Source: Mediterranea sp. An20
GTDB taxonomy: Bacteria > Bacteroidota > Bacteroidia > Bacteroidales > Bacteroidaceae
Direction of reading: 5' to 3'
Assembly: GCF_002160055.1 (NCBI RefSeq)
Contig: NZ_NFJV01000002.1
Location: 124,001-188,000, forward strand
DNA: 64,000 nt
Each line of letters starts with the position of its first letter. Position 1 is the stretch's first letter. The position numbers and the translations under genes were made by a program. The notes beneath the pieces were generated by a model. That model was not told the origin of the DNA and ran no database searches. It saw nothing but the letters and a program-made list of their open reading frames with translations. Below, piece after piece: positions 1 through 64,000 of the stretch.

Positions 1-4
1 GGAG

Positions 5-51
5 CCAGATTCCGGGAATGCGGAGAGTATTGCCCGGTATCTGGTTTTTTT
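5..51 (+). terminator. Rho-independent terminator of an upstream gene outside the window
   Basis: Arms CCAGATTCCGGG (5-16) and CCCGGTATCTGG (33-44) pair as an almost perfect stem and are followed directly by seven T residues (45-51). It ends a plus-strand gene that lies before the window and separates it from the cysQ operon. Confidence 0.8.
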
Positions 52-173
52 ATGGCCTTTCAGGTGTCTGCCTTATCTTACATAGGGACAATTATTCCCG
101 AAAAAGAGGATAGGATGAAGTTAAAAGAAGTTATAATTCTGATAATGAAAACTTTTGAAGATAGAAAAGTTTT

Positions 174-181
174 TATTTTTG
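174..181 (+). promoter_or_regulatory. Probable -7 element of the cysQ operon
   Basis: TATTTTTG fits the Bacteroides -7 consensus TAnnTTTG. A TTTG lies upstream at 154-157, but the spacing is 16 rather than the usual 19, so the -33 match is weak. The position implies transcription starts just before 203, which argues for the ATG at 203 as the cysQ start and against the in-frame ATG at 155. Confidence 0.45.
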
Positions 182-202
182 CGACTTCATACAATACTGA
201 AT

Positions 203-1036
203 ATGGAAGAAGCATATATACTTTGCGCGATAGACGCCGCTCTGCAGGCCGGAGCGGAGATTATGGAGGTTTATACTGACCCGAAGTCCGACTTCCAAGT
301 GGAAAGAAAGGCTGACAATTCTCCGCTGACCATTGCTGATAAACGTGCCCATCAGGCCATCAGCCGGTTGCTCCGGCAAGGGAGCCCTTATCCTCTGTTG
401 AGCGAAGAGGGAAAACTTACTCCTTATGAACAGAGAGCTGCGTGGGAAGAACTGTGGATAGTGGACCCCCTGGACGGTACTAAGGAATTCATTAAACGGA
501 ACGGAGAGTTTACCGTGAATATCGCCTGGGTGCGCCGGGGTGTTCCGGTTGCAGGGGTCATTTATGTGCCGGTAAAGCAGTGTCTGTATTTTGCCTCCGA
601 AGACTTGGGGGCTTTCAAGATAGAGAACATAACCCGGCTGGATGGCGCTTCGTTGGGCGATTTGACAGCCCGGGCTGTACGCTTGCCGTTGAAAGAACAG
701 CGGGATGAGTTTGTCATTGTGGCCTCACGTTCGCATTCTACCCCGGAAACGGAAGCGTATATAGAACGTATGCGGCAGAAACATGCAACTGTAAGATTGT
801 GTTCCAGTGGAAGTTCACTGAAGATTTGCCTGGTGGCCGAAGGCAAGGCTGATGTATATCCTCGTTTTGCACCTACGATGGAGTGGGACACGGCAGCAGG
901 GCATGCTATCATGCGTGCCGTGGGCGGAGAAATCTGGCAGGCAGGAGGTGAGGGACCGTTGCGCTATAATAAAGGAGATTTGTTGAATCCGTGGTTCATT
1001 GTGCTCCCTGCAGAAGCAGGTCGCATGGCCGATTGA
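203..1036 (+). CDS. cysQ: 3'(2'),5'-bisphosphate nucleotidase CysQ
   Basis: Predicted 277-residue inositol-monophosphatase-superfamily enzyme. It should hydrolyse 3'-phosphoadenosine 5'-phosphate (PAP), the inhibitory by-product of PAPS use, to AMP and phosphate. Visible motifs are the metal-binding DPLDGTKEF at about residues 88-96 and WDTAAGH at about 228-234, both typical of the family. An in-frame ATG at 155 would add 16 residues, but a promoter-like element lies between the two, so 203 is preferred. It heads an operon with an anion transporter, cysC, cysD, cysN and a sulfotransferase. This context makes PAP recycling during sulfonation more likely than a role in inositol metabolism. The cytoplasmic location is inferred from the absence of a signal peptide. 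Confidence 0.9.
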   Translation: MEEAYILCAIDAALQAGAEIMEVYTDPKSDFQVERKADNSPLTIADKRAHQAISRLLRQGSPYPLLSEEGKLTPYEQRAAWEELWIVDPLDGTKEFIKRNGEFTVNIAWVRRGVPVAGVIYVPVKQCLYFASEDLGAFKIENITRLDGASLGDLTARAVRLPLKEQRDEFVIVASRSHSTPETEAYIERMRQKHATVRLCSSGSSLKICLVAEGKADVYPRFAPTMEWDTAAGHAIMRAVGGEIWQAGGEGPLRYNKGDLLNPWFIVLPAEAGRMAD

Positions 1037-1056
1037 TATAACATAGATCTGAGGTT

Positions 1057-2628
1057 ATGAGTTTCGAGATAATTTTTGTATTGTTGGGATTGGTCGGAAT
1101 GCTGGTGGCGCTTATTCTTGACAAGATGCGCCCGGGTATTGTACTGCTGAGTCTGGTGGTGCTGTTCATGGTGGCGGGCATCATCACTCCTCAACAGATG
1201 GTGGCCGGTTTCAGCAACCGGGGCATGATTACTGTAGCGTTGCTGTTTCTGGTAAGCGAAGGAATCCGGCAAAGCGGTGCGTTGACGACGGTGGTCAAGA
1301 AACTTCTGCCGGAGAAAGGTACGTCGGTCACTAAAGCGCAGCTGCGCATTTTGCCGGTGGTAAGTGCCTTTTCTGCTTTTCTTAATAATACTCCGGTCGT
1401 GGTTATTTTTGCTCCTATACTGAAGAACTGGGCAAGAAAAGTCGGTTTGTCTTGCACCAAGTTCCTTATACCTTTGTCCTATGCCACTATTCTGGGCGGT
1501 CTGTGTACCCTCATCGGGACATCCACCAACTTGGTGGTGCATGGTATGATGATAGACCGTGGGCTGGGTGGACTGAAAATGTTCGATTTGGCTTTTATCG
1601 GCATTCCCATTACGGTAGTGGGACTGTTGTTCATTGTGCTGGCTTCCAAGAAACTGTTGCCGGCCGACCGCTCTGATAATTTCGAGGAGGAAGAGGCAGA
1701 TGCGGCAGAAGATACCGGGCGCCATATCGTAGAAGTGGTATTGGCCTCGCGCTTTCCGGGGTTGAAACGCAAACTGAAGACTTTCGATTTTAAGCGGCGT
1801 TATGGGGCAGAAGTAAAGGAGATACGCCAGAATGGACAAGTGATTACGGAGAACCTGGGTGAGGTCCGGCTGCAGGAAGGTGACACGCTGGTACTGCTGG
1901 CCGATGATGCCTTTACCCGCACGTGGGGAGATTCGTCCGTTTTCCTGATGATGACCAATGGGCAGGAAATCCCGGCCAATCCGGTCCCGTCATGGAAGAA
2001 GTGGACGGCCTTTTCACTGCTTATTGTCATGATTGTAGGAGCCACTATTGGCGAGTTGCCTTATTTTCAGGAGCACTTCCCCAAAGTGAAGATGGATATG
2101 TTTTTCTTTGCAGCCGTAACTGCTGTGGTGATGGCATGGCTTAAGATGTTTCCGCCTAAGAAATATACGAAATACATCAGTTGGGACATCCTTATCACCA
2201 TAGCCTGTGCTTTTGCCATCAGTTCGGCGATGGAAGAGTCGGGACTGGCGGCACTGATTGCCAATTTTATCAAGAGTGTGGCAGGTTCGCTGGGAGCATG
2301 GGGAGCTTTGGCATTGCTTTATATGGTGACGCTTCTTATTACGGAGTTGATTACCAATAATGCTGCCGCAGCGCTTGCTTTCCCGCTGGCTTTGGAGACG
2401 GCGGCAAAGTTCGGGGTCGACCCGATGCCTTTTTTTATTGCCATCTGCATCGCCGCATCGGCAGGTTTCGCCACTCCCATCGGCTATCAGACCAACCTGA
2501 TAGTGCAGGGCGCCGGTAATTATAAGTTTACGGATTTTGTGAAGATAGGTCTTCCTATGGATTTTATTGTGATGATTATTTCCGTAGGGCTGATTCCGCT
2601 GATATGGCCGTTTACGAAGATGGTATAG
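1057..2628 (+). CDS. SLC13/DASS-family anion transporter with TrkA-C domain, probable sulfate importer
   Basis: Predicted 523-residue inner-membrane protein with many hydrophobic segments in two halves. The halves flank a soluble insert at roughly residues 215-290 that reads as an RCK_C/TrkA-C domain (pattern V.EI..NG..I.E....L..GD.LVL). The pairs NNTP (first half) and ITNNAAA (second half) fit the paired SNT-like substrate and sodium motifs of the divalent anion:sodium symporter family. Members carry sulfate, dicarboxylates or phosphate. Lying 20 bp after cysQ and before cysC-cysD-cysN, it is inferred to bring in sulfate for PAPS synthesis. Many relatives have two TrkA-C domains and only one is evident here. 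The substrate is not proven by sequence. Confidence 0.85.
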   Translation: MSFEIIFVLLGLVGMLVALILDKMRPGIVLLSLVVLFMVAGIITPQQMVAGFSNRGMITVALLFLVSEGIRQSGALTTVVKKLLPEKGTSVTKAQLRILPVVSAFSAFLNNTPVVVIFAPILKNWARKVGLSCTKFLIPLSYATILGGLCTLIGTSTNLVVHGMMIDRGLGGLKMFDLAFIGIPITVVGLLFIVLASKKLLPADRSDNFEEEEADAAEDTGRHIVEVVLASRFPGLKRKLKTFDFKRRYGAEVKEIRQNGQVITENLGEVRLQEGDTLVLLADDAFTRTWGDSSVFLMMTNGQEIPANPVPSWKKWTAFSLLIVMIVGATIGELPYFQEHFPKVKMDMFFFAAVTAVVMAWLKMFPPKKYTKYISWDILITIACAFAISSAMEESGLAALIANFIKSVAGSLGAWGALALLYMVTLLITELITNNAAAALAFPLALETAAKFGVDPMPFFIAICIAASAGFATPIGYQTNLIVQGAGNYKFTDFVKIGLPMDFIVMIISVGLIPLIWPFTKMV

Positions 2629-2722
2629 GCTCCTCCCGCCGGGAAGGAAACTCGATGCTGAGGGAGAACCGCCTCCCCAAGTGGGAGCATGGAGGGGCTT
2701 GCAACTTTAATTGATTTGTTTT

Positions 2723-3325
2723 ATGGAACACATTTATCCGATATTCGACAAAATGCTGACGAGGGCAGACAAAGAAAGCCTGTTAGGTCAGCGGGGGCTG
2801 ATGATTTGGTTTACGGGACTGAGCGGCTCGGGCAAGAGCACCATTGCCATTGCTTTGGAGCGTGAATTGCACCGTCGCGGTATCTTGTGCCGTATCCTGG
2901 ATGGCGACAACATCCGTAGTGGCATCAACAACAATTTGGGATTTACAGAGGCCGACCGCGTGGAAAACATCCGTCGCATTGCCGAGGTGTCCAGGCTGTT
3001 TGTAGATACTGGCATTGTGACATTGGCGGCATTCATCAGCCCGAACAATGACATCCGTGAAATGGCCGCCCGCATTATCGGGAAAGACGACTTTGTGGAA
3101 GTGTATGTGAGCACGCCTCTGGAAGAGTGTGAAAGGCGTGATGTAAAAGGGCTTTATGCCAAGGCCCGGCGGGGAGAAATCAAGAACTTTACCGGCATTT
3201 CGGCTCCTTTTGAGGCTCCTCTGCACCCGTCTCTTACTTTGGATACTTCCGTGCTCAGCGTGGAAGAATCGGTCAATGAACTGCTAACGCTTGTATTGCC
3301 GAAAATTCGGCCGGACAGGAAATAG
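2723..3325 (+). CDS. cysC: Adenylyl-sulfate kinase CysC
   Basis: Predicted 200-residue APS kinase that phosphorylates adenosine 5'-phosphosulfate with ATP to give PAPS, the sulfonate donor. The P-loop GLSGSGKST is at residues 32-40, followed by LDGDNIR and the segment FISPN typical of APS kinases. The ATG at 2723 is preferred over an upstream in-frame TTG at 2711. It is a stand-alone kinase rather than fused to CysN as in some bacteria. It sits about 95 bp after the transporter and 27 bp before cysD. With cysD and cysN it completes the route from sulfate to PAPS. Confidence 0.95.
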   Translation: MEHIYPIFDKMLTRADKESLLGQRGLMIWFTGLSGSGKSTIAIALERELHRRGILCRILDGDNIRSGINNNLGFTEADRVENIRRIAEVSRLFVDTGIVTLAAFISPNNDIREMAARIIGKDDFVEVYVSTPLEECERRDVKGLYAKARRGEIKNFTGISAPFEAPLHPSLTLDTSVLSVEESVNELLTLVLPKIRPDRK

Positions 3326-3352
3326 AAATAACCAAAGACTATAGTCTGCAAA

Positions 3353-4261
3353 ATGGAAGAATATAAATTGAGCCACCTGAAAGAACTCGAAGCCGAGTCT
3401 ATACACATAATCCGCGAGGTGGCCGCGGAATTTGAGAATCCGGTGATGCTCTACAGCATTGGAAAAGACTCGTCGGTGATGGTGCGCCTGGCAGAGAAGG
3501 CTTTCTATCCTGGCAAGGTGCCTTTTCCTCTGATGCACATCGATTCAAAGTGGAAATTTAAGGAAATGATTCAGTTCCGTGATGAGTATGCCAAGAAGTA
3601 TGGCTGGAACCTGATTGTGGAAAGCAACATGGAGGCATTCAAGGCAGGTGTAGGACCTTTTACGCACGGCAGCAAGGTGCATACCGACTTGATGAAAACC
3701 CAGGCTTTGCTGCACGCTCTCGATAAGTATAAGTTCGATGCGGCTTTTGGCGGGGCCCGCCGCGACGAAGAAAAGTCGCGTGCCAAGGAACGTATTTTCT
3801 CTTTCCGCGACCGCTTCCACCAGTGGGACCCCAAGAACCAGCGCCCGGAACTGTGGGACATTTACAATGCCCGCATACACAAAGGGGAGAGCATCCGTGT
3901 GTTTCCGCTGAGCAACTGGACGGAGCTGGACATCTGGCAATATATCCGTCTGGAGAATATTCCTATCGTTCCGCTTTATTTTGCCAAGGAGCGTCCGTGC
4001 GTGGAGATTGACGGTAATCTGATTATGCCGGATGACGACCGCCTGCCCGAACAATACCGCGACAAGATTCAGATGAAGAAAATCCGTTTCCGTACCTTGG
4101 GTTGCTGGCCGCTGACCGGTGCCGTTGAAAGTGAAGCGGATACCATCGAAAAGATTGTGGAAGAGATGATGACTACCACCAAGAGCGAACGCACCACACG
4201 TGTCATCGATTTCGACCAGGATTCCAGCATGGAGCAGAAGAAGCGTGAGGGGTACTTCTAA
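3353..4261 (+). CDS. cysD: Sulfate adenylyltransferase subunit 2 CysD
   Basis: Predicted 302-residue catalytic subunit of ATP sulfurylase, which makes APS and pyrophosphate from ATP and sulfate. The PP-loop appears as SIGKDSSVM at residues 35-43, and the conserved [15 protein letters not shown] segment and the RFRTLGC(W)P(L)TGA region are typical of CysD. It is the usual length for the family. The stop codon is followed immediately by the next in-frame ATG, and cysN starts about 30 bp later, so translation is probably coupled. It acts as a heterodimer with the CysN GTPase in the cytoplasm. Confidence 0.96.
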
Positions 4262-4291
4262 ATGAAGAACGAAGATTTAAGAATGAAGAAT

Positions 4292-5752
4292 ATGGAAGAC
4301 AATAAATTAGATATAAAAGCATTCCTTGACCGGGATGAACAGAAGGATTTGCTCCGCTTCCTGACGGCAGGCAGCGTGGATGACGGCAAGTCTACTTTAA
4401 TCGGCCGCCTCCTGTTCGATAGCAAGAAGATATACGAGGACCAGTTGGATGCGTTGGAACGCGACAGCAAGCGCGTGGGTAATGCCGGTGATCATATTGA
4501 TTATGCCCTTTTGCTGGACGGACTGAAAGCCGAGCGCGAGCAGGGCATCACCATTGATGTGGCTTATCGCTATTTCTCGACCAACAAGCGTAAGTTTATC
4601 ATTGCCGACACACCGGGACACGAGCAATACACACGCAATATGATTACGGGCGGTTCTACGGCCAATCTGGCTGTGATTCTGGTTGATGCCCGTCTGGGAG
4701 TTATCACGCAGACCCGCCGTCACACGTTTCTGGTATCTCTGTTGGGCATTAAGCACGTGGTGCTGGCTGTGAACAAGATGGATTTGGTGGACTTTTCTGA
4801 AGAACGTTTCAATGAGATTGTGGCAGAATACAGGAGTTTCATTGAGCCGTTGGGAGTATCCGATGTGGTGTGCATCCCGTTGTCGGCACTGGATGGCGAT
4901 AATGTGGTGCAGAAGTCCGACCGTACGCCTTGGTATCAGGGGCCTGCCTTGCTCGATTTTCTGGAGACGGTGCACATCGGCAACGACCACAACCTGACAG
5001 ATTTCCGTTTTCCTGTGCAGTACGTGTTACGCCCCAACCTTAATTTCCGGGGATTCTGCGGCAAGGTCGCATCGGGCGTGGTGCACAAAGGCGACGAAGT
5101 AGTGGCTTTGCCCTCCGGCAAGAAATCGCATATCAAGAGTATTGTGACTTATGACGGTGAGTTGGATTACGCTTTCCCGCCGCAATCTGTCACGTTGACG
5201 CTGGAAGATGAAATTGACGTTTCACGTGGCGAGATGCTGGTGCATCCGGATGCCTTGCCCGTGACAGGACGTAATTTTGAAGCGATGCTGGTGTGGATGG
5301 ACGAGGAGCCGATGGATTTCAACAAATCGTTTTTTATCAAGCAGACTACACATACAAGCCGCTCGCACGTGGACAGCATCAAATACAAGGTGGATGTAAA
5401 CACGATGGAGCATTTGTCGTTGGAAAACGGCAAGCTTACCAAAGAATCCCTGCCCATGCAGCTCAACCAGATTGCCCATGTGGTCATAACTACTGCGCAG
5501 GAACTCTATTTCGATCCTTACCGGCAGAACAAGGCGACGGGAGCTTTTATCCTGATAGATCCTATCAGCAACAATACAAGTGCAGTGGGAATGATTATCG
5601 GCCCGGTACCAGAGGAGGAGATGCATGCCGATGCCGGCCTGCCGGTGCTCGATTTGCCCCGGTTGGGTATTGCTCCCGAACATTATGAGGCTATAGACAA
5701 GGCTGTGAAGGAGTTGAACCGTCAGGGACTGGAAATTGTGGTGCGGAAATAA
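4292..5752 (+). CDS. cysN: Sulfate adenylyltransferase subunit 1 (GTPase) CysN
   Basis: Predicted 486-residue EF-Tu-like GTPase that drives sulfate adenylylation by CysD. G1 is GSVDDGKST (27-35), G3 is DTPGH (106-110) and G4 is NKMD (161-164), followed by beta-barrel domains 2 and 3. There is no C-terminal APS kinase, consistent with the separate cysC. An ATG at 4262, abutting the cysD stop, would add ten residues of a repetitive Met/Lys/Asn-rich leader. The ATG at 4292 gives the family-like start [12 protein letters not shown] and is preferred. The next gene is the sulfotransferase, 52 bp downstream. Confidence 0.95.
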
Positions 5753-5804
5753 GGAGGCCAAGATAGAATCGAACCGATTGTCAATCGTTAATTGTTAATG
5801 GAAT

Positions 5805-6911
5805 ATGGGCTTATTAGAATTCAACAAACTACCCATCAATACTTTGGTCGGTGCAGACTGGAAGACTTTCAGGCAGGTGACGCGCGGCCGTGTGGTCGAT
5901 CCGGCGTATCGGAATAAGTACAGGCTGACGAAGGTTGTCTGCCGCTTGCTTTCTACGCTGGTTTCCCTGCAGGACCGGCGTTATGAAAAATTGCTGGCAG
6001 ACAAGCCGCTGGAGCATGACCCTCTCTTTATACTGGGGCATTGGCGAAGCGGGACTACTTTTGTGCACAATGTCTTTTCCTGTGATGCCCATTTCGGCTA
6101 TAATACCACGTACCAGACTGTGTTCCCGCATCTGATGATGTGGGGACAGCCGTTCTTCAAAAAGAACATGAGCTGGCTGATGCCGGACAAGCGTCCTACG
6201 GACAACATGGAGCTGGCTGTGGATTTGCCGCAGGAAGAAGAGTTCGCATTGGCCAATATGATGCCGTATACCTATTATAACTTCTGGTTCTTCCCCAAAT
6301 ACCAGCAAGAGTATGCCGACAAATATTTGCTGTTCAATGATATTGAGCCGGACGAGCTGAAGGTGTTTGAAGAAACTTTCATGAAGCTGATAAAGATTTC
6401 TTTGTGGAATACCCACGGCACGCAGTTTCTCAGCAAGAACCCTCCGCATACGGGGCGGGTGCGCGAACTGGTCAAGATGTTTCCCAATGCCAAGTTCATC
6501 TATCTGGTGCGCAATCCCTATACGGTATTCGAGAGTACCCGGAGCTTTTTTACCAATACCATCCAGCCTTTAAAACTGGAAGACATCACCCCTGAGCAGT
6601 TGGAAAGCAACATCCTTTCCATCTATGCGAAGCTTTACCACAAGTACGAGGCCGACAAAGCCTGCATTCCTGCCGGCAATCTGATAGAGGTGAAGTTTGA
6701 GGATTTCGAGGCCGATGCCATGGGGATGACCGAGCATATCTATCAGGCTCTTTCGCTGCCCGGTTTCACGGAGTCGAAAGCTGCCATCGAAAAATATGTA
6801 GGCGGCAAGAAAGGGTATAAGAAGAATAAGTATAAATACGATGACCGCACCGTGCGTCTGGTGCAGGATAACTGGGGATTTGCCCTGAAGCAGTGGAATT
6901 ACGAACTCTGA
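5805..6911 (+). CDS. PAPS-dependent sulfotransferase
   Basis: Predicted 368-residue cytoplasmic sulfotransferase. The 5'-phosphosulfate loop is FILGHWRSGTTFVHNVF (about 75-91), and the 3'-phosphate-binding segment is FIYLVRNPYTVFESTRSFF (231-249) with the usual Arg and Ser. LSKNPPH at about 209-215 resembles the conserved LLKNP element of bacterial members. It lies directly after a full set of sulfate activation genes and cysQ. From established knowledge, B. thetaiotaomicron carries a sulfotransferase (BT_0416) in this kind of cluster that sulfonates cholesterol and other sterols in the gut. The layout here makes this protein a likely orthologue, but the acceptor cannot be read from sequence; a lipid or envelope glycan acceptor is also possible. 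Confidence 0.9.
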   Translation: MGLLEFNKLPINTLVGADWKTFRQVTRGRVVDPAYRNKYRLTKVVCRLLSTLVSLQDRRYEKLLADKPLEHDPLFILGHWRSGTTFVHNVFSCDAHFGYNTTYQTVFPHLMMWGQPFFKKNMSWLMPDKRPTDNMELAVDLPQEEEFALANMMPYTYYNFWFFPKYQQEYADKYLLFNDIEPDELKVFEETFMKLIKISLWNTHGTQFLSKNPPHTGRVRELVKMFPNAKFIYLVRNPYTVFESTRSFFTNTIQPLKLEDITPEQLESNILSIYAKLYHKYEADKACIPAGNLIEVKFEDFEADAMGMTEHIYQALSLPGFTESKAAIEKYVGGKKGYKKNKYKYDDRTVRLVQDNWGFALKQWNYEL

Positions 6912-6917
6912 CTTCTC

Positions 6918-6982
6918 ATGGAACACAGAGGCACACTGATACACGGAGAGATGCTTTGTGCCTTCGCGCCTCTGCGTTCCAT
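6918..6982. repeat. Imperfect palindrome after the sulfotransferase gene
   Basis: Arms ATGGAACACAGAGGC (6918-6932) and GCCTCTGCGTTCCAT (6968-6982) pair at 14 of 15 positions around a loop of about 35 bases, then comes TTCCTTTT. It may act as a terminator or RNA-stability element between the sulfotransferase and the PCMD gene. It resembles the palindrome before clpP (23944-24012) in its CAGA/TCTGCGT core. Confidence 0.55.
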
Positions 6983-7042
6983 TCCTTTTGTCGCAAAACC
7001 ATTTTTGTTCTACCATAAAACGAAAGAACTTACAAAGAACTC

Positions 7043-8017
7043 ATGAGTATGCAAGCAAGATTTTATCTCTTAAGCCTTCTCTTCGTCTTCCTGGCGTGCG
7101 GACGCCTGGCCGCCCAAGACGATGAAGTCGTGGAGGAAATTCCCTTTGGCAACATGGACCAGTGGATTGACCGCCAGATTCAAGAGTCGGGCATCATTGG
7201 TGGAGAAACCAAGCATGTCTATGCCATAGGGCCGACACAAACGCTGAACAGTAATGAAGCCTATCGGAATATGGGAGGTTCGCCTTGGGCCTCGTCTAAT
7301 GTGATGGCACGGGTGGCAGGCATTACCAAAACCAACACATCGGTTTTCCCCGAAAAACGCGGCGATGGCTATTGTGCCCGCATGGATACGCGCATGGAGA
7401 GCGTGAAAGCATTGGGTTTCATCAATATTACGGTATTGGCTGCCGGCTCCGTGTTCTTGGGAGAAATGCATGAACCTATTACCGGCACCAAGAACCCGAT
7501 GCGGATGCTTGATACTGGCATCCCCTTCACCAAGAAGCCGGAAGCCATTCGCTTTGACTACAAGGTGAAGATGTCCGACCGCCCCAACCGCATACGCGCC
7601 ACGGGCTTCAGCCGAATCAAAGACGTGGAAGGGAAAGATTATCCGGAAGTCAACCTGTATCTGCAGAAGCGTTGGGAAGACAAAGACGGAAACATCTATG
7701 CCAAACGCATCGGAACCATGGTGGTGCGTTATGACAAGACCACAGCCGGCTGGCAGAACAATGCCACTTATACCATTCTTTATGGTGATATAACCAATCA
7801 TCCGGACTACAACCCCGACATGATGCGCCTGCAGGTGCAGGAACGCTATGCCGTCAACAGCAAGGGGGAAAGCGTGCCCATCAAAGAGGTGGGCTGGGGG
7901 ACGGCCGATGAGATGCCTACCCACATCCAGCTCCAGTTTACTTCCAGTCATGGCGGCGCATACATCGGTTCGCCGGGCAATTCTTTTTGGATAGACAATG
8001 TGAAATTTGTGTATTGA
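7043..8017 (+). CDS. Secreted PCMD-domain (putative carbohydrate metabolism domain) protein
   Basis: Predicted 324-residue exported protein. A signal peptide with a hydrophobic core covers about residues 7-25, ending near LAAQ. The body resembles the beta-sandwich PCMD family common in Bacteroides, recognisable from the NVMARVAGITKTNTSVFPEKRGDGYCA-type region and the terminal FWIDNVKFVY strand. The molecular function of this family is not established; members are often surface or periplasmic and linked to glycan use. It starts 131 bp after the sulfotransferase, across a palindrome, so it may be the last gene of the sulfonation operon or separately expressed. It contains no sulfatase or transferase motif that I can see. 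Confidence 0.65.
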   Translation: MSMQARFYLLSLLFVFLACGRLAAQDDEVVEEIPFGNMDQWIDRQIQESGIIGGETKHVYAIGPTQTLNSNEAYRNMGGSPWASSNVMARVAGITKTNTSVFPEKRGDGYCARMDTRMESVKALGFINITVLAAGSVFLGEMHEPITGTKNPMRMLDTGIPFTKKPEAIRFDYKVKMSDRPNRIRATGFSRIKDVEGKDYPEVNLYLQKRWEDKDGNIYAKRIGTMVVRYDKTTAGWQNNATYTILYGDITNHPDYNPDMMRLQVQERYAVNSKGESVPIKEVGWGTADEMPTHIQLQFTSSHGGAYIGSPGNSFWIDNVKFVY

Positions 8018-8171
8018 CTGCACGCCGCTTCCTGCAAGGAGCGTTGTGGAGTCGCAAAAACAGCCTTCACGCTTTCAACGTCGTGTAACGGTTTGAAATA
8101 TAGCCGCTTGTGGTGAAAGATAGTGCTTCTGCCTACCTTTCACTGCCGTTTCGTATATCTTTGGTGCCTGT

Positions 8172-8240
8172 TTCTTATACCTTAGAGGCAGGATTCTTAT
8201 ACCTTGGAAGCGGCCTTCTTATACCTTTCCGGCAAAGGTG
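8172..8240. repeat. 22-bp-periodic degenerate tandem array (locus 1)
   Basis: CTTATACCTT recurs three times at exactly 22-bp spacing, each followed by a variable GC-rich half. In reverse complement the conserved half reads AAGGTATAAG, the same core seen in the array at 60698-60807. No open frame or spacer structure is associated. Confidence 0.7.
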
Positions 8241-8379
8241 TGTGAAAGCAGCGTGAATGTTTTATCTTTCACAGCAACTGACTTATAGTTAACCTGTTGG
8301 AATGGCGTGAAAGCGTGAAGGCATGGGTGGGGGAGTTTCCGGTTGGTGCCGGAAGTTTGTCTCCCTTCACGGGGCATCG

Positions 8380-8484
8380 GGCTTGCTCAAATGCAGGTTT
8401 AGCTTGCTCAAATGCAGGTTTGGCTCTCTCAAATGCAGGTTTAGCTTGCTCAAATGCAGGTTTAGCTTTCCCAAATGCAGGTTT
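8380..8484. repeat. Five-copy 21-bp tandem repeat
   Basis: Five head-to-tail units of 21 bp start at 8380, 8401, 8422, 8443 and 8464. The core CAAATGCAGGTTT is identical in all five, and the remainder varies at only a few positions. A sixth, degraded unit begins at 8485. There are no unique spacers, so it is not a CRISPR array. Confidence 0.85.
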
Positions 8485-8619
8485 GGCTTTCTCATCCGGA
8501 ACCGGATGACCGTATGTCCTTCTGTGACATTCTGTCGGTCCTTGTTGTCAGGCAGATAGTTCCAATATGACATATTCTTGCCGATTTCCGCGTCAGTCTT
8601 TATTTTTTTTTGCTATTTC

Positions 8620-8650
8620 TTTGGCGTTATAAAAAATGTGCCTATTTTTG
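8620..8650 (+). promoter_or_regulatory. Bacteroides-type promoter of the YjbH-like operon
   Basis: TTTG at 8620-8623 and TATTTTTG at 8643-8650 are separated by exactly 19 bp, the Bacteroides primary sigma consensus. The transcript would carry a short leader with the hairpin TTGTATC/GATACAA at about 8660-8678 before the ATG at 8685. Confidence 0.8.
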
Positions 8651-8684
8651 CACCGTATTTTGTATCGTTTAGATACAAGAATAA

Positions 8685-9953
8685 ATGAAAAGAATGAGGT
8701 ATAACAGATACTTAGACATGACAAAGTGCCTAACTGCTAAAACAATAATCCTGCTTGCAGTGTTTTTCTTGCAAGGTGTGGTGATTGCCAAGGCGCAATC
8801 CGTGACGGGAGAGAGCACAGTGGATGTTTTGGTAGAGATGGGCTTTGAGAATGTCGGGTGCACGGAAGATGCGGATGAACGTGTGTACGTGTTGCAGAAT
8901 TCGGCATATCGTTTGCAGGGAGTCGGTATCGGAAAGGCTGTGGATGTTATTCAGAATATGGGCCTGCCGGAAGAAAAGGCTTGCCGCATTATTGTGCTGG
9001 ATAACAATGTGCCTCAGATTTCTCTTTACTACCAACCTGTGAAAGGGGATACCGCCGCAGTGGCTGAACGTCGCGACTGGAATGTCAGCTATGACTTGGA
9101 AGATTCCTGGCAGAAGGTGAGGAGGGTGAAGAGAAAGAATAGTTCTTTGTTCAAGGTTGATATTGTGGTGTATCCGGAGTTTATGTTCCAGAATTTTAAA
9201 CTCTCGCGGATGTATGACATTGTCCTTAACCTATCTCCTGCCATTGAAATCTCTTTGTGGAAAGGTATGAAAGCTACGGCACAAGTCATTTTCCCGATAG
9301 TAAATGATTATGGGGCGCGTTACGAACAGATACGACCCGGTTATGTGACGCTGTCGCAGTCGGTGCGTTTGCCGAAGAATACATTTCTGACGGCAAGCGT
9401 CGGCTTTTTTAATAATTTCCGCTGGGGAGTAGACGTTCGTGCCAAACATCATTTTAAAGATGAGCGTTTCTATATAGATGCGCGGTTGGCATACACCGGG
9501 CGTGGCTGGTTTGATCACTGGGCTTATTATCACGGCCATAAGTGGACGCTGACCGGGCATGTGGGTGGAAGCTTTTATTGGCCGAAATACAATACCCAGT
9601 TCTCCATCAAGGCGGAACGCTTCCTCATGGAAGAATTCGGATTGCGTGGCGAGATGGTCCGTCATTTCCGTTATGCCTCTATCGGGTTCTACGGCTTGAA
9701 GGTGTTCGGAAAAGATGATGCGGCAAATAACGGCTTTAATGCAGGTTTCTTGTTTCAGATAGCCTTGCCGCCGTATAAATATAAACGCAAAGGATACATC
9801 CCGCGTGTGGTTGGAGGTGATTTTGGCATTCGTTATAATGCAGGAAATGAACTGTATTATGGCAGCGGATTCCGCAACAACTCGAATGACAACACCTTGA
9901 GGGAAAATAGTTTTAATCCATATTTTATAAAGAGTGAATTGTTAAATTTTTAA
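8685..9953 (+). CDS. Exported protein resembling the middle and C-terminal half of YjbH
   Basis: Predicted 422-residue protein with an N-terminal signal peptide ending near residue 38 (AKAQS). A small alpha/beta region follows (about 45-120: VLVEMGFENV, a strand-rich centre, then IIVLDNNVPQISLYY). This resembles the linker domain of YjbH proteins. The remainder is rich in alternating aromatic strands (about 150-422), consistent with an outer-membrane beta-barrel, with late segments such as FNAGFLFQIALPP. YjbH/GfcD-type proteins serve exopolysaccharide or capsule export. Here the usual first barrel is missing and appears to be encoded by the gene at 10988. A second in-frame ATG at 8718 is a possible start. 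The family assignment is by motif resemblance only. Confidence 0.6.
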   Translation: MKRMRYNRYLDMTKCLTAKTIILLAVFFLQGVVIAKAQSVTGESTVDVLVEMGFENVGCTEDADERVYVLQNSAYRLQGVGIGKAVDVIQNMGLPEEKACRIIVLDNNVPQISLYYQPVKGDTAAVAERRDWNVSYDLEDSWQKVRRVKRKNSSLFKVDIVVYPEFMFQNFKLSRMYDIVLNLSPAIEISLWKGMKATAQVIFPIVNDYGARYEQIRPGYVTLSQSVRLPKNTFLTASVGFFNNFRWGVDVRAKHHFKDERFYIDARLAYTGRGWFDHWAYYHGHKWTLTGHVGGSFYWPKYNTQFSIKAERFLMEEFGLRGEMVRHFRYASIGFYGLKVFGKDDAANNGFNAGFLFQIALPPYKYKRKGYIPRVVGGDFGIRYNAGNELYYGSGFRNNSNDNTLRENSFNPYFIKSELLNF

Positions 9954-9966
9954 TTTTTTTATTGAG

Positions 9967-10935
9967 ATGAAAATGAAAAGTAAGTTGTTTGGTCTCGGCG
10001 CTAAAATGGCGCTGGCCTTGTTAGCAGTGGGTATGACAGTTACAAGCTGCTATGATTCTGAGAACGTGGACATTATTCAGCCGGATCAGCCTGTTGCTCC
10101 GAAGTATTACATCGCAGGTAACATCACTGATGCAGAAACTGGCGATATTGTTACGAATGCAACAGTGACTATTGATGGTACAGCGGTAACTCTTACCAAT
10201 GGTGCTTTCAATCAAGAAGTATCGGTTGGTGATGCTGGCGCATCTTTCGTAGTGGCTGTAGTTGCTGATGGTTATCGTGATGTTTCTCGTACTATTTTCT
10301 TCCCCGCTATGGGCAATGGTACTGTAACTGTTGGTAATGCAGATTTCGCTTTGGTTGGTGTTACGGCTTCTGATTTGCTGGAAGAAGATCCTTTGCAGGA
10401 TAATTATCCGGTGAGCGATGAAGAGTATACTCTTCTTAAGACCGAATTGGAGAATGTTCTTCCTGAAAGCGTTGTTCTGACAACTGACGAAGATGGTAAT
10501 ATTGTAGCTACTTATGCAGCTGAAGAGGTAACTAATTCTGCTATTGGTGAAGATTTGGAAATCACAGCTCCTTACTATTCTGGTTTTGCTTCTACGATTT
10601 CTCAAGATGCTGATGACATCTTCACAAAAGCTCTTACTGATGGCCGGATTTGGAATGCATCTGCTTCTAATGTTTTGGGCTTGCCTTATGGCCTGACGCT
10701 GGGTGAACGCTCTGTTATTCTGCCGGGTCGTCCTGGTTGCTCTATCTCTACTTGGACTTTGACTCAGGTATTTGCTGTTGAACCTCTGTCTTTCGGTGGC
10801 GTAGTAGGTACTGTAACTTATCAGTCTAACTGGGTTATCACCTTCTCTTACGAATCTCACGATGGTCACGATTGGCATGACAATCACGGTTCTGTGAACG
10901 GTGCCGGTGGTGGTAACAACAACATGGGTTATTAA
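9967..10935 (+). CDS. Surface lipoprotein with carboxypeptidase-regulatory-like domain (possibly DUF3869 type)
   Basis: Predicted 322-residue lipoprotein: signal peptide, then lipobox VTSC with Cys28. Residues of about 46-128 read as a carboxypeptidase-regulatory-like beta-sandwich (YYIAGNITDAETGDIV, TVTIDG, VVADGYRD). A second domain that I do not recognise firmly follows, then a His/Asp/Gly/Asn-rich tail (SHDGHDWHDNHG then GGGNNN). It begins 13 bp after the preceding gene and precedes the second YjbH-like gene, so it is co-transcribed. Its codon use is unlike that of its neighbours, with a strong preference for T-ending codons such as GCT, GTT and TCT, as in very highly expressed genes. The function is unknown. 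Confidence 0.6.
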   Translation: MKMKSKLFGLGAKMALALLAVGMTVTSCYDSENVDIIQPDQPVAPKYYIAGNITDAETGDIVTNATVTIDGTAVTLTNGAFNQEVSVGDAGASFVVAVVADGYRDVSRTIFFPAMGNGTVTVGNADFALVGVTASDLLEEDPLQDNYPVSDEEYTLLKTELENVLPESVVLTTDEDGNIVATYAAEEVTNSAIGEDLEITAPYYSGFASTISQDADDIFTKALTDGRIWNASASNVLGLPYGLTLGERSVILPGRPGCSISTWTLTQVFAVEPLSFGGVVGTVTYQSNWVITFSYESHDGHDWHDNHGSVNGAGGGNNNMGY

Positions 10936-10987
10936 TTTAATCTGACGTTTGTAAGTTATCAAAATAAAAGCATTAAAACGTAGAAGA

Positions 10988-11737
10988 ATGATACGCAAAA
11001 TCATATTGATTAGTCTGTTCATCTGTTCTCCGTTTGTGCTTTTGGCTCAGTTGACTTATGGTACCACCGGTCTGCTCCATGCGCCTTCGGCAGAGATGCA
11101 GCGTGACAAGACGGTGCTGATCGGTGGTAACTTTTTAAACAGGGAGATTACTCCTGCCGGTTGGACCTATCATACGTACAACTACTTCCTGAATGTGACC
11201 ATCTTCCCGTGGCTGGAAGTGGCTTATACGGCCACCTTGTTTCAATCGCAGCACATCGGGATTGACTGGAAGGTTGGGAAAGGTAAGTTTACGAACCAGG
11301 ACCGATATTTTTCGTTCCGGTTGCGGCTTTTGAAGGAGGGCCAATTTTGGAAGTATATGCCTGCTGTGGTAGTGGGGACCTCGGACCCTTACACCGAATC
11401 GGGCGACGGACAGATTTCATCGACGGACGGTAATGGGTATTTCTGCCGTTTCTATGTGGCGGCAACCAAATTTATCCCGATAGGAAAAGAGCAGATTGGT
11501 GTTCACCTCTCTTGGCTTTTCAACCACCGCAATGACTATCCGCTGAACGGACCAGGTGTAGGCATTACGTGGAATCCTTCTTTCCACACTCCATTGAGGC
11601 TCATAGCCGAATATGATGCGAAAGATTTCGCTGTGGGTGCCACCTATTTGCTTTTCAACCATTTGCACGCGCAGGTAGAATTGCAAAGAATGAAGTACTT
11701 TACCGGCGGCCTTACTTTTGTGATTCATCTGAAGTAA
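10988..11737 (+). CDS. Outer-membrane protein resembling the N-terminal half of YjbH
   Basis: Predicted 249-residue exported beta-barrel protein. A signal peptide covers about 1-20 (ends LLAQ). The mature start YGTTGLLHAPSAEM closely follows the YjbH opening pattern of a Gly-rich strand then PSA, and then come strands such as YFLNVTIFPWLEVAYT and a final barrel strand ending in LK. YjbH proteins of proteobacteria are about 700 residues with two barrels; this one holds only the first. It sits 52 bp after the lipoprotein gene, downstream of a gene for the other half. I infer that two separate chains perform the YjbH role. Confidence 0.65.
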   Translation: MIRKIILISLFICSPFVLLAQLTYGTTGLLHAPSAEMQRDKTVLIGGNFLNREITPAGWTYHTYNYFLNVTIFPWLEVAYTATLFQSQHIGIDWKVGKGKFTNQDRYFSFRLRLLKEGQFWKYMPAVVVGTSDPYTESGDGQISSTDGNGYFCRFYVAATKFIPIGKEQIGVHLSWLFNHRNDYPLNGPGVGITWNPSFHTPLRLIAEYDAKDFAVGATYLLFNHLHAQVELQRMKYFTGGLTFVIHLK

Positions 11738-11786
11738 GGAAATGGTCGGAGCAAATAAACAGAAAAAGTTTAAAAACAAAAAAACA

Positions 11787-12965
11787 ATGAAAAGTAAATT
11801 AGTAATATTATCTTTAGTGCTGGCAGGTGCAACAATGTCTGCAAATGCCCAGACGAAAGAGAAATACGTCAGCGAGAAAGCTACGGATAACATATTCGTA
11901 AGCGTTACCGGCGGCATTTCTATGGTGAATGCGGGTAAGAGCGAAGGCAAGTTTGGAAGTCCTGCTCCCCACATCACGATTTCAGTAGGTAAGTGGTTCA
12001 GCCCCGTTTGGGGTATCCGTGGACAAGGTGGTCTGTGGAGAGCCAACTTCGATTCTTTCAATTCTTATGGTACTTTTGTCAACGGTGTTGCTGTTGGTCA
12101 GGAAGCCAGCTATCACAAGAATGTAGGTCAGTTGCGTTTGGATGGTATGTTCAATATCTCCAATGCTATCTGGGGTTACAATCCCGATCGTCTGTTCAAC
12201 CTGTCGGTATTCGCAGGTCCGGGTCTGACGATTGCCAAGACTGCCAATGCGCGCATTGAGACCACTCCCAATTCATGGCAGCGTGTTCCCGCCAATGAAT
12301 CCAAGGGTAAGGCTTTCATCAACGGTTCTATCGGTTTGCAAGGTAAGTTCAATGTCAGCGAATATGTGGACATCGACGTAGAAGCCCGCGGCGAACTCGC
12401 ACCTTCTTACTTGGGTTACTTGTCTGCTGCCAACACAGTAGGTGGTCTGTACTTCGGTGCCGGTGTTACTTACACCTTCGGCGGCAAGAAGTTCGTTCCC
12501 TATATGTCTAAGGTGGACATCGATGCTCTGAACGAAGAAATCAACAAGTACAGAAGCGAACTCGAACAGGCTCAGACTGACCTGGCCAATACGAAGAACG
12601 CTGTAGCTACGGCTGAACCTCAGGTGAAGGAAGTGGTTACTGAAGTACAGGTGGCTGGTCCGCGTGCTATCTTCTTCAAACTCGGTAGCGCTCGTCTGGA
12701 CGACTATGGCAAGGTTAACATCCAGTTGGCTGCCAAGATCCTGAAGGCTAACCCCGACAAGAAGTACAAGATTGCCGGTTATGCTGATAAGGCTACGGGT
12801 AGTGCTTCTATCAACCAGAAGTTGTCTGAAAAGCGTGCTCAGGTGGTTTACGATGCTTTGATTGCTGAAGGCGTTAACAAAGACCAGCTTGAACTCGTAG
12901 GCTTCGGTGGTACTGAAAACATGTTTGGCAAGGATATGCTGAACCGTGTGGTTATCCTCGAATAA
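11787..12965 (+). CDS. OmpA-family outer-membrane protein
   Basis: Predicted 392-residue protein. A signal peptide ends near residue 22 (ANAQ). An OmpA-type N-terminal beta-barrel follows (about 30-245), then a short coiled-coil stretch (about 252-285: ALNEEINKYRSELEQAQTDL), then an OmpA-like peptidoglycan-binding domain (about 295-392) with GYADKATGSASINQKLSEKRA and the final NRVVILE. The ATG at 11787, after a purine- and A-rich leader, is preferred to one at 11742 because it gives a clean signal peptide. It should link the outer membrane to peptidoglycan. Last gene of the YjbH-like operon, followed by a strong terminator. Confidence 0.9.
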   Translation: MKSKLVILSLVLAGATMSANAQTKEKYVSEKATDNIFVSVTGGISMVNAGKSEGKFGSPAPHITISVGKWFSPVWGIRGQGGLWRANFDSFNSYGTFVNGVAVGQEASYHKNVGQLRLDGMFNISNAIWGYNPDRLFNLSVFAGPGLTIAKTANARIETTPNSWQRVPANESKGKAFINGSIGLQGKFNVSEYVDIDVEARGELAPSYLGYLSAANTVGGLYFGAGVTYTFGGKKFVPYMSKVDIDALNEEINKYRSELEQAQTDLANTKNAVATAEPQVKEVVTEVQVAGPRAIFFKLGSARLDDYGKVNIQLAAKILKANPDKKYKIAGYADKATGSASINQKLSEKRAQVVYDALIAEGVNKDQLELVGFGGTENMFGKDMLNRVVILE

Positions 12966-12996
12966 TTTTCTTTAGACTTTATAAACTAAATGAAGA

Positions 12997-13037
12997 GGGG
13001 GATGCTCCGCAAGATGCGGTGCATCCCCTGATTTTTT
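12997..13037 (+). terminator. Terminator of the YjbH-like/OmpA operon
   Basis: GGGGATGC...GCGG pairs with its complement up to GCATCCCC (12997-13028), followed by a T-run at 13032-13037. Confidence 0.85.
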
Positions 13038-13162
13038 GCTTGGCCCTTTGTTTGTGGGTGCCATTCTTCTCTTCCGTTCCCTCTTTTCTCTTTTTCCTTA
13101 TTTTTTCCCTCTTGGCGTTTTATCTTGCTGATAATTAGCGACCGGATTCATGTATATAACGG

Positions 13163-13228
13163 GCCTGCTGCTTGTTGCTTGGAAGGCCGTTGCCGGGCGC
13201 TTGGCACCCGGCTGCTTAGCGGCTGGCA
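13163..13228. repeat. 22-bp-periodic degenerate array (locus 2)
   Basis: Three units of 22 bp at 13163, 13185 and 13207, each ending in a TTGGAA, TTGGCA or CTGGCA element. The middle unit contains TGCCGGGCGCTTGG, also present in the array at 51553-51618. Confidence 0.6.
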
Positions 13229-13248
13229 ATTCTTTATATGTTGCCCTG

Positions 13249-14925
13249 TCAGTATTTGAAGCTGCTTCCGCCCAGGAATTCGCGCAACAGTGATGTGGGG
13301 GGAAGCTCCTTGTCCTGCACGGGAGTGAAGTATTTAATGAACTTCAGCAGGCGGTAGGCTTCGGCATATTCCGGGCAATTGCGCGGCACAGTGTTCAGGA
13401 TGGGCTCTACGTGGGCACGCAGTACGGCCAGTTCGAACAGCAGGGCCGAGTTGAACATCACGTCGGCGTTTTCCTGGTAGGGGAATATCCATTTGTCTTC
13501 GCCGGCACGTACACTGGGCCAGCGTGAGATGGTTTCACGTGCCGAGTAGCCGCGGTAGTTATAGTCGCGGATAATGCGCCGCAGCAAGCGGTTGTCGGTG
13601 GTAGGAATCCAGTTGTGGTCGTCCAGCGAGATAGTCGTCAGTGCGGAAACATAAATCTTGTACTTGTTTTCGGCAGGAATTTGTGGGGTCAGCTCCGGGT
13701 TGAGGGCGTGTATGCCTTCGAGGATGAGGATGGTACGGTCGTCGATGCGCAGCTTTTCGCCGCGGAATTCCTGTTTCCCCGTGTTGAAGTTGAAGCGGGG
13801 CAACTCCACCTCTTCGCCGCGCAGCAAGGCTTGCAGCTGTCGGTTGAAGAGTCCGAGGTCAAGGGCGTAAAGCGATTCATAGTCGTAATTGCCGTCGGCA
13901 TCCAGCGGAGTATCTTCGCGGTTCACGAAGTAATCGTCCAGCGAGATAGGGTAAGGATGCAGTCCGTTGGTCATCAACTGCACCGAGAGCCGTTTGCTGA
14001 ACGTGGTTTTGCCCGACGAAGAAGGTCCTGAGATGAGCACCAGCGAGGCATGGTGTCCTCCTTCCTGGTTGCGGGAAAAGATTTCGTCGGCGATTTGGGC
14101 AATTTTTTTCTCCTGCAAGGCTTCAGCCACGTTGATGAGGTCGGTAGCGTGTCCCTGTTCGCAGGCGCGGTTGAAGTCGCCCACGTTGCTCAGTCCCATG
14201 ATGTGGTTCCAGCGCAGGTGTTCCTTAAATATATCCAACATCTTCTCCTGCTTTATCATCTCGTCCAGTTTATTGGGACTCTCTTTGTTGGGGATGCGCA
14301 GCAGCAGGCCGTCGTAATATTTCACGAGGTCGAACAGATAGATAAATCCGGTGCTGGGCAGGAGGTTGCCGTAGTAGTAGTCTACAGTGCCGTCCAGCGT
14401 GTAATAGAAGGTGTAGAGCGCTCCCGAAGTTTCCAGCAGTTTCACCTTGTCGTTCATGCCCCGTTCGCTGAACACGCGCACGGCTTCGGTGGTGTGGCAT
14501 TCGGTGCGGTGGAAGGGGATGTCCTGTGCGATGATTTCCTGCATGCGCTGTTTGATGGCAGCCACGTCTTCCAGTTCGATGGGGCGGCCGATGCGCAGAT
14601 TGCAGAAGTAACCTTTCGACACCGGATGCTCTACGTAGAGTTTTCCCTGGGGAAAGAGTTCGCTGACAGCCTTATAGAGGATGAAACAGAGCGAACGGAC
14701 GTAAGTGCGCATGCCCGATGGGTCGCGCACGTCGAGAAATTCGACGTCTTTGTTGTTATAGACTCTGAAATTGAGTCCTTCGGAACGGTTGTTGACCTTG
14801 GCGCTTACCACTTGATAGGGAAAATCAAGATTAAATCCATAATAAATATCCAAAAGTGTGCTTCCAGCAGGGAAGTCTTTTGAAATATTATTATTTTTGC
14901 AACAGATTTGTAACATGTGTTTCAT
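13249..14925 (-). CDS. ThrRS-like domain fused to uridine kinase-type nucleoside kinase
   Basis: Predicted 558-residue two-part protein. The N-terminal part resembles the TGS and second additional domains of threonyl-tRNA synthetase (opening LQICCKNNN; HRTECH at about 139-144). The C-terminal half is a uridine kinase/phosphoribulokinase-type P-loop enzyme with GPSSSGKTT (300-308), then ISLDDYFVNR and ILEGIHALN. The likely reaction is ATP-dependent nucleoside phosphorylation, but the natural substrate of this fusion is not established. The start at 14925 has GAGGAC just upstream. An in-frame ATG at 14985 lies at the -33 element of a good promoter and is rejected. Confidence 0.85.
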   Translation of the reverse strand: MKHMLQICCKNNNISKDFPAGSTLLDIYYGFNLDFPYQVVSAKVNNRSEGLNFRVYNNKDVEFLDVRDPSGMRTYVRSLCFILYKAVSELFPQGKLYVEHPVSKGYFCNLRIGRPIELEDVAAIKQRMQEIIAQDIPFHRTECHTTEAVRVFSERGMNDKVKLLETSGALYTFYYTLDGTVDYYYGNLLPSTGFIYLFDLVKYYDGLLLRIPNKESPNKLDEMIKQEKMLDIFKEHLRWNHIMGLSNVGDFNRACEQGHATDLINVAEALQEKKIAQIADEIFSRNQEGGHHASLVLISGPSSSGKTTFSKRLSVQLMTNGLHPYPISLDDYFVNREDTPLDADGNYDYESLYALDLGLFNRQLQALLRGEEVELPRFNFNTGKQEFRGEKLRIDDRTILILEGIHALNPELTPQIPAENKYKIYVSALTTISLDDHNWIPTTDNRLLRRIIRDYNYRGYSARETISRWPSVRAGEDKWIFPYQENADVMFNSALLFELAVLRAHVEPILNTVPRNCPEYAEAYRLLKFIKYFTPVQDKELPPTSLLREFLGGSSFKY

Positions 14926-14955
14926 TCGTCCTCTTCTTTTAAGTGATTTGTCCGT

Positions 14956-14986
14956 TAAAGATAGGAGGAAAAAGACTTGGTGCAAA
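14956..14986 (-). promoter_or_regulatory. Promoter of the ThrRS-like/uridine kinase gene
   Basis: On the minus strand, TTTG (14986-14983) and TATCTTTA (14963-14956) are spaced by 19 bp. The last base of the -7 element deviates from TAnnTTTG. Confidence 0.65.
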
Positions 14987-15008
14987 GAAACTCCTTAAAT
15001 AATTAAAG

Positions 15009-16706
15009 ATGGAATATTCTTTTTATGATTTGTTAAAGCTGCTCGGCTCGCTGGCCTTGTTCCTCTACGGCATGAAGATTATGAGCGAGGGCTTGCAGAA
15101 GTTTGCGGGCGACCGCCTGCGTAAGATTCTCACCGTGATGACGACCAACCGTGTGACGGGCGTGCTGACCGGTATGTTGATAACCGCTCTGGTACAGTCG
15201 TCGTCGGCTACCACGGTGATGGTAGTGAGTTTTGTCAATGCGGGCTTGCTCACTCTTTTGCAGTCTATCAGTGTCATTATGGGTGCCAACATCGGTACTA
15301 CGGTGACCGCGTGGATTATTTCGGCCCTGGGTTTCCAGGTAGATATTTCGGCTTTTGCCTTGCCTTTGCTTGCTTTCGGCATTCCGTTGCTTTTCTCACA
15401 GAAAAGTTCCCGCAAGTCGGTGGGAGAGTTTATCTTCGGCTTTTCTTTCCTTTTCATGGGGCTGGCTATGCTGCAGGCCAACGCGCCCGATTTGGAGAAG
15501 AACCCCGAAATGCTGGCTTTCGTGCAGAATTATACGGATATGGGTTTCGGCTCGGTGTTGCTGTTTGTGCTTATCGGTACGGTGCTGACCATGGTGGTGC
15601 AGGCTTCATCGGCCACGATGGCCATAACGCTTATCATGTGCGCCAACGGCTGGATTAGTTTTGAGTTGGGGGCCGCATTGGTGCTGGGTGAGAATATCGG
15701 CACGACCATCACGGCTAATTTGGCTGCTTTGACGGGTAATACGCAGGCGCGTCGGGCTGCTTTGGCGCATTTGGTGTTCAATGTGTTTGGTGTCATCTGG
15801 GTGTTGTGCCTTTTCCCCTTTTTCACGGGAGCCGTGTCATGGTTTGTGGAGAACGTGATGGGAGTGACTGAGATGTCTGTAGCTGTTCCCTTCAAACTGT
15901 CGGCTTTCCATACAGCTTTCAATGTGTGCAACGTGCTGGTTCTGATATGGTTTGTTCGTTTCATCGAACGGACAGTGTGTGCCATCATTCCGCAGAAGGA
16001 GCAGGACGAGGAATATCGTTTGCGTTTCATTACGGGCGGCATGCTTTCTACGTCGGAGTTGTCTATCTTGCAGGCCAGCAAGGAGATTCACCTTTTCGCG
16101 GAGCGTATCCAGCGTATGTTCGGCATGGTGCGCGATTTGTTGCATACGGAGAAAGACGATGATTTCAATAAGCTCTTCAGCCGTGTGGAGAAATATGAGA
16201 ACATCAGCGACAGCATGGAACTGGAGATTGCCAACTATCTGAACCAGGTGTCCGAAGGCCGCTTGAGTTCGGAGAGTAAATTGCAAATCCGTGGTATGTT
16301 GCGTGAAGTAACGGAAATAGAGAGTATCGGCGACAGTTGTTATAACCTGGCACGGACCATTAACCGGAAGCGGCAGTCGTCTGAAGATTTCACCGAAGGA
16401 CAGTATCAGCATATTCATACCATGATGAAGCTGGTGGACGATGCGCTTTCGCAGATGATTCTTGTTGTAGAGCGCACGGAGCACCAGCAGGTGGACGTGA
16501 ACCGTTCATTCAATCTGGAGAATGAAATCAACAACTATCGCAACCAGCTGAAGAATCAGAACATTGTAGACGTAAACAACAAGGAATACAGTTATCAGAT
16601 GGGAGTTTACTACATGGATATTGTTGCCGAGTGCGAGAAACTGGGCGACTATGTGGTGAATGTGATAGAAGCCAGCACCGATGTGAAAGAGAAAAAATCG
16701 GCCTGA
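15009..16706 (+). CDS. Na/Pi cotransporter family protein with PhoU-like domain
   Basis: Predicted 565-residue membrane protein. Two Na/Pi-cotransporter repeats carry the hallmark QSSSATT (63-69) and QASSATM (about 198-204) motifs. A cytoplasmic PhoU-like helical domain follows (about 345-550), as in YjbB-type proteins. It is expected to couple sodium to phosphate transport; import and export are both described in the family. It is transcribed divergently from the kinase gene and ends at a strong terminator, so it appears monocistronic. Confidence 0.88.
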   Translation: MEYSFYDLLKLLGSLALFLYGMKIMSEGLQKFAGDRLRKILTVMTTNRVTGVLTGMLITALVQSSSATTVMVVSFVNAGLLTLLQSISVIMGANIGTTVTAWIISALGFQVDISAFALPLLAFGIPLLFSQKSSRKSVGEFIFGFSFLFMGLAMLQANAPDLEKNPEMLAFVQNYTDMGFGSVLLFVLIGTVLTMVVQASSATMAITLIMCANGWISFELGAALVLGENIGTTITANLAALTGNTQARRAALAHLVFNVFGVIWVLCLFPFFTGAVSWFVENVMGVTEMSVAVPFKLSAFHTAFNVCNVLVLIWFVRFIERTVCAIIPQKEQDEEYRLRFITGGMLSTSELSILQASKEIHLFAERIQRMFGMVRDLLHTEKDDDFNKLFSRVEKYENISDSMELEIANYLNQVSEGRLSSESKLQIRGMLREVTEIESIGDSCYNLARTINRKRQSSEDFTEGQYQHIHTMMKLVDDALSQMILVVERTEHQQVDVNRSFNLENEINNYRNQLKNQNIVDVNNKEYSYQMGVYYMDIVAECEKLGDYVVNVIEASTDVKEKKSA

Positions 16707-16722
16707 TTCCGTCAAGCCATAC

Positions 16723-16774
16723 AAAAACGGTTGGCAGTGGGAGCCGCTTCTCCCCTTGTGCCAACCGTTTTTTT
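16723..16774. terminator. Terminator after the Na/Pi transporter gene
   Basis: AAAAACGGTTGGCA (16723-16736) pairs with TGCCAACCGTTTTT (from 16759). T-rich on the plus strand and A-rich on the other side, so it could serve both the transporter gene and the convergent rubredoxin gene. Confidence 0.85.
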
Positions 16775-16790
16775 GTTTTTGTTCCCTTAT

Positions 16791-16952
16791 TTATTCGCTT
16801 GCTTCAAAGTCTTCCTTCCCTACTCCGCAAAGAGGACATAACCAATCGTCGGGTAAGTCGTTGAAGGAAGTTCCGGGTGCAACACCGTTTTCCGGGTCAC
16901 CCAGTGTGGGGTCGTAAACATAGCCGCATACAGTGCAGACGTATTTTTCCAT
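16791..16952 (-). CDS. Rubredoxin
   Basis: Predicted 53-residue iron protein that carries single electrons in the cytoplasm of anaerobes. The translation begins [15 protein letters not shown] and contains [12 protein letters not shown], giving the two CxxCG iron-binding pairs (Cys6/9 and Cys39/42). Length and aromatic residues match the family exactly. It ends convergently with the Na/Pi transporter gene and lies just downstream of buk on the same strand, about 106 bp away. Partners often include rubrerythrin or superoxide reductase, but none is encoded nearby. Confidence 0.95.
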
Positions 16953-17058
16953 ATTCTTTCTTATTTGTCTTAGTTAATAATAAAATATCAGACTCTCTGT
17001 GACAAATAACGTGTGGGAGGGGCTTTTGTTTGTCGGGAGTGTTGCATTTTAAGTTCAT

Positions 17059-18120
17059 TTAGCAATATTCCTGCACCTCCAGTTCGTTGCGTATAGCTCC
17101 TATGGCGTTAAGTGCCAAGGCTTCCAATTCGTCTTCACCCGGATAAACATGGACGGGAGCCAGGAACGAGATGCGCTCTGTCAGATGGGAGATGACATAA
17201 TCAGAATGGGCAATGCCACCCGTCAGCAGGATGGCATCCACGCGGCCGAACAGCACAGCAGACGAAGCACAGATGCTCTTGGCCACTTGATAGATCATGG
17301 CATCCAGTACCAGGCGGGCGTGTTCATCGCCTTTCCTGATGCGGTCGGTAATGGCAGGGATGTCTGTAGTTCCCAAATGTGCGGCCAGTCCGGCATGACC
17401 TGATATGCGTTTCTTCAGTTCTTCGCGGGTAAAGCGTCCCGAATAGCAAAGGTCGATGAGGGCACCTGCGGGCAGGGTGCCGGCTCTTTCCGGAGAAAAA
17501 GGACCTTCGCCGTCCAGTGCGTTGTTCACGTCAATACACCGTCCATGCCGGTGCGTACCGATGGATATTCCCCCTCCCAAGTGGCAAATGATGAGGTCGA
17601 GGTCTTCGTAACGCAAGCCTTGTCCGGCAGCGAAACGCCGGGCCACGGCTCGTTGGTTGAGGGCATGCCAAGTAGTGATACGGGGCATGAGAGGTGAACC
17701 GGTGATGCGGGCAATTTCATCCAGCTCGTCGGTTACGCCCGGGTCGGCGATGAAAGCCCGGCACCCGGGAATATGCTCGGCCAGATGGGCAGCAATGAGG
17801 CATCCCAAGTTGCAGGCATGGGGGCGGGGAGCGTGTATGGCATCATGTAGCATTTTATCATTAATCTCATAGACACCGCCAGGGATGGGCTTGAACAGAC
17901 CGCCTCTGCCAATAACAGCGTCAAACTGCAGGGGAATGCCGTCGGCTTCCAGTTCGTGCAAGACAACATCTTTGCGGAAATCGAACTGGTCGGTAACGTG
18001 CGGAAAGGCTGCGAGCTCTTCCACGGAATGACGGAGGGTACGCACCAGGCGGGGAGTCGTATCGTCGTAAACAGCTATCTTGGTCGAGGTAGAACCAGGG
18101 TTGATGGCAAGAATCTTCAT
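17059..18120 (-). CDS. buk: Butyrate kinase
   Basis: Predicted 353-residue acetokinase-family (ASKHA) enzyme that interconverts butyryl phosphate and butyrate with ADP/ATP. The start MKILAINPGSTSTKIAVYDD is the family phosphate-binding motif. RGGLFKPIPGGVY and CHLGGGISIGTHR are also typical. It follows ptb by 2 bp, so the two are surely co-transcribed. In Bacteroides this pair may act on branched-chain or other short acyl phosphates rather than make much butyrate. No butyryl-CoA synthesis genes are nearby. Confidence 0.93.
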   Translation of the reverse strand: MKILAINPGSTSTKIAVYDDTTPRLVRTLRHSVEELAAFPHVTDQFDFRKDVVLHELEADGIPLQFDAVIGRGGLFKPIPGGVYEINDKMLHDAIHAPRPHACNLGCLIAAHLAEHIPGCRAFIADPGVTDELDEIARITGSPLMPRITTWHALNQRAVARRFAAGQGLRYEDLDLIICHLGGGISIGTHRHGRCIDVNNALDGEGPFSPERAGTLPAGALIDLCYSGRFTREELKKRISGHAGLAAHLGTTDIPAITDRIRKGDEHARLVLDAMIYQVAKSICASSAVLFGRVDAILLTGGIAHSDYVISHLTERISFLAPVHVYPGEDELEALALNAIGAIRNELEVQEYC

Positions 18121-18122
18121 AG

Positions 18123-19043
18123 TTACAGTTTGTTTTCGTTAGATGTAAGACAGGCCATGGCAATGCTATAGTACTTCGATAAGCCAGAGTCGCTGCGCGA
18201 GGGCAGCACTACCGGGCATATCGGACCTTGCAAGAGCCCTGCCATGTCGGCGTGGCAGAACAGTGAAACGGTTTTATAGAAAGCATTTCCACTCTCGATG
18301 TTGGGGAATATGAGCACATCGGCTTCACCATTGATGGGGGAGACGATGCCCTTGATGTCACCGCTTGTCTTTTCGCAGGCAGTCTTTACGTCCAGTGGAC
18401 CGTCAATGATGACATTGCCGAACTCGCCTGCCTCGGCCAGTTCCACAATGTTTACATAGTCCAGCGAGTGCGGGAATTTGGCACTGACCTTCTCCGTGCA
18501 GTGGATAAGAGCGATACGTGGTTGTGGGATGCCGAAGTGGTGGCAGGTGCGGATGGCATATTGAATCATTTCAATGCGTTGCTGCAGGGTAGGGCGGGGT
18601 ATGACGGCTGCGTCGGAGAAGAACAGCAGTTTGTCATACGTGGGTATCTGCACCACAGCCAAGTGTGTTAGGATTCGGCCCTTGGGCAGTAATCCCTGCT
18701 CTTTGTCGAGGATGGCATGCAGTAGGTTGTCGGTGTTGATGATACCTTTCATCAGAATGTCGGCTCCACCTTCGCGGACAATTTGTACAGCGCGTCTGGC
18801 GGCCCTGTCCGGGTCGTCTTCGGGGATGACGTGTACAAAGTCCGGATATTCCTTCAGCGTGGGATAACGTTCCAGAATGGCAGGATTGCCAATCATCAAG
18901 AATTCAGCGATGCCTTCCTGCAAGCTGCGTGCGATGGCATATTCCGTATTCGGGTCATTGGCGCAGACTACGGCGATACGTTTCCGCCGGTTCAGGGTCT
19001 GCAAGTGTGATGTAAGCTGTTTGAAATTTCGTATGGGTTCCAT
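18123..19043 (-). CDS. ptb: Phosphate butyryltransferase (phosphate acetyl/butyryl transferase family)
   Basis: Predicted 306-residue enzyme that exchanges CoA for phosphate on short acyl-CoAs. Family features are the N-terminal RIAVVCANDPNTEYAIARS, ILMKGIINTDNLLHAI and the C-terminal DVLIFPNIESGNAFYK. The ATG at 19043 gives the normal start; one at 19073 would lie at the promoter-like element CAAATATA (19060-19067). It pairs with buk for substrate-level phosphorylation. Acyl specificity cannot be read from sequence. Confidence 0.9.
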   Translation of the reverse strand: MEPIRNFKQLTSHLQTLNRRKRIAVVCANDPNTEYAIARSLQEGIAEFLMIGNPAILERYPTLKEYPDFVHVIPEDDPDRAARRAVQIVREGGADILMKGIINTDNLLHAILDKEQGLLPKGRILTHLAVVQIPTYDKLLFFSDAAVIPRPTLQQRIEMIQYAIRTCHHFGIPQPRIALIHCTEKVSAKFPHSLDYVNIVELAEAGEFGNVIIDGPLDVKTACEKTSGDIKGIVSPINGEADVLIFPNIESGNAFYKTVSLFCHADMAGLLQGPICPVVLPSRSDSGLSKYYSIAMACLTSNENKL

Positions 19044-19059
19044 GGCGTCGGTTTTTGGG

Positions 19060-19067
19060 CAAATATA
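19060..19067 (-). promoter_or_regulatory. Probable -7 element of ptb-buk
   Basis: TATATTTG on the minus strand, 17-24 bp before the ptb ATG. No good TTTG at the expected -33 position. Confidence 0.45.
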
Positions 19068-19203
19068 CGACAAAATGTCGAGAAAATATGTTTCTGCCTG
19101 CTGTTTTTTGCACTTTAAGGTGATATTTCGTCAAGAATCGCTGCCCTTTCTCTAAGAGTTGCCTTATTTCTTTCTGCCGGTCCTGTGTATAGGGGAAAAT
19201 CAC

Positions 19204-19211
19204 TATCTTTG
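19204..19211 (+). promoter_or_regulatory. Probable -7 element of the SMR gene
   Basis: TATCTTTG on the plus strand, 42 bp before the ATG at 19253; no TTTG at -33. Confidence 0.4.
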
Positions 19212-19252
19212 TCCCCGTTTTCTATTATTATCTGTAATCATAAGAAAGCCGT

Positions 19253-19582
19253 ATGAACTGGATTATTCTGATTGTTGCCGGATTTTTTGAGTCCGGTTTC
19301 GCATTTTGCTTGGGAAAGATGAAAGAAACTTCTGGCACGGAATACTATTTGTGGGGAGCCGGATTCTTGGTCAGCCTGGCGTTGAGCATGATATTGCTTG
19401 CGAAGGCTGTTCAGACTTTGCCCATTGGTACTGCTTATCCCGTGTGGACTGGCATCGGTGCGGTAGGCACGGTATTGCTTGGCATTTTGTTCTTTCATGA
19501 ACCTGCCTCGTTTCTTCGGCTGTTTTTCATTACGACCCTGATAGCTTCGATTATCGGACTGAAACTGGTGTCGTCGCACTAA
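19253..19582 (+). CDS. Small multidrug resistance (SMR) family exporter, SugE/Gdx-like
   Basis: Predicted 109-residue inner-membrane protein with four hydrophobic helices, the normal SMR size. The membrane Glu of the first helix is present (GFFESGFAF, Glu13), and PIGTAYPVWTGIGAVGT matches the helix-3 signature. The Gdx (SugE) branch exports guanidinium, and the GTAY.VWTGIG pattern fits it, but the sequence does not separate this from drug exporters with certainty. No guanidine riboswitch was recognised upstream. It is monocistronic and convergent with mlaF. Confidence 0.85.
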   Translation: MNWIILIVAGFFESGFAFCLGKMKETSGTEYYLWGAGFLVSLALSMILLAKAVQTLPIGTAYPVWTGIGAVGTVLLGILFFHEPASFLRLFFITTLIASIIGLKLVSSH

Positions 19583-19673
19583 ACCGTCCGTTTCCTGTCT
19601 CCCAGTCCCGGCTTTTCCAATAGGGAGGTGCAATTGCAAGCAGGTGGGAGCATCCGCAGGAAGAGGCCCCTTT

Positions 19674-20444
19674 TTATCCTTCGATGTTTCGCACTTCCAC
19701 CTCCTTGACCTTCTTGAAGAGGTCTGATGCGAAGATAAAGTCGTTCAGCTCCTTATTGGTCGAGGTAAAGATGTCGTCCTTCGAGCCTTCCCATGCCTTG
19801 CAGCCCCGGTGGATGAAGATAATATTTTCGCCGATGCCCATCACTGAATTCATGTCGTGCGTATTGATAAGCGTGGTCATGTTGTATTCGCGGGTGATGT
19901 CATGTATGAGGTCGTCTATGACGAGTGATGTCTTCGGGTCGAGACCGGAGTTGGGTTCGTCGCAGAAGAGGTATTGCGGGTTCAGTGCTATGGCCCGGGC
20001 TATGGCTACTCGCTTTTGCATACCACCGCTGATTTCGCCCGGGAATTTACTGCCTGCGTCGGTAAGGTTGACGCGGTCCAGGCAGAACTGGGCTCGTTTG
20101 GTACGTTCGCGCAGTGTGTCGTTGGAGAACATGTTGAGCGGAAACATCACATTCTCCAGTACGGTCATCGAGTCGAACAGGGCGGCACTTTGGAAAATCA
20201 TGCCCATTTCACGGCGCAGCGCTTTCTTTTCGTCTTTGCCCATAGCCAGGAAGTTGCGCCCGTCGTACAGCAGTTCGCCGCGTTCCGGAGTGAGCAGCCC
20301 GACGATGCATTTCATCAACACTGTTTTTCCCGAGCCGCTTTGTCCGATGATGAGGTTGGTCTTTCCGTTCTCGAAAGTAGAGCTGATGTCTTTCAGTACT
20401 TCTTTACCGTCAAACGACTTATAGAGTCCTTTTAGTTCTATCAT
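19674..20444 (-). CDS. mlaF: ABC transporter ATPase, MlaF-like
   Basis: Predicted 256-residue ATPase: Walker A GQSGSGKT (34-41), signature ISGGMQKR (138-145) and Walker B LFCDEPNSGLD (159-169). The GGMQKR form is typical of Mla/MCE phospholipid transporters. It follows the MlaE-like permease gene by 34 bp. The complex would move phospholipids between inner and outer membranes. No MlaD (MCE) or MlaB gene follows, and the next gene downstream is on the other strand. Confidence 0.88.
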   Translation of the reverse strand: MIELKGLYKSFDGKEVLKDISSTFENGKTNLIIGQSGSGKTVLMKCIVGLLTPERGELLYDGRNFLAMGKDEKKALRREMGMIFQSAALFDSMTVLENVMFPLNMFSNDTLRERTKRAQFCLDRVNLTDAGSKFPGEISGGMQKRVAIARAIALNPQYLFCDEPNSGLDPKTSLVIDDLIHDITREYNMTTLINTHDMNSVMGIGENIIFIHRGCKAWEGSKDDIFTSTNKELNDFIFASDLFKKVKEVEVRNIEG

Positions 20445-20478
20445 AATAGTTTTTTTGATTGTTAAATAATGAAAGATG

Positions 20479-21219
20479 TCAGCTGAGCAGTTGCGTCATT
20501 ACCAGGTCGGCAAACAGGATAAGCACGCTGCTCGTTACTACCGCATCCGTCGATGCCTTGCCCACGGCGATGGAGCCGCCTTCTACCGTATAGCCGAAGA
20601 ATGCAGATACGCTGGAGATGATGAAAGCGAAGACGACGGATTTGATGATGCCACCCCATACGTACCATTCCACGAACATGTACTGCAGGCCGTATTCCAG
20701 GTCTACGGCATTCATCATGTGTCCGAACCAGCAGGTGCAGAAGGCGCCTATGATGCCTGCAAAAATGCTGAACACCACCAGGATGGGAATCATGGTCACC
20801 ATAGCCGTGATTTTGGGCAGGATGAGGTAGTTGGCCGAGTTGACGCCCATGATTTCCAGCGCGTCAATCTGTTGGGTCACCCGCATGGTTCCCAGTTCAG
20901 AGGCGATGTTCGAGCCTACCTTACCCGCCAGTATAAGACACATGATGGACGAGGAGAATTCCAACAGCATGATTTCGCGCGTCACGTAGCCTACTGTCCA
21001 TCGCGGCATCCACGGGCTTTCGATGTTCAGTTTGATTTGTATGGTAATTACGGCACCGATGAAGAATGAAATCAGCAGCACGATGCCTATGGAGTCGACA
21101 CCCAGTTTGGACAACTCGGCCCGGTATTGCCGGAAATACATATACATACGCTCGGGCCGCGTAAAAGTGCGTCCCATCAGCATGAAATATCGGCCTATGG
21201 TTTGAAGTGCTTTGCTCAT
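20479..21219 (-). CDS. mlaE: ABC transporter permease, MlaE-like
   Basis: Predicted 246-residue inner-membrane permease of the MlaE/MCE family with about five or six hydrophobic helices. Family features include [20 protein letters not shown]. The start MSKALQTIG at 21219 is preferred to an ATG at 21240, because the latter overlaps the promoter-like element at 21238-21245. It pairs with the downstream MlaF ATPase and is divergent from lptB. Together this region serves phospholipid and LPS traffic to the outer membrane. Confidence 0.88.
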
Positions 21220-21237
21220 AATGAATGATTTTGTCTG

Positions 21238-21245
21238 CAAATGTA
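21238..21245 (-). promoter_or_regulatory. Probable -7 element of mlaEF
   Basis: TACATTTG on the minus strand, about 20 bp before the mlaE ATG. A plus-strand TACATTTG at 21268-21275 could serve lptB. Neither has a clear TTTG at 19-bp spacing. Confidence 0.4.
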
Positions 21246-21322
21246 CGGCTTTTCAGCTTATTTTTGCTACATTTGCCCCGGTTTCAACCCAAATAGGGCA
21301 TAGATTTAGAAAGATTAAATAT

Positions 21323-22081
21323 ATGGAAGAAGACAACAGAATGGTGCTCCGCACAGAGGATTTGGTGAAAAAGTACGGCAAGCGCACAGTCGTCAGCCAC
21401 GTTTCCATCAATGTCAGGCAGGGAGAAATCGTTGGTCTGCTGGGACCTAATGGTGCGGGCAAGACCACATCGTTCTACATGACCGTAGGACTTATTACCC
21501 CCAACGAAGGACGTATCTTCCTGAACGACCTCGACATTACTAAATATCCGGTTTATAAACGCGCCCAGTCCGGCATCGGCTATCTGGCGCAAGAAGCTTC
21601 CGTGTTCCGCCAGATGAGTGTGGAAGACAATATCATGTCTGTCCTTGAGATGACCGGCAAGCCTTTGGCCTACCGTAAGGAGAAACTGGAGAGCCTTCTG
21701 TCGGAATTTCGTATTCAGAAAGTGCGCAAAAACAAGGGCAACCAGCTTTCCGGTGGCGAGCGGCGACGGACTGAAATTGCCCGTTGCCTGGCCATTGACC
21801 CCAAATTTATCATGCTCGACGAGCCGTTTGCCGGTGTCGACCCTATTGCCGTAGAAGATATCCAGCAGATTGTGTGGAAACTGAAGGACAAGAACATCGG
21901 CATCCTCATTACCGACCACAACGTGCAGGAGACGCTGAGCATCACCGACCGCGCTTACCTGCTGTTTGAAGGGAAAATCCTTTTCCAGGGTACGCCCGAG
22001 GAATTGGCAGCGAACCAGGTTGTGCGTGAGAAGTACTTGAGTAACAGTTTCGTCTTGCGGCGCAAGGATTTCATGGTGTAA
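21323..22081 (+). CDS. lptB: LPS export ABC transporter ATPase LptB
   Basis: Predicted 252-residue ATPase that powers extraction of lipopolysaccharide from the inner membrane. Walker A is GPNGAGKTT (41-49), the signature is [13 protein letters not shown], Walker B is [16 protein letters not shown], and the switch His is in [10 protein letters not shown]. All fit LptB closely. The ATG at 21323 lies well upstream of the conserved core, and an upstream in-frame ATG at 21212 would overlap mlaE. The LptF/G permeases are not in the window. The OstA-like protein at 30895 may be part of the same export path. Confidence 0.93.
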
Positions 22082-22140
22082 GGAGGAGCGCAGAAAAGGC
22101 ATGTGCCCGTCTGCATCGTCCGGACTGGAAAGGTATTTCG

Positions 22141-22206
22141 GCCCTGCTCCTTATAGATACCGACCCTGCTTCTTGTACCTTTCAAGTTTGCTTTTTCTAT
22201 ATAAGC
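22141..22206. repeat. 22-bp-periodic degenerate array (locus 3)
   Basis: Units at 22141, 22163 and 22185 align as CCTGCTCCTTATAG, CCTGCTTCTTGTAC and TTTGCTTTTTCTAT, each at 22-bp spacing, with more variable second halves. Confidence 0.55.
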
Positions 22207-22378
22207 TACCATCATAGAGGAGAAAGGAGAAGGCAGATAGGAGGACTTTGCGGATGATAATTGTTGTCAATCAGTTGAATACGCCTGTTAAGAAAATGAT
22301 GTAGAGAGCAAATGCTTGTTTGTGGCGTGTGGCAAGTCCCTTTAGTTGCCTGCTCTTCATTTTTTTCACATATTCTTT

Positions 22379-22409
22379 TTTGATAATTAAAAGATTAACG
22401 CTACTTTTG
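22379..22409 (+). promoter_or_regulatory. Bacteroides-type promoter of tig
   Basis: TTTG (22379-22382), 19 bp, TACTTTTG (22402-22409): exact consensus. Leader of about 45 nt to the ATG at 22461. Confidence 0.85.
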
Positions 22410-22460
22410 CACGCTCGTTTGGAAAAATATAAGTAATAAATCAAATAAATAATCGTCAGA

Positions 22461-23816
22461 ATGAACGTTTCGTTACAAAACAAGGACAACGTAAGCGCAT
22501 TGCTTACTGTGAAGCTTGAAAAGGCTGATTACCAGGAAAAAGTAGACAAGGCACTGAAGGATCTCCGTCGTAAGGTGCAGATGCCGGGTTTCCGCAAGGG
22601 GATGGTTCCCGTCGGCTTGATAAAGAAAATGTATGGCAAGTCTGTATTGGCTGAGGAAGTGAATAAACTGCTTTCTGAAACCATCTACAAATATATACAG
22701 GATAATAAGGTGAATATGTTGGGAGAACCTCTTCCCAATGAAGAAAACCAGAAAACCATTGACTTCGACACGCAGGAAGATTTTGAGTTCGTATTCGACA
22801 TCGCCCTGGCACCCGAATTCAAGGTGGAAGTGTCTAAGGAAGATAAGGTGGACTACTATGACATTGAGGTGACCGACGAAATGGTGGATGCTCAGGTCAA
22901 AATGTACACCCAGCGTAACGGTAAGTATGAGAGCGTAGATGTGTATGCAGACAATGACATGCTGAAAGGTCTGCTGGCCGAACTCAACGACGACGGCACC
23001 GTGAAGGAGGATGGCATCCAGGTGGAAGACGCCATTATGATGCCTTCTTATATGAAGAACGACGACCAGAAGGCTATCTTTGCCAATGCCAAGGTGAACG
23101 ACGTGCTCGTGTTCAACCCCCATACTGCTTGGGACGGCAACGCTGCCGAACTGGCTTCGTTGCTCAAAATCGACAAGGAAAGTGCCGGTGAACTGAAGTC
23201 TAACTTCAGCTTCCAGGTGAATGAAATTACCCGCTTCGTGCCGGGCGAACTGAACCAGGAAATCTTCGATCAGGTGTTCGGTAAGGATGTCGTGAAATCC
23301 GAAGAAGAATTCCGCACCAAGGTGAAAGAGGCTATCGGTGTACAGTTCGGAGCCGACAGCGACTACAAATTCCTGCTCGATGTCCGCCAATACCTGATGA
23401 ATAAGGTGGGTAAACTGCAATTCCCCGATGAACTGCTGAAGCGCATCATGCGCCTGAACAATCAGGACAAGGACGAAAAGTTCGTGGAGGAAAACTATGA
23501 CAAGAGCATCGAAGAACTGACTTGGCACCTCATCAAGGAACAGTTGGTAAAAGCCAACGACATCAAGGTGGAGCAGGGCGACATCACTGAAATGGCCAAG
23601 GAAGCTACCCGTGCCCAGTTCGCTCAGTATGGCATGCTGAATGTGCCTGAAGAACTCCTGGACAATTATGCGAAGGAGATGCTGAAGAAGAAAGGTAGCG
23701 TGGAAGGACTGGTGAACCGCGTCATCGAAAGCAAGCTGGCTTTGGCTCTCAAGGAGCAGGTGACGCTGGAAAACAAGCCTATCTCGGCTGCCGATTTCAA
23801 CAAAATGTTTGAGTAA
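22461..23816 (+). CDS. tig: Trigger factor
   Basis: Predicted 451-residue ribosome-associated chaperone. The N-terminal ribosome-binding region includes the conserved GFRKGMVP segment (about 45-52), a variant of the trigger factor signature. The acidic middle and the helical C-terminal arms have the usual layout and length. In the middle PPIase position (about 150-240) the sequence departs from the classical FKBP pattern, as is common in Bacteroidetes. It lies upstream of clpP and clpX in the order tig-clpP-clpX that is conserved in many bacteria, and has its own strong promoter. Confidence 0.9.
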   Translation: MNVSLQNKDNVSALLTVKLEKADYQEKVDKALKDLRRKVQMPGFRKGMVPVGLIKKMYGKSVLAEEVNKLLSETIYKYIQDNKVNMLGEPLPNEENQKTIDFDTQEDFEFVFDIALAPEFKVEVSKEDKVDYYDIEVTDEMVDAQVKMYTQRNGKYESVDVYADNDMLKGLLAELNDDGTVKEDGIQVEDAIMMPSYMKNDDQKAIFANAKVNDVLVFNPHTAWDGNAAELASLLKIDKESAGELKSNFSFQVNEITRFVPGELNQEIFDQVFGKDVVKSEEEFRTKVKEAIGVQFGADSDYKFLLDVRQYLMNKVGKLQFPDELLKRIMRLNNQDKDEKFVEENYDKSIEELTWHLIKEQLVKANDIKVEQGDITEMAKEATRAQFAQYGMLNVPEELLDNYAKEMLKKKGSVEGLVNRVIESKLALALKEQVTLENKPISAADFNKMFE

Positions 23817-23943
23817 CTTAGAACCGGGTCTCTGCCGCTTCAGGTTGCCGCAGCAGGTTGAATGCGGCGGGGCTTAACTAATCATGTAATCAGACCATAG
23901 CTTTTGCCTCTCCCCTCAGAGGGGAAAAAGAGAGGGCATGGAT

Positions 23944-24012
23944 GACGCAGAGTTCGCAGGTAAACACAGAATAGATCAGTCATTTTTGCGTTTATTTGCG
24001 TGGGTCTGCGTC
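23944..24012. repeat. Long imperfect palindrome upstream of clpP
   Basis: Arms 23944-23965 and 23990-24012 are inverted repeats of about 22 bp with a few mismatches (GACGCAGA against TCTGCGTC at the ends). A second inverted pair, AACACAGAA (23963-23971) and TTCTGTGTT (24013-24021), overlaps it and could form an alternative stem. It ends about 50 bp before the clpP ATG. Confidence 0.6.
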
Positions 24013-24061
24013 TTCTGTGTTCGCTCGGAGCAAAATCGAGTGGAATAAGGAGAAAGAAAAT

Positions 24062-24724
24062 ATGAATGATTTCAGAAAATATGCCACTAAGCATTTGGGC
24101 ATAAACAGCATGGTGCTCGACGATGTTATAAAGTCGCAGGGCGGGTATCTCAATCCCTATATCCTGGAAGAACGCCAGCTCAACGTGACGCAGTTGGATG
24201 TGTTCTCGCGCCTGATGATGGACCGTATCATCTTTCTGGGTACGCAAATCGATGATTATACGGCCAATGTGTTGCAGGCGCAGTTACTTTATCTGGATTC
24301 TGTAGACCCGGGCAAGGATATTTCTATCTATATCAACTCGCCGGGCGGTTCGGTTTATGCCGGATTGGGCATCTATGATACAATGCAGTTTATCAGCAGC
24401 GATGTGGCTACCATCTGCACGGGCATGGCTGCCAGCATGGCGGCAGTGTTGCTTGTGGCTGGCGCTGAAGGAAAACGTTCGGCGTTGACACACTCGCGCG
24501 TCATGATTCACCAGCCGCTGGGGGGGGCGCAAGGACAGGCTTCGGATATTGAAATCACTGCCCGCGAGATTCAGAAAATCAAGAAGGAACTTTATACCAT
24601 CATTGCCGAACACTCTCATACGCCTTACGATAAGGTATGGGCGGATTCCGACCGCGACTATTGGATGACAGCCCAGGAAGCTAAGGATTATGGCATGGTG
24701 GACGAAGTGCTGGTAAAGAAATAA
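24062..24724 (+). CDS. clpP: ATP-dependent Clp protease proteolytic subunit
   Basis: Predicted 220-residue serine protease forming a tetradecameric chamber that degrades proteins fed by ClpX. Catalytic residues are visible: Ser125 in GMAASMAAV, His150 in [10 protein letters not shown] and Asp199 in [11 protein letters not shown]. The start [13 protein letters not shown] at 24062 is preceded by a purine-rich AAGGAGAAAG; an upstream in-frame ATG at 23996 lies inside the palindrome. clpX follows after 13 bp, so the two are co-transcribed. Confidence 0.96.
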
Positions 24725-24737
24725 AATAAATGCATGT

Positions 24738-25979
24738 ATGGCAGATTCGAGAAGAAATAAAAACCGTTGCAGCTTTTGCGGCCGTTCGGAAGATGAGGTA
24801 GGCTTTCTCATCACAGGCATGAATGGATTTATCTGCGATTCATGCGCGATGCAGGCCTATGAAATCACGCAGGAAGCGATGGGGAAAAAAAATGCGGGCG
24901 CTTCAAGCTTGAACCTGAAAGAATTGCCCAAACCCCAGGAGATAAAAGCTTTTTTGGACCAATATGTCATTGGCCAGGATGATGCCAAGCGTTATCTTTC
25001 CGTATCGGTTTATAATCACTACAAGCGTTTGTTGCAGAAAGACAGCGGTGATGATGTGGAGATAGAAAAGTCCAATATTATTATGGTGGGAAGTACTGGT
25101 ACGGGAAAGACGCTGCTGGCGCGCACCATTGCGAAGCTGTTGCACGTACCTTTCACCATCGTAGACGCCACGGTGCTCACCGAGGCCGGTTATGTGGGCG
25201 AAGACATCGAAAGCATCCTGACCCGTTTGTTGCAGGTGGCTGATTACAACGTGCCCGAGGCAGAACGGGGCATCGTTTTCATTGACGAGATTGATAAAAT
25301 TGCCCGCAAGGGGGATAATCCGTCTATTACACGCGATGTCAGTGGCGAAGGTGTGCAGCAGGGACTGCTGAAACTGCTCGAAGGCTCAGTGGTGAATGTG
25401 CCGCCTCAAGGAGGACGCAAGCACCCCGAGCAGAAAATGATTCCGGTGAATACAAAGAATATCCTTTTCATCTGCGGAGGGGCTTTCGACGGCATCGAAA
25501 AGAAAATTGCACAACGTCTCAATGCTCACGTGGTGGGGTATAATGCCGTGCGTAGCGCTGCCAATATTGACAAGAATAACCTGATGCAGTATATCGCTCC
25601 GCAGGATTTGAAGGCATTCGGACTTATCCCTGAGATTATTGGTCGTCTGCCGGTACTTACTTATCTCAATCCGTTGGACCGTACTGCTATGCGGGCCATC
25701 CTCACCGAACCCAAGAACTCCATTATTAAGCAATATGTCAAGCTGTTCGAGATGGATGGGGTGAAGCTGGCTTTTGAGGATGCTGTCTATGAGTATGTGG
25801 TTGATAAGGCCATCGAATACAAATTGGGAGCACGCGGACTGCGCTCTATCGTGGAGACAATTATGATGGATGCCATGTTCGAAATCCCTTCCGAACAGAA
25901 AGATACTTTTGTAGTGACATTGGATTACGCCAGACAGCAATTGGAAAAAGCAAATGTGGCCAGACTACAAAATGCTTAA
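24738..25979 (+). CDS. clpX: ATP-dependent Clp protease ATP-binding subunit ClpX
   Basis: Predicted 413-residue AAA+ unfoldase. An N-terminal C4 zinc domain uses Cys11, Cys14, Cys33 and Cys36. Walker A is GSTGTGKT (118-125), Walker B is [10 protein letters not shown], and the ClpX-specific [17 protein letters not shown] region is present, as is the C-terminal small domain with LGARGLRSI. Length is normal. It recognises tagged substrates and threads them into ClpP. Confidence 0.97.
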
Positions 25980-26047
25980 AATCAATAGATAATGCGCAGC
26001 AGTAAAGCCTGCTCGGAGATTCTTGCAAAAATATTCGGCTATTTTTT

Positions 26048-26078
26048 TTTGAATATTGAGAAGTTGTTTATAACTTTG
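26048..26078 (+). promoter_or_regulatory. Bacteroides-type promoter of recQ
   Basis: TTTG (26048-26051), 19 bp, TAACTTTG (26071-26078): exact consensus. The ATG is at 26145, leaving a leader of about 60 nt. Confidence 0.85.
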
Positions 26079-26144
26079 TTAGGCTCTGACAATTCCTTGT
26101 CGGCGAGCCGCGTTATTAATTAATCCTATAAACAACCTTAGAAT

Positions 26145-28328
26145 ATGACAGGGAAGAATATAAACTTGACAGACCAGCTGAAGAAATACTTCGGGTTTGA
26201 TACGTTTAAAGGAAATCAACAGGCAATAATCGAGAATCTGTTGGCGGGCAATGATACTTTTGTATTGATGCCTACCGGCGGTGGAAAGTCTCTATGTTAC
26301 CAGTTGCCTTCATTGTTGATGGAGGGGACGGCCATTGTCATTTCACCGTTGATTGCCTTGATGAAAAATCAGGTCGATGCCATGCGCAACTACAGCGAAG
26401 AAGACGGTATTGCGCATTTTATTAATTCTTCTCTTAATAAGAGTGCTATCGAGCAAGTGAAGTCCGATATCGTGAACGGCAAGACCAAACTGCTCTATGT
26501 AGCTCCCGAATCATTGACAAAGGAGGAGAACGTAGAGTTTCTCCGGACAGTGAAAATCTCTTTTTATGCCGTAGACGAAGCGCATTGTATCTCGGAGTGG
26601 GGACATGATTTCCGCCCGGAATACAGACGCATCCGACCTATTATCAACGAAATAGGGAAAGCTCCGCTGATAGCTCTTACTGCTACTGCTACTCCTAAGG
26701 TACAGCACGATATCCAGAAGAACTTGGGCATGGTTGATGCCAAGGTATTCAAGTCGTCATTCAACCGTCCCAATCTTTATTACGAAGTACGTGCCAAGAC
26801 TAATAACGTAGACAAGGATATCATTAAGTTTATCAAGGCTAACTCGGAAAAGTCTGGCATCATTTATTGTCTCAGCCGTAAGAAGGTAGAAGAACTGGCA
26901 GAAATATTGCAGGCCAATGGTATCAATGCCCGTCCGTATCATGCGGGTATGGATTCGGCTACCCGCACCCAGAACCAGGATGATTTCTTGATGGAGCGTA
27001 TTGATGTGATAGTAGCTACCATTGCTTTCGGTATGGGGATAGACAAGCCGGATGTGCGTTTTGTCATCCACTATGATATGCCCAAAAGTCTGGAAGGCTA
27101 TTATCAGGAAACAGGTCGTGCCGGGAGAGACGGGGGCGAAGGGCTGTGCATTACATTCTATTCGAATAAAGACCTGCAGAAACTGGAGAAGTTCATGCAA
27201 GGAAAACCTGTGGCAGAGCAGGAAATAGGAAAGCAGCTTCTGCTGGAAACTGCTGCTTATGCCGAATCTTCTGTGTGTCGCCGTAAGACGCTCCTGCATT
27301 ACTTCGGTGAGGAATATACAGAAGATAATTGTGGAAATTGTGACAATTGTTTAAATCCCAAGAAACAAGTGGAAGCTCAAGACTTATTGTGTACCGTTAT
27401 TGAGGTTATACTCGCGGTAAAAGAAAATTTCAAAGCTGATTATATTATAGATGTCATACAAGGGCGGGAAACCACCGAGGTATTGGCTCATCGTCATGAA
27501 GATTTGGAAGTCTTTGGTTCGGGCATGGGCGAAGAAGACCGTACGTGGAATTCTGTTATCCGTCAGGCTCTTATAGCGGGTTACCTGAGTAAGGAAGTAG
27601 AAAACTATGGCTTGCTCAAGGTGACGGAAGCAGGACGAAAGTTCCTGAAATCGCCTAAGTCTTTCAAAATAACCGAAGACATTGATTTTGAAGAAGTGGA
27701 AGAGGAAGCACCGATGAGAGGAAGTGGAGCCTGTGCGGTTGACCCGGCACTTTTCTCGATGCTGAAAGACTTGCGCAAGAAGTTGTCCAAGCAACTGGAA
27801 GTGCCGCCTTATGTCATCTTCCAAGATCCTTCGCTTGAGGCGATGGCTACCATTTATCCCATTACTTTGGAGGAATTGCAGAATATTCCGGGCGTGGGTG
27901 CCGGCAAGGCCAAACGCTATGGTGAAGAATTCTGTAAACTGATTAAGCGGCATTGTGAGGAGAACGAGATTGAACGTCCCGAAGACCTTCGTGTGCGTAC
28001 AGTGGCTAACAAGTCGAAGCTGAAGGTTTCCATCATCCAGGCTATTGACCGAAAAGTTGCGTTAGACGATATAGCCATGTCCAAAGGCATCGAGTTCGAC
28101 GAACTGCTGGATGAAATCGAGGCCATTGTCTACTCCGGAACAAAGCTGAATATCGACTATTTCCTGGAAGACATTATGGACGAGGACCACATGCTTGACA
28201 TCTATGATTATTTCAAAGAATCGACTACGGATGACATAGAGGAAGCGCTGGAAGAACTGGGCGAGGACTTTACGGAAGAGGAGGTGCGTCTGGTGCGCAT
28301 CAAGTTTATCTCGGATATGGCGAATTAA
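26145..28328 (+). CDS. recQ: ATP-dependent DNA helicase RecQ
   Basis: Predicted 727-residue 3'-5' DNA helicase for recombination and repair. Motif I is PTGGGKS (43-49), and the DEAH box is at 144-147 in DEAHCISEWGHDFRP. The RecQ zinc site follows (Cys residues in VCRRKTLLHYF and CGNCDNC), then a winged-helix region and an HRDC domain (about 530-605) with IPGVGAGKAKRYG. It continues for about 110 residues past HRDC with an acidic helical tail, longer than E. coli RecQ (about 610). It is transcribed alone and ends at a strong terminator. Confidence 0.95.
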   Translation: MTGKNINLTDQLKKYFGFDTFKGNQQAIIENLLAGNDTFVLMPTGGGKSLCYQLPSLLMEGTAIVISPLIALMKNQVDAMRNYSEEDGIAHFINSSLNKSAIEQVKSDIVNGKTKLLYVAPESLTKEENVEFLRTVKISFYAVDEAHCISEWGHDFRPEYRRIRPIINEIGKAPLIALTATATPKVQHDIQKNLGMVDAKVFKSSFNRPNLYYEVRAKTNNVDKDIIKFIKANSEKSGIIYCLSRKKVEELAEILQANGINARPYHAGMDSATRTQNQDDFLMERIDVIVATIAFGMGIDKPDVRFVIHYDMPKSLEGYYQETGRAGRDGGEGLCITFYSNKDLQKLEKFMQGKPVAEQEIGKQLLLETAAYAESSVCRRKTLLHYFGEEYTEDNCGNCDNCLNPKKQVEAQDLLCTVIEVILAVKENFKADYIIDVIQGRETTEVLAHRHEDLEVFGSGMGEEDRTWNSVIRQALIAGYLSKEVENYGLLKVTEAGRKFLKSPKSFKITEDIDFEEVEEEAPMRGSGACAVDPALFSMLKDLRKKLSKQLEVPPYVIFQDPSLEAMATIYPITLEELQNIPGVGAGKAKRYGEEFCKLIKRHCEENEIERPEDLRVRTVANKSKLKVSIIQAIDRKVALDDIAMSKGIEFDELLDEIEAIVYSGTKLNIDYFLEDIMDEDHMLDIYDYFKESTTDDIEEALEELGEDFTEEEVRLVRIKFISDMAN

Positions 28329-28437
28329 AACAGCTTTCAGTAGCGGGGCTTCAGGCCTGATGCAGCCTGCTGCTTTGAGGCCCGGAGCCTGGTCAACCGG
28401 TCAGGACAAGAGGCTCTTATTGGTAGAGCCTGATTTC

Positions 28438-28478
28438 AAAAAGCCATACTTGGACGCGTGTTCAAGTATGGCTTTTTT
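28438..28478 (+). terminator. Terminator of recQ
   Basis: AAAAGCCATACTTG pairs with CAAGTATGGC (28463-28472), followed by TTTTTT. Near-symmetric, so it could also stop transcription coming from mutL. Confidence 0.9.
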
Positions 28479-28560
28479 GATGGGGGAAGGGGAAAGGGGG
28501 AAGCTCCCTATACCGCATGTCCGAACGTCTGGGCGGCTGGTTGTGGACATAAGCTCTGGG

Positions 28561-28622
28561 AAGCATACTTCTTGTATATAAGGAGCGGGCTTCCAGGCTA
28601 TAAGCAGCAGGGACGTTATATG
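28561..28622. repeat. 22-bp-periodic degenerate array (locus 4)
   Basis: On the reverse strand, GCTGCTTATAGCCTGG and GCTCCTTATATACAAG recur at 22-bp spacing with a degraded third unit, matching the GCTCCTTATA element of locus 3. Confidence 0.5.
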
Positions 28623-28680
28623 TTAGAACGTAGGGTGCTGGTCGTCAGTAGGATATGAATAGGCGCGAGTTTGGGTTCCG

Positions 28681-30534
28681 TCAGGCAAAACGCCGCTCTA
28701 TATCTTCTTCCTTCACGGTGATGAGTACAGTTTTGCCATCCGGTGTATATCCGGGGGTGGGGCAGGCAAAGAGACTGTCTACCAGATTGGCCATTTCCTC
28801 TTCGCTGAGCACCTGTCCGTAGACAATTGCGGCCGAGCGGGCTAAGGTGAGAGCAAGTATCGTTTGTACTTCTTCGCGCACATTGCCTCCTTTCTCCATA
28901 GCCGTATGCACCATGTTGCGTATCAGTTCCACCGGGCTGAGGCCTTCTATGCCGGCGGGGACACCGTTCACTGCATAGCTGCCGCCGCCCAATGGGGTCA
29001 GGTCGAATCCTACGGCCGTGAGGTCATCGGTCAGGCTTTCGAGTACGGTGGCTTCCGAAGGGGGCAATTCTACGACTTCCGGGAAGAGCACGCCTTGTGA
29101 CACCCCGTTGCGGGTACGAATCTGCTCCATGTAGCGGTCGAAAAGCACCCGAACGTGAGCCCTGTGCTGGTCGATGAGCATCAGCCCCGATTTGACAGAC
29201 GTCAGGATAAAGCGGCCTTTGAGCTGGAAGTGCTGGGCACCTTTTTCCACTACGGGTTCCTCTGTCGGCAGGGGCGGGATGACTTCTTCTTCGTCGGGAA
29301 GCAGGTCGTCGTCCGGTTCGTTCATTTTGCTGGCGCGCGATACCCCTGCATAGAGTGCTTCCCAATCGTTTGACGCGCGGCGCGCATAGCCAGGCTGGGA
29401 AGGTTCACTGTGGGTGGGGGCTGAGGCTTGGAACGGGTTAAAGTCTGTATTGTAGTGCACCTTGGGCGGGGCGGCAGTATCGGTCTGCTCGTAGGCGGGC
29501 ATGTCCGGCATGTCTTCTGTGTCAAAGTCGATGGAAGGAATGGCGCTGAATTTGCCCAAAGATTCCTTGACGGCTGCGGATAGAATCTGCCAGATGGCCT
29601 GCTCGTTTTCAAATTTGATTTCTGTTTTGGTGGGGTGGATGTTAACATCGATGTTGGCAGGGTCTACATCGAAGTAGATAAAATAAGAAATCTGCTCGCC
29701 TGCGGGGATGAGTTGTTCATAGGCGTCCATGACGGCTTTGTGGAAGTAAGGATGCCGCATGTAGCGCCCGTTGACAAAGAAGTACTGGTGTGCTCCCTTT
29801 TTGCGGGCGGTTTCAGGTTTGGCGATGAATCCGGATATTTTCACCAGGCTGGTTTCTACTTCTACACTGAGCAACTGTTGGTTCATCTTTTTGCCAAACA
29901 CCGACATGATGCGCTGGCGCAGGGGCATGACGGGCAGATTGAATACTTCGGTATCGTTGCTGTAAAGATAGAATGCCACCTCCGGGTGTACTAAGGCGAT
30001 GCGTTCGAATTCGGCCAAGATGTTGCTCAGTTCGGTGCTGTTGGCTTTCAGAAACTTGCGCCGGGCCGGAACGTTGAAGAACAGGTTTTTTACCAGGAAA
30101 TTGCTCCCTTGGGGGCAGGTCACGGTTTCCTGAAGCTCTACTTTCGAACCTGCCAGTACCAGGCGTGTTCCCAGCTCCTTGCCAGCCAGGCGTGTTTTCA
30201 GTTCTACTTCTGCCACGGCGGCGATGGAGGCCAGTGCTTCTCCCCGGAACCCCATGGTGTGCAGCGCAAAAAGGTCGGATGCCTGGCGGATTTTTGAAGT
30301 GGCATGTCTTTCAAACGATAAGCGGGCATCAGTTTCTGACATTCCTTTCCCGTCGTCGATGACTTGGATGCTGGTTTTTCCCGCATCGGTCACCAGTACG
30401 TGTACCTCGTGTGCTTCCGCATCGATGGCGTTTTCCACCAGTTCCTTGATGACGGACGCGGGCCGTTGTATGACCTCGCCGGCCGCAATCTGGTTGGCTA
30501 CTGCATCGGGCAGCAAATGAATAATATCGCTCAT
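28681..30534 (-). CDS. mutL: DNA mismatch repair protein MutL
   Basis: Predicted 617-residue GHKL ATPase that couples mismatch recognition by MutS to downstream repair. N-terminal motifs are [21 protein letters not shown] and [11 protein letters not shown] Pro-rich linker (about 350-430) leads to the C-terminal dimerisation domain. There the endonuclease motif DQHA(x)2E is replaced by [12 protein letters not shown], so the metal-binding Glu is absent. The start [15 protein letters not shown] at 30534 is the family start; a longer reading from 30612 would overlap the small upstream gene. Last gene of the minus-strand cluster. Confidence 0.95.
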
Positions 30535-30586
30535 AGTATGTAACTTTCCTTTCTGAATGTTCTTGTTATTGATTTGCACGTTTTGT

Positions 30587-30886
30587 TTACAGCTTTCCGT
30601 TTGCCAAGGCATACCATAGCCACGACAGCAGTCCTATGAAAAACAGCAGCACGGCTATGTGTGTGGGGTGCCGGCCTTTCTGTTTGGTCCGTCGGAGGTG
30701 GGTGGTGGCTTCTACAAACTTGCCGCGGATGTCTTCTGGGCGGGGAGGCGATGGCTTTGCCAGTCCTAATTCGCGGCGGATAGCCTCTTTCCTTTGTTCC
30801 AGTTGCTCGCGGCGTTCATCCACATAGATGTAGGTGTGGTGATAGTCGCGTGGCCTGCGCAGCCCCAGAAGTGCTCTGATGTCCAT
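30587..30886 (-). CDS. Small conserved-looking membrane protein of unknown function
   Basis: Predicted 99-residue protein. I do not recognise the family. It starts [19 protein letters not shown], has a charged, probably helical middle (about 25-75, Arg/Glu/Lys rich) and one hydrophobic C-terminal helix (about 76-93, [19 protein letters not shown]), which suggests a tail-anchored membrane protein. It begins 8 bp after the OstA-like gene and ends 52 bp before mutL, so it is co-transcribed with both. Its position suggests an envelope role, but nothing in the sequence proves it. Confidence 0.65.
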
Positions 30887-30894
30887 AGTGTCCG

Positions 30895-32574
30895 CTATTT
30901 TTTGGCCCGTTCTATGTGCATCTCACGGGGAGAGACAACCGGTCCGCGGTCGCTTTTCTTCAGCCGCTGGTCCGAGCGTTTGCCTCGCCAGTTGAAGATG
31001 TCTTCCTTGTTGAGCGGGCGCACATAGTCAAACCACACGAAGGAGGGCAGGCGTGACTTATCGGGTGGAATCTGGTCCATGGGATACATCGTGCCTGTGG
31101 CTTTGCCGATAAAAGAGCCTCGTTCCATCTTCCGGTCTTTCAGCAGCATGCGCAGGAAGCCCCCTTCGGTATAGTCCATTCCTATCATGGTAGAGTCTTT
31201 GTCGTCGATGGGATAATAAACCACCAGCACATTCCCGTTGACTTCCACCCTGCGCATTTCGCCGTGGTCGAAATAGGCCATCATCTCTTTGCCGGACACT
31301 TGGTTGTAGTGCACGCTGTCCATCTGTTCTATGGCTAAGGCCTGATTGATGATGTGTGCCCAGTCTATGGTGCTGTCGTTCATGTAGACTTTGATTTCTT
31401 CGCCCAGCAGTTGCTGGTTGCCGTTCCAGAGAATGGGGTCGCGATACATCGTCAGGCAGGAGTCGATTGTGCTGTACACCATAGAGTCGCATACGGCCTG
31501 TACGTCGGTGCGGTAGGCACGTACCTTATAGTAAGCGCGGGTTTCCCGGTAGACAGAATCCGTATTGAGGTTGAATGTAACCAGTCTTAAGGTATCAGCA
31601 TGCATATAAAGACTGTCTCCCTGGCTGTAATCTATGGCTACGGCCCGGTCTGTGGCTATGGCACAATCGGTCAGCTCGTTGTAGAAGCAGTAGTTTCCGG
31701 TCAGCATGTTACGGTTGACGGTATCATTGAGCTGTACGTTGTCGAAGGCTTCTCCGTAACCCTTCTGGCGGTCGTAGTAGAGGCTGTCGCCTGTCAGTTT
31801 GCGCCCTTGGTTGGTCAGTACGGAGCGGTCGAGCAGTTCAGCCTGTTCGGTAGTGGTGTTGTAGAAGCCCCGTTCGGAGTAGATGTGGTTGTTGTCGTTC
31901 ACGATGTCCGACGGTCCCAAGATGGTTGCAATCTTAGTCAAGGTGCTGTACTTTAGGGTGTCCGATGTAAGCACGAAGCGCGGGTTGACCAACTTTACGT
32001 CTTCGTTGAACACGGCCAGTTTAGTGGCAGGACTATATTCTCCCCACCAGGAAGTCAGTACATTTACAGAGTCGGCCAGCGTGCCCCCTTCGAAGTAATA
32101 GCCCAAGTTGAGTATGCGGTCATAGTTGAGGCTGTCGGTTGTCAGCTCCGTGTCCCGGTTAATCATGCGCACATGTTCGCGCAGCATAGCCAGTTGCGAC
32201 ATGCCGTCGTAGTAAAGGTAGTCTCCATAAATGAATAGAGTATCTCCTTGTTCCATCCGTACATTGCCGAAAGCCTCTACCGAGTTTATTTTTTCAAAGA
32301 TGAGTGCGCTGTCACACCACATATACATGCTGTCATGCTTTAGCTGTACGTTGCCCAAAAGAACCTGCACGTCCGGTCGGAATTCTTTATCGGCCACAGT
32401 CGAGTCTGCGTAAAGCAGGTCTACTCGGGTCTTTTTCTTTTCTTGCGGTTGCCCGGATTGGGGATGCTGCGGTTCCTGCGCTCCCATCCAGGCAAAGCCA
32501 AACAGGCACAGAATCCCCACTGTGAGGAATCTGTGCCTGAGAGACCATTTACTTCTCGTTTTATTCTTCTGCAT
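30895..32574 (-). CDS. OstA-like (LptA-type) periplasmic protein
   Basis: Predicted 559-residue exported protein. A signal peptide lies at about 15-33 (LTVGILCLFGFAWMGAQ). The body is a long succession of short beta-strands of the OstA/LptA jelly-roll type (VQVLLGNVQLKHDSMYMWCDSA; VEAFGNVRMEQGDTLFIYGD), repeated several times. LptA bridges the periplasm for LPS transport; this larger Bacteroidetes form may do the same or act on the LptD side. It lies downstream of three foldase genes and upstream of the small membrane protein and mutL. Confidence 0.8.
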   Translation of the reverse strand: MQKNKTRSKWSLRHRFLTVGILCLFGFAWMGAQEPQHPQSGQPQEKKKTRVDLLYADSTVADKEFRPDVQVLLGNVQLKHDSMYMWCDSALIFEKINSVEAFGNVRMEQGDTLFIYGDYLYYDGMSQLAMLREHVRMINRDTELTTDSLNYDRILNLGYYFEGGTLADSVNVLTSWWGEYSPATKLAVFNEDVKLVNPRFVLTSDTLKYSTLTKIATILGPSDIVNDNNHIYSERGFYNTTTEQAELLDRSVLTNQGRKLTGDSLYYDRQKGYGEAFDNVQLNDTVNRNMLTGNYCFYNELTDCAIATDRAVAIDYSQGDSLYMHADTLRLVTFNLNTDSVYRETRAYYKVRAYRTDVQAVCDSMVYSTIDSCLTMYRDPILWNGNQQLLGEEIKVYMNDSTIDWAHIINQALAIEQMDSVHYNQVSGKEMMAYFDHGEMRRVEVNGNVLVVYYPIDDKDSTMIGMDYTEGGFLRMLLKDRKMERGSFIGKATGTMYPMDQIPPDKSRLPSFVWFDYVRPLNKEDIFNWRGKRSDQRLKKSDRGPVVSPREMHIERAKK

Positions 32575-32712
32575 AAGCGTTTTCCTGATTAAGAAAGAGT
32601 TGTTCAGACCGTTCCGCTGCTATACTGCCCTTGGTTGAGAAAGCCGTTTTAGCTTTCTTTCGTAAAAGGTCAGTTGGCGATGACTGTCTGCGGCTCTTTT
32701 AATCTCTACTTT

Positions 32713-34077
32713 TTACTCCTTAATCCATCCGGGGTATTTGAAGTTGCAGTTATGGCGCCAGCTTTCCTTGATGCGGACATAGGTCGTTTTTTGTTTTTCG
32801 CGTATCCATTTATCCAGCACTTCGGCCTGACGTTTCTCCAGCACGATGTTTTTCAGCCGTTGGTAGTCTTCGGCAATGGTCGCTTTATGTCCATTGGTAC
32901 GGCTTTTCAGTTTGACGATAACGCATACCTCCTTACCGGTACTCTGCGGAATCATGGTGAATGCTTTGGATATTTCGCCTACCTCCATCTTGTCTACTAC
33001 CTTGGCTATCTCTGGCGGTAAGTCCTGCATTTCAAAGCGCGAGGTGTTGTTGCGGGGGTTAGGAAGTAAGCCGTGGTTCTTGCGTGTATCCTTGTCGTCA
33101 GACAGAACAGAAGCGGCTTCTTCGAACTTGAACTTTTCGTTGCGGATGTCGTCGGCTATAGAGTCGAGACGGGCCATGCCTGCCACCAAAGCCGAGTCGG
33201 GTACGTGGGGTTTCAGCAGAATGTGGCGTACACGGATGCGGTCACCACGTTTTTCTATCAGCTGGATGATGTGGAAACCCATTTCCGACTCTACGATTTT
33301 GGAGATTTTGTCGGGAGATTGAAGATTGAATGCTACATTGGCAAAAGCAGGGTCTAACTGACCTCGTCCGTAAAAAGGCAGTTCACCGCCGCTTATAGCC
33401 GAGGCCCGGTCTTCGGAATACATTCTGGCCAAGGTGGAAAAGCTGGTTTCGCCTTTGTTGATACGGTCGGTAAATTCGCGCAGGCGGGTCTTAACGGCTT
33501 CTATCTCCTCAATGGGCACCTTAGGTTGCTGTGTAATGATTTGCACTTCTACTTGAGTGGGCACGTAAGGAATGCTGTCAGGTGGAAGATCCTGGAAGTA
33601 GCGGCGTACCTCAGCAGGAGTTATTTTGATATTTTCGACCAGTTTCCTTTGCATTTCCTGCACCCTGAGTCCATCACGTATATTCTCGCGCAAGGTTTCG
33701 CGGATTTCGCTGGAAGTCTTGTTGAAATACTCTTCCATCTTTTCGCGCGAACCGATGTTGGCAATGTACTGGTTTGTTTGGAAATCCACTTCTTGTATGA
33801 CCTGGCTTTCGGGTACTTCAATACTGTCCAGTTCGGCCTGGTGGAGAAAGAGTTTTTGTACGGCGATTTCTTCGGGGAGGACGCAATAAGCGTCAGCTTC
33901 GAACCGCCGTCCCTGATAAAGGGCGCTCAGGCGAGCTTCTTCAACTTCGGATTTCATGATGGCTTCGTCGCCTACGATCCAGACCACTTCGTCCACTACG
34001 TTGTCTTGTGCCCGGACGGTTGTGCCCAAACAGAGCAGCAAGACGAATAAAAGAGTTGTCTTCAGGTTCCTATTCAT
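32713..34077 (-). CDS. SurA-type peptidyl-prolyl isomerase, two parvulin domains
   Basis: Predicted 454-residue periplasmic chaperone. Signal peptide about 1-23 (ends TVRAQ). A SurA N-terminal helical domain carries the opening VDEVVWIVGDEAIMKSEVE. A first PpiC/parvulin domain follows (about 175-280; SEDRASAISGGELPFYGRGQ, PDKISKIVESEMGFHIIQL), then a second (about 285-385; IRVRHILL). The layout equals E. coli SurA, so it probably escorts outer-membrane proteins to the BAM complex. Third of three consecutive foldase genes after guaB. Confidence 0.9.
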   Translation of the reverse strand: MNRNLKTTLLFVLLLCLGTTVRAQDNVVDEVVWIVGDEAIMKSEVEEARLSALYQGRRFEADAYCVLPEEIAVQKLFLHQAELDSIEVPESQVIQEVDFQTNQYIANIGSREKMEEYFNKTSSEIRETLRENIRDGLRVQEMQRKLVENIKITPAEVRRYFQDLPPDSIPYVPTQVEVQIITQQPKVPIEEIEAVKTRLREFTDRINKGETSFSTLARMYSEDRASAISGGELPFYGRGQLDPAFANVAFNLQSPDKISKIVESEMGFHIIQLIEKRGDRIRVRHILLKPHVPDSALVAGMARLDSIADDIRNEKFKFEEAASVLSDDKDTRKNHGLLPNPRNNTSRFEMQDLPPEIAKVVDKMEVGEISKAFTMIPQSTGKEVCVIVKLKSRTNGHKATIAEDYQRLKNIVLEKRQAEVLDKWIREKQKTTYVRIKESWRHNCNFKYPGWIKE

Positions 34078-34103
34078 TTCCTATATCCTTCTTTATCTTA
34101 CTT

Positions 34104-34973
34104 TTATTGGTAATACTTCACTTCATCGTTTTCTATTGCTTCCCGGTATAAATCTTCGTCGGCCTGTTTCAGAAAAGCCGCCTGTCGTTCGTTGAGCAGC
34201 AGTTCGCGGGCACGGACACGAGCTATTTCATAAGGTTCTTCTTCGCCTGCCGCGCGATAGTCGGTGATATGCAGGAAGTAGTGAAAAGCAGTGTCCTGCA
34301 GTTCAATGTGTCTGTTACCCTGCAGTCTGTTTTCGGCTGCTATCCCTTCTTGCCGGGGCATCCAGGCGAACACTTCAGAAACCGGCCGCCATTTGTCGTA
34401 GAAATACTCATACTTCACGGCATTGCGCAGGCTGTATTTCTCCAGATGTTCCACAGCTTCGTGACTGTCTGATTTGTACCATCTGCGTACTTCAGAGAGT
34501 TGGGGAGCTTTGAGCGGTACTTTGATGAACAGCCCTTTGACAAGGGGACTCTCTACTCTGAACAATCCGGCATGGCTATGGTAGTAAGCTTCCACTTCCT
34601 CTTCGCCGACATTGTCGGCAAGTTTCTGGTGAATAAGTGCCTGGCGGTAGGTATGCAGAATCAGCGTGCGGCGATAGTTCTCTACCTGTCGTTCGATAGC
34701 GGCATTGTCGGGTATGTTCTCCTTGGCCTTCTCGTAGAGCAGAGTTTCTTCTATCCAACGGCGCACGTAACGGTCGGCAAACAATAGACTGTCGTCTGTC
34801 GTCAAGCCTGCAGGAAGAGCAGCCTGCAGGTCTTCCCGATAAAGGAAACGCCCCTTTGTCTCTACCAACGGGGTTTTGCCCTGATGGTCGGGTGTATGGC
34901 TGCATGCTGCACAGAGGCACAGACTTAGACTCAGACATAGTCCTATTCCGGTTATTCGCATCGGCACTTGCAT
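34104..34973 (-). CDS. SurA-like lipoprotein lacking an obvious parvulin domain
   Basis: Predicted 289-residue lipoprotein: signal sequence with lipobox CAAC (Cys24 from the 34973 start). The first half has the SurA N-domain pattern (RYVRRWIEETLLYEKAKENIPD; EEEVEAYYHSHAGLF). After it, the region that should hold a parvulin fold is short and lacks the GG(x)LG motif, so it may be a chaperone without isomerase activity. A second start at 34961 is equally possible. It sits between two other foldase genes with gaps of 26 and 34 bp. Confidence 0.75.
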   Translation of the reverse strand: MQVPMRITGIGLCLSLSLCLCAACSHTPDHQGKTPLVETKGRFLYREDLQAALPAGLTTDDSLLFADRYVRRWIEETLLYEKAKENIPDNAAIERQVENYRRTLILHTYRQALIHQKLADNVGEEEVEAYYHSHAGLFRVESPLVKGLFIKVPLKAPQLSEVRRWYKSDSHEAVEHLEKYSLRNAVKYEYFYDKWRPVSEVFAWMPRQEGIAAENRLQGNRHIELQDTAFHYFLHITDYRAAGEEEPYEIARVRARELLLNERQAAFLKQADEDLYREAIENDEVKYYQ

Positions 34974-35007
34974 TTCTTCTTACTTACAAGCCACGAAGAT
35001 ACGGCTT

Positions 35008-36420
35008 TCATCGCTTGTTTCTGTGATAATTAACGGTTTTTAAAACCTCTTGGTTTATTTCAACCTTATTGGCGTTGCGCAGGGCAGACAACCAACGTGA
35101 TTCGCTGGCAATCTGCCAGTCGCTCACCACAGTCTGCTCCACTTCCCGGTAGTTTTCCGGTCCTTTCAGTTTGCGTCCCAACAGCACCACATGCTCATAT
35201 CCGGGTCTTTCGGGAGCCTTGCCCTGCTTGAAGATATGCTCGTCTACCCAGGCATCTTGTCCGGGTGCAAATGTTCCTTGGTGTGCCAGCACCAGGGTGT
35301 CTTCTTTGTTGAGCAGCAGTCGGATAGCATCGAGCCAGTCTTGTGCCGGCAAGTGTTTCAGCATCTTGCGGGCACGTTTGGCCACCCGGCGTGACGAGCA
35401 GAGCAATACGATGCCCCGATAGCGGGGCATATCCCAGTCGTACCGGTCGTGGTGTCGGCCAAAATAATGCTGCAGGGTGGTTGAGTCGGGGTGTGCCGGT
35501 ATCTCGCGCTTAGTGGCAGCCAATGCCAGCAGCGAGTCGGCGTATGCCTGTACGGCCAGACGGAAATCAGCCTCCCGGTATTCCAGCCGGGAGCATTCGG
35601 TAGCCAATACTTCGCGCACTTGCTTGTCGGTCAGTGCAGTCTGGCGCGTAGCACTCAGGAGGGAAGCCTGCTTGCGGGCAGCTTCCTCCAAACATTCCGG
35701 GCAGGCCTGCAACAGCGAGTCGCGCATCGCCTCGAAAGGTGGAACGGCCTGTTGTTGGAGCAGTTTGACAATATGCAGTCCGCGCGGAGTAAAGAACGGG
35801 CGCGAAAAGGTGCCGGGTTTCATAGCCCATACGCTGTCTTCGAACTCCGCAGTTTCGTCCAGGCGCAACAGCCATCGTACAGCCTTATCGTCGGAATAAC
35901 GCTCCACGAAGCTGTCGAAAGAATCGGGACCAGCCTGGCAGAGAGCCTTATAAATAGAGTCCATTCGGGCAGTTGCTTCCCGTAAGGATTCTCCCGTTGC
36001 GTTTTGCGGCAGGCGGCAGAATATTTGCCTTACCTGTACGCGCGGTCCCCGTGCTGCCAGTCGGCTGTAGCGTCGGTGCAAGGCACGGTCCAAGGTAGCA
36101 GAATCGGTCAGGTAAGTCAGAGACAGTCGGGCGCGATAGGTTTCCAGTCTATGGCGGAAGTCTGGCAGTGTATCTAAGCCTGCCCGGCGGGCTGCCTGCA
36201 CTTTCAGTTGGAAGTCTGCATACGACCTAGCCAACTCTTTGAGCGGGACCGGGTCGGCGGTAGATGTCCGGAGAGTACGGCGGCAAGCGTATTCAAACTC
36301 AGAGAGCGGCACTTCATGTCCTCCGATACGCATCAGTACCGGGTCATCTTTGGCAGACAGTGCGAGCATGGGGCATAGACAAGCCAGCAGGCCCAAAAGA
36401 TGTCTTATTATGTTTCGCAT
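35008..36420 (-). CDS. Exported PpiC-type peptidyl-prolyl isomerase
   Basis: Predicted 470-residue exported protein. Signal peptide about 1-23 (LALSAK), then a SurA-like opening (VLMRIGGHEVPLSEFEYACRR). One parvulin-like domain lies at about 125-225 (VQVRQIFCRLP; then FVERYSDDKAVRW and FSRPFFTPRGLHIVKLL). The GG(x)L motif is degraded here. A second, weaker PPIase-like region follows at about 310-420. It belongs to the Bacteroidetes foldase set upstream of the SurA-type protein. Separated from guaB by a very strong hairpin at 36442-36485. Confidence 0.8.
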   Translation of the reverse strand: MRNIIRHLLGLLACLCPMLALSAKDDPVLMRIGGHEVPLSEFEYACRRTLRTSTADPVPLKELARSYADFQLKVQAARRAGLDTLPDFRHRLETYRARLSLTYLTDSATLDRALHRRYSRLAARGPRVQVRQIFCRLPQNATGESLREATARMDSIYKALCQAGPDSFDSFVERYSDDKAVRWLLRLDETAEFEDSVWAMKPGTFSRPFFTPRGLHIVKLLQQQAVPPFEAMRDSLLQACPECLEEAARKQASLLSATRQTALTDKQVREVLATECSRLEYREADFRLAVQAYADSLLALAATKREIPAHPDSTTLQHYFGRHHDRYDWDMPRYRGIVLLCSSRRVAKRARKMLKHLPAQDWLDAIRLLLNKEDTLVLAHQGTFAPGQDAWVDEHIFKQGKAPERPGYEHVVLLGRKLKGPENYREVEQTVVSDWQIASESRWLSALRNANKVEINQEVLKTVNYHRNKR

Positions 36421-36441
36421 CGGGCTATTATGAAACGAATA

Positions 36442-36485
36442 GCCGTGCCGGAGGGGACAAACCGGCTTTCCCCTCCCGGCACGGC
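36442..36485. terminator. GC-rich hairpin between guaB and the foldase genes
   Basis: Inverted arms GCCGTGCCGGAGGGGA and TCCCCTCCCGGCACGGC pair over about 16 bp around a short loop. Downstream of guaB on the minus strand it is followed by TATTCGTTTC rather than a pure T-run. It may terminate or attenuate guaB transcription before the foldase operon. Confidence 0.6.
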
Positions 36486-36511
36486 CGTGGTTATTCAGGA
36501 AAAATCATGTC

Positions 36512-37999
<1,488 letters not shown>

Positions 38000-38017
38000 T
38001 TAGGAATTTATTGCGTG

Positions 38018-38025
38018 CAAATATA
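38018..38025 (-). promoter_or_regulatory. Probable -7 element of guaB
   Basis: TATATTTG on the minus strand, about 31-38 bp before the ATG at 37987; no good TTTG at 19-bp spacing. Confidence 0.45.
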
Positions 38026-38236
38026 CGGCTTTTTTGAAACTTATCCATACAAAATCCGATAAAAAGCTTCGCTGCTCTCAGATTTTTCCTGAAACACTGC
38101 TGCCGGTAGCCGGCACGAAGACCCGGACACGGGCTGTCCCGGTCAGCCTGACCTTTTTATTTCTCTGTTTCGGAGGCAGAACAGGCCTGCTGCATTCCGG
38201 CCGGTCGCAGCCGTTGCTTTCTGCAACAGATTCCTA

Positions 38237-38302
38237 CGCGCTTGGCAGCGGCGTTCCAAAGTCTTGGCAACGGCTTTCTAAGTGCTTGGCAGCGGAATGC
38301 GG
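38237..38302. repeat. 22-bp-periodic degenerate array (locus 5)
   Basis: Three units start at 38237, 38259 and 38281, with CTTGGCAGCGG, CTTGGCAACGG and CTTGGCAGCGG at the same phase. This is the cleanest 22-bp repeat in the window. Confidence 0.75.
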
Positions 38303-38442
38303 CTGCTGTTTGCGGTAATGTGTTGTTTAACAGGAAGATGGTGATTGAAGAGGCAGACGGGTTTCTGCCGGTTTTTAGAAATAGAATCATTTCGTTCATA
38401 ATTTTTAAAAGCAAACTTCTTCTGTAGGTCGGAAAAAAAACG

Positions 38443-38450
38443 TATTTTTG
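38443..38450 (+). promoter_or_regulatory. Probable -7 element of purB
   Basis: TATTTTTG, 33-40 bp before the ATG; TTCT rather than TTTG at -33. Confidence 0.5.
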
Positions 38451-38482
38451 CGCCTTGATAATTATCATCATAAATACGACGT

Positions 38483-39829
38483 ATGGAATTGGATGTATTA
38501 ACCGCAATTTCTCCGATTGACGGTCGATATAGGGGGAAGACGGATGTCTTGGCCGCCTATTTTTCTGAATTTGCCCTGATGAGATACCGGGTGCGCGTGG
38601 AGGTGGAATATTTCATCGCGCTGTGTGAATTGCCCCTGCCCCAACTGACGACAGTGGACCGGGGTGTGTTTGAAACCCTGAGAAACATATACCGCAACTT
38701 CTCGGAAGCCGATGCAGCCCGCATCAAAGAGATAGAGGGTGTCACTAACCATGACGTGAAAGCCGTAGAGTATTTCCTGAAAGAACAGTTTGACAAGATA
38801 GGAGGAATGGAACCTTACAAGGAGTTTATCCATTTCGGTCTGACATCGCAGGACATAAACAACACTTCAGTGCCCCTTTCTCTCAAGGAAGCCTTGGAGG
38901 AAGTGTACTACCCGCAGTTGGAAGAACTGATAGCCCAGTTGGATACCTATGCTACCGAGTGGGCCGATATTCCGATGCTGGCCAAGACCCACGGACAGCC
39001 CGCTTCGCCTACCCGTCTGGGCAAGGAAATCTATGTGTTCTCTTACCGCCTGAAACGCCAGCTCGCTACGCTGAAGGCTTGCCCCGTTACCGCTAAGTTT
39101 GGAGGCGCCACGGGCAACTACAACGCACATCACGTGGCTTATCCGGCGTATGACTGGAAGGCATTCGGCAACAAGTTTGTGGCTGAAAAACTGGGCCTGG
39201 AGCGCGAGGAGTATACCACCCAGATTTCCAATTATGACAACCTGGCAGCCGTGTTCGATGCTCTGAAGCGTATCAATACCATTATGATAGACATGAACCG
39301 CGACTTCTGGCAGTATATCTCGATGGAATACTTCAAGCAGAAAATCAAGGCCGGCGAGGTGGGGTCGAGTGCCATGCCGCATAAGGTGAATCCCATCGAC
39401 TTTGAAAACGCCGAGGGCAATCTGGGAGTGGCCAATGCCTTGCTGGAACATCTGTCTGCAAAGCTTCCCGTGTCGCGCCTGCAGCGAGACCTGACCGACT
39501 CGACGGTGCTGCGTAACGTGGGCGTGCCTTTGGGGCACATCATGATTGCCATCCAGAGCTCGCTGAAGGGACTGCGCAAGCTGTTGCTGAATGAACAGGC
39601 TATCTACAGCGATTTGGATAATTGCTGGAGCGTGGTGGCCGAAGCTGTCCAGACTATTCTGAGACGGGAGGGGTACCCGCATCCCTACGAGGCGCTGAAG
39701 GCGTTGACGCGCACCAACCAACATATCACGGAGGCTTCCATCAGAGATTTTATCGGAGGCCTGCAGGTGAGCGAGGAGGTGAAAAACGAATTGCGCGCCA
39801 TCACACCGCACAATTATACGGGAATTTGA
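38483..39829 (+). CDS. purB: Adenylosuccinate lyase
   Basis: Predicted 448-residue fumarase/aspartase-superfamily enzyme. It cleaves SAICAR to AICAR and adenylosuccinate to AMP, each releasing fumarate. The superfamily signature GSSAMPHKVNPIDFEN lies at about 294-309, with the mobile-loop Ser in GSSAMPHK. The N-terminal ISPIDGRYRGKTDVL is typical of the long E. coli-type PurB. It is divergent from guaB. Confidence 0.96.
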   Translation: MELDVLTAISPIDGRYRGKTDVLAAYFSEFALMRYRVRVEVEYFIALCELPLPQLTTVDRGVFETLRNIYRNFSEADAARIKEIEGVTNHDVKAVEYFLKEQFDKIGGMEPYKEFIHFGLTSQDINNTSVPLSLKEALEEVYYPQLEELIAQLDTYATEWADIPMLAKTHGQPASPTRLGKEIYVFSYRLKRQLATLKACPVTAKFGGATGNYNAHHVAYPAYDWKAFGNKFVAEKLGLEREEYTTQISNYDNLAAVFDALKRINTIMIDMNRDFWQYISMEYFKQKIKAGEVGSSAMPHKVNPIDFENAEGNLGVANALLEHLSAKLPVSRLQRDLTDSTVLRNVGVPLGHIMIAIQSSLKGLRKLLLNEQAIYSDLDNCWSVVAEAVQTILRREGYPHPYEALKALTRTNQHITEASIRDFIGGLQVSEEVKNELRAITPHNYTGI

Positions 39830-40066
39830 ATCTTAACATGATTTTGAAGATAGACATATCAGCCTGGAGCGGAAAAGGGGGCTGTCGGGAACTGTTTCCC
39901 GGAATCCCCCTCTGCTCTTCGAACGGGACGGACTGGGACTTTTCAGGAAGTGACGTGACAGGGGCATAAGGCTCGGGATGACAGAAATAAACTTAAGCTT
40001 TAATTTTTCAAATTACAATTCTACAGGGCCGTGAGGCCGATGGTTTAATTTTATCTGAATAAGACA

Positions 40067-41551
40067 ATGACTACAGACAACGAAACTTGGCGCGATGCTT
40101 CTTCTGCAGCAGAGAACTCGGGCGCCGAACGTGAGGAAAATCAGTCGAATAACGAAAATGGTTCTGCGCGTGCATCTTACAACCGGGACGGCGGCTCGCG
40201 TCCGTACCGTCCGCGTTTTATCAATGAAAATGGCGGACGCCCGCAGAGAGCTTACAGCAGTGACCGTTCTTATCGTCCGCGTTTTAATCCGAATGCCGAT
40301 AATGGTGGCGACCGCCCGCAGCGGGTTTATACCAATGACCGTTCTTACAACAACGAGCGTTCTTACAACAATGACCGCTCTTACAACAGCGACCGTTCCT
40401 TCAACAGCGATCGCCCTTACCGTCCGCGCTTCAATCCCAATAGCGAAAACGGGAATGAGCGTCCGCAACGTCCGTATCGTCCGCAACAGCGTCCTTACGG
40501 CAATGAACAGCGCTCTTACCGTCCGCGTTTTAATCCGAATGCCGATAATGGTGGCGACCGCCCGCAGCGTTCGTATAACAGCGATCGGCCGGCGTATGGT
40601 AATGCAGACCGCTCTTTGCGTCCGCGTTATAACAGTTATAATAATGACAGCTATGGCGAGCATCCGCAGCGTTCTTACGGCAACAACCAGGGGCGTCCGC
40701 GTTTCAATGCGAACAATGGTGGCCGGCCGTCTTATGGGAATGCGCCCCGCCGCCGTCCTGCCGGTTACGACCCCAATGCCAAATATAATAAGAAGAAACA
40801 GATAGAGTATAAGGAGCAGTTTGTTGACCCCAACGAACCCATTCGTCTGAACAAATTCCTGGCCAATGCCGGTGTATGCTCGCGCCGTGAAGCCGATGAG
40901 TTCATCACGGCAGGCGTGGTATCGGTGAATGGACAGGTAATCACGGAGTTGGGCACGAAAATCAAACGGGGAGACGAGGTGAAATTCCACGACCAACTCG
41001 TCAGCATCGAGCGTAAGATTTATATCTTGCTCAACAAACCGAAGGACACGGTGACTACCTCGGATGACCCGCAGGCCCGCCGCACGGTGATGGACTTGGT
41101 GAAGGGAGCTTGCCCGGAACGTATCTATCCTGTGGGACGCCTGGACCGCAATACTACCGGTGTATTGCTCCTGACCAACGATGGCGACTTGGCATCCAAG
41201 CTGACACATCCCAAGTATCTGAAGAAGAAGATTTATCACGTGCGTCTGGATAAGAACCTGACGAAAGGTGATATGGAGAAGATTGCCGCCGGCATTGAAT
41301 TGGACGATGGCGAAATCCGCGCCGATGCCATCAGCTATACGGATGAGGCCAAGAAGAATGATGTCGGCATCGAAATCCACTCGGGCAAGAACCGCATCGT
41401 GCGACGCATTTTCGAATCGCTGGGCTATAAGGTGGTGAAGCTGGACCGCGTGTATTTTGCCGGACTGACCAAGAAAGGCTTGCGCCGGGGCGAATGGCGT
41501 TTCCTCACAGAACAGGAGGTGAACTTCCTGCGCATGGGGTCGTTTGAATGA
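40067..41551 (+). CDS. RluB-type pseudouridine synthase with a long disordered R/N/Y-rich N-terminus
   Basis: Predicted 494-residue protein. Residues of about 1-245 are low complexity, built of repeats such as RPYRPRF, SYNNDRSYN and NPNADNGGDRPQR. Part of this is a near-exact DNA duplication (around 40267-40320 and 40512-40570). An S4 RNA-binding domain follows (about 259-305, RLNKFLANAGVCSRREADEFI), then an RsuA/RluB-type catalytic domain with Asp near 359 in PVGRLDRNTTG. Pseudouridylation of 23S rRNA is the likely role. The N-terminal extension resembles RNA-binding disordered regions of Arg/Tyr-rich proteins. It lies 25 bp before asnS. Confidence 0.9.
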   Translation: MTTDNETWRDASSAAENSGAEREENQSNNENGSARASYNRDGGSRPYRPRFINENGGRPQRAYSSDRSYRPRFNPNADNGGDRPQRVYTNDRSYNNERSYNNDRSYNSDRSFNSDRPYRPRFNPNSENGNERPQRPYRPQQRPYGNEQRSYRPRFNPNADNGGDRPQRSYNSDRPAYGNADRSLRPRYNSYNNDSYGEHPQRSYGNNQGRPRFNANNGGRPSYGNAPRRRPAGYDPNAKYNKKKQIEYKEQFVDPNEPIRLNKFLANAGVCSRREADEFITAGVVSVNGQVITELGTKIKRGDEVKFHDQLVSIERKIYILLNKPKDTVTTSDDPQARRTVMDLVKGACPERIYPVGRLDRNTTGVLLLTNDGDLASKLTHPKYLKKKIYHVRLDKNLTKGDMEKIAAGIELDDGEIRADAISYTDEAKKNDVGIEIHSGKNRIVRRIFESLGYKVVKLDRVYFAGLTKKGLRRGEWRFLTEQEVNFLRMGSFE

Positions 41552-41576
41552 CATATATAAATATGTATAGACAACA

Positions 41577-42980
41577 ATGGAAAAGATAAACAGAACAAAA
41601 ATAGGCGATCTCCTGAAGCGCGATGACTTTGGGACGATGGTCAATGTAAAGGGCTGGGTACGTACCCGTCGCGGTAGCAAGCAAGTTGGCTTTATTGCCT
41701 TGAACGACGGCTCTACCATCAATAATGTGCAGATTGTGGTGGATGTGGCAAATTTTGACGAAGCCTTGCTGAAAGACATCACTACGGGCGCTTGTCTGAG
41801 CGTGAACGGTGTGCTGACCGAATCGGTCGGATCCGGACAGAAGGTGGAGGTTCAGGCCCGCGAGATTGAACTGTTGGGTGCCTGCGACAATACTTATCCG
41901 TTGCAGAAGAAAGGACATTCCATGGAATTTCTGCGTGAAGTGGCTCACCTGCGCCCCCGCACCAATACGTTTGGAGCCGTATTCCGCATCCGCCACAATA
42001 TGGCTATTGCTATCCATAAGTTCTTCCACGAGAAAGGGTTCTTCTATTTCCATACGCCCATCATCACGGCCTCGGACTGTGAAGGCGCTGGACAGATGTT
42101 TCAGGTGACAACGATGAACCTTTATGACTTGAAGAAAGACGAAAACGGTTCCATAATCTATGACGATGACTTCTTTGGCAAGCAGGCCAGCCTGACTGTG
42201 TCGGGCCAGCTGGAAGGCGAATTGGCTGCCACGGCTTTGGGGGCCATCTATACCTTTGGACCGACATTCCGCGCCGAGAATTCCAATACACCGCGCCACT
42301 TGGCAGAATTCTGGATGGTCGAGCCGGAAGTCGCTTTTGCCGACTTGCACGAGTTGATGGATTTGGAAGAGGAATTCATTAAGTATTGTGTGCGCTGGGC
42401 TTTGGATAACTGCCAGGACGACCTGCAATTCCTCAATAAGATGGTAGACAAGGGGCTGATTGAACGCTTGCAGGGCGTGGTGGATACGGAATTCGTGCGC
42501 TTGCCCTATACCGAAGGCATCAAGATTCTGGAGGAAGCCGTGGCTAATGGCCGTAAGTTTGAATTCCCCGTTTACTGGGGTTGCGACCTTGCCAGTGAGC
42601 ATGAGCGTTATCTGGTGGAAGAACATTTCCGCAAGCCGGTCATCATGATAGACTATCCGAAGGAAATCAAGGCTTTCTATATGAAGCAAAACGAAGACGG
42701 CAAGACCGTGCAGGGTACCGATGTGCTGTTCCCGCAGATTGGCGAAATCATTGGCGGCAGTGTCCGTGAGGAAAGTTACGACAAGTTGATGGCACGCATC
42801 CAGGAATTGCATATTCCTATGAAAGATATGTGGTGGTATCTGGATACACGCAAGTATGGCACTTGTCCGCATGCCGGATTTGGTCTGGGTTTTGAGCGCT
42901 TGCTGTTGTTCGTGACTGGCATGGCCAACATACGCGATGTGATTCCTTTCCCGCGCACACCGCGCAATGCCGATTTCTAA
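41577..42980 (+). CDS. asnS: Asparaginyl-tRNA synthetase
   Basis: Predicted 467-residue class II synthetase charging tRNA-Asn. An N-terminal OB-fold anticodon-binding domain (about 15-110; [22 protein letters not shown]) leads into the class II core. Motif 2 is [21 protein letters not shown] and motif 3 is [15 protein letters not shown]. The HLAEFWM pattern distinguishes AsnS from AspS. It probably shares a transcript with the upstream pseudouridine synthase. Confidence 0.97.
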
Positions 42981-43327
42981 AACCGGGGCTTGAAACAGCT
43001 CCGTTGAGTGTGGATGTCACAGATGCTGTCTGTCTTTCTTGGGTGGGCAGGATTTGTGGCATTCTCTCTTTTGTTTTGTTTGTCTGTCGGCTTCGTAGGA
43101 TAACAAACCTTTTTCTCCTTGTGTATCAGCTTGGTGTGCAACAGGCTGTGCTGCTCAAAAAAAAACGTAAAACGTTTGTTGTTTGTAAGAAAATCAGTAC
43201 CTTTGCAAGCCGATTATTATCATATAAGTATAAGCGATTAATTCATAGTAAGTTAACGGGAATTGTCCAACCCCGTTGCTTGCGGTGATATTTTTTAGTA
43301 GTAACAATTTAAAAAAACATTTCAAGA
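42981..43327. other. Intergenic region before rplM
   Basis: No gene seen. It contains the rplM promoter and a leader of about 115 nt. No r-protein autoregulatory fold could be assigned. Confidence 0.6.
43175..43205 (+). promoter_or_regulatory. Bacteroides-type promoter of rplM-rpsI
   Basis: TTTG (43175-43178), 19 bp, TACCTTTG (43198-43205): exact consensus, as expected for a highly expressed ribosomal operon. Confidence 0.88.
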
Positions 43328-43789
43328 GTGGATACTTTAAGTTACAAGACCATTTCTGCCAACAAGGCTACGGTGACGAAAGAATGGGTCATCGTAGATG
43401 CCACGGACCAGGTATTGGGTCGTCTGGCTGCTAAAGTTGCGAAACTGTTGAGAGGAAAGTACAAACCGAACTTTACTCCTCACGTAGATTGCGGCGATAA
43501 CGTTATCATTATCAATGCCGACAAAGTGAAAATGACTGGAAATAAGTGGACGGACAAAGTCTACCTGTCTTATACGGGTTATCCCGGTGGTCAGCGTGAA
43601 ATGACTCCTGCCCGCTTGATGGCAAAACCCAACGGCGAAGACAAACTGCTGAGAAAAGTAGTGAAAGGTATGCTGCCGAAGAATAAGTTGGGTGCTAAAT
43701 TGCTGGGTAATATGTATGTGTATGCCGGCAGTGAGCACAAACATCAGGCTCAAAATCCTAAAATGATTGATATTAACGCACTTAATTGA
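43328..43789 (+). CDS. rplM: 50S ribosomal protein L13
   Basis: Predicted 153-residue large-subunit protein, starting with GTG at 43328 (MDTLSYKTISANKATVTKEW). Conserved L13 features are WVIVDATDQVLGRLAAKVAKLL, the segment KPNFTPHVDCGDNVIIINA and the terminal GSEHKHQAQNP. No ATG gives a full-length product, so the GTG is well supported. It is followed after 6 bp by rpsI, the universal L13-S9 pair. Confidence 0.97.
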   Translation: MDTLSYKTISANKATVTKEWVIVDATDQVLGRLAAKVAKLLRGKYKPNFTPHVDCGDNVIIINADKVKMTGNKWTDKVYLSYTGYPGGQREMTPARLMAKPNGEDKLLRKVVKGMLPKNKLGAKLLGNMYVYAGSEHKHQAQNPKMIDINALN

Positions 43790-43795
43790 TAGATA

Positions 43796-44182
43796 ATGGA
43801 AGTAGTAAATGCATTAGGTAGACGTAAAAGCGCCATTGCGCGTGTTTATGTCAGCGAAGGTACCGGCAAGATTACGATAAACAAGAGAGACTTGACAGAA
43901 TACTTTCCCTCCAGCATCCTCCAGTATGTAGTGAAGCAGCCGCTGAACAAATTGGGCGTTGCCGAGAAATATGACATTAAAGTCAACCTCTGCGGGGGAG
44001 GCTTTACCGGACAGTCACAGGCTTTGCGTTTGGCTATTGCCCGCGCATTGGTAAAAATCAATCCGGAGGACAAGCCCGCTTTGCGTGCCGAAGGATTCAT
44101 GACGCGTGACCCGCGTGCTGTTGAACGTAAGAAACCGGGTCGTCCCAAAGCACGTCGCAGATTCCAGTTCAGTAAACGTTAA
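43796..44182 (+). CDS. rpsI: 30S ribosomal protein S9
   Basis: Predicted 128-residue small-subunit protein. It shows the conserved ALGRRKSAIARVYV opening, GGGFTGQSQALRLAIARAL and the C-terminal tail KARRRFQFSKR, whose last residues contact P-site tRNA. Normal length. Cotranscribed with rplM. Confidence 0.98.
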   Translation: MEVVNALGRRKSAIARVYVSEGTGKITINKRDLTEYFPSSILQYVVKQPLNKLGVAEKYDIKVNLCGGGFTGQSQALRLAIARALVKINPEDKPALRAEGFMTRDPRAVERKKPGRPKARRRFQFSKR

Positions 44183-44385
44183 TCAGTTACTTAAGTTAAC
44201 ACGTGGACAGGTTAGCAAGTTAACAAGATTCTCCTTGTTGACAAGTCAACTGATAACTGCGTCAACTGAACAGCGTTTAGTATCTAAACTACTGGGACTC
44301 TTTTCCCCAGCGGAAAGGCTACCCGGCAGTTGGTTTAGAAGAAAAACAAAAAAGAAAGTAAACGAATTAAAAGAAACAAAAGACT

Positions 44386-45225
44386 ATGTCAAGAACAAAT
44401 TTTGATACTCTGTTGGAAGCAGGTTGCCACTTCGGTCACTTGAAGAGAAAATGGAATCCTGCAATGGCTCCTTACATCTTCATGGAGCGCAACGGTATAC
44501 ATATCATCGACCTCAATAAGACGGTTGCCAAAATTGACGAAGCTGCTGAAGCTTTGAAGCAAATCGCTAAATCAGGAAAGAAAGTCCTGTTTGTTGCTAC
44601 TAAGAAACAAGCCAAGCAAGTGGTGGCTGACAAGGCTGCCTCTGTAAATATGCCTTATGTAATCGAGCGCTGGCCGGGCGGTATGTTGACCAACTTCCCC
44701 ACAATCCGCAAGGCTGTGAAGAAAATGGCAACCATCGACAAACTGATGAACGATGGTACATATTCTAACCTCTCTAAGCGTGAAATCCTGCAGATTTCCC
44801 GTCAGCGTGCCAAGTTGGACAAGAACCTCGGTTCTATTGCTGACCTGACTCGTCTGCCGTCTGCGCTGTTTGTAGTGGACGTGATGAAGGAGAACATTGC
44901 TGTTCGCGAGGCTAATCGTTTGGGTATTCCCGTATTCGGTATTGTGGATACAAACTCTGATCCGTCGAATGTAGATTTTGTGATTCCCGCCAACGATGAT
45001 GCCACGAAATCTGTTGAGGTGATTCTTGATGCTTGCTGCGCTGCTATGCAGGAAGGTCTGGAAGAACGTAAGGCAGAAAAAGTGGATATGGAAGCTGCCG
45101 GTGAGGCTGTCGCTGCCAACAAAGGCCGCAAGCGTGTTTCTAAGGCCCGCTTAGACAAGTCGGATGAGGACGCAATCAATGCTCAAAAAGCTGCTGCTTT
45201 CATCAAAGAAGACGAAGAAGCTTAA
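44386..45225 (+). CDS. rpsB: 30S ribosomal protein S2
   Basis: Predicted 279-residue small-subunit protein. Conserved parts are LLEAGCHFGHLKRKWNP, YVIERWPGGMLTNF and GIPVFGIVDTNSDP. It has a C-terminal extension of about 50 charged residues (AEKVDMEAAGEAVAANKGRKRVSKARLDKSDEDA region) relative to E. coli S2. It lies 203 bp after rpsI, and that spacer contains small inverted repeats such as GTTAACAAG/CTTGTTGAC. It precedes tsf, the usual S2-EF-Ts pair. Confidence 0.97.
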   Translation: MSRTNFDTLLEAGCHFGHLKRKWNPAMAPYIFMERNGIHIIDLNKTVAKIDEAAEALKQIAKSGKKVLFVATKKQAKQVVADKAASVNMPYVIERWPGGMLTNFPTIRKAVKKMATIDKLMNDGTYSNLSKREILQISRQRAKLDKNLGSIADLTRLPSALFVVDVMKENIAVREANRLGIPVFGIVDTNSDPSNVDFVIPANDDATKSVEVILDACCAAMQEGLEERKAEKVDMEAAGEAVAANKGRKRVSKARLDKSDEDAINAQKAAAFIKEDEEA

Positions 45226-45234
45226 ATATAACTG

Positions 45235-45338
45235 AAAGTAGTTAGTAGTCAGTAGTCAGTAGCCTGGTAGGAGGGGGACTCATGTCGCCGTAATCTCTAC
45301 TTACTACTCGTCTTACATGCTGCTAACTACTTTTATTT
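45235..45338 (+). promoter_or_regulatory. Long imperfect hairpin between rpsB and tsf
   Basis: AAAGTAGTTAG (45235-45245) pairs with CTAACTACTTT (45323-45333), and inside it AGTAGTCAGTAG can pair with CTACTTACTACT. A T-rich stretch follows. It looks like a partial terminator or attenuator that would set the S2:EF-Ts ratio, or an inserted palindromic element. Confidence 0.55.
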
Positions 45339-45368
45339 TTTTAATAACCCTTTTAAAAGAAGACGAAT

Positions 45369-46361
45369 ATGGCTGTAACAATGGCTGATATAACCAAGCT
45401 CCGCAAAATGACGGGTGCTGGTATGATGGACTGTAAGAACGCCCTGACTCAAGCAGAAGGCGATTTCGACCAAGCAATTAAAATTATCCGTGAGAAGGGA
45501 CAGGCCGTGGCTGCTAAGCGTTCGGACCGTGAAGCTTCCGAAGGTTGTGTGCTGGCGAAGGCTGTAGATGGTTTCGGCGCAATGATTGCCTTGAAGTGCG
45601 AAACTGACTTTGTGGCTCAGAACGCTGATTTCGTAAAACTTGCTCAGGATATTCTGGATGCTGCCGTGGCCAACAAGTGTAAGACGCTGGACGAAGTGAA
45701 GGCGCTCAAACTGGGCGATATGACGGTGGCTGAAGCTGTAACCGACCGTAGCGGCATCACGGGCGAAAAGATGGAACTGGACGGCTACCAGACTGTAGAA
45801 GGTCCCGCTATCTCTGTATATAATCACCAGAACAAGAACTTCCTTTGCACAATGGTACTGCTGAACAAGGCTGTTGACGATAAGATTGGTCATGAGGTTG
45901 CCATGCAGGTAGCTGCCATGAACCCGATTGCTGTGAACGAAGCCGGTGTGCCCGAGGATGTGAAGAACAATGAACTCCAGGTGGCAGTTGAAAAGACGAA
46001 GGCCGAGCAGATTCAGAAGGCTGTGGAGGCTGCTCTGAAGAAAGCCGGTTTCAACCTCTACATCGCTGAAAACGAAGAGCATCTGAATGAAGGCATTATG
46101 AAAGGCAACATCACTGAAGCACAGGCTCAGGAGATTCGCGACCTGAAAGAGAAGGTTGCTGCCGAGAAGGCTGCCAACCTGCCTGCCCAGATGATTGAGA
46201 ACATCGCCAAGGGACGTATGGCTAAATTCTACAAGGAGAACTGCCTGTTGAACCAGGAATACATCCAGGATGCCAAGATGACGATTGCCGACTATCTGAA
46301 GGCGCAAGATAAGGAACTGACTGTGCTCGATTTCAAGCGTTACACACTGCGTGCTGAGTAA
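45369..46361 (+). CDS. tsf: Elongation factor Ts
   Basis: Predicted 330-residue nucleotide exchange factor for EF-Tu. The N-terminal UBA-like helix bundle has ITKLRKMTGAGMMDCKNAL, followed by the core VLAKAVDGFGAMIALKCETDFVA with the conserved TDFVA motif. It is longer than E. coli EF-Ts (about 283) owing to inserts in the second half, as is common in Bacteroidetes. Follows rpsB. Confidence 0.96.
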   Translation: MAVTMADITKLRKMTGAGMMDCKNALTQAEGDFDQAIKIIREKGQAVAAKRSDREASEGCVLAKAVDGFGAMIALKCETDFVAQNADFVKLAQDILDAAVANKCKTLDEVKALKLGDMTVAEAVTDRSGITGEKMELDGYQTVEGPAISVYNHQNKNFLCTMVLLNKAVDDKIGHEVAMQVAAMNPIAVNEAGVPEDVKNNELQVAVEKTKAEQIQKAVEAALKKAGFNLYIAENEEHLNEGIMKGNITEAQAQEIRDLKEKVAAEKAANLPAQMIENIAKGRMAKFYKENCLLNQEYIQDAKMTIADYLKAQDKELTVLDFKRYTLRAE

Positions 46362-46402
46362 ACAGCGCAGACAGTCTGTCTATCTGAGAATATAGAAAGG
46401 TG

Positions 46403-46440
46403 AGGGTACATCGGAATCTCGGTGTGCCCTTTTTCTTTTT
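46403..46440 (+). terminator. Terminator of the S2-EF-Ts genes
   Basis: AGGGTACA pairs with TGTGCCCT (46423-46430, one G-T pair) around a loop rich in CGG, then a T-rich stretch. Confidence 0.8.
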
Positions 46441-46531
46441 GAAGGAAGAAGATGACTGTGTCGGGCGAAAGGCCTGTAAGCGCTGAAAGGTTCTGTGTTC
46501 CTTTCTTAGAAAATGTATAAGTAATCAATTA

Positions 46532-46704
46532 GAGTCTGTTTAAATTTTGCTCAGCTTTATTTTGAGTGCTGTTTCGGGGATATTTTGGGGGTGTACTGAG
46601 GAGCGTAGCGGGTTACGTGGCGAAGTATGCCGGGAAAAGAGACCGGAAAGAGGCTCAAAGGAAGCTGAATATAAATCTTAAAAGCGGAAAAATTAAACAG
46701 ATTC
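46532..46704. mobile_element. MITE-like element of 173 bp
   Basis: Terminal inverted repeats GAGTCTGTTTAAATTTTGC (46532-46550) and GGAAAAATTAAACAGATTC (46686-46704) match at 15 of 19 positions. The interior of 135 bp shows no gene and no transposase. No certain target-site duplication was seen. It could be a non-autonomous derivative of a Bacteroides insertion sequence. Confidence 0.5.
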
Positions 46705-46760
46705 TTCGATTTAGCTTATATCAAATATGTTTTGTTTCATTTAATTTTGCACATTTACTT

Positions 46761-47816
46761 ATGTGGTGGAAACAAAAGAAAATAGCGATTATCTTGCTGG
46801 CAGTCCTGCTGTCTGGTTGGACTGTTGTAGTGAGGGCTGAAACAGATACTCTGAAAGTGTTGCAGTTGAATATCTGGCATGAAGGTACGCAGGTAGAGGG
46901 CGGTTTTCAGGCCATTGTGGACGAGATTATACATGCGGAGGCAGATGTAGCCTTTCTTAGCGAGGTGCGCAACTACGAGGGAGTGCCTTTTGTGCCCCGT
47001 CTGATAGAGGCGTTGCGGCAGAAAGGTGTGGTCTATTATGGTGAATACAGTCCGTTGGACGTGGGCATTCTTTCCAGGTATCCGATTTTGGAGCAGGAAG
47101 ATGTGCGTGCCACGGATAAGGGAGAAGGCAGCGGTTCGTTGTTGCGGGCTTTGTTGCAGGTAGGCAACCGCAAGGTAGCTGTCTATTCCGCCCATTTAGA
47201 TTATAAGAATTACGCCTGCTACTTGCCCCGCGGTTATGATGGGGCTACGTGGAAAAAGATGGATGCTCCGGTGACAGATGCCGATTCGGTGTTGCAGGCC
47301 AACAGTCTTGCTTATCGGGAGGAACTTATCCGGCTTTTTGTGCAGAAGGCGAAAGAAGACCGTGAGCGCTTTGCTGTAGTGCTTCTGGGCGGTGACTTCA
47401 ATGAACCCTCCCATTTGGACTGGCAGGAAGACACGCGTCATTTGTGGGACCATCGTGGCGTAGTAGTCAACTGGGACTGTTCCAGCCTGTTGCAGAACGC
47501 CGGATATAAGGATGCCTATCGGGTGATTTATCCGAATCCTGTAACCCATCCGGGCTTTACTTTTCCTTCAGACAACAACCGTGTGCCGGTAGACAAGTTA
47601 GCTTGGGCTCCGGAAGCCGACGAGCGTGACCGTATTGACTTTATTTATTACGCTGGAGTTGCCATACAGCCTTTATCGGCCAAGGTTGTAGGACCTTCCC
47701 GTTCCATTGTGCGTGGTGAGCGGGTAGAAGAACACACTTCCGATGTCTTTCTGACCCCGCTGGGTGTGTGGCCTTCAGATCATAAGGGGGTGCTGGTGAC
47801 ATTCTTGCTTCGGTAG
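46761..47816 (+). CDS. Exported endonuclease/exonuclease/phosphatase-family protein
   Basis: Predicted 351-residue exported hydrolase. A signal peptide lies at about 9-27 (IAIILLAVLLSGWTVVVRA). The catalytic fold shows LQLNIWHEG, the metal Glu in ADVAFLSEVRN, GGDFNEPSHLDW and the terminal SDHKGVLVTFL with the catalytic His. Substrates in this superfamily include nucleic acids, inositol phosphates and phospholipids; none can be chosen here. Start at 46761, just after a MITE-like element that may have brought or replaced its promoter (TAATTTTG at 46742-46749). Confidence 0.85.
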   Translation: MWWKQKKIAIILLAVLLSGWTVVVRAETDTLKVLQLNIWHEGTQVEGGFQAIVDEIIHAEADVAFLSEVRNYEGVPFVPRLIEALRQKGVVYYGEYSPLDVGILSRYPILEQEDVRATDKGEGSGSLLRALLQVGNRKVAVYSAHLDYKNYACYLPRGYDGATWKKMDAPVTDADSVLQANSLAYREELIRLFVQKAKEDRERFAVVLLGGDFNEPSHLDWQEDTRHLWDHRGVVVNWDCSSLLQNAGYKDAYRVIYPNPVTHPGFTFPSDNNRVPVDKLAWAPEADERDRIDFIYYAGVAIQPLSAKVVGPSRSIVRGERVEEHTSDVFLTPLGVWPSDHKGVLVTFLLR

Positions 47817-47923
47817 GTATAGGGGCTGTGGCGAACTTAATGATGAGGAAACGCTTACCATAAGTGAAAAGGGAAAATTGGGTAATCTTGAGATTCCTCA
47901 CAATAAGCATTCCTCACATAAAG

Positions 47924-47968
47924 GTTTGGCGCGCTAACATGAAGGTTTAGCGCGCTAAACCTTAGTTT
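47924..47968. repeat. Two-copy 21-bp repeat containing a palindrome
   Basis: AAGGTTTGGCGCGCTAA is followed 21 bp later by AAGGTTTAGCGCGCTAA; the second copy is nearly self-complementary with the AACCTT after it. The unit ATGAAGGTTTAGC resembles ATGCAGGTTTAGC of the array at 8380-8484 in phase and length. Confidence 0.6.
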
Positions 47969-48011
47969 TATCTGAAGCTACGTGACTTTTCCTGACCGGC
48001 ACAACCCTTTT

Positions 48012-49253
48012 TTATTGTTGTTTCCCGCTGAGGCGTGCCAGCAGTACAGAGAAACTGGTGCGCAGGTAGATTCCTGCCAGTACGCTGGTAGAGGTCCGGG
48101 TTGTGAATGTTTGTCCGGATGCATCGGTGCCTTGGCCTGAAAGTCGGTGGTAAAGGGTTACGTTGATGCCTACGGAACACACGTTGCCGAAACTGTGCGT
48201 GTATTCTGCCTTCTCATAGACCATTTGTGATTGAGGATATAGCGTATTTTCCGTATCTGCACTGATGGTACCGAAATAAGGTGAGCCAAGCAGGGTGATG
48301 AACTTATTGGCATAGAGGTAGCCGCCTTGCAGACAGAATCCTTTCAGACTGGCGCCCGCCGTGGCATGAAGTCCATAGCCGTTTTCGAAGGGCATGTGAG
48401 AGCCGGACAACTGTTTGTAGCAGAGGATGTGGGCGTTTGCCCAGAAGCGTTTCAGTATGGGGCGGTTCAATGTCCGGTTATAGCCGATACCTGTGGCAGC
48501 ATTCAGCAGGCTGGATATGCCGTGGTATTGCCCTTGTTGTATTTCTCCTCCCCAATGCTGGGCAACCAGTTGGACGGGGATGTACCAGCCACTGTCCTTG
48601 AACTTGATGCGCGAAGAGAGTGCCAGCGTGAACTGTTCCTGCTGGTTGTCTTGTCGGAAAATAAAGTTCTGCCAGTCTATCCAGGCATCCAAATCAAAAC
48701 AGGGCAGGTTGAACAGCACCTGGAGTCCGCTTTCCGGGTCGGCACTGAGATTCAGTTCCGGGTTGTACAGAGGTTCGATCAGCCGGTGGTTGGCACCTCC
48801 GTAGAGGTTGCCCAATACCAGGTTCAGTTTGTTGTCGAATCCGCTGAGTTGTGCCCGGAAGAAAGGTCGGGCGTGGAGTCCTTTCCCGTTACTCTCATTG
48901 GCGTCCTGCCAGTAGGGCAGTCCTTGGTATCCGCCCGAAGGGTAGTGTTTGGCTCCGCTGTAGTAGAGCAGGTGTACACCGGCTTCCAGTCTAAGGTTGG
49001 CGAGGGGCTGGTAAGACACCCGTGGTTGCAGCCAAAGTCCCGGCAAGGTATATCCCTTGTCTACATTGCCTTTGAATTCGTTGTTCTGAAAGAAATTCAG
49101 GTTATCTATGTTCAGTCTGAGGCATTGCCTGTCTCCGGCCGACAACAAGTAGGGGCGTTGGAATACTTCGTCTTGTATCTGTGCTTGTGCGATGGCTGGC
49201 AGTAAGGCTGTTAGCAGGCACAGCAGGCTGTGGCAGAAGAGCTTTTTTATCAT
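48012..49253 (-). CDS. Outer-membrane beta-barrel protein of unknown function
   Basis: Predicted 413-residue exported protein with a signal peptide of about 24 residues (ends IAQAQ) and many amphipathic aromatic strands throughout (for example LRLEAGVHLLYYSG; KLNLVLGNLYGG; FCLQGGYLYANKFITLLGSPYFG). I do not recognise the family with confidence; it has the look of Bacteroides barrel proteins that are often left as hypothetical. Its ATG lies one base after the stop codon of the SUI1 gene, so the two are translationally coupled. Confidence 0.7.
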   Translation of the reverse strand: MIKKLFCHSLLCLLTALLPAIAQAQIQDEVFQRPYLLSAGDRQCLRLNIDNLNFFQNNEFKGNVDKGYTLPGLWLQPRVSYQPLANLRLEAGVHLLYYSGAKHYPSGGYQGLPYWQDANESNGKGLHARPFFRAQLSGFDNKLNLVLGNLYGGANHRLIEPLYNPELNLSADPESGLQVLFNLPCFDLDAWIDWQNFIFRQDNQQEQFTLALSSRIKFKDSGWYIPVQLVAQHWGGEIQQGQYHGISSLLNAATGIGYNRTLNRPILKRFWANAHILCYKQLSGSHMPFENGYGLHATAGASLKGFCLQGGYLYANKFITLLGSPYFGTISADTENTLYPQSQMVYEKAEYTHSFGNVCSVGINVTLYHRLSGQGTDASGQTFTTRTSTSVLAGIYLRTSFSVLLARLSGKQQ

Positions 49254-49254
49254 A

Positions 49255-49614
49255 TCATCCGGCGGTCTTGGTTTGTGTATATCCAGCTTTCAGCAGCAGT
49301 TCGGCTACTTTCTCTTTAAGCTCTCCCTGAATGATGATTTCGCCATCCTTGGCAGAACCGCCTGTGCCACATTTGTTTTTCAGCATTTTGCCCAGTTCCT
49401 TCAGGTCTTCATCCGTACCGGTGAATCCGGTGACGAGTGTTACAGTTTTGCCGCCCCGGTTCTTCCGGTCCAGGCGTACGCGCAGGCGCTGTTGGGCGGG
49501 AGGCAGGGTGACTGTTTCTTCTTCGTTCTCTGTTTCGTAGCAGAAATCGGGGTTGGTGGAGTAGACCACGTTCAGGCGGTCTTTCCAGTCGTTGTTCTTA
49601 TTGCTTTTTGCCAT
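49255..49614 (-). CDS. SUI1/eIF1-family translation factor (YciH-like)
   Basis: Predicted 119-residue protein with a charged N-terminus (MAKSNKNNDWKDRLNVVYS) and a C-terminal SUI1 domain (about 45-119): LRVRLDRKNRGGKTVTLVTGF, then CGTGGSAKDGEIIIQG. Bacterial YciH proteins influence start-site fidelity in vitro. The ATG at 49614 is chosen over one at 49686, since a -7 element (TACTTTTG, 49691-49684) lies between. It is directly upstream of, and coupled to, the barrel gene. Confidence 0.9.
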   Translation of the reverse strand: MAKSNKNNDWKDRLNVVYSTNPDFCYETENEEETVTLPPAQQRLRVRLDRKNRGGKTVTLVTGFTGTDEDLKELGKMLKNKCGTGGSAKDGEIIIQGELKEKVAELLLKAGYTQTKTAG

Positions 49615-49683
49615 GACAGATGGTGCTTGAGTTTGTTTTCTCATTTCATGTTCCGGACTTTTCCCGCCGGACGTTATTGGTTG

Positions 49684-49691
49684 CAAAAGTA
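49684..49691 (-). promoter_or_regulatory. Probable -7 element of the SUI1 gene
   Basis: TACTTTTG on the minus strand; no matching TTTG at 19-bp spacing. It supports translation starting at 49614. Confidence 0.45.
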
Positions 49692-49790
49692 CGTCTTTTC
49701 TTTTATCTGTCCGCGGCAGTTGGCAGAAATTTGTACAGGAAATTTATGTTAAGCTTCCGGCCTGCGGTCTGTTCTCCATAGAAAAAACGT

Positions 49791-49798
49791 ATCTTTGT
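49791..49798 (+). promoter_or_regulatory. Probable -7 element of the FAH-ispF genes
   Basis: TATCTTTG, about 44-51 bp before the ATG at 49842; -33 not evident. Confidence 0.45.
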
Positions 49799-49841
49799 CC
49801 CCATCCTTATAGATAAATTCAGTAAAACCGATGAATGAGAT

Positions 49842-50459
49842 ATGAAAATCATAGCCGTAGGAATGAATTACGCCCTGCATAATCAGGAGTTAGGGCATGT
49901 GACGCACAGTACGGAACCGGTCATTTTTATGAAACCCGATTCGGCTTTGTTAAGAGACGGGAAACCTTTTTTCTTGCCGGACTTTTCAGACGACGTGCAG
50001 TATGAAACGGAGGTAGTGGTACGCATTTGCCGGTTGGGCAAACATATTGCCCCGCGTTTTGCTAGCCGTTATTACGATGCTGTGACGGTAGGCATTGACT
50101 TTACCGCACGGGACCTTCAGAACCGTTTCCGTGCCGGCGGTCTGCCGTGGGAGTTATCCAAAGGTTTCGACAACTCCGCAGCTATCGGCCGATTCATTCC
50201 TTTGGAACAGTTGGGCGGCAATGTGCAGCAGTTGGATTTTCGTCTGGATATTGATGGACGTGAGGTTCAGCGGGGATGTACGGCCGACATGTTGTTCCGG
50301 GTGGACGATATTCTGTCCTATGTCAGCCGTTTCATGACGCTGAAGATGGGCGACCTGCTCTTTACCGGAACTCCCGCCGGAGTAGGCCCGGTGGCGGTGG
50401 GACAGCATTTGCAGGGATATTTGGGCGAAGAAGAAGTGTTGGATTTTTATATACGATAA
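49842..50459 (+). CDS. Fumarylacetoacetate hydrolase-family protein
   Basis: Predicted 205-residue cytoplasmic enzyme of the FAH superfamily. Landmarks are MKIIAVGMNYALHNQEL, FMKPDSALL, the metal-binding YETEVVVRI, GIDFTARDLQ and the late LLFTGTPAGVGPV. Relatives include fumarylpyruvate or acylpyruvate hydrolases and oxaloacetate tautomerase/decarboxylases; the substrate cannot be chosen. It precedes ispF by 5 bp, so they share a transcript, though no metabolic link is evident. Confidence 0.9.
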   Translation: MKIIAVGMNYALHNQELGHVTHSTEPVIFMKPDSALLRDGKPFFLPDFSDDVQYETEVVVRICRLGKHIAPRFASRYYDAVTVGIDFTARDLQNRFRAGGLPWELSKGFDNSAAIGRFIPLEQLGGNVQQLDFRLDIDGREVQRGCTADMLFRVDDILSYVSRFMTLKMGDLLFTGTPAGVGPVAVGQHLQGYLGEEEVLDFYIR

Positions 50460-50464
50460 GAACC

Positions 50465-50944
50465 ATGAAGATACGTGTAGGTTTCGGTTACGACGTCCAC
50501 CGGCTGGTGGAAGGTCGTGAATTGTGGCTGGGAGGCATACGTTTGGAGCATCCCCTGGGACTGTTGGGACATTCGGACGCCGATGTCCTTATCCATGCCA
50601 TTTGTGATGCTCTGTTAGGAGCCGCCAATATGCGCGACATTGGCTATCACTTTCCTGATACCGCCGGTGAGTTTGAACACATTGACAGTAAGATTCTGCT
50701 GAAGAAAACCGTGCAGCTGATTGCTGCCAAGGGCTATGCGGTGGGCAATGTCGATGCCACCGTCTGCGCCGAGCGTCCGAAGCTGAATCCGCATATCCCT
50801 CTGATGAAGCAGACCCTGGCTGCCGTGATGGGCATTGATGAAGACGACGTGTCCATCAAGGCCACCACCACGGAGAAACTGGGATTTACCGGGCGCGAAG
50901 AAGGCATTTCGGCCTATGCCACGGTGCTGATAGAGCGTGAGTAG
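50465..50944 (+). CDS. ispF: 2-C-methyl-D-erythritol 2,4-cyclodiphosphate synthase
   Basis: Predicted 159-residue trimeric enzyme of the non-mevalonate isoprenoid pathway. The zinc ligands are visible as Asp10 and His12 in GFGYDVHRL and His44 in HSDADVLIHAICDALLG. The ending with TTTEKLGFTGREEGI is typical. The start at 50465 overlaps nothing and is 5 bp after the FAH stop. It ends one base before the convergent DUF456 gene. Confidence 0.97.
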   Translation: MKIRVGFGYDVHRLVEGRELWLGGIRLEHPLGLLGHSDADVLIHAICDALLGAANMRDIGYHFPDTAGEFEHIDSKILLKKTVQLIAAKGYAVGNVDATVCAERPKLNPHIPLMKQTLAAVMGIDEDDVSIKATTTEKLGFTGREEGISAYATVLIERE

Positions 50945-50945
50945 G

Positions 50946-51422
50946 TTATTGCAGCAGGGCTGCTGCAAACTGCCAGATGAAGTAGCCGCATACGATGCAC
51001 TTCACCACCGTGCCCAGCAAGAATCCCAATACAGAACCCAAGCCGGACTTCAGGGCTTCGCGCGTTTCCCGTCCCCCCAACAGCTCGCCTATGAAAGCGC
51101 CGAGAAAGGGACCTAGGATGATGCCCCAGGGCAGAAAGAACAGTCCGATGAGGGTGCCGATCAGGCAACCCCGTGTGCCCCATTTGCTGCTGCCGCTGTA
51201 TTTGGCTCCCAAGAGGGGGACGAAATAATCGAGCACCTGGATGACGATGACAATGCCCAACCATACCAGCAGTTGGGTAAGGCTGAACTGTACTTTTTCT
51301 GTAAAGTGGAGCAGCAACAGTCCGGCGTATGCCAGCGGCGGACCGGGCAGCATGGGAAGGATGCAGCCGGCCAGACCTGTCAGCAGGCAGAGGGCACCTG
51401 CGATGATAAGAAAAATATCCAT
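50946..51422 (-). CDS. DUF456 family membrane protein
   Basis: Predicted 158-residue inner-membrane protein with five or so hydrophobic segments and Gly-rich motifs. These include GLAGCILPMLPGPPLAYAGLLLL near the start, LGAKYSGSSKWGTRGCLIGTLIG and LGPFLGAFIGELLGG, which are the DUF456 pattern. The function of the family is unknown. The ATG at 51422 is preferred because a longer form adds a non-membrane leader. Confidence 0.8.
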   Translation of the reverse strand: MDIFLIIAGALCLLTGLAGCILPMLPGPPLAYAGLLLLHFTEKVQFSLTQLLVWLGIVIVIQVLDYFVPLLGAKYSGSSKWGTRGCLIGTLIGLFFLPWGIILGPFLGAFIGELLGGRETREALKSGLGSVLGFLLGTVVKCIVCGYFIWQFAAALLQ

Positions 51423-51552
51423 AATTCTGAAAATGGTTAGCTGTCGCAAAGATAGTGGAAAAAGTGGAATCTGCAAGGACTTCGGGCGACAGCCGTCAGT
51501 TACCGGCCGGTTATCTGGGTCGGGCGTTTGGCATGGATAGCTATTTGGGCAA

Positions 51553-51618
51553 GATTGCCGGGCGCTGAGAAGCAGACTGCCGGGCGCTTGGAATCCGGCT
51601 TGTTATAGATAAGAAGCA
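51553..51618. repeat. 22-bp-periodic degenerate array (locus 6)
   Basis: Units at 51553, 51575 and 51597. The first two share ACTGCCGGGCGCT/ATTGCCGGGCGCT, and the third carries TTATAGATAAGAAGCA, which echoes locus 3. Confidence 0.65.
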
Positions 51619-51721
51619 GATGGTTGATTATCTGTGAGATAGGGAAGGACTTGCCGGAGCTTCGCAGCTATGCTTCCTGTTGAAATGAAACTACTTATTT
51701 ACCTGTAAATATATCAAGTGT

Positions 51722-53875
51722 ATGAGAAAATTTCTTCTGTTTTGTGCCTTCTGTCTGACTGTGGGATTGGCAAAGGCATCGCCGATAACCGGATTGCTGG
51801 AACGCATTGCTCCGGGAGCGTCGGACAAGTTTAAGATTGAGATGCAACGCTCGGATACCGACTTCTTCGAGTTGGACCAGGCGGGCGATAAGGTTGTGGT
51901 GCGCGGCAACAGCTACGTCAGTCTGGCTACGGGCATCCACTGGTACCTGAAGTATTATGCAGGCATCCATCTGTCGTGGAATGGCATGAAGGCTGCTTTG
52001 CCCGATGTGCTTCCGCCCGTTGCACATAGGGAACGGCATGAGACGAACCTGAAAGACCGTTACTACCTCAACTATTGCACCTTCTCCTACAGCATGGCCT
52101 TCTGGGACTGGGAGCGTTGGGAACAGGAAATCGACTGGATGGCCCTGCACGGTATCAACGTCCCGTTGGCCCTGGTGGGAACGGATGCCGTGTGGCGAAA
52201 CGTATTGCTCCGATTAGGATATAGCCGCGACGAGGCGAATGCCTTTGTGGCCGGTCCGGCTTTTCAGGCCTGGTGGCTGATGAACAACCTCGAAGGCTGG
52301 GGCGGACCCAATAGCGACCGGTGGTATGAGGACCGGGTGGCGTTGCAGAAGAAAATCCTGAAACGGATGCGCGACTACGGGATGCGTCCCGTGTTGCCCG
52401 GCTATTCGGGCATGTTGCCGCACGATGCCGGGCAGAAACTGGGGTGGGCCATCACCGACCCCGGTAAGTGGAACGGCTTTAACCGTCCGGCGTTTTTGCA
52501 GCCCACTGACCCTCATTTTCAGGAAATAGCTGCTTTATACTACAAAGAGCTGACCCGGCTTTTCGGCAAGGCCGATTTTTACAGCATGGACCCTTTCCAC
52601 GAAGGTGGACGGGTGGACGGTGTCGATTTGGATGCCGCCGGACAGGCCATCTGGCAGGCCATGAAGAAAGCCAATCCGCGTGCGGCGTGGGTGGTGCAGG
52701 CGTGGGGAGCCAATCCGCGTCCACAGATGATACAGAGTGTGCTCAAAGGCGATATGATGGTGCTCGACCTGTATTCGGAAAGCCGTCCGCAATGGGGCGA
52801 CCCGGAGTCTTCGTGGTATCGGAAGAACGGCTTCGACGGGCATGACTGGCTCTACTGCATGCTGCTGAATTATGGTGGAAACGTGGGCCTGCACGGCAAG
52901 ATGAAACACGTTATTGACGAGTTCTACAAAGCCAAGGCCAGTCCGTTCGGTTCCACCCTTCGGGGGGTAGGCCTGACAATGGAGGGTATCGAGAACAATC
53001 CAGTAATGTATGAACTGGTGAGCGAACTGCCTTGGCGTGCCGAACCTTTTGGCAAAGACGAGTGGTTGGCGGGTTATCTCAAGGCACGCTACGGCAAAGC
53101 CGATGCCCGTGTGCTCGAGGCTTGGACGCTGTTGAGCAACACCATCTACGCTTGCCCGGACCAGTCTACCCAGCAGGGTACGCACGAGTCGGTCTTCTGT
53201 GCCCGTCCTTCGCTTCATGCCTACCAGGTATCGTCGTGGTCGGAGATGTCGGATTATTACAACCCGGCAGACGTCATCCATGCGGCAGGTATCTTGCTGG
53301 AGCATGCTGAGGATTTCCGCGGTAACAACCATTTTGAATATGACCTGGTGGACGTGGTGCGTCAGGCAGTGGCTGAAAAGGGGCGTTTGGTCTATCCCGT
53401 GGTGGTCAGCGCTTTCAAGGCAGGCGACCGCGAACTGTTTGCTGCTGCTTCTCGCCGTTTCCTCGACTTGATTCTTCTGCAAGACAAGCTGTTGGCCACA
53501 CGGACAGAGTTTAGAGTGGGCAGATGGATAGAGAGCGCCCGTAAACTGGGGCACACGCCGGACGAGAAAGACCGGTACGAATGGAATGCCCGTGTGCAGA
53601 TTACTACGTGGGGCAACCGTGTCACAGCCGATGACGGCGGGTTGCGCGACTATGCCCATAAGGAGTGGAACGGACTTTTGCGCGATTTCTACTATATGCG
53701 CTGGAAAACTTATTTCGACGAACTGACCCGCCAGTTGGATGGTGGCGAACCCCGTACCATCGACTTCTATGCCCTGGAAGAACCGTGGACATTGCAACAC
53801 AATGCCTATGCCTCCGACGCTGAGGGCGATGCACTCTCTGTGGCGCGTGAGGTGTACGAGGCCATTGCACGCTGA
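51722..53875 (+). CDS. Alpha-N-acetylglucosaminidase, glycoside hydrolase family 89
   Basis: Predicted 717-residue exported glycosidase. The signal peptide is about 1-19 (FCLTVGLAKA). An N-terminal NAGLU domain (about 25-105) leads to the catalytic barrel with YYLNYCTFSYSMAFWDWERWEQEIDWMALHGIN-type residues, MDPFHEGG (a conserved Glu), and the helical C-terminal domain (about 430-717). GH89 enzymes remove alpha-linked GlcNAc from mucin and heparan-type glycans. No SusC/SusD pair or other glycosidase is adjacent, so it does not sit in a typical polysaccharide utilisation locus. Confidence 0.95.
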   Translation: MRKFLLFCAFCLTVGLAKASPITGLLERIAPGASDKFKIEMQRSDTDFFELDQAGDKVVVRGNSYVSLATGIHWYLKYYAGIHLSWNGMKAALPDVLPPVAHRERHETNLKDRYYLNYCTFSYSMAFWDWERWEQEIDWMALHGINVPLALVGTDAVWRNVLLRLGYSRDEANAFVAGPAFQAWWLMNNLEGWGGPNSDRWYEDRVALQKKILKRMRDYGMRPVLPGYSGMLPHDAGQKLGWAITDPGKWNGFNRPAFLQPTDPHFQEIAALYYKELTRLFGKADFYSMDPFHEGGRVDGVDLDAAGQAIWQAMKKANPRAAWVVQAWGANPRPQMIQSVLKGDMMVLDLYSESRPQWGDPESSWYRKNGFDGHDWLYCMLLNYGGNVGLHGKMKHVIDEFYKAKASPFGSTLRGVGLTMEGIENNPVMYELVSELPWRAEPFGKDEWLAGYLKARYGKADARVLEAWTLLSNTIYACPDQSTQQGTHESVFCARPSLHAYQVSSWSEMSDYYNPADVIHAAGILLEHAEDFRGNNHFEYDLVDVVRQAVAEKGRLVYPVVVSAFKAGDRELFAAASRRFLDLILLQDKLLATRTEFRVGRWIESARKLGHTPDEKDRYEWNARVQITTWGNRVTADDGGLRDYAHKEWNGLLRDFYYMRWKTYFDELTRQLDGGEPRTIDFYALEEPWTLQHNAYASDAEGDALSVAREVYEAIAR

Positions 53876-53883
53876 AACATAAT

Positions 53884-53935
53884 CATGCCTCCGCGGGCAT
53901 CAGGCAGAAACCTGGTCTTGCGGAGGCATGGTTTT
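53884..53935 (+). terminator. Terminator of the GH89 gene
   Basis: CATGCCTCCGC (53884-53894) and GCGGAGGCATG (53920-53930) pair perfectly, with an inner CAGG/CCTG stem, then GTTTT. Confidence 0.85.
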
Positions 53936-53952
53936 AGGGGAGAGAGCGTGGC

Positions 53953-54060
53953 TCATTCCCCTTCTTCCAACTGGAAAGTCTCTTCTACCGGTTTGCCGAA
54001 CAACCGGGCTATCTTCAGTGCCAACACTTTACACGAATACAAGTAAGAAGTATAATAAGT
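53953..54060 (-). pseudogene. 3' remnant of an XRE/YozG-type HTH regulator gene
   Basis: Read on the minus strand, this ends YSCKVLALKIARLFGKPVEE then TFQLEEGE and a stop. That is the usual C-terminus of small Cro/CI-type regulators (pattern YxxSxxLAxKIAxxFGxxVExxFxLEE). Upstream, the frame runs into AT-rich sequence with no start codon and no helix-turn-helix, so only the last third survives. It is a decayed gene, not a functional one. Confidence 0.65.
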
Positions 54061-54196
54061 AATGTATATTTTACATGTTTAACGGCCTTTCCTATCTTTC
54101 CTCTTCCCCCTTTTGTAAAAGAACGTGCTTTCATATTTCCTATTTCCGATTCAAACCTTTATCTTTGCGTCACCAATACTGATAAAACAAAATACG

Positions 54197-54961
54197 ATGG
54201 AAAATCAAAGACCTTTGATACTGGTTTCCAATGATGACGGCATCACAGCCAAGGGAATCAGCGAACTGATTAAGTTTCTCCGCCCCTTGGGCGAAATAGT
54301 GGTAATGGCTCCCGACACTTCCCGTTCCGGCACCTCGTGCTCGCTCACGGTGAAAGAGCCTATTCATTATCAGCTCATCCGCAAAGAAGTGGGGCTGACT
54401 GTCTATAAATGCTCCGGTACGCCGACCGATTGTGTCAAGCTGGCTTTCCATGCCGTGCTCGACCGTAAGCCCGACTTAGTGGTGGGCGGTATCAATCATG
54501 GTGACAACTCGGCCGTCAATGTGCATTATTCGGGCACGATGGGCGTCGTGTTGGAAGGCTGTCTGAAGGGGGTTCCCTCTATCGCTTTTTCCATCTGCAG
54601 CCACGACCCCAATGCCGATTTCGAACCTTCCGGCGAGTATGTCCGCGACATCGTGCGCAAGGTGCTCGACAAGGGGCTTCCTCCTTTGACCTGCCTCAAT
54701 ATCAATATCCCTGATACCAAGGAACTGAAAGGTGTCAGAGTGTGCGAACAGACATTGGGACAGTGGACCAACGAGTGGGAGCATTTTGCCCACCGGGGTG
54801 ACTCGCAGTATTATTGGCTGACGGGTGAGTTTGAGAATACTGACCCCGAAAACGAGAAGAACGACCACTGGGCTTTGGACAATGGATACATCGCCATTAC
54901 GCCCACTACGGTAGACATGACAGCCTACAGCTTGGTGGAAGAACTGAAAACGTGGTTCTGA
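54197..54961 (+). CDS. surE: 5'/3'-nucleotidase SurE
   Basis: Predicted 254-residue metal-dependent phosphatase acting on nucleoside monophosphates. SNDDG at 11-15 gives the paired metal-binding Asp residues. [20 protein letters not shown] holds the next conserved Asn and the Ser/Thr loop. The ATG at 54197 (MENQRPLIL) is preferred, because one at 54125 would lie upstream of a TATCTTTG -7 element. It is followed after 4 bp by lpxB. Confidence 0.95.
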
Positions 54962-54965
54962 AGTC

Positions 54966-56111
54966 ATGAAGTATTACCTCATTGTCGGTGAAGCTTCTGC
55001 CGACCTGCATGCCTCGCGTCTCATGACTGCCTTGAAACGCGAAGACCCGCAGGCGGAGTTCCGCTTTTTTGGCGGCGATCTCATGGCGGCTGTCGGAGGA
55101 ACTCAGGTGAAGCATTATAGGGAACTGGCTTATATGGGCTTTATCCCGGTATTGCTACATCTGCGTACTATTTTGTCCGCCTTGGAGTTCTGCAAAAAAG
55201 ACATCACGGCGTGGCATCCCGACGTGGTGATACTGGTAGATTATCCGGGCTTCAACCTGAAGATAGCCAAATATGTGCATGCCCATACCGGTATTCCTGT
55301 CTATTATTACATTTCCCCTAAGATCTGGGCGTGGAAAGAATACCGCATCAAGAATATACGCCGCGATGTGGACAAGTTGTTTTCTATCTTGCCTTTTGAG
55401 GTAGATTTCTTCGAAAACAAGCACCGTTATCCTATCTGCTATGTCGGTAATCCTACGGTAGACGAGGTGTATGCTTTCCGCTCTTCTTATACCGAAACAT
55501 TTGAGGAGTTTACTGCGGCCAACGGATTGGGAAGCTTGCCTATTGTGGCTCTGCTGGCAGGGAGCCGGCGGCAAGAAATCAAAGATAACTTGCCGGATAT
55601 GATTCAGGCTGCTTCTGCTTTCTCTGGCGTGCAACTGGTGGTGGCGGGTGCTCCGGGGATAGCTCCAGAGTTCTATCGGGATTATATAGGGAATGCACCG
55701 GTGAAGGTGATTTTCGGGCAGACTTATCCTTTGCTCTCTCATGCCCGGGCTGCTCTTGTTACCTCGGGCACGGCAACGTTGGAGACGGCTTTGTTTCGTG
55801 TGCCGCAGGTGGTGTGTTATTATGTCGCGCTACCCAAACTGACCGGTCTGCTGAAGCGATGGCTGCTGAAAGTGAAGTTTGTGTCGCTCGTCAATCTGAT
55901 AGCCAACCGGGAAGTGGTAACGGAACTGGTGGCCGACAAGATGACTGTAAAACGGATAGAAAGTGAATTGCGACGCTTGTTGTACGACCAGGAATATGTC
56001 GACAGACAGCAAAACGAATACGATGAAGTAGCCCTCCGCTTGGGAGAACCGGGAGCATCGGCACATGCCGCCCATCTTATGGTGGAGTTTCTGGCTGGTC
56101 ATTCCTCGTAG
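54966..56111 (+). CDS. lpxB: Lipid-A-disaccharide synthase
   Basis: Predicted 381-residue GT19 glycosyltransferase that joins UDP-2,3-diacylglucosamine and lipid X in lipid A synthesis at the inner membrane. Family features are YYLIVGEASADLHASRLM, the segment YYISPKIWAWKEYRIKNI, LLAGSRRQEI and the late TSGTATLETALF. Length is normal. It is coupled to surE, and a strong hairpin follows the stop. Confidence 0.96.
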   Translation: MKYYLIVGEASADLHASRLMTALKREDPQAEFRFFGGDLMAAVGGTQVKHYRELAYMGFIPVLLHLRTILSALEFCKKDITAWHPDVVILVDYPGFNLKIAKYVHAHTGIPVYYYISPKIWAWKEYRIKNIRRDVDKLFSILPFEVDFFENKHRYPICYVGNPTVDEVYAFRSSYTETFEEFTAANGLGSLPIVALLAGSRRQEIKDNLPDMIQAASAFSGVQLVVAGAPGIAPEFYRDYIGNAPVKVIFGQTYPLLSHARAALVTSGTATLETALFRVPQVVCYYVALPKLTGLLKRWLLKVKFVSLVNLIANREVVTELVADKMTVKRIESELRRLLYDQEYVDRQQNEYDEVALRLGEPGASAHAAHLMVEFLAGHSS

Positions 56112-56155
56112 CTTGCATTCTGATACAGATTGTGCAATAATATGTTAAACCTTTG

Positions 56156-56190
56156 CGAGCCGGTGCAGTAAATCACCGGCTCGTGTGTTT
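56156..56190 (+). terminator. Terminator of surE-lpxB
   Basis: Perfect stem CGAGCCGGTG (56156-56165) with CACCGGCTCG (56174-56183), followed by TGTGTTTTCTT. Confidence 0.8.
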
Positions 56191-56222
56191 TCTTGGTAAA
56201 CAGTCTTAAAAATGCAACGATT

Positions 56223-56945
56223 ATGAAGAAGATAACTTATTTATGTATGATGGCGTGCTTGGCTGTAGCGCTCGCTTTCCAATCGTGTGACGATGGCGAT
56301 GGTTATTCGATGGGTGATTTCACCGAACCTCAGTTGGCTACCGTACGGGCTGTGTCCGGCACCGGGTTCTATCTGGATTGTGACGTGTGGGGTACCTGCT
56401 GGCCTGTCAATACCGATATGGGCTGGTACATACCCATAGACGGGCAACGGGTGGTTACCGTGTTCAATCCGCTGTGGGATAACTATGGAGGCTTTGACCA
56501 TGCAGTGAAAATCCTGGAAATCCAGAACGTGCTGACCAAGTATGTGGAAACCGTGACTACGGTAGAGGTCGATACTATTGCCAATGATGTTGTGCCTGTC
56601 GCAGAAGATGGCATTACTATCACCAATGGCTATCTGAACGTGTTTTTCCTCCAACGTCTGCCTTTCACTACCGATGTACGTCTGATTTATGTGAAAGACG
56701 ACCTGAAGCAGACCGTTACCCCTGCCGTAGGCGAAGACGGATTTTATCATTTGGAACTCCGCTGCAATACGCAGGCTGATGTGGAAACTCCTGGTACTTA
56801 TAGCATGGTGTCTTATAGCTTGAATGAGTTGAACTACGACCCGTCTGCCGAAGGCATCAAGTTAAAAGTCAACTTGGAGGGAAGCGGTGAACAGGAACTG
56901 ACTTTCCATGTGGTGCAGGAAGAAGGAACTTCCTTGCAAGAGTAA
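56223..56945 (+). CDS. NigD-like lipoprotein
   Basis: Predicted 240-residue lipoprotein with signal peptide and lipobox AFQSC (Cys22). The layout (short linker DGDGYSMGDF, an OB-like N-terminal part with VRAVSGTGFYLDCDVWGTCWP, and a C-terminal beta domain) fits the NigD-like family of Bacteroidales. The family was named for a gene next to the bacteriocin nigrescin, but its role is unknown. The start at 56223 gives the clean signal peptide; an upstream start at 56193 overlaps the lpxB terminator region. Monocistronic, with its own terminator. Confidence 0.75.
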   Translation: MKKITYLCMMACLAVALAFQSCDDGDGYSMGDFTEPQLATVRAVSGTGFYLDCDVWGTCWPVNTDMGWYIPIDGQRVVTVFNPLWDNYGGFDHAVKILEIQNVLTKYVETVTTVEVDTIANDVVPVAEDGITITNGYLNVFFLQRLPFTTDVRLIYVKDDLKQTVTPAVGEDGFYHLELRCNTQADVETPGTYSMVSYSLNELNYDPSAEGIKLKVNLEGSGEQELTFHVVQEEGTSLQE

Positions 56946-56966
56946 GATAGATAACCTTTCAGAGAT

Positions 56967-57008
56967 GCAGATGACACCATCTTTACGTTGAGTGGTGTCA
57001 TCTGCTTT
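56967..57008. terminator. Terminator between the NigD-like gene and cdsA
   Basis: GCAGATGACACCA (56967-56979) and TGGTGTCATCTGC (56993-57005) pair perfectly over 13 bp, followed by TTTATTTAT. It lies between two convergent genes and may serve both. Confidence 0.85.
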
Positions 57009-57058
57009 ATTTATATCTTGATAGAGAGAGTTTCTTAGTGCCGTACAGCACGCTTTGT

Positions 57059-57904
57059 TCAGAGGGCGGTCAGTGCGTACAGATAAACTACAGCGGCGGG
57101 TATAGCCATCAGCGCACTGTCGAAGCGGTCCAGCATGCCTCCATGTCCCGGCAGGATGTTACCAGAATCTTTGATACCCAACTGACGTTTCATCAGTGAT
57201 TCCGTAAGGTCACCCCACGTGCCAAACACGACCACAGTCAAGGCAAGTCCCATCCAGGCAGCCACTGAGAGAAACGGAAAGAAATGGGCGAATACCAGCG
57301 ATGAAGCGATAGAGAAAATGCCGCCACCGATGCTGCCTTCCCACGATTTCTTAGGCGAGATGCGCTCAAACAGACGATGCTTGCCAATAAGCGAACCTAC
57401 ACAATAGGCTCCCGTATCGCTCAGCCAAATAAAAACAAAGACAGAGAGCGGGAGTATAGGATTGTAGGCTACGCTGCTTACTGCCGCATCGTTGTGGAAG
57501 GCCAATACATTGAGCAAGGCAAAGGGGAGAGCAATATACAACTGGCTTAGCATGGAGAAAGCCCAGTTGCCCAGCGGGTTCGGCTTCTTCAGATACAATT
57601 CCGTTATCATCACATAGAGCAACAGGAGCACGTAAGGCAAGAAAACTTTCGCATCGGTTGCCTGCGTGCAGAATGCTGCCATGGCCAGAAACAGATAAGC
57701 GCCCGCCAGGGCTGTGATGTTTTTGTTGACAGTCACTTGTCCGCTTTGGTTTATCAGATGACCGAACTCGCGGACGGCCAGTACGCAAATCAGAGTGAAC
57801 AGCGTGGCGAACGCGATGGGGGAGAACAGAATGCATCCCACCAGTACAACGACAAACAGAATACCCGTGACGGTGCGTTGTATGAAATTACTCTTCATGG
57901 CCAT
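57059..57904 (-). CDS. cdsA: Phosphatidate cytidylyltransferase
   Basis: Predicted 281-residue inner-membrane enzyme that makes CDP-diacylglycerol from phosphatidate and CTP, the branch point of phospholipid synthesis. It has about seven hydrophobic helices. The C-terminal CDP-DAG synthase signature is evident as GTWGDLTESLMKRQLGIKDS followed by LPGHGGMLDRFDS. An alternative start two codons later (MKSNF) is possible. It follows ftsH by 20 bp in the order rsfS-ftsH-cdsA. Confidence 0.95.
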   Translation of the reverse strand: MAMKSNFIQRTVTGILFVVVLVGCILFSPIAFATLFTLICVLAVREFGHLINQSGQVTVNKNITALAGAYLFLAMAAFCTQATDAKVFLPYVLLLLYVMITELYLKKPNPLGNWAFSMLSQLYIALPFALLNVLAFHNDAAVSSVAYNPILPLSVFVFIWLSDTGAYCVGSLIGKHRLFERISPKKSWEGSIGGGIFSIASSLVFAHFFPFLSVAAWMGLALTVVVFGTWGDLTESLMKRQLGIKDSGNILPGHGGMLDRFDSALMAIPAAVVYLYALTAL

Positions 57905-57924
57905 TTCTTTCTCTGTTATGGTTG

Positions 57925-60042
57925 TTATTTCTCTTTCTCTTCTACCGTGTTTCCGGCAGTCCGGCTGTTGTCGTCGCCAGCGTGAGAAGCATCAGCCTCC
58001 TGCTTGTTGTCTGTGCCGGGCAGAGCTTTGACCTTTTGCTTTTCCACGTCCTGCTCGGTTTGCGAGGCTTTCTGTGCTTCTTTCTCTGCCAGTTCTTTCA
58101 TCTCCTTCGAGGTTTGTACGGCAGCCATGATTTCTTCCGAACGCGAAGTCCAGGGGCGTGGACCGAAGATGTGTTCCACGTCTTCTGCAAAAATGACCTC
58201 CTTGTCAATCAGCAGTTGGGCCAGCTGCTGGTGTCCCTCTTTGTGCTCAGACAATATTTGTTTGGCGCGTTCATACTGTTCGTTCACCATTCTCTTTACT
58301 TCCTCGTCAATCAGTTCGGCGGTCTTTTCGCTGTACGGACGGTTGAAAGAATATTCGTTGTTGCTGTAGTAGCAGAGGTTGGGCAATTTGTCGCTCATGC
58401 CGAAATAGGCAATCATGCTATAGGCTTGCTGGGTCACGCGCTCCAGGTCGTTCATGGCACCCGTCGAGATTCTGCCCAAGAAGAGTTCCTCGGCCGCACG
58501 TCCGCCCAAGGTTGCACACATCTCGTCGAGCATTTGCTCTTTGGTAGTCAGCTGGCGTTCTTCGGGCAGATACCAGGCGGCGCCGAGGGCACGTCCGCGC
58601 GGTACGATAGTGACCTTGATGAGCGGGTTGGCATATTCCAGCAGCCAAGAGATGGTGGCATGTCCGGCTTCGTGTGTGGCAATGCCCCGGCGCTCTTCTT
58701 CGGTAGTAATCTTGGTTTTCTTCTCCAGTCCGCCTACGATGCGGTCGATAGCTTCCAGGAAGTCCTGTTTGCCCACGAACTTCTTACTGTGGCGGGCTGC
58801 TATCAAGGCTGCTTCGTTGCAGACATTGGCGATGTCGGCTCCCGAGAAGCCGGGCGTCTGTCGTGCCAGCAGGTCGATGTCTACTGTATTGTCTATCTTG
58901 ATGGGGCGCAGATGTACGCCGAATATTTCCTTACGCTCGTTCAGGTCGGGCAAGTCTACATGTATCTGGCGGTCGAAGCGTCCGGCACGCAGCAGTGCCT
59001 TGTCCAGCACGTCCACACGGTTGGTAGCAGCCAGAATGATGACTCCGCTGTTCGAACCGAATCCGTCCATCTCCGTCAGCAGTTGGTTCAGCGTGTTCTC
59101 GCGCTCGTCATTTCCACCCATGGCGGCAGCTTTGGAGCGGGCACGTCCCACGGCGTCGATTTCATCAATAAAGACGATGCAGGGTGCTTTTTCTTTGGCC
59201 TGGCGGAAAAGGTCGCGCACACGCGAGGCTCCCACGCCTACGAACATTTCCACGAAGTCCGATCCGGCCAGCGAGAAGAACGGCACGTTAGCTTCGCCTG
59301 CTACAGCTTTTGCCAGCAGCGTCTTACCCGTTCCCGGAGGGCCTACCAGCAAAGCGCCTTTAGGAATCTTTCCGCCCAAGTCGGTATATTTCTGCGGCTC
59401 TTTCAGGAACTCCACGATTTCTTCCACTTCCTGTTTGGCGCCTGCCAGGCCTGCCACATCCTTAAAGGTTACTTTGACCGACGAGCCTTTTTCAAACAGT
59501 TGGGCTTTCGACTTGCCCACATTGAAGATGCCTCCACCTCCCATGCCGCTTCCGCTTGCCCAGCGTCGTGACATGAAGAAGAAGAAACCTATGATGAAGG
59601 CGAGGGGCAGCACCTGCCAGAGGATAAGTCCGATGTAGTTCTGCTTCTTCTCGTAGCTGATGGAGCCGTCGAATCTGGCTTCATCTTTTTCCTTCTGCAG
59701 GAAGTCGCCCAGACTTTCGCGTGAGGGAGCCTCGGTGATTACCATGGGAGTCTTGCCCACACGGTTGGAGTCTTGCTGGAAAATATCCTTTACGTGCTGG
59801 GGCTTGATGTAGGCTTCCACCGAATTGTCATCGTAGCCGATGACCTTGCTGATGTAGCCGCTCTCTACGTACTGCTGGAACTCGTCGTAGGAGATTTCCT
59901 TGGTGTTCAGTCCTTTGTCTCCGGTAAAGAAGAGAAACAGCAGCATGATGGCTATGATGGAGAACATCCAGTTCAGGTTGAACTTGGGCATGTTCGGCTT
60001 ATTGGGCTTGGGGGTAGGGTTGTTGGGGTTTTTGTTGTCCAT
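57925..60042 (-). CDS. ftsH: ATP-dependent zinc metalloprotease FtsH
   Basis: Predicted 705-residue membrane AAA+ protease. Two transmembrane helices (about 24-40 and 137-157) flank a periplasmic domain. Walker A is GPPGTGKT (234-241), Walker B is [15 protein letters not shown] is [20 protein letters not shown], and the zinc motif HEAGH is at about 457-461. The C-terminal tail (about 640-705) is charged and Lys/Glu/Gln-rich, longer than in E. coli. It degrades misfolded membrane proteins and, in enterobacteria, controls LpxC and so lipid A. Confidence 0.97.
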
Positions 60043-60057
60043 ACGTTTACATTACAC

Positions 60058-60417
60058 TTAATCAAGGTCTGGAATTTGGGTTAACTTGGCATCTGCCCAC
60101 AAGGTCTCCAGGTTGTAGAAATTCCGGGCTTCGGGCAGGAACACGTGCACCAGCACGTCTGCATAATCCATGGCCACCCATTCTGCATTGCGCAGGCCAT
60201 CGATGGCAAAGGGCTTCACGTTGGCTCCTTTGCGGGCAAAGTCTTTCACTGACTCAACGATTGCGGTGACTTGGCTGGGGGAATTCCCTTGGCAGATGAC
60301 GAAATAATTACAGATGGTGTCTTCTATTTTCGTCAGATCGGCGATGACAATGTTTTTCCCTTTTTTATCTTGAATACCTTCTGTTATTTGCTGAATAAGT
60401 TTTTGCGCTTCGTTCAT
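60058..60417 (-). CDS. rsfS: Ribosome silencing factor RsfS
   Basis: Predicted 119-residue Iojap/RsfS protein that binds L14 and blocks joining of ribosomal subunits during starvation. Typical parts are IVIADLTKIEDTICNYFVIC, the segment EWVAMDYADVLVHVFLPEAR and the closing YNLETLWADAK. Upstream on the minus strand is a -7 element TATCTTTG (60455-60448). It starts the rsfS-ftsH-cdsA operon. Confidence 0.95.
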   Translation of the reverse strand: MNEAQKLIQQITEGIQDKKGKNIVIADLTKIEDTICNYFVICQGNSPSQVTAIVESVKDFARKGANVKPFAIDGLRNAEWVAMDYADVLVHVFLPEARNFYNLETLWADAKLTQIPDLD

Positions 60418-60697
60418 TCTATATTAAAATCTGATTAAAACTATCGGCAAAGATACGGCGATTTCCTGTATGAAACACGAAAAAAGGCAAAAGACTTTGA
60501 TTTTTTGCTTTTTTTAGTTATATGCCCTGCCGTTTGGCATCTGAAAATAGGAGACTTGGGCGTAAGTCCTGGCGGGTGTTCCTGCGTTTGTCAGGCAGGT
60601 GGCGTGTCGCTGGCAGGGCTGGCTGTGCATTCCGGTTTTTCCGGGAGAGGGTTGTGCCATCTTGCTGGAATACATGTACTTATCATTAGTGAGGAAG

Positions 60698-60807
60698 CCC
60701 TTGCATGAGAGGCCCGCTTCCAAGGTATAAGGAGCGAATTGCCAAGGTATGTGCAGTCCGCTCCGAAAGTACAGGCAATCGGCTCAACCTATATAGGCGG
60801 GAAAATG
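60698..60807. repeat. 22-bp-periodic degenerate array (locus 7)
   Basis: Five units at 22-bp phase (60698, 60720, 60742, 60764, 60786). CCAAGGTATAAGG and CCAAGGTATGTG are clear; CGAAAGTACAGG and AACCTATATAGG are degraded versions. CCAAGGTATAAG is the reverse complement of CTTATACCTTGG in locus 1. Confidence 0.7.
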
Positions 60808-60958
60808 CCTGGAGGTTGGAGTCGCTGCAAAGGTTGCGTTCTTCTGCCAACTCTCCTTTTTTTGTCGTTTTCAGCATGGTGTAAGAGAAGTTTTTGCCAC
60901 GGTTTTATCCTTTGGAAGAATTTTTTAGTGTGATTGCGTCAAAAAAATATCGAAAATA

Positions 60959-60989
60959 TTTGCAGGTTCCAAAAAACTCCGTACCTTTG
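60959..60989 (+). promoter_or_regulatory. Bacteroides-type promoter of the tRNA-Gln gene
   Basis: TTTG (60959-60962), 19 bp, TACCTTTG (60982-60989): exact consensus, about 28 bp before the mature tRNA. Confidence 0.88.
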
Positions 60990-61017
60990 CAACCGCAAAA
61001 TCAAAGCGACATAAGTT

Positions 61018-61088
61018 TGGGCTATGGTGTAATGGTAACACTACAGATTCTGGTCCTGTCATTCCTGGTTCGAATCCAGGTAGCCCAA
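61018..61088 (+). tRNA. tRNA-Gln (anticodon CTG)
   Basis: A 71-nt cloverleaf: acceptor TGGGCTA with TAGCCCA, D-arm GTGT/ACAC, anticodon loop TTCTGGT with anticodon CTG, T-arm CCTGG TTCGAAT CCAGG, discriminator A. CCA is not encoded. The last anticodon-stem pair is an A-C mismatch (ACAGA against CCTGT). It reads CAG codons. Confidence 0.93.
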
Positions 61089-61095
61089 CGCAAGT

Positions 61096-61135
61096 AAGGG
61101 AAGTTGTCCGAAAGGATTGCTTCCCTTTTCTTTTT
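61096..61135 (+). terminator. Terminator of the tRNA gene
   Basis: AAGGGAAG (61096-61103) pairs with CTTCCCTT (61120-61127), followed by a T-rich stretch. Confidence 0.85.
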
Positions 61136-61146
61136 GGGCTATCTGC

Positions 61147-61177
61147 TTGGAAGAACGGAGAAAATTTATTAGCTTTG
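61147..61177 (+). promoter_or_regulatory. Possible promoter of the lipoprotein gene
   Basis: TAGCTTTG (61170-61177) fits the -7 consensus; the -33 position reads TTGG (61147-61150) instead of TTTG. Confidence 0.45.
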
Positions 61178-61218
61178 TGACTTTAAATCACGGGAATATT
61201 CATTAAAATATATCATCT

Positions 61219-61803
61219 ATGAAAATACGTCAGTTTTTAGCGACGCTTTTGCTGTTGGCCGGGGCGGTGGCTCTTGGAGGATGCAGCGACGAGTATGACC
61301 CTTATTACCATTCGGTGCCGGGTGGCGGATATGCTTATCGGGCCAATGATGTGCATTTCTATTATGTCAATCCAGAAGGCAACAGCCTGATAGATAAAAC
61401 GCTGCCGGCCACTTTCCCATTGCCTTGTGCAGACCGGGAGGGGCAACTTCCTATCCCGGAACCGGATGAGTACGGCTATTATTCTTCGGGCACGTGGACA
61501 TCTTGCCAGATTGCCGTGGATGAGGCCGGAATGCCTTTTTTCAAGTGTTATTTCCCGATAGACCAAAGCACGGACACTTATACGTTCTATGTTTACTCCA
61601 ACGGTTCTTTCGATCGGTTTGACTTGTCGTATGGGTATACCAACGACGGAGTCGGAGGTGATGGCTGGGTGACCCATGTGCTGTCTTTGAAGATAAACGG
61701 CCAGCACGTGTATTCCGATGAGGAAGCCAGTAGCCAGAACACTTATTGCAGCGTGTATGTGCAGAAGTCGGATGCCGGAACGCGGGTGTGGAGCAAGTAT
61801 TGA
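61219..61803 (+). CDS. Lipoprotein of unknown function
   Basis: Predicted 194-residue lipoprotein: signal peptide, lipobox ALGGC (Cys22). The mature part is rich in Tyr, Asp and Gly (DEYDPYYHSVPGGGYAYRAND), with predicted beta-strands and paired Cys residues further on (CAD, CQI, CYF, CSV). I do not recognise the family. It stands alone between the tRNA gene and the convergent esterase gene, with a possible promoter of its own. An envelope location is the only firm inference. Confidence 0.65.
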   Translation: MKIRQFLATLLLLAGAVALGGCSDEYDPYYHSVPGGGYAYRANDVHFYYVNPEGNSLIDKTLPATFPLPCADREGQLPIPEPDEYGYYSSGTWTSCQIAVDEAGMPFFKCYFPIDQSTDTYTFYVYSNGSFDRFDLSYGYTNDGVGGDGWVTHVLSLKINGQHVYSDEEASSQNTYCSVYVQKSDAGTRVWSKY

Positions 61804-61920
61804 GCGGTAAATCAAATCTTTAATCGGGAAAATTGAACCGATTAAATGAGAAAACAGGCAGGAGGTAATGCATTTCAGAACGGGCATTAACCTCCTGCCT
61901 GCTTGTTGGATGTTTCTTTG

Positions 61921-64000
61921 TCACCGGCTTATTTCTGTCCGGAAAGTAGAAGCCGGTAGTCCCTCTTCATTGATTAGATTGGCACGTGTGAAGGGTTGCC
62001 ATCCATAGCGGACGAAGCGTGGGTGCCTTATCTGTTCAGACCATAGAATAATCTGATTGCCTTGGATGGTAGCCGTGGCGGGCTGATAAAGGCCGTCTAC
62101 TTCGGCGATTTCGAAGCAGGAGGGAGCCTTCCCGTCGGATGTGCGCAGTCCTTGGGAGTAATCGAAGTCCAGGATTACCTGGTTAGAGCGGGCCAGTCGG
62201 GCCGACCGGATCAAAGGACCTGACGGTGTCAGGTTGTATCCGTAGTCGCAGTGTAAGGCCCATCGGGCTAATCTTTCGCCTATAGCTTTCTTGTCGCGCG
62301 GATGTACATCCAGAGAGTCGCCTTTATCAGATGATACAGCCATCCCGGTGTAGGGGATCTCTTGCATGAGCAGGCGCTGGCTGTCGCGGAACCAAGTCCA
62401 GGACGGGCGGTTCAGACTTGAGAGTTGGACATAATAGAATGGCATGTCGGGTTTCTCCCAATAGGAGCGCCAGCTTGCAACCAACCATTTGAACAATTTC
62501 CGGTGTACATTTACGTTGTGTGCGTTGGACTCGCCCTGATACCAGATGACTCCCCGTATGTGGAACTGTTGAAGGGGGTGTATGCCGGTTTCAAACAGGT
62601 AACAGGGGGCGTATGGATGCCTTTGTAGTTTGTTGTGACTGTTTTTCATGTTGGTGAGTGCCCTTTCGCCTACCCACTTTTGTATATAGTCGTTGTGCGG
62701 CCAGTTGTGCAGCAATCCCGGAATCTGGTGTTCTATGGTGCTTCGGTCTATCCAGGCTTCGGTAGGCGACCCTCCTATAGCATTGCATATCAGTCCGATG
62801 GGTACCTGGAGACTGTCATATAGCGTTTTGCCGAAGTAATAGGCGATTGCCGAGAAAGTAGCCGAGGTTTTGGGGGTACATTGGGACCACTTCGTTTTCT
62901 GGTAATATTGCAGTTGGTTGATAGAGTCGAGCGCGGTGGCTGTCCAGGCTTTATTGTCGGTTTGCCAGTTTGCTTTCATGTCGAAGAGGCGGATGTTCTC
63001 GTTGTCTGACAGCGGAATGTCCTTGGGGCCAGTGGTGGCTTGCTGTAATTGGAATTCCATATTCGATTGTCCGGAGCATAGCCAGACTTCTCCAGCCGCA
63101 ACATGGTGGTAGGTTACTTTTTGCTTGCTGTCGGAGATGGCCAGTGTATAATTCTCGTTGGCTGTCAGCGGTCGAAGTGTGACGCTCCAGTGGCCATCAG
63201 TGCCTGTTATGGTTGTATGTGTTTGGTTGCCGATGCGTACCGTAATTTTTTCTCCGGCATTATCAGTGCCTTGAATTTGTATGGGACAATTGTGTTGCAA
63301 AACCATGTTGTCGCTGTATAGTGGTGATAGCTTCAGTCCACCAAAATCACCTGTGATGGCCGAGTAGACGGTCTGTGCCAATATTTGGGCGCCCTGTGTG
63401 TTGGGGTGTATGGCATCGGGGAAGTAATGCGGGTAGGTGTACAGAACTTCATGGAGATCCGTAAGTTGTACTTGCGCAGTTTGGGCTACGGTCTCGATGG
63501 CTTGCTGTATTTCGTCTTCCCAATCCCGTGTGCTGGACTCAAACCGGGGATGTCTGTCCCAAATGGGCGTCAGGCGGCAGACGATAACTCGAACTTTGGG
63601 GTTTGCTTTGCGGCAGGAGTCTATCAGTGCCAGATAATCGGCTACGAAGTAATCCCGGTAGTCGGGCCAATCTCGTGGGTCTGTATCGTTTACACCCAGG
63701 TGTATCACGGCGATGTCTCCAGCAAACTTCATAGCTTTTTGAAACTCTTCCTGGTCTTTGTAGGGGCGGTGTCCCTTGTTGAGTAGGGTGGCGCCTGATT
63801 TTCCAAAGTTCTTTACATCATAATTATTCCCCAGCATTTCTTGCAGACGTGCCGGGTACGATTCTTTGTCTGGGTTGTCTAATCCGTAACCGTAGGTGAT
63901 GCTGTTGCCGATGCAGGCCACTTTTATTTTGTCGGGTACTTGTGCGGCAAGATATTGCGTGGCGCACAACAGGAACATGATAATCCAGAACGATAGGCTG
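61921..64000 (-). CDS. Two-domain exported esterase: SGNH hydrolase plus sialate O-acetylesterase (5' end outside window)
   Basis: At least 685 residues. Reading continues in frame past the ATG at 63978 to the window end through more hydrophobic residues (SLSFWII then MFLLC), so the true start probably lies beyond 64000 and this entry is partial. Domain 1 (first 210 residues or so) is a GDSL/SGNH hydrolase: GNSITYG, GVNDTD and DAIHPN supply Ser, Gly/Asn and Asp-His. Domain 2 is of sialate 9-O-acetylesterase type: CSGQSNMEFQL with the nucleophile Ser, WYQGESNA and DVHPRDK. It would remove O-acetyl groups from host sialic acids or related glycans in the periplasm or at the surface. Confidence 0.88.
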   Translation of the reverse strand, partial: SLSFWIIMFLLCATQYLAAQVPDKIKVACIGNSITYGYGLDNPDKESYPARLQEMLGNNYDVKNFGKSGATLLNKGHRPYKDQEEFQKAMKFAGDIAVIHLGVNDTDPRDWPDYRDYFVADYLALIDSCRKANPKVRVIVCRLTPIWDRHPRFESSTRDWEDEIQQAIETVAQTAQVQLTDLHEVLYTYPHYFPDAIHPNTQGAQILAQTVYSAITGDFGGLKLSPLYSDNMVLQHNCPIQIQGTDNAGEKITVRIGNQTHTTITGTDGHWSVTLRPLTANENYTLAISDSKQKVTYHHVAAGEVWLCSGQSNMEFQLQQATTGPKDIPLSDNENIRLFDMKANWQTDNKAWTATALDSINQLQYYQKTKWSQCTPKTSATFSAIAYYFGKTLYDSLQVPIGLICNAIGGSPTEAWIDRSTIEHQIPGLLHNWPHNDYIQKWVGERALTNMKNSHNKLQRHPYAPCYLFETGIHPLQQFHIRGVIWYQGESNAHNVNVHRKLFKWLVASWRSYWEKPDMPFYYVQLSSLNRPSWTWFRDSQRLLMQEIPYTGMAVSSDKGDSLDVHPRDKKAIGERLARWALHCDYGYNLTPSGPLIRSARLARSNQVILDFDYSQGLRTSDGKAPSCFEIAEVDGLYQPATATIQGNQIILWSEQIRHPRFVRYGWQPFTRANLINEEGLPASTFRTEISR

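Follow-up and report, generated by a model that had tools for sequence, protein, structure and literature searches.

The original account of steroid sulfonation is reportedly that of Yao et al. (Nat Microbiol 2022). The closest described system is the BT_0411–BT_0416 cluster of Bacteroides thetaiotaomicron, which makes cholesterol sulfate, BT_0416 yielding this product both in E. coli and in vitro and its deletion abolishing it (passages of PMC9417993). The same passages report identical clusters in B. fragilis and B. ovatus, induction of Bt_0412 and Bt_0416 by cholesterol, continued production of cholesterol sulfate by a sphingolipid-null mutant, and altered cholesterol levels in mice colonised by B. 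thetaiotaomicron through this activity. According to passages of two reviews, flat-ring steroids are substrates of the B. thetaiotaomicron enzyme, and a relative from Parabacteroides merdae is active (PMC12667688, PMC11271093). Passages of PMC10666794 describe a cluster with the same enzyme set in Bacteroides (Phocaeicola) dorei YGMCC0564, the sulfotransferase homologue of which is induced by cholesterol.

The window analysed here, a stretch of 64,000 nucleotides from Mediterranea sp. An20, contains at positions 203–6911 a row of six intact genes on one strand (+), followed by a candidate seventh. The sequence-only reading had placed the six at these coordinates, and all were found to be open on the + strand and to match their family models:

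203–1036, + strand: CysQ, 3'(2'),5'-bisphosphate nucleotidase, removing the by-product PAP (TIGR01331, 258.6 bits against a cut-off of 228.8; ATG at 203, scan begun at the third codon, 209)
1057–2628, + strand: anion transporter of the PF03600/PF00939 type, probable sulfate importer, sequence type A (PF03600, 204 bits, and PF00939, 51.9 bits, both above cut-off)
2723–3325, + strand: CysC, APS kinase, making PAPS (TIGR00455, 234.8 bits; PF01583, 213.5 bits; scanned from an upstream TTG at 2711)
3353–4261, + strand: CysD, ATP sulfurylase small subunit (TIGR02039, 503.3 bits, above cut-off)
4262–5752, + strand: CysN, ATP sulfurylase GTPase subunit (PRK05124, 712 bits, above cut-off)
5805–6911, + strand: PAPS-dependent sulfotransferase (Sulfotransfer_3), counterpart of BT_0416 (PF13469, 145 bits against a cut-off of 27)
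7043–8017, + strand: PCMD-domain protein with an N-terminal signal-like helix, candidate seventh gene (PF13201, 80.4 bits)

The translation of CysC includes the P-loop GLSGSGKST, and the true start of CysN is probably at 4292, because the six named relatives compared are 476–490 amino acids long. The GC content of the operon (0.505) equals that of the window (0.502), thus giving no sign of recent foreign origin. The pattern TTTG-N17-21-TANNTTTG, which we take to be that of Bacteroides promoters, has six matches in the whole window (1.2 expected) and none upstream of cysQ within it; the stretch 3' of the sulfotransferase gene (6921–6940) has no second copy within the window.

Like BT_0411–BT_0416, the locus combines an importer, PAPS synthesis genes and an adjacent PAPS sulfotransferase without sulfate reduction genes (passages of PMC9417993). 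Among the matches listed, operon-linked relatives are 79–93% identical to the window sulfotransferase; those from named genomes represent the best 80 of 219, and B. thetaiotaomicron is not among these 80. A probe with BT_2081 of B. thetaiotaomicron found no full match among 158 same-genus genomes (best 96%), and B. fragilis, P. vulgatus and B. faecis, the last being closely related to B. thetaiotaomicron, stand in for this species in the comparisons. In several species, among them B. xylanisolvens, B. fragilis and B. faecis, gene order is the same as in the window and the sulfotransferase is 85.6–87.0% identical to the window enzyme, leaving 13–15% of residues different from the published-cluster species. 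The link to the BT_0416 cluster proposed from the sequence is thereby borne out through published counterparts: the window is collinear with B. fragilis, one of the species named as having an identical cluster in passages of PMC9417993, and the two sulfotransferases are 87.0% identical over 368 residues. For CysQ, the transporter, CysC, CysN and the sulfotransferase, the identities between B. faecis and P. vulgatus (66.5, 77.3, 85.5, 84.8 and 88.6%) are near those published for B. dorei and B. thetaiotaomicron (65.8, 77.3, 82.1, 83.3 and 87.5%; passages of PMC10666794). Since the same kind of six-gene cluster has been described in other Bacteroides, the kind of finding made here is already published, and the cluster is not new in kind.

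The transporter is the component that sets the window apart from BT_0411–BT_0416-type counterparts. Two sequence types fill this slot, and the window type, found in 19 of the 85 loci where a transporter was detected (against 66 for its alternative), is not that of most species of the group. Whereas CysC, CysD, CysN and the sulfotransferase of B. faecis, B. fragilis, P. vulgatus, B. xylanisolvens and B. clarus are 79–94% identical to those of the window, their transporters are only 61.8–64.5% identical. The window transporter does not reach the threshold of TIGR00785, the model for the DASS subfamily (102.9 against 198.6), so that its assignment to sulfate comes from context; a weak TrkA_C match (19.7 bits) is also below cut-off. 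Transporter type is not among the features that define the BT_0411–BT_0416 cluster in the passages of PMC9417993.

Taken together, we consider it likely that the window operon is the counterpart of BT_0411–BT_0416 and sulfonates sterols or steroids of the gut. The six genes would form one transcription-unit-like operon, in which the transporter would import sulfate, CysD and CysN, by family, would produce APS and CysC PAPS, the sulfotransferase would use PAPS to sulfonate the 3-hydroxyl group of flat-ring sterols or steroids met in the gut, such as cholesterol, and CysQ, again by family, would clear PAP; sulfate would not be reduced in this cell. Such 3-hydroxyl sulfonation is published for the B. 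thetaiotaomicron enzyme. The ability of the window enzyme to sulfonate sterols is very likely; that sterols are the acceptor under selection is a proposition towards which we lean with less assurance. The ease with which sulfotransferases switch acceptor tells against this reading.

The arrangement itself is strongly conserved. Of 102 loci encoding an operon-type sulfotransferase (99 different proteins, one contig being represented twice), 81 have all six genes collinear, and chance is therefore no explanation for the arrangement. Among the other 21 loci, a contig end truncates 11, the transporter hit alone is missing from 4, and 6 depart genuinely; that the sulfotransferase is outside the standard operon in 6 of the 102 speaks against the proposed function. 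Hit positions in some distant loci had suggested that CysC and CysD are separated by a further gene, an idea dropped because the one such locus checked, L170, shows no 150-amino-acid ORF there on the operon strand. Among 60 same-genus genomes, 31 have both the sulfotransferase and CysD, 3 only CysD, 1 only the sulfotransferase and 25 neither, counts that are uncorrected for shared ancestry; for the 37 best genomes, the corresponding values are 26, 2, 0 and 9. The exceptions explain themselves in part: in two genomes (G033 and G010) the loci stop at contig edges, one (G035) has CysD-CysN-CysH without an operon-type sulfotransferase, and one (G039) has a divergent CysD beside a different sulfotransferase.

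In the tree, the operon-linked enzymes (55 rows) make up one side of a long branch with 100/100 support, and R81, K211, R236 and S244, belonging to motifs that are presumably PAPS-binding, are invariant in all 54 aligned rows. The strict conservation of the sulfotransferase (140 of 368 positions at least 97% identical over 37 aligned operon-clade sequences, including a hydrophobic stretch at ~101–160), the presence of the operon-type enzyme (at least 58% identity) in 31 of 393 Bacteroidales genomes from several families, and the secreted protein of the carbohydrate-tagged PCMD family encoded next to it in 75 of 102 loci would also suit a natural acceptor made by the bacterium itself, either a membrane lipid or a surface glycan, with sterols being a side activity of an enzyme that takes flat hydrophobic alcohols. 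We nevertheless regard this alternative as unlikely, because strict conservation equally fits one fixed class of gut sterols, the literature search turned up no sulfated lipid or glycan of the bacterium's own that is linked to the operon, and the cholesterol induction of Bt_0412 and Bt_0416 and the cholesterol sulfate of the sphingolipid-null mutant (passages of PMC9417993) argue against it.

The PCMD-family gene is a candidate seventh member of the unit. In those 75 loci it lies downstream of the sulfotransferase and in the same orientation, at a distance of no more than 400 bp in 74 of them; the P. vulgatus locus, which is related to that of YGMCC0564, has no PCMD hit after the sulfotransferase, unlike the window, and the gene is unmentioned in the passages of PMC9417993 on BT_0411–BT_0416. 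The model of the protein is a beta-sandwich like 4jrl, 3s30, 4het and 3hbz. The family is tagged as carbohydrate-related, and this putative link is as compatible with a glycan acceptor as with a sterol. It is improbable that the unit is a seven-gene system selected not for cholesterol sulfate but for another conserved sulfated compound, located at the cell surface or in the gut lumen and handled extracellularly by the secreted PCMD protein; sterol sulfonation would then be incidental, noticed because the substrates tested were sterols.

Comparison of folds does not decide the acceptor. The enzyme clears the curated cut-off of PF13469, and Sulfotransfer_1 (PF00685, the cytosolic SULT family) is not its best match, scoring 27.3 bits (cut-off 22), well short of the 145 of PF13469, and 20.7, below cut-off, in the whole-genome scan. 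A confident structural model has the fold of mycobacterial STF9 (2z6v) and STF1 (2zq5), the nearest solved structures both by sequence (E-values of 7.8e-06 and 8.9e-06) and by fold, to which the window enzyme is, however, only 16% identical over the fold alignment. Ranked by Z, STF9 and STF1 (25.8 and 25.0) are followed by protein-tyrosine (15.9), heparan (14.2–13.1) and human steroid (~11) sulfotransferases; VIA-align re-examines the entries that Foldseek lists, and a similar fold may therefore have escaped it. Human SULT2A1 (Z ~11) and SULT2B1b (in the Foldseek list) share the chemistry and core fold, but belong with PF00685 rather than PF13469 and are far more distant in fold than STF9. For the predicted structure, the comparison thus does not single out steroid enzymes, as enzymes with different acceptors rank close together. 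The closest relatives with published activity are BT_0416 and its counterparts; a glycan or capsule enzyme as the closest characterised relative, which the sequence-only reading had named as evidence against its proposal, did not emerge from the sequence or fold searches. Sulfonation of a capsule or exopolysaccharide, that reading's own alternative, could draw on the heparan sulfotransferases among the fold matches, but is improbable, given that no glycosyltransferase or capsule gene lies in the operon or directly upstream (10 kb read) and that a cytosolic enzyme closing a complete PAPS operon and 58–93% identical across several families does not resemble capsule genes, which vary between strains.

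The locus produces PAPS for use in sulfonation. The lack of PAPS reductase and sulfite reductase in the locus, seen from the sequence, extends to the genome (96.07% complete, so that a reductase could have been missed in an assembly gap): sulfite reductase (PF01077, NIR_SIR) has no matches, compared with matches in 11 of 14 control genomes, and the PF01507 scan gave two matches only, CysD and a DUF3440 protein, and hence no CysH. The window sulfotransferase is the sole PF13469 match in the genome, and the other sulfotransferase families PF09037 and PF03567 have no matches in it, nor in the control genomes, so that these two absences carry no weight. PAPS in this cell has no detected consumer other than the sulfotransferase. 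Gene families and genome scans accordingly agree with the proposed course from uptake through APS and PAPS to transfer and PAP removal, without reduction; only the term 'sulfate-to-sulfonate' calls for amendment, since the product of O-sulfonation is a sulfate ester and not a sulfonate. An assimilatory sulfate reduction operon, which requires CysH and a sulfite reductase, was rejected. That the locus descends from one by loss of the reductases, with the sulfotransferase as a bystander, is highly improbable: CysD, CysN and CysC do serve assimilation in other bacteria, and G035 carries CysD-CysN-CysH without an operon-type sulfotransferase, but the genome has no sulfite reductase, both the position and the sequence of the sulfotransferase are maintained in 81 of 102 loci, and CysC and CysQ have persisted although the APS route would not need CysC.

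As a likely counterpart of BT_0411–BT_0416 acting on gut sterols, the operon would add one more Bacteroides species able to sulfonate them, and points to a rule for the genus whereby the PAPS genes and the sulfotransferase are present or absent together. Owing to the sharp gap in identity between operon-type enzymes (at least 58%) and other homologues (at most 40%), sterol sulfonation need be annotated only within the operon-type group. The adjoining PCMD gene and the exchanged transporter type are possible additions to the known cluster.

The operon that the sequence-only reading had described as a row of CysQ, transporter, CysC, CysD, CysN and sulfotransferase was confirmed, with all six genes on the + strand at 203-6911 of the window (C12:124001-188000 of a 3.84-Mb genome in 88 contigs, 96.07% complete), and the row is followed by a gene encoding a PCMD domain.

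Genes of the operon and the gene that follows it
203-1036, + strand: CysQ, above the curated NCBIfam cut-off
1057-2628, + strand: anion transporter, passing PF03600 and PF00939, DASS model TIGR00785 not reached
2723-3325, + strand: CysC, above the curated NCBIfam cut-off
3353-4261, + strand: CysD, above the curated NCBIfam cut-off
4262-5752, + strand: CysN, above the curated NCBIfam cut-off
5805-6911, + strand: sulfotransferase PF13469, Pfam score 145 bits (cut-off 27), no NCBIfam match
7043-8017, + strand: PCMD-domain gene

The unit seems to start at cysQ, because the nearest same-strand ORF on its 5' side is lipoprotein-like and stops ~240 bases before it (9329-9961 of the fetched locus L214). 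Farther out, ~1.2-2.2 kb 5' of the window start (L214 7841-8839), two ORFs in different frames, judged by eye inspection of the translations only, resemble halves of one phosphodiesterase-like protein and adjoin phosphoesterase-like ORFs. What we take to be the Bacteroides promoter pattern matched six times in the window (1.2 expected), including 8620-8650; one match lies just 5' of the ORF at 8685 and none before cysQ.

The proposal that the PAPS made here is spent on sulfonation rather than on reduction is supported by the rest of the genome, where the search with PF01077 (nitrite/sulfite reductase) was negative (11 of 14 control genomes positive), no CysH was found, and the single PF13469 match is the window sulfotransferase. 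One of the two PF01507 matches is CysD; the other, a protein of 429 residues carrying a PAPS-reductase-type domain (L083 910-2199, on G000:C67), was rejected as CysH on its DUF3440 match (308.8 bits) and is presumably IbrA-like. PF00685 matched only the window sulfotransferase, below the cut-off, and PF09037 and PF03567 had no match in this genome, but no control genome was positive either, so these two provide no evidence. These searches thus detect a single consumer of PAPS in the genome.

Within the genus, the sulfotransferase was found in 32 of 60 genomes and CysD in 34, namely 33 above the cut-off plus G053, where CysD matches lie in two adjacent frames (G053:C67:63640-64520) and the gene may be frameshifted in that assembly. 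Both were present in 31 genomes, CysD only in 3, the sulfotransferase only in 1 and neither in 25 (Fisher p = 1.5 × 10−12, shared ancestry ignored); among the 37 genomes with completeness ≥90% and contamination ≤5%, the corresponding counts were 26, 2, 0 and 9 (p = 4.4 × 10−7, again ignoring shared ancestry). The exceptions are G033, with CysD copies at contig edges, G010, with the sulfotransferase on a 3,364-base contig, G035 (87% complete), with a CysD-CysN-CysH assimilation set and no sulfotransferase (L222, G035:C232), and G039, with a divergent CysD and a CysN-CysC fusion adjoining a different sulfotransferase. The G039 genome lacks the sulfotransferase operon, and this region of it (G039:C3:850000-881000; L208, L221) places TauE, CysD and the fusion by a lasso-peptide-like cluster comprising Asn_synthase, Transglut_core3, PqqD, HPr-kinase-like and Sulfotransfer_1 genes and a short possible precursor ORF. 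Sulfotransferase genes have already been noted in Firmicutes lasso clusters (PMC8498205); a dedicated PAPS supply adjoining such a cluster may be worth a look.

From 219 relatives of the sulfotransferase in named genomes, the best 80 (79-93% identity) were kept, which include named species of Bacteroides, Phocaeicola, Mediterranea, Prevotella and Alloprevotella as well as metagenome-assembled relatives. With 22 further stretches they form 102 operon-type loci encoding 99 distinct sulfotransferases (L041 and L212 are one contig). All six genes occur in order in 81 loci; of the other 21, 11 are truncated at a contig end, the transporter match is missing from 4, and 6 depart from the standard operon (L008, L047, L055, L071, L079 and L165). 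In L055, L079 and L165 the sulfotransferase is located apart from the PAPS genes, and CysN, sought elsewhere in these three of the six genomes, was above the cut-off in each (G514 for L165).

Among 393 Bacteroidales genomes, 70 had a sulfotransferase match, 31 at ≥58% identity and 39 at ≤40%, with nothing between; 395 genomes of the phylum gave 8 matches, of which 5 are at 26-35% and 3 at ≥76%, the latter all shared with the order set. Around 34 fetched loci of the ≤40% kind, a CysC-like gene lies nearby in 2 and a weak CysQ-like match in 2, and CysD and CysN were found in none within the fetched stretch. In a tree of 89 sulfotransferases (the window's, 32 drawn from the 80 named loci, and every one of the 56 others with a match), the operon clade occupies one side of a branch of length 1.2 with support of 100/100. 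P. vulgatus and P. massiliensis cluster with Bacteroides, away from P. coprocola and P. plebeius (L040, L042, L063 versus L038, L068, L073, L075), a possible sign of gene transfer or of old duplicates.

The predicted model of the enzyme is confident (mean pLDDT 92.6) and lies nearest to STF9 (Z 25.8, 3.6 Å over 335 residues) and STF1 (Z 25.0), followed by protein-tyrosine, heparan, and then steroid and phenol sulfotransferases near Z 11; such a comparison of a predicted fold does not identify the acceptor. R81, K211, R236 and S244, at positions that we take to be PAPS-binding motifs, are invariant in 54 of 54 aligned rows. Across the 37 operon-clade rows, set against 17 diverse others, 140 of 368 positions are ≥97% identical, so one acceptor, whatever its nature, appears to be common to the whole clade.

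PMC9417993 reports that BT_0416 of B. thetaiotaomicron converts cholesterol to cholesterol sulfate both in vitro and in E. coli, and that the activity is lost on deletion. It describes Bt_0411-Bt_0415 as putative PAPS genes, BT_0412 being the importer, and the clusters of B. ovatus and B. fragilis as identical. It further reports that Bt_0412 and Bt_0416 are induced by cholesterol and that levels of cholesterol sulfate and of serum cholesterol are different in mice carrying the mutant. A homologous cluster is described in B. dorei (PMC10666794), BT_0416-like enzymes are reported to be common in Bacteroides (PMC10932419), and reviews name flat-ring steroids as substrates and Parabacteroides merdae as active (PMC12667688, PMC11271093). 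The window locus is therefore a further member of a described kind rather than new in kind, and by analogy with the published cases a steroid, the acceptor hypothesized earlier, is likely.

In 85 loci the transporter slot holds one of two types, 19 at ≥85% identity to the window's and 66 at ≤64%, with none between. The types cross Bacteroides, Phocaeicola and Prevotella lines (L035, L043, L069, L073, L078, L173 and others), and the flanking genes have no comparable two-way split, which suggests that the transporter gene alone was exchanged in place within the operon.

In 75 of the 102 loci (best 80 of 219 plus 22), a PCMD gene in the same orientation lies 3' of the sulfotransferase, within 400 bases in 74. 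The other 27 loci, those of P. vulgatus, P. massiliensis and P. coprocola among them, gave no PCMD match; one or more of these, L012 included, stop directly after the sulfotransferase. The window protein, with a modelled N-terminal helix suited to a signal peptide, is predicted to be secreted, and its β-sandwich resembles four structures from Bacteroides whose titles call them putative glycoside hydrolases (Z 17.8-18.1). In the window, 131 bases lie between the two genes and are predicted to form a strong stem-loop (-35.2 kcal/mol for the whole gap), which argues against a simple common transcript here. The available portion of the cluster paper (PMC9417993) does not mention a PCMD gene. Its linkage, like the split between transporter types, may be an addition to the described cluster.
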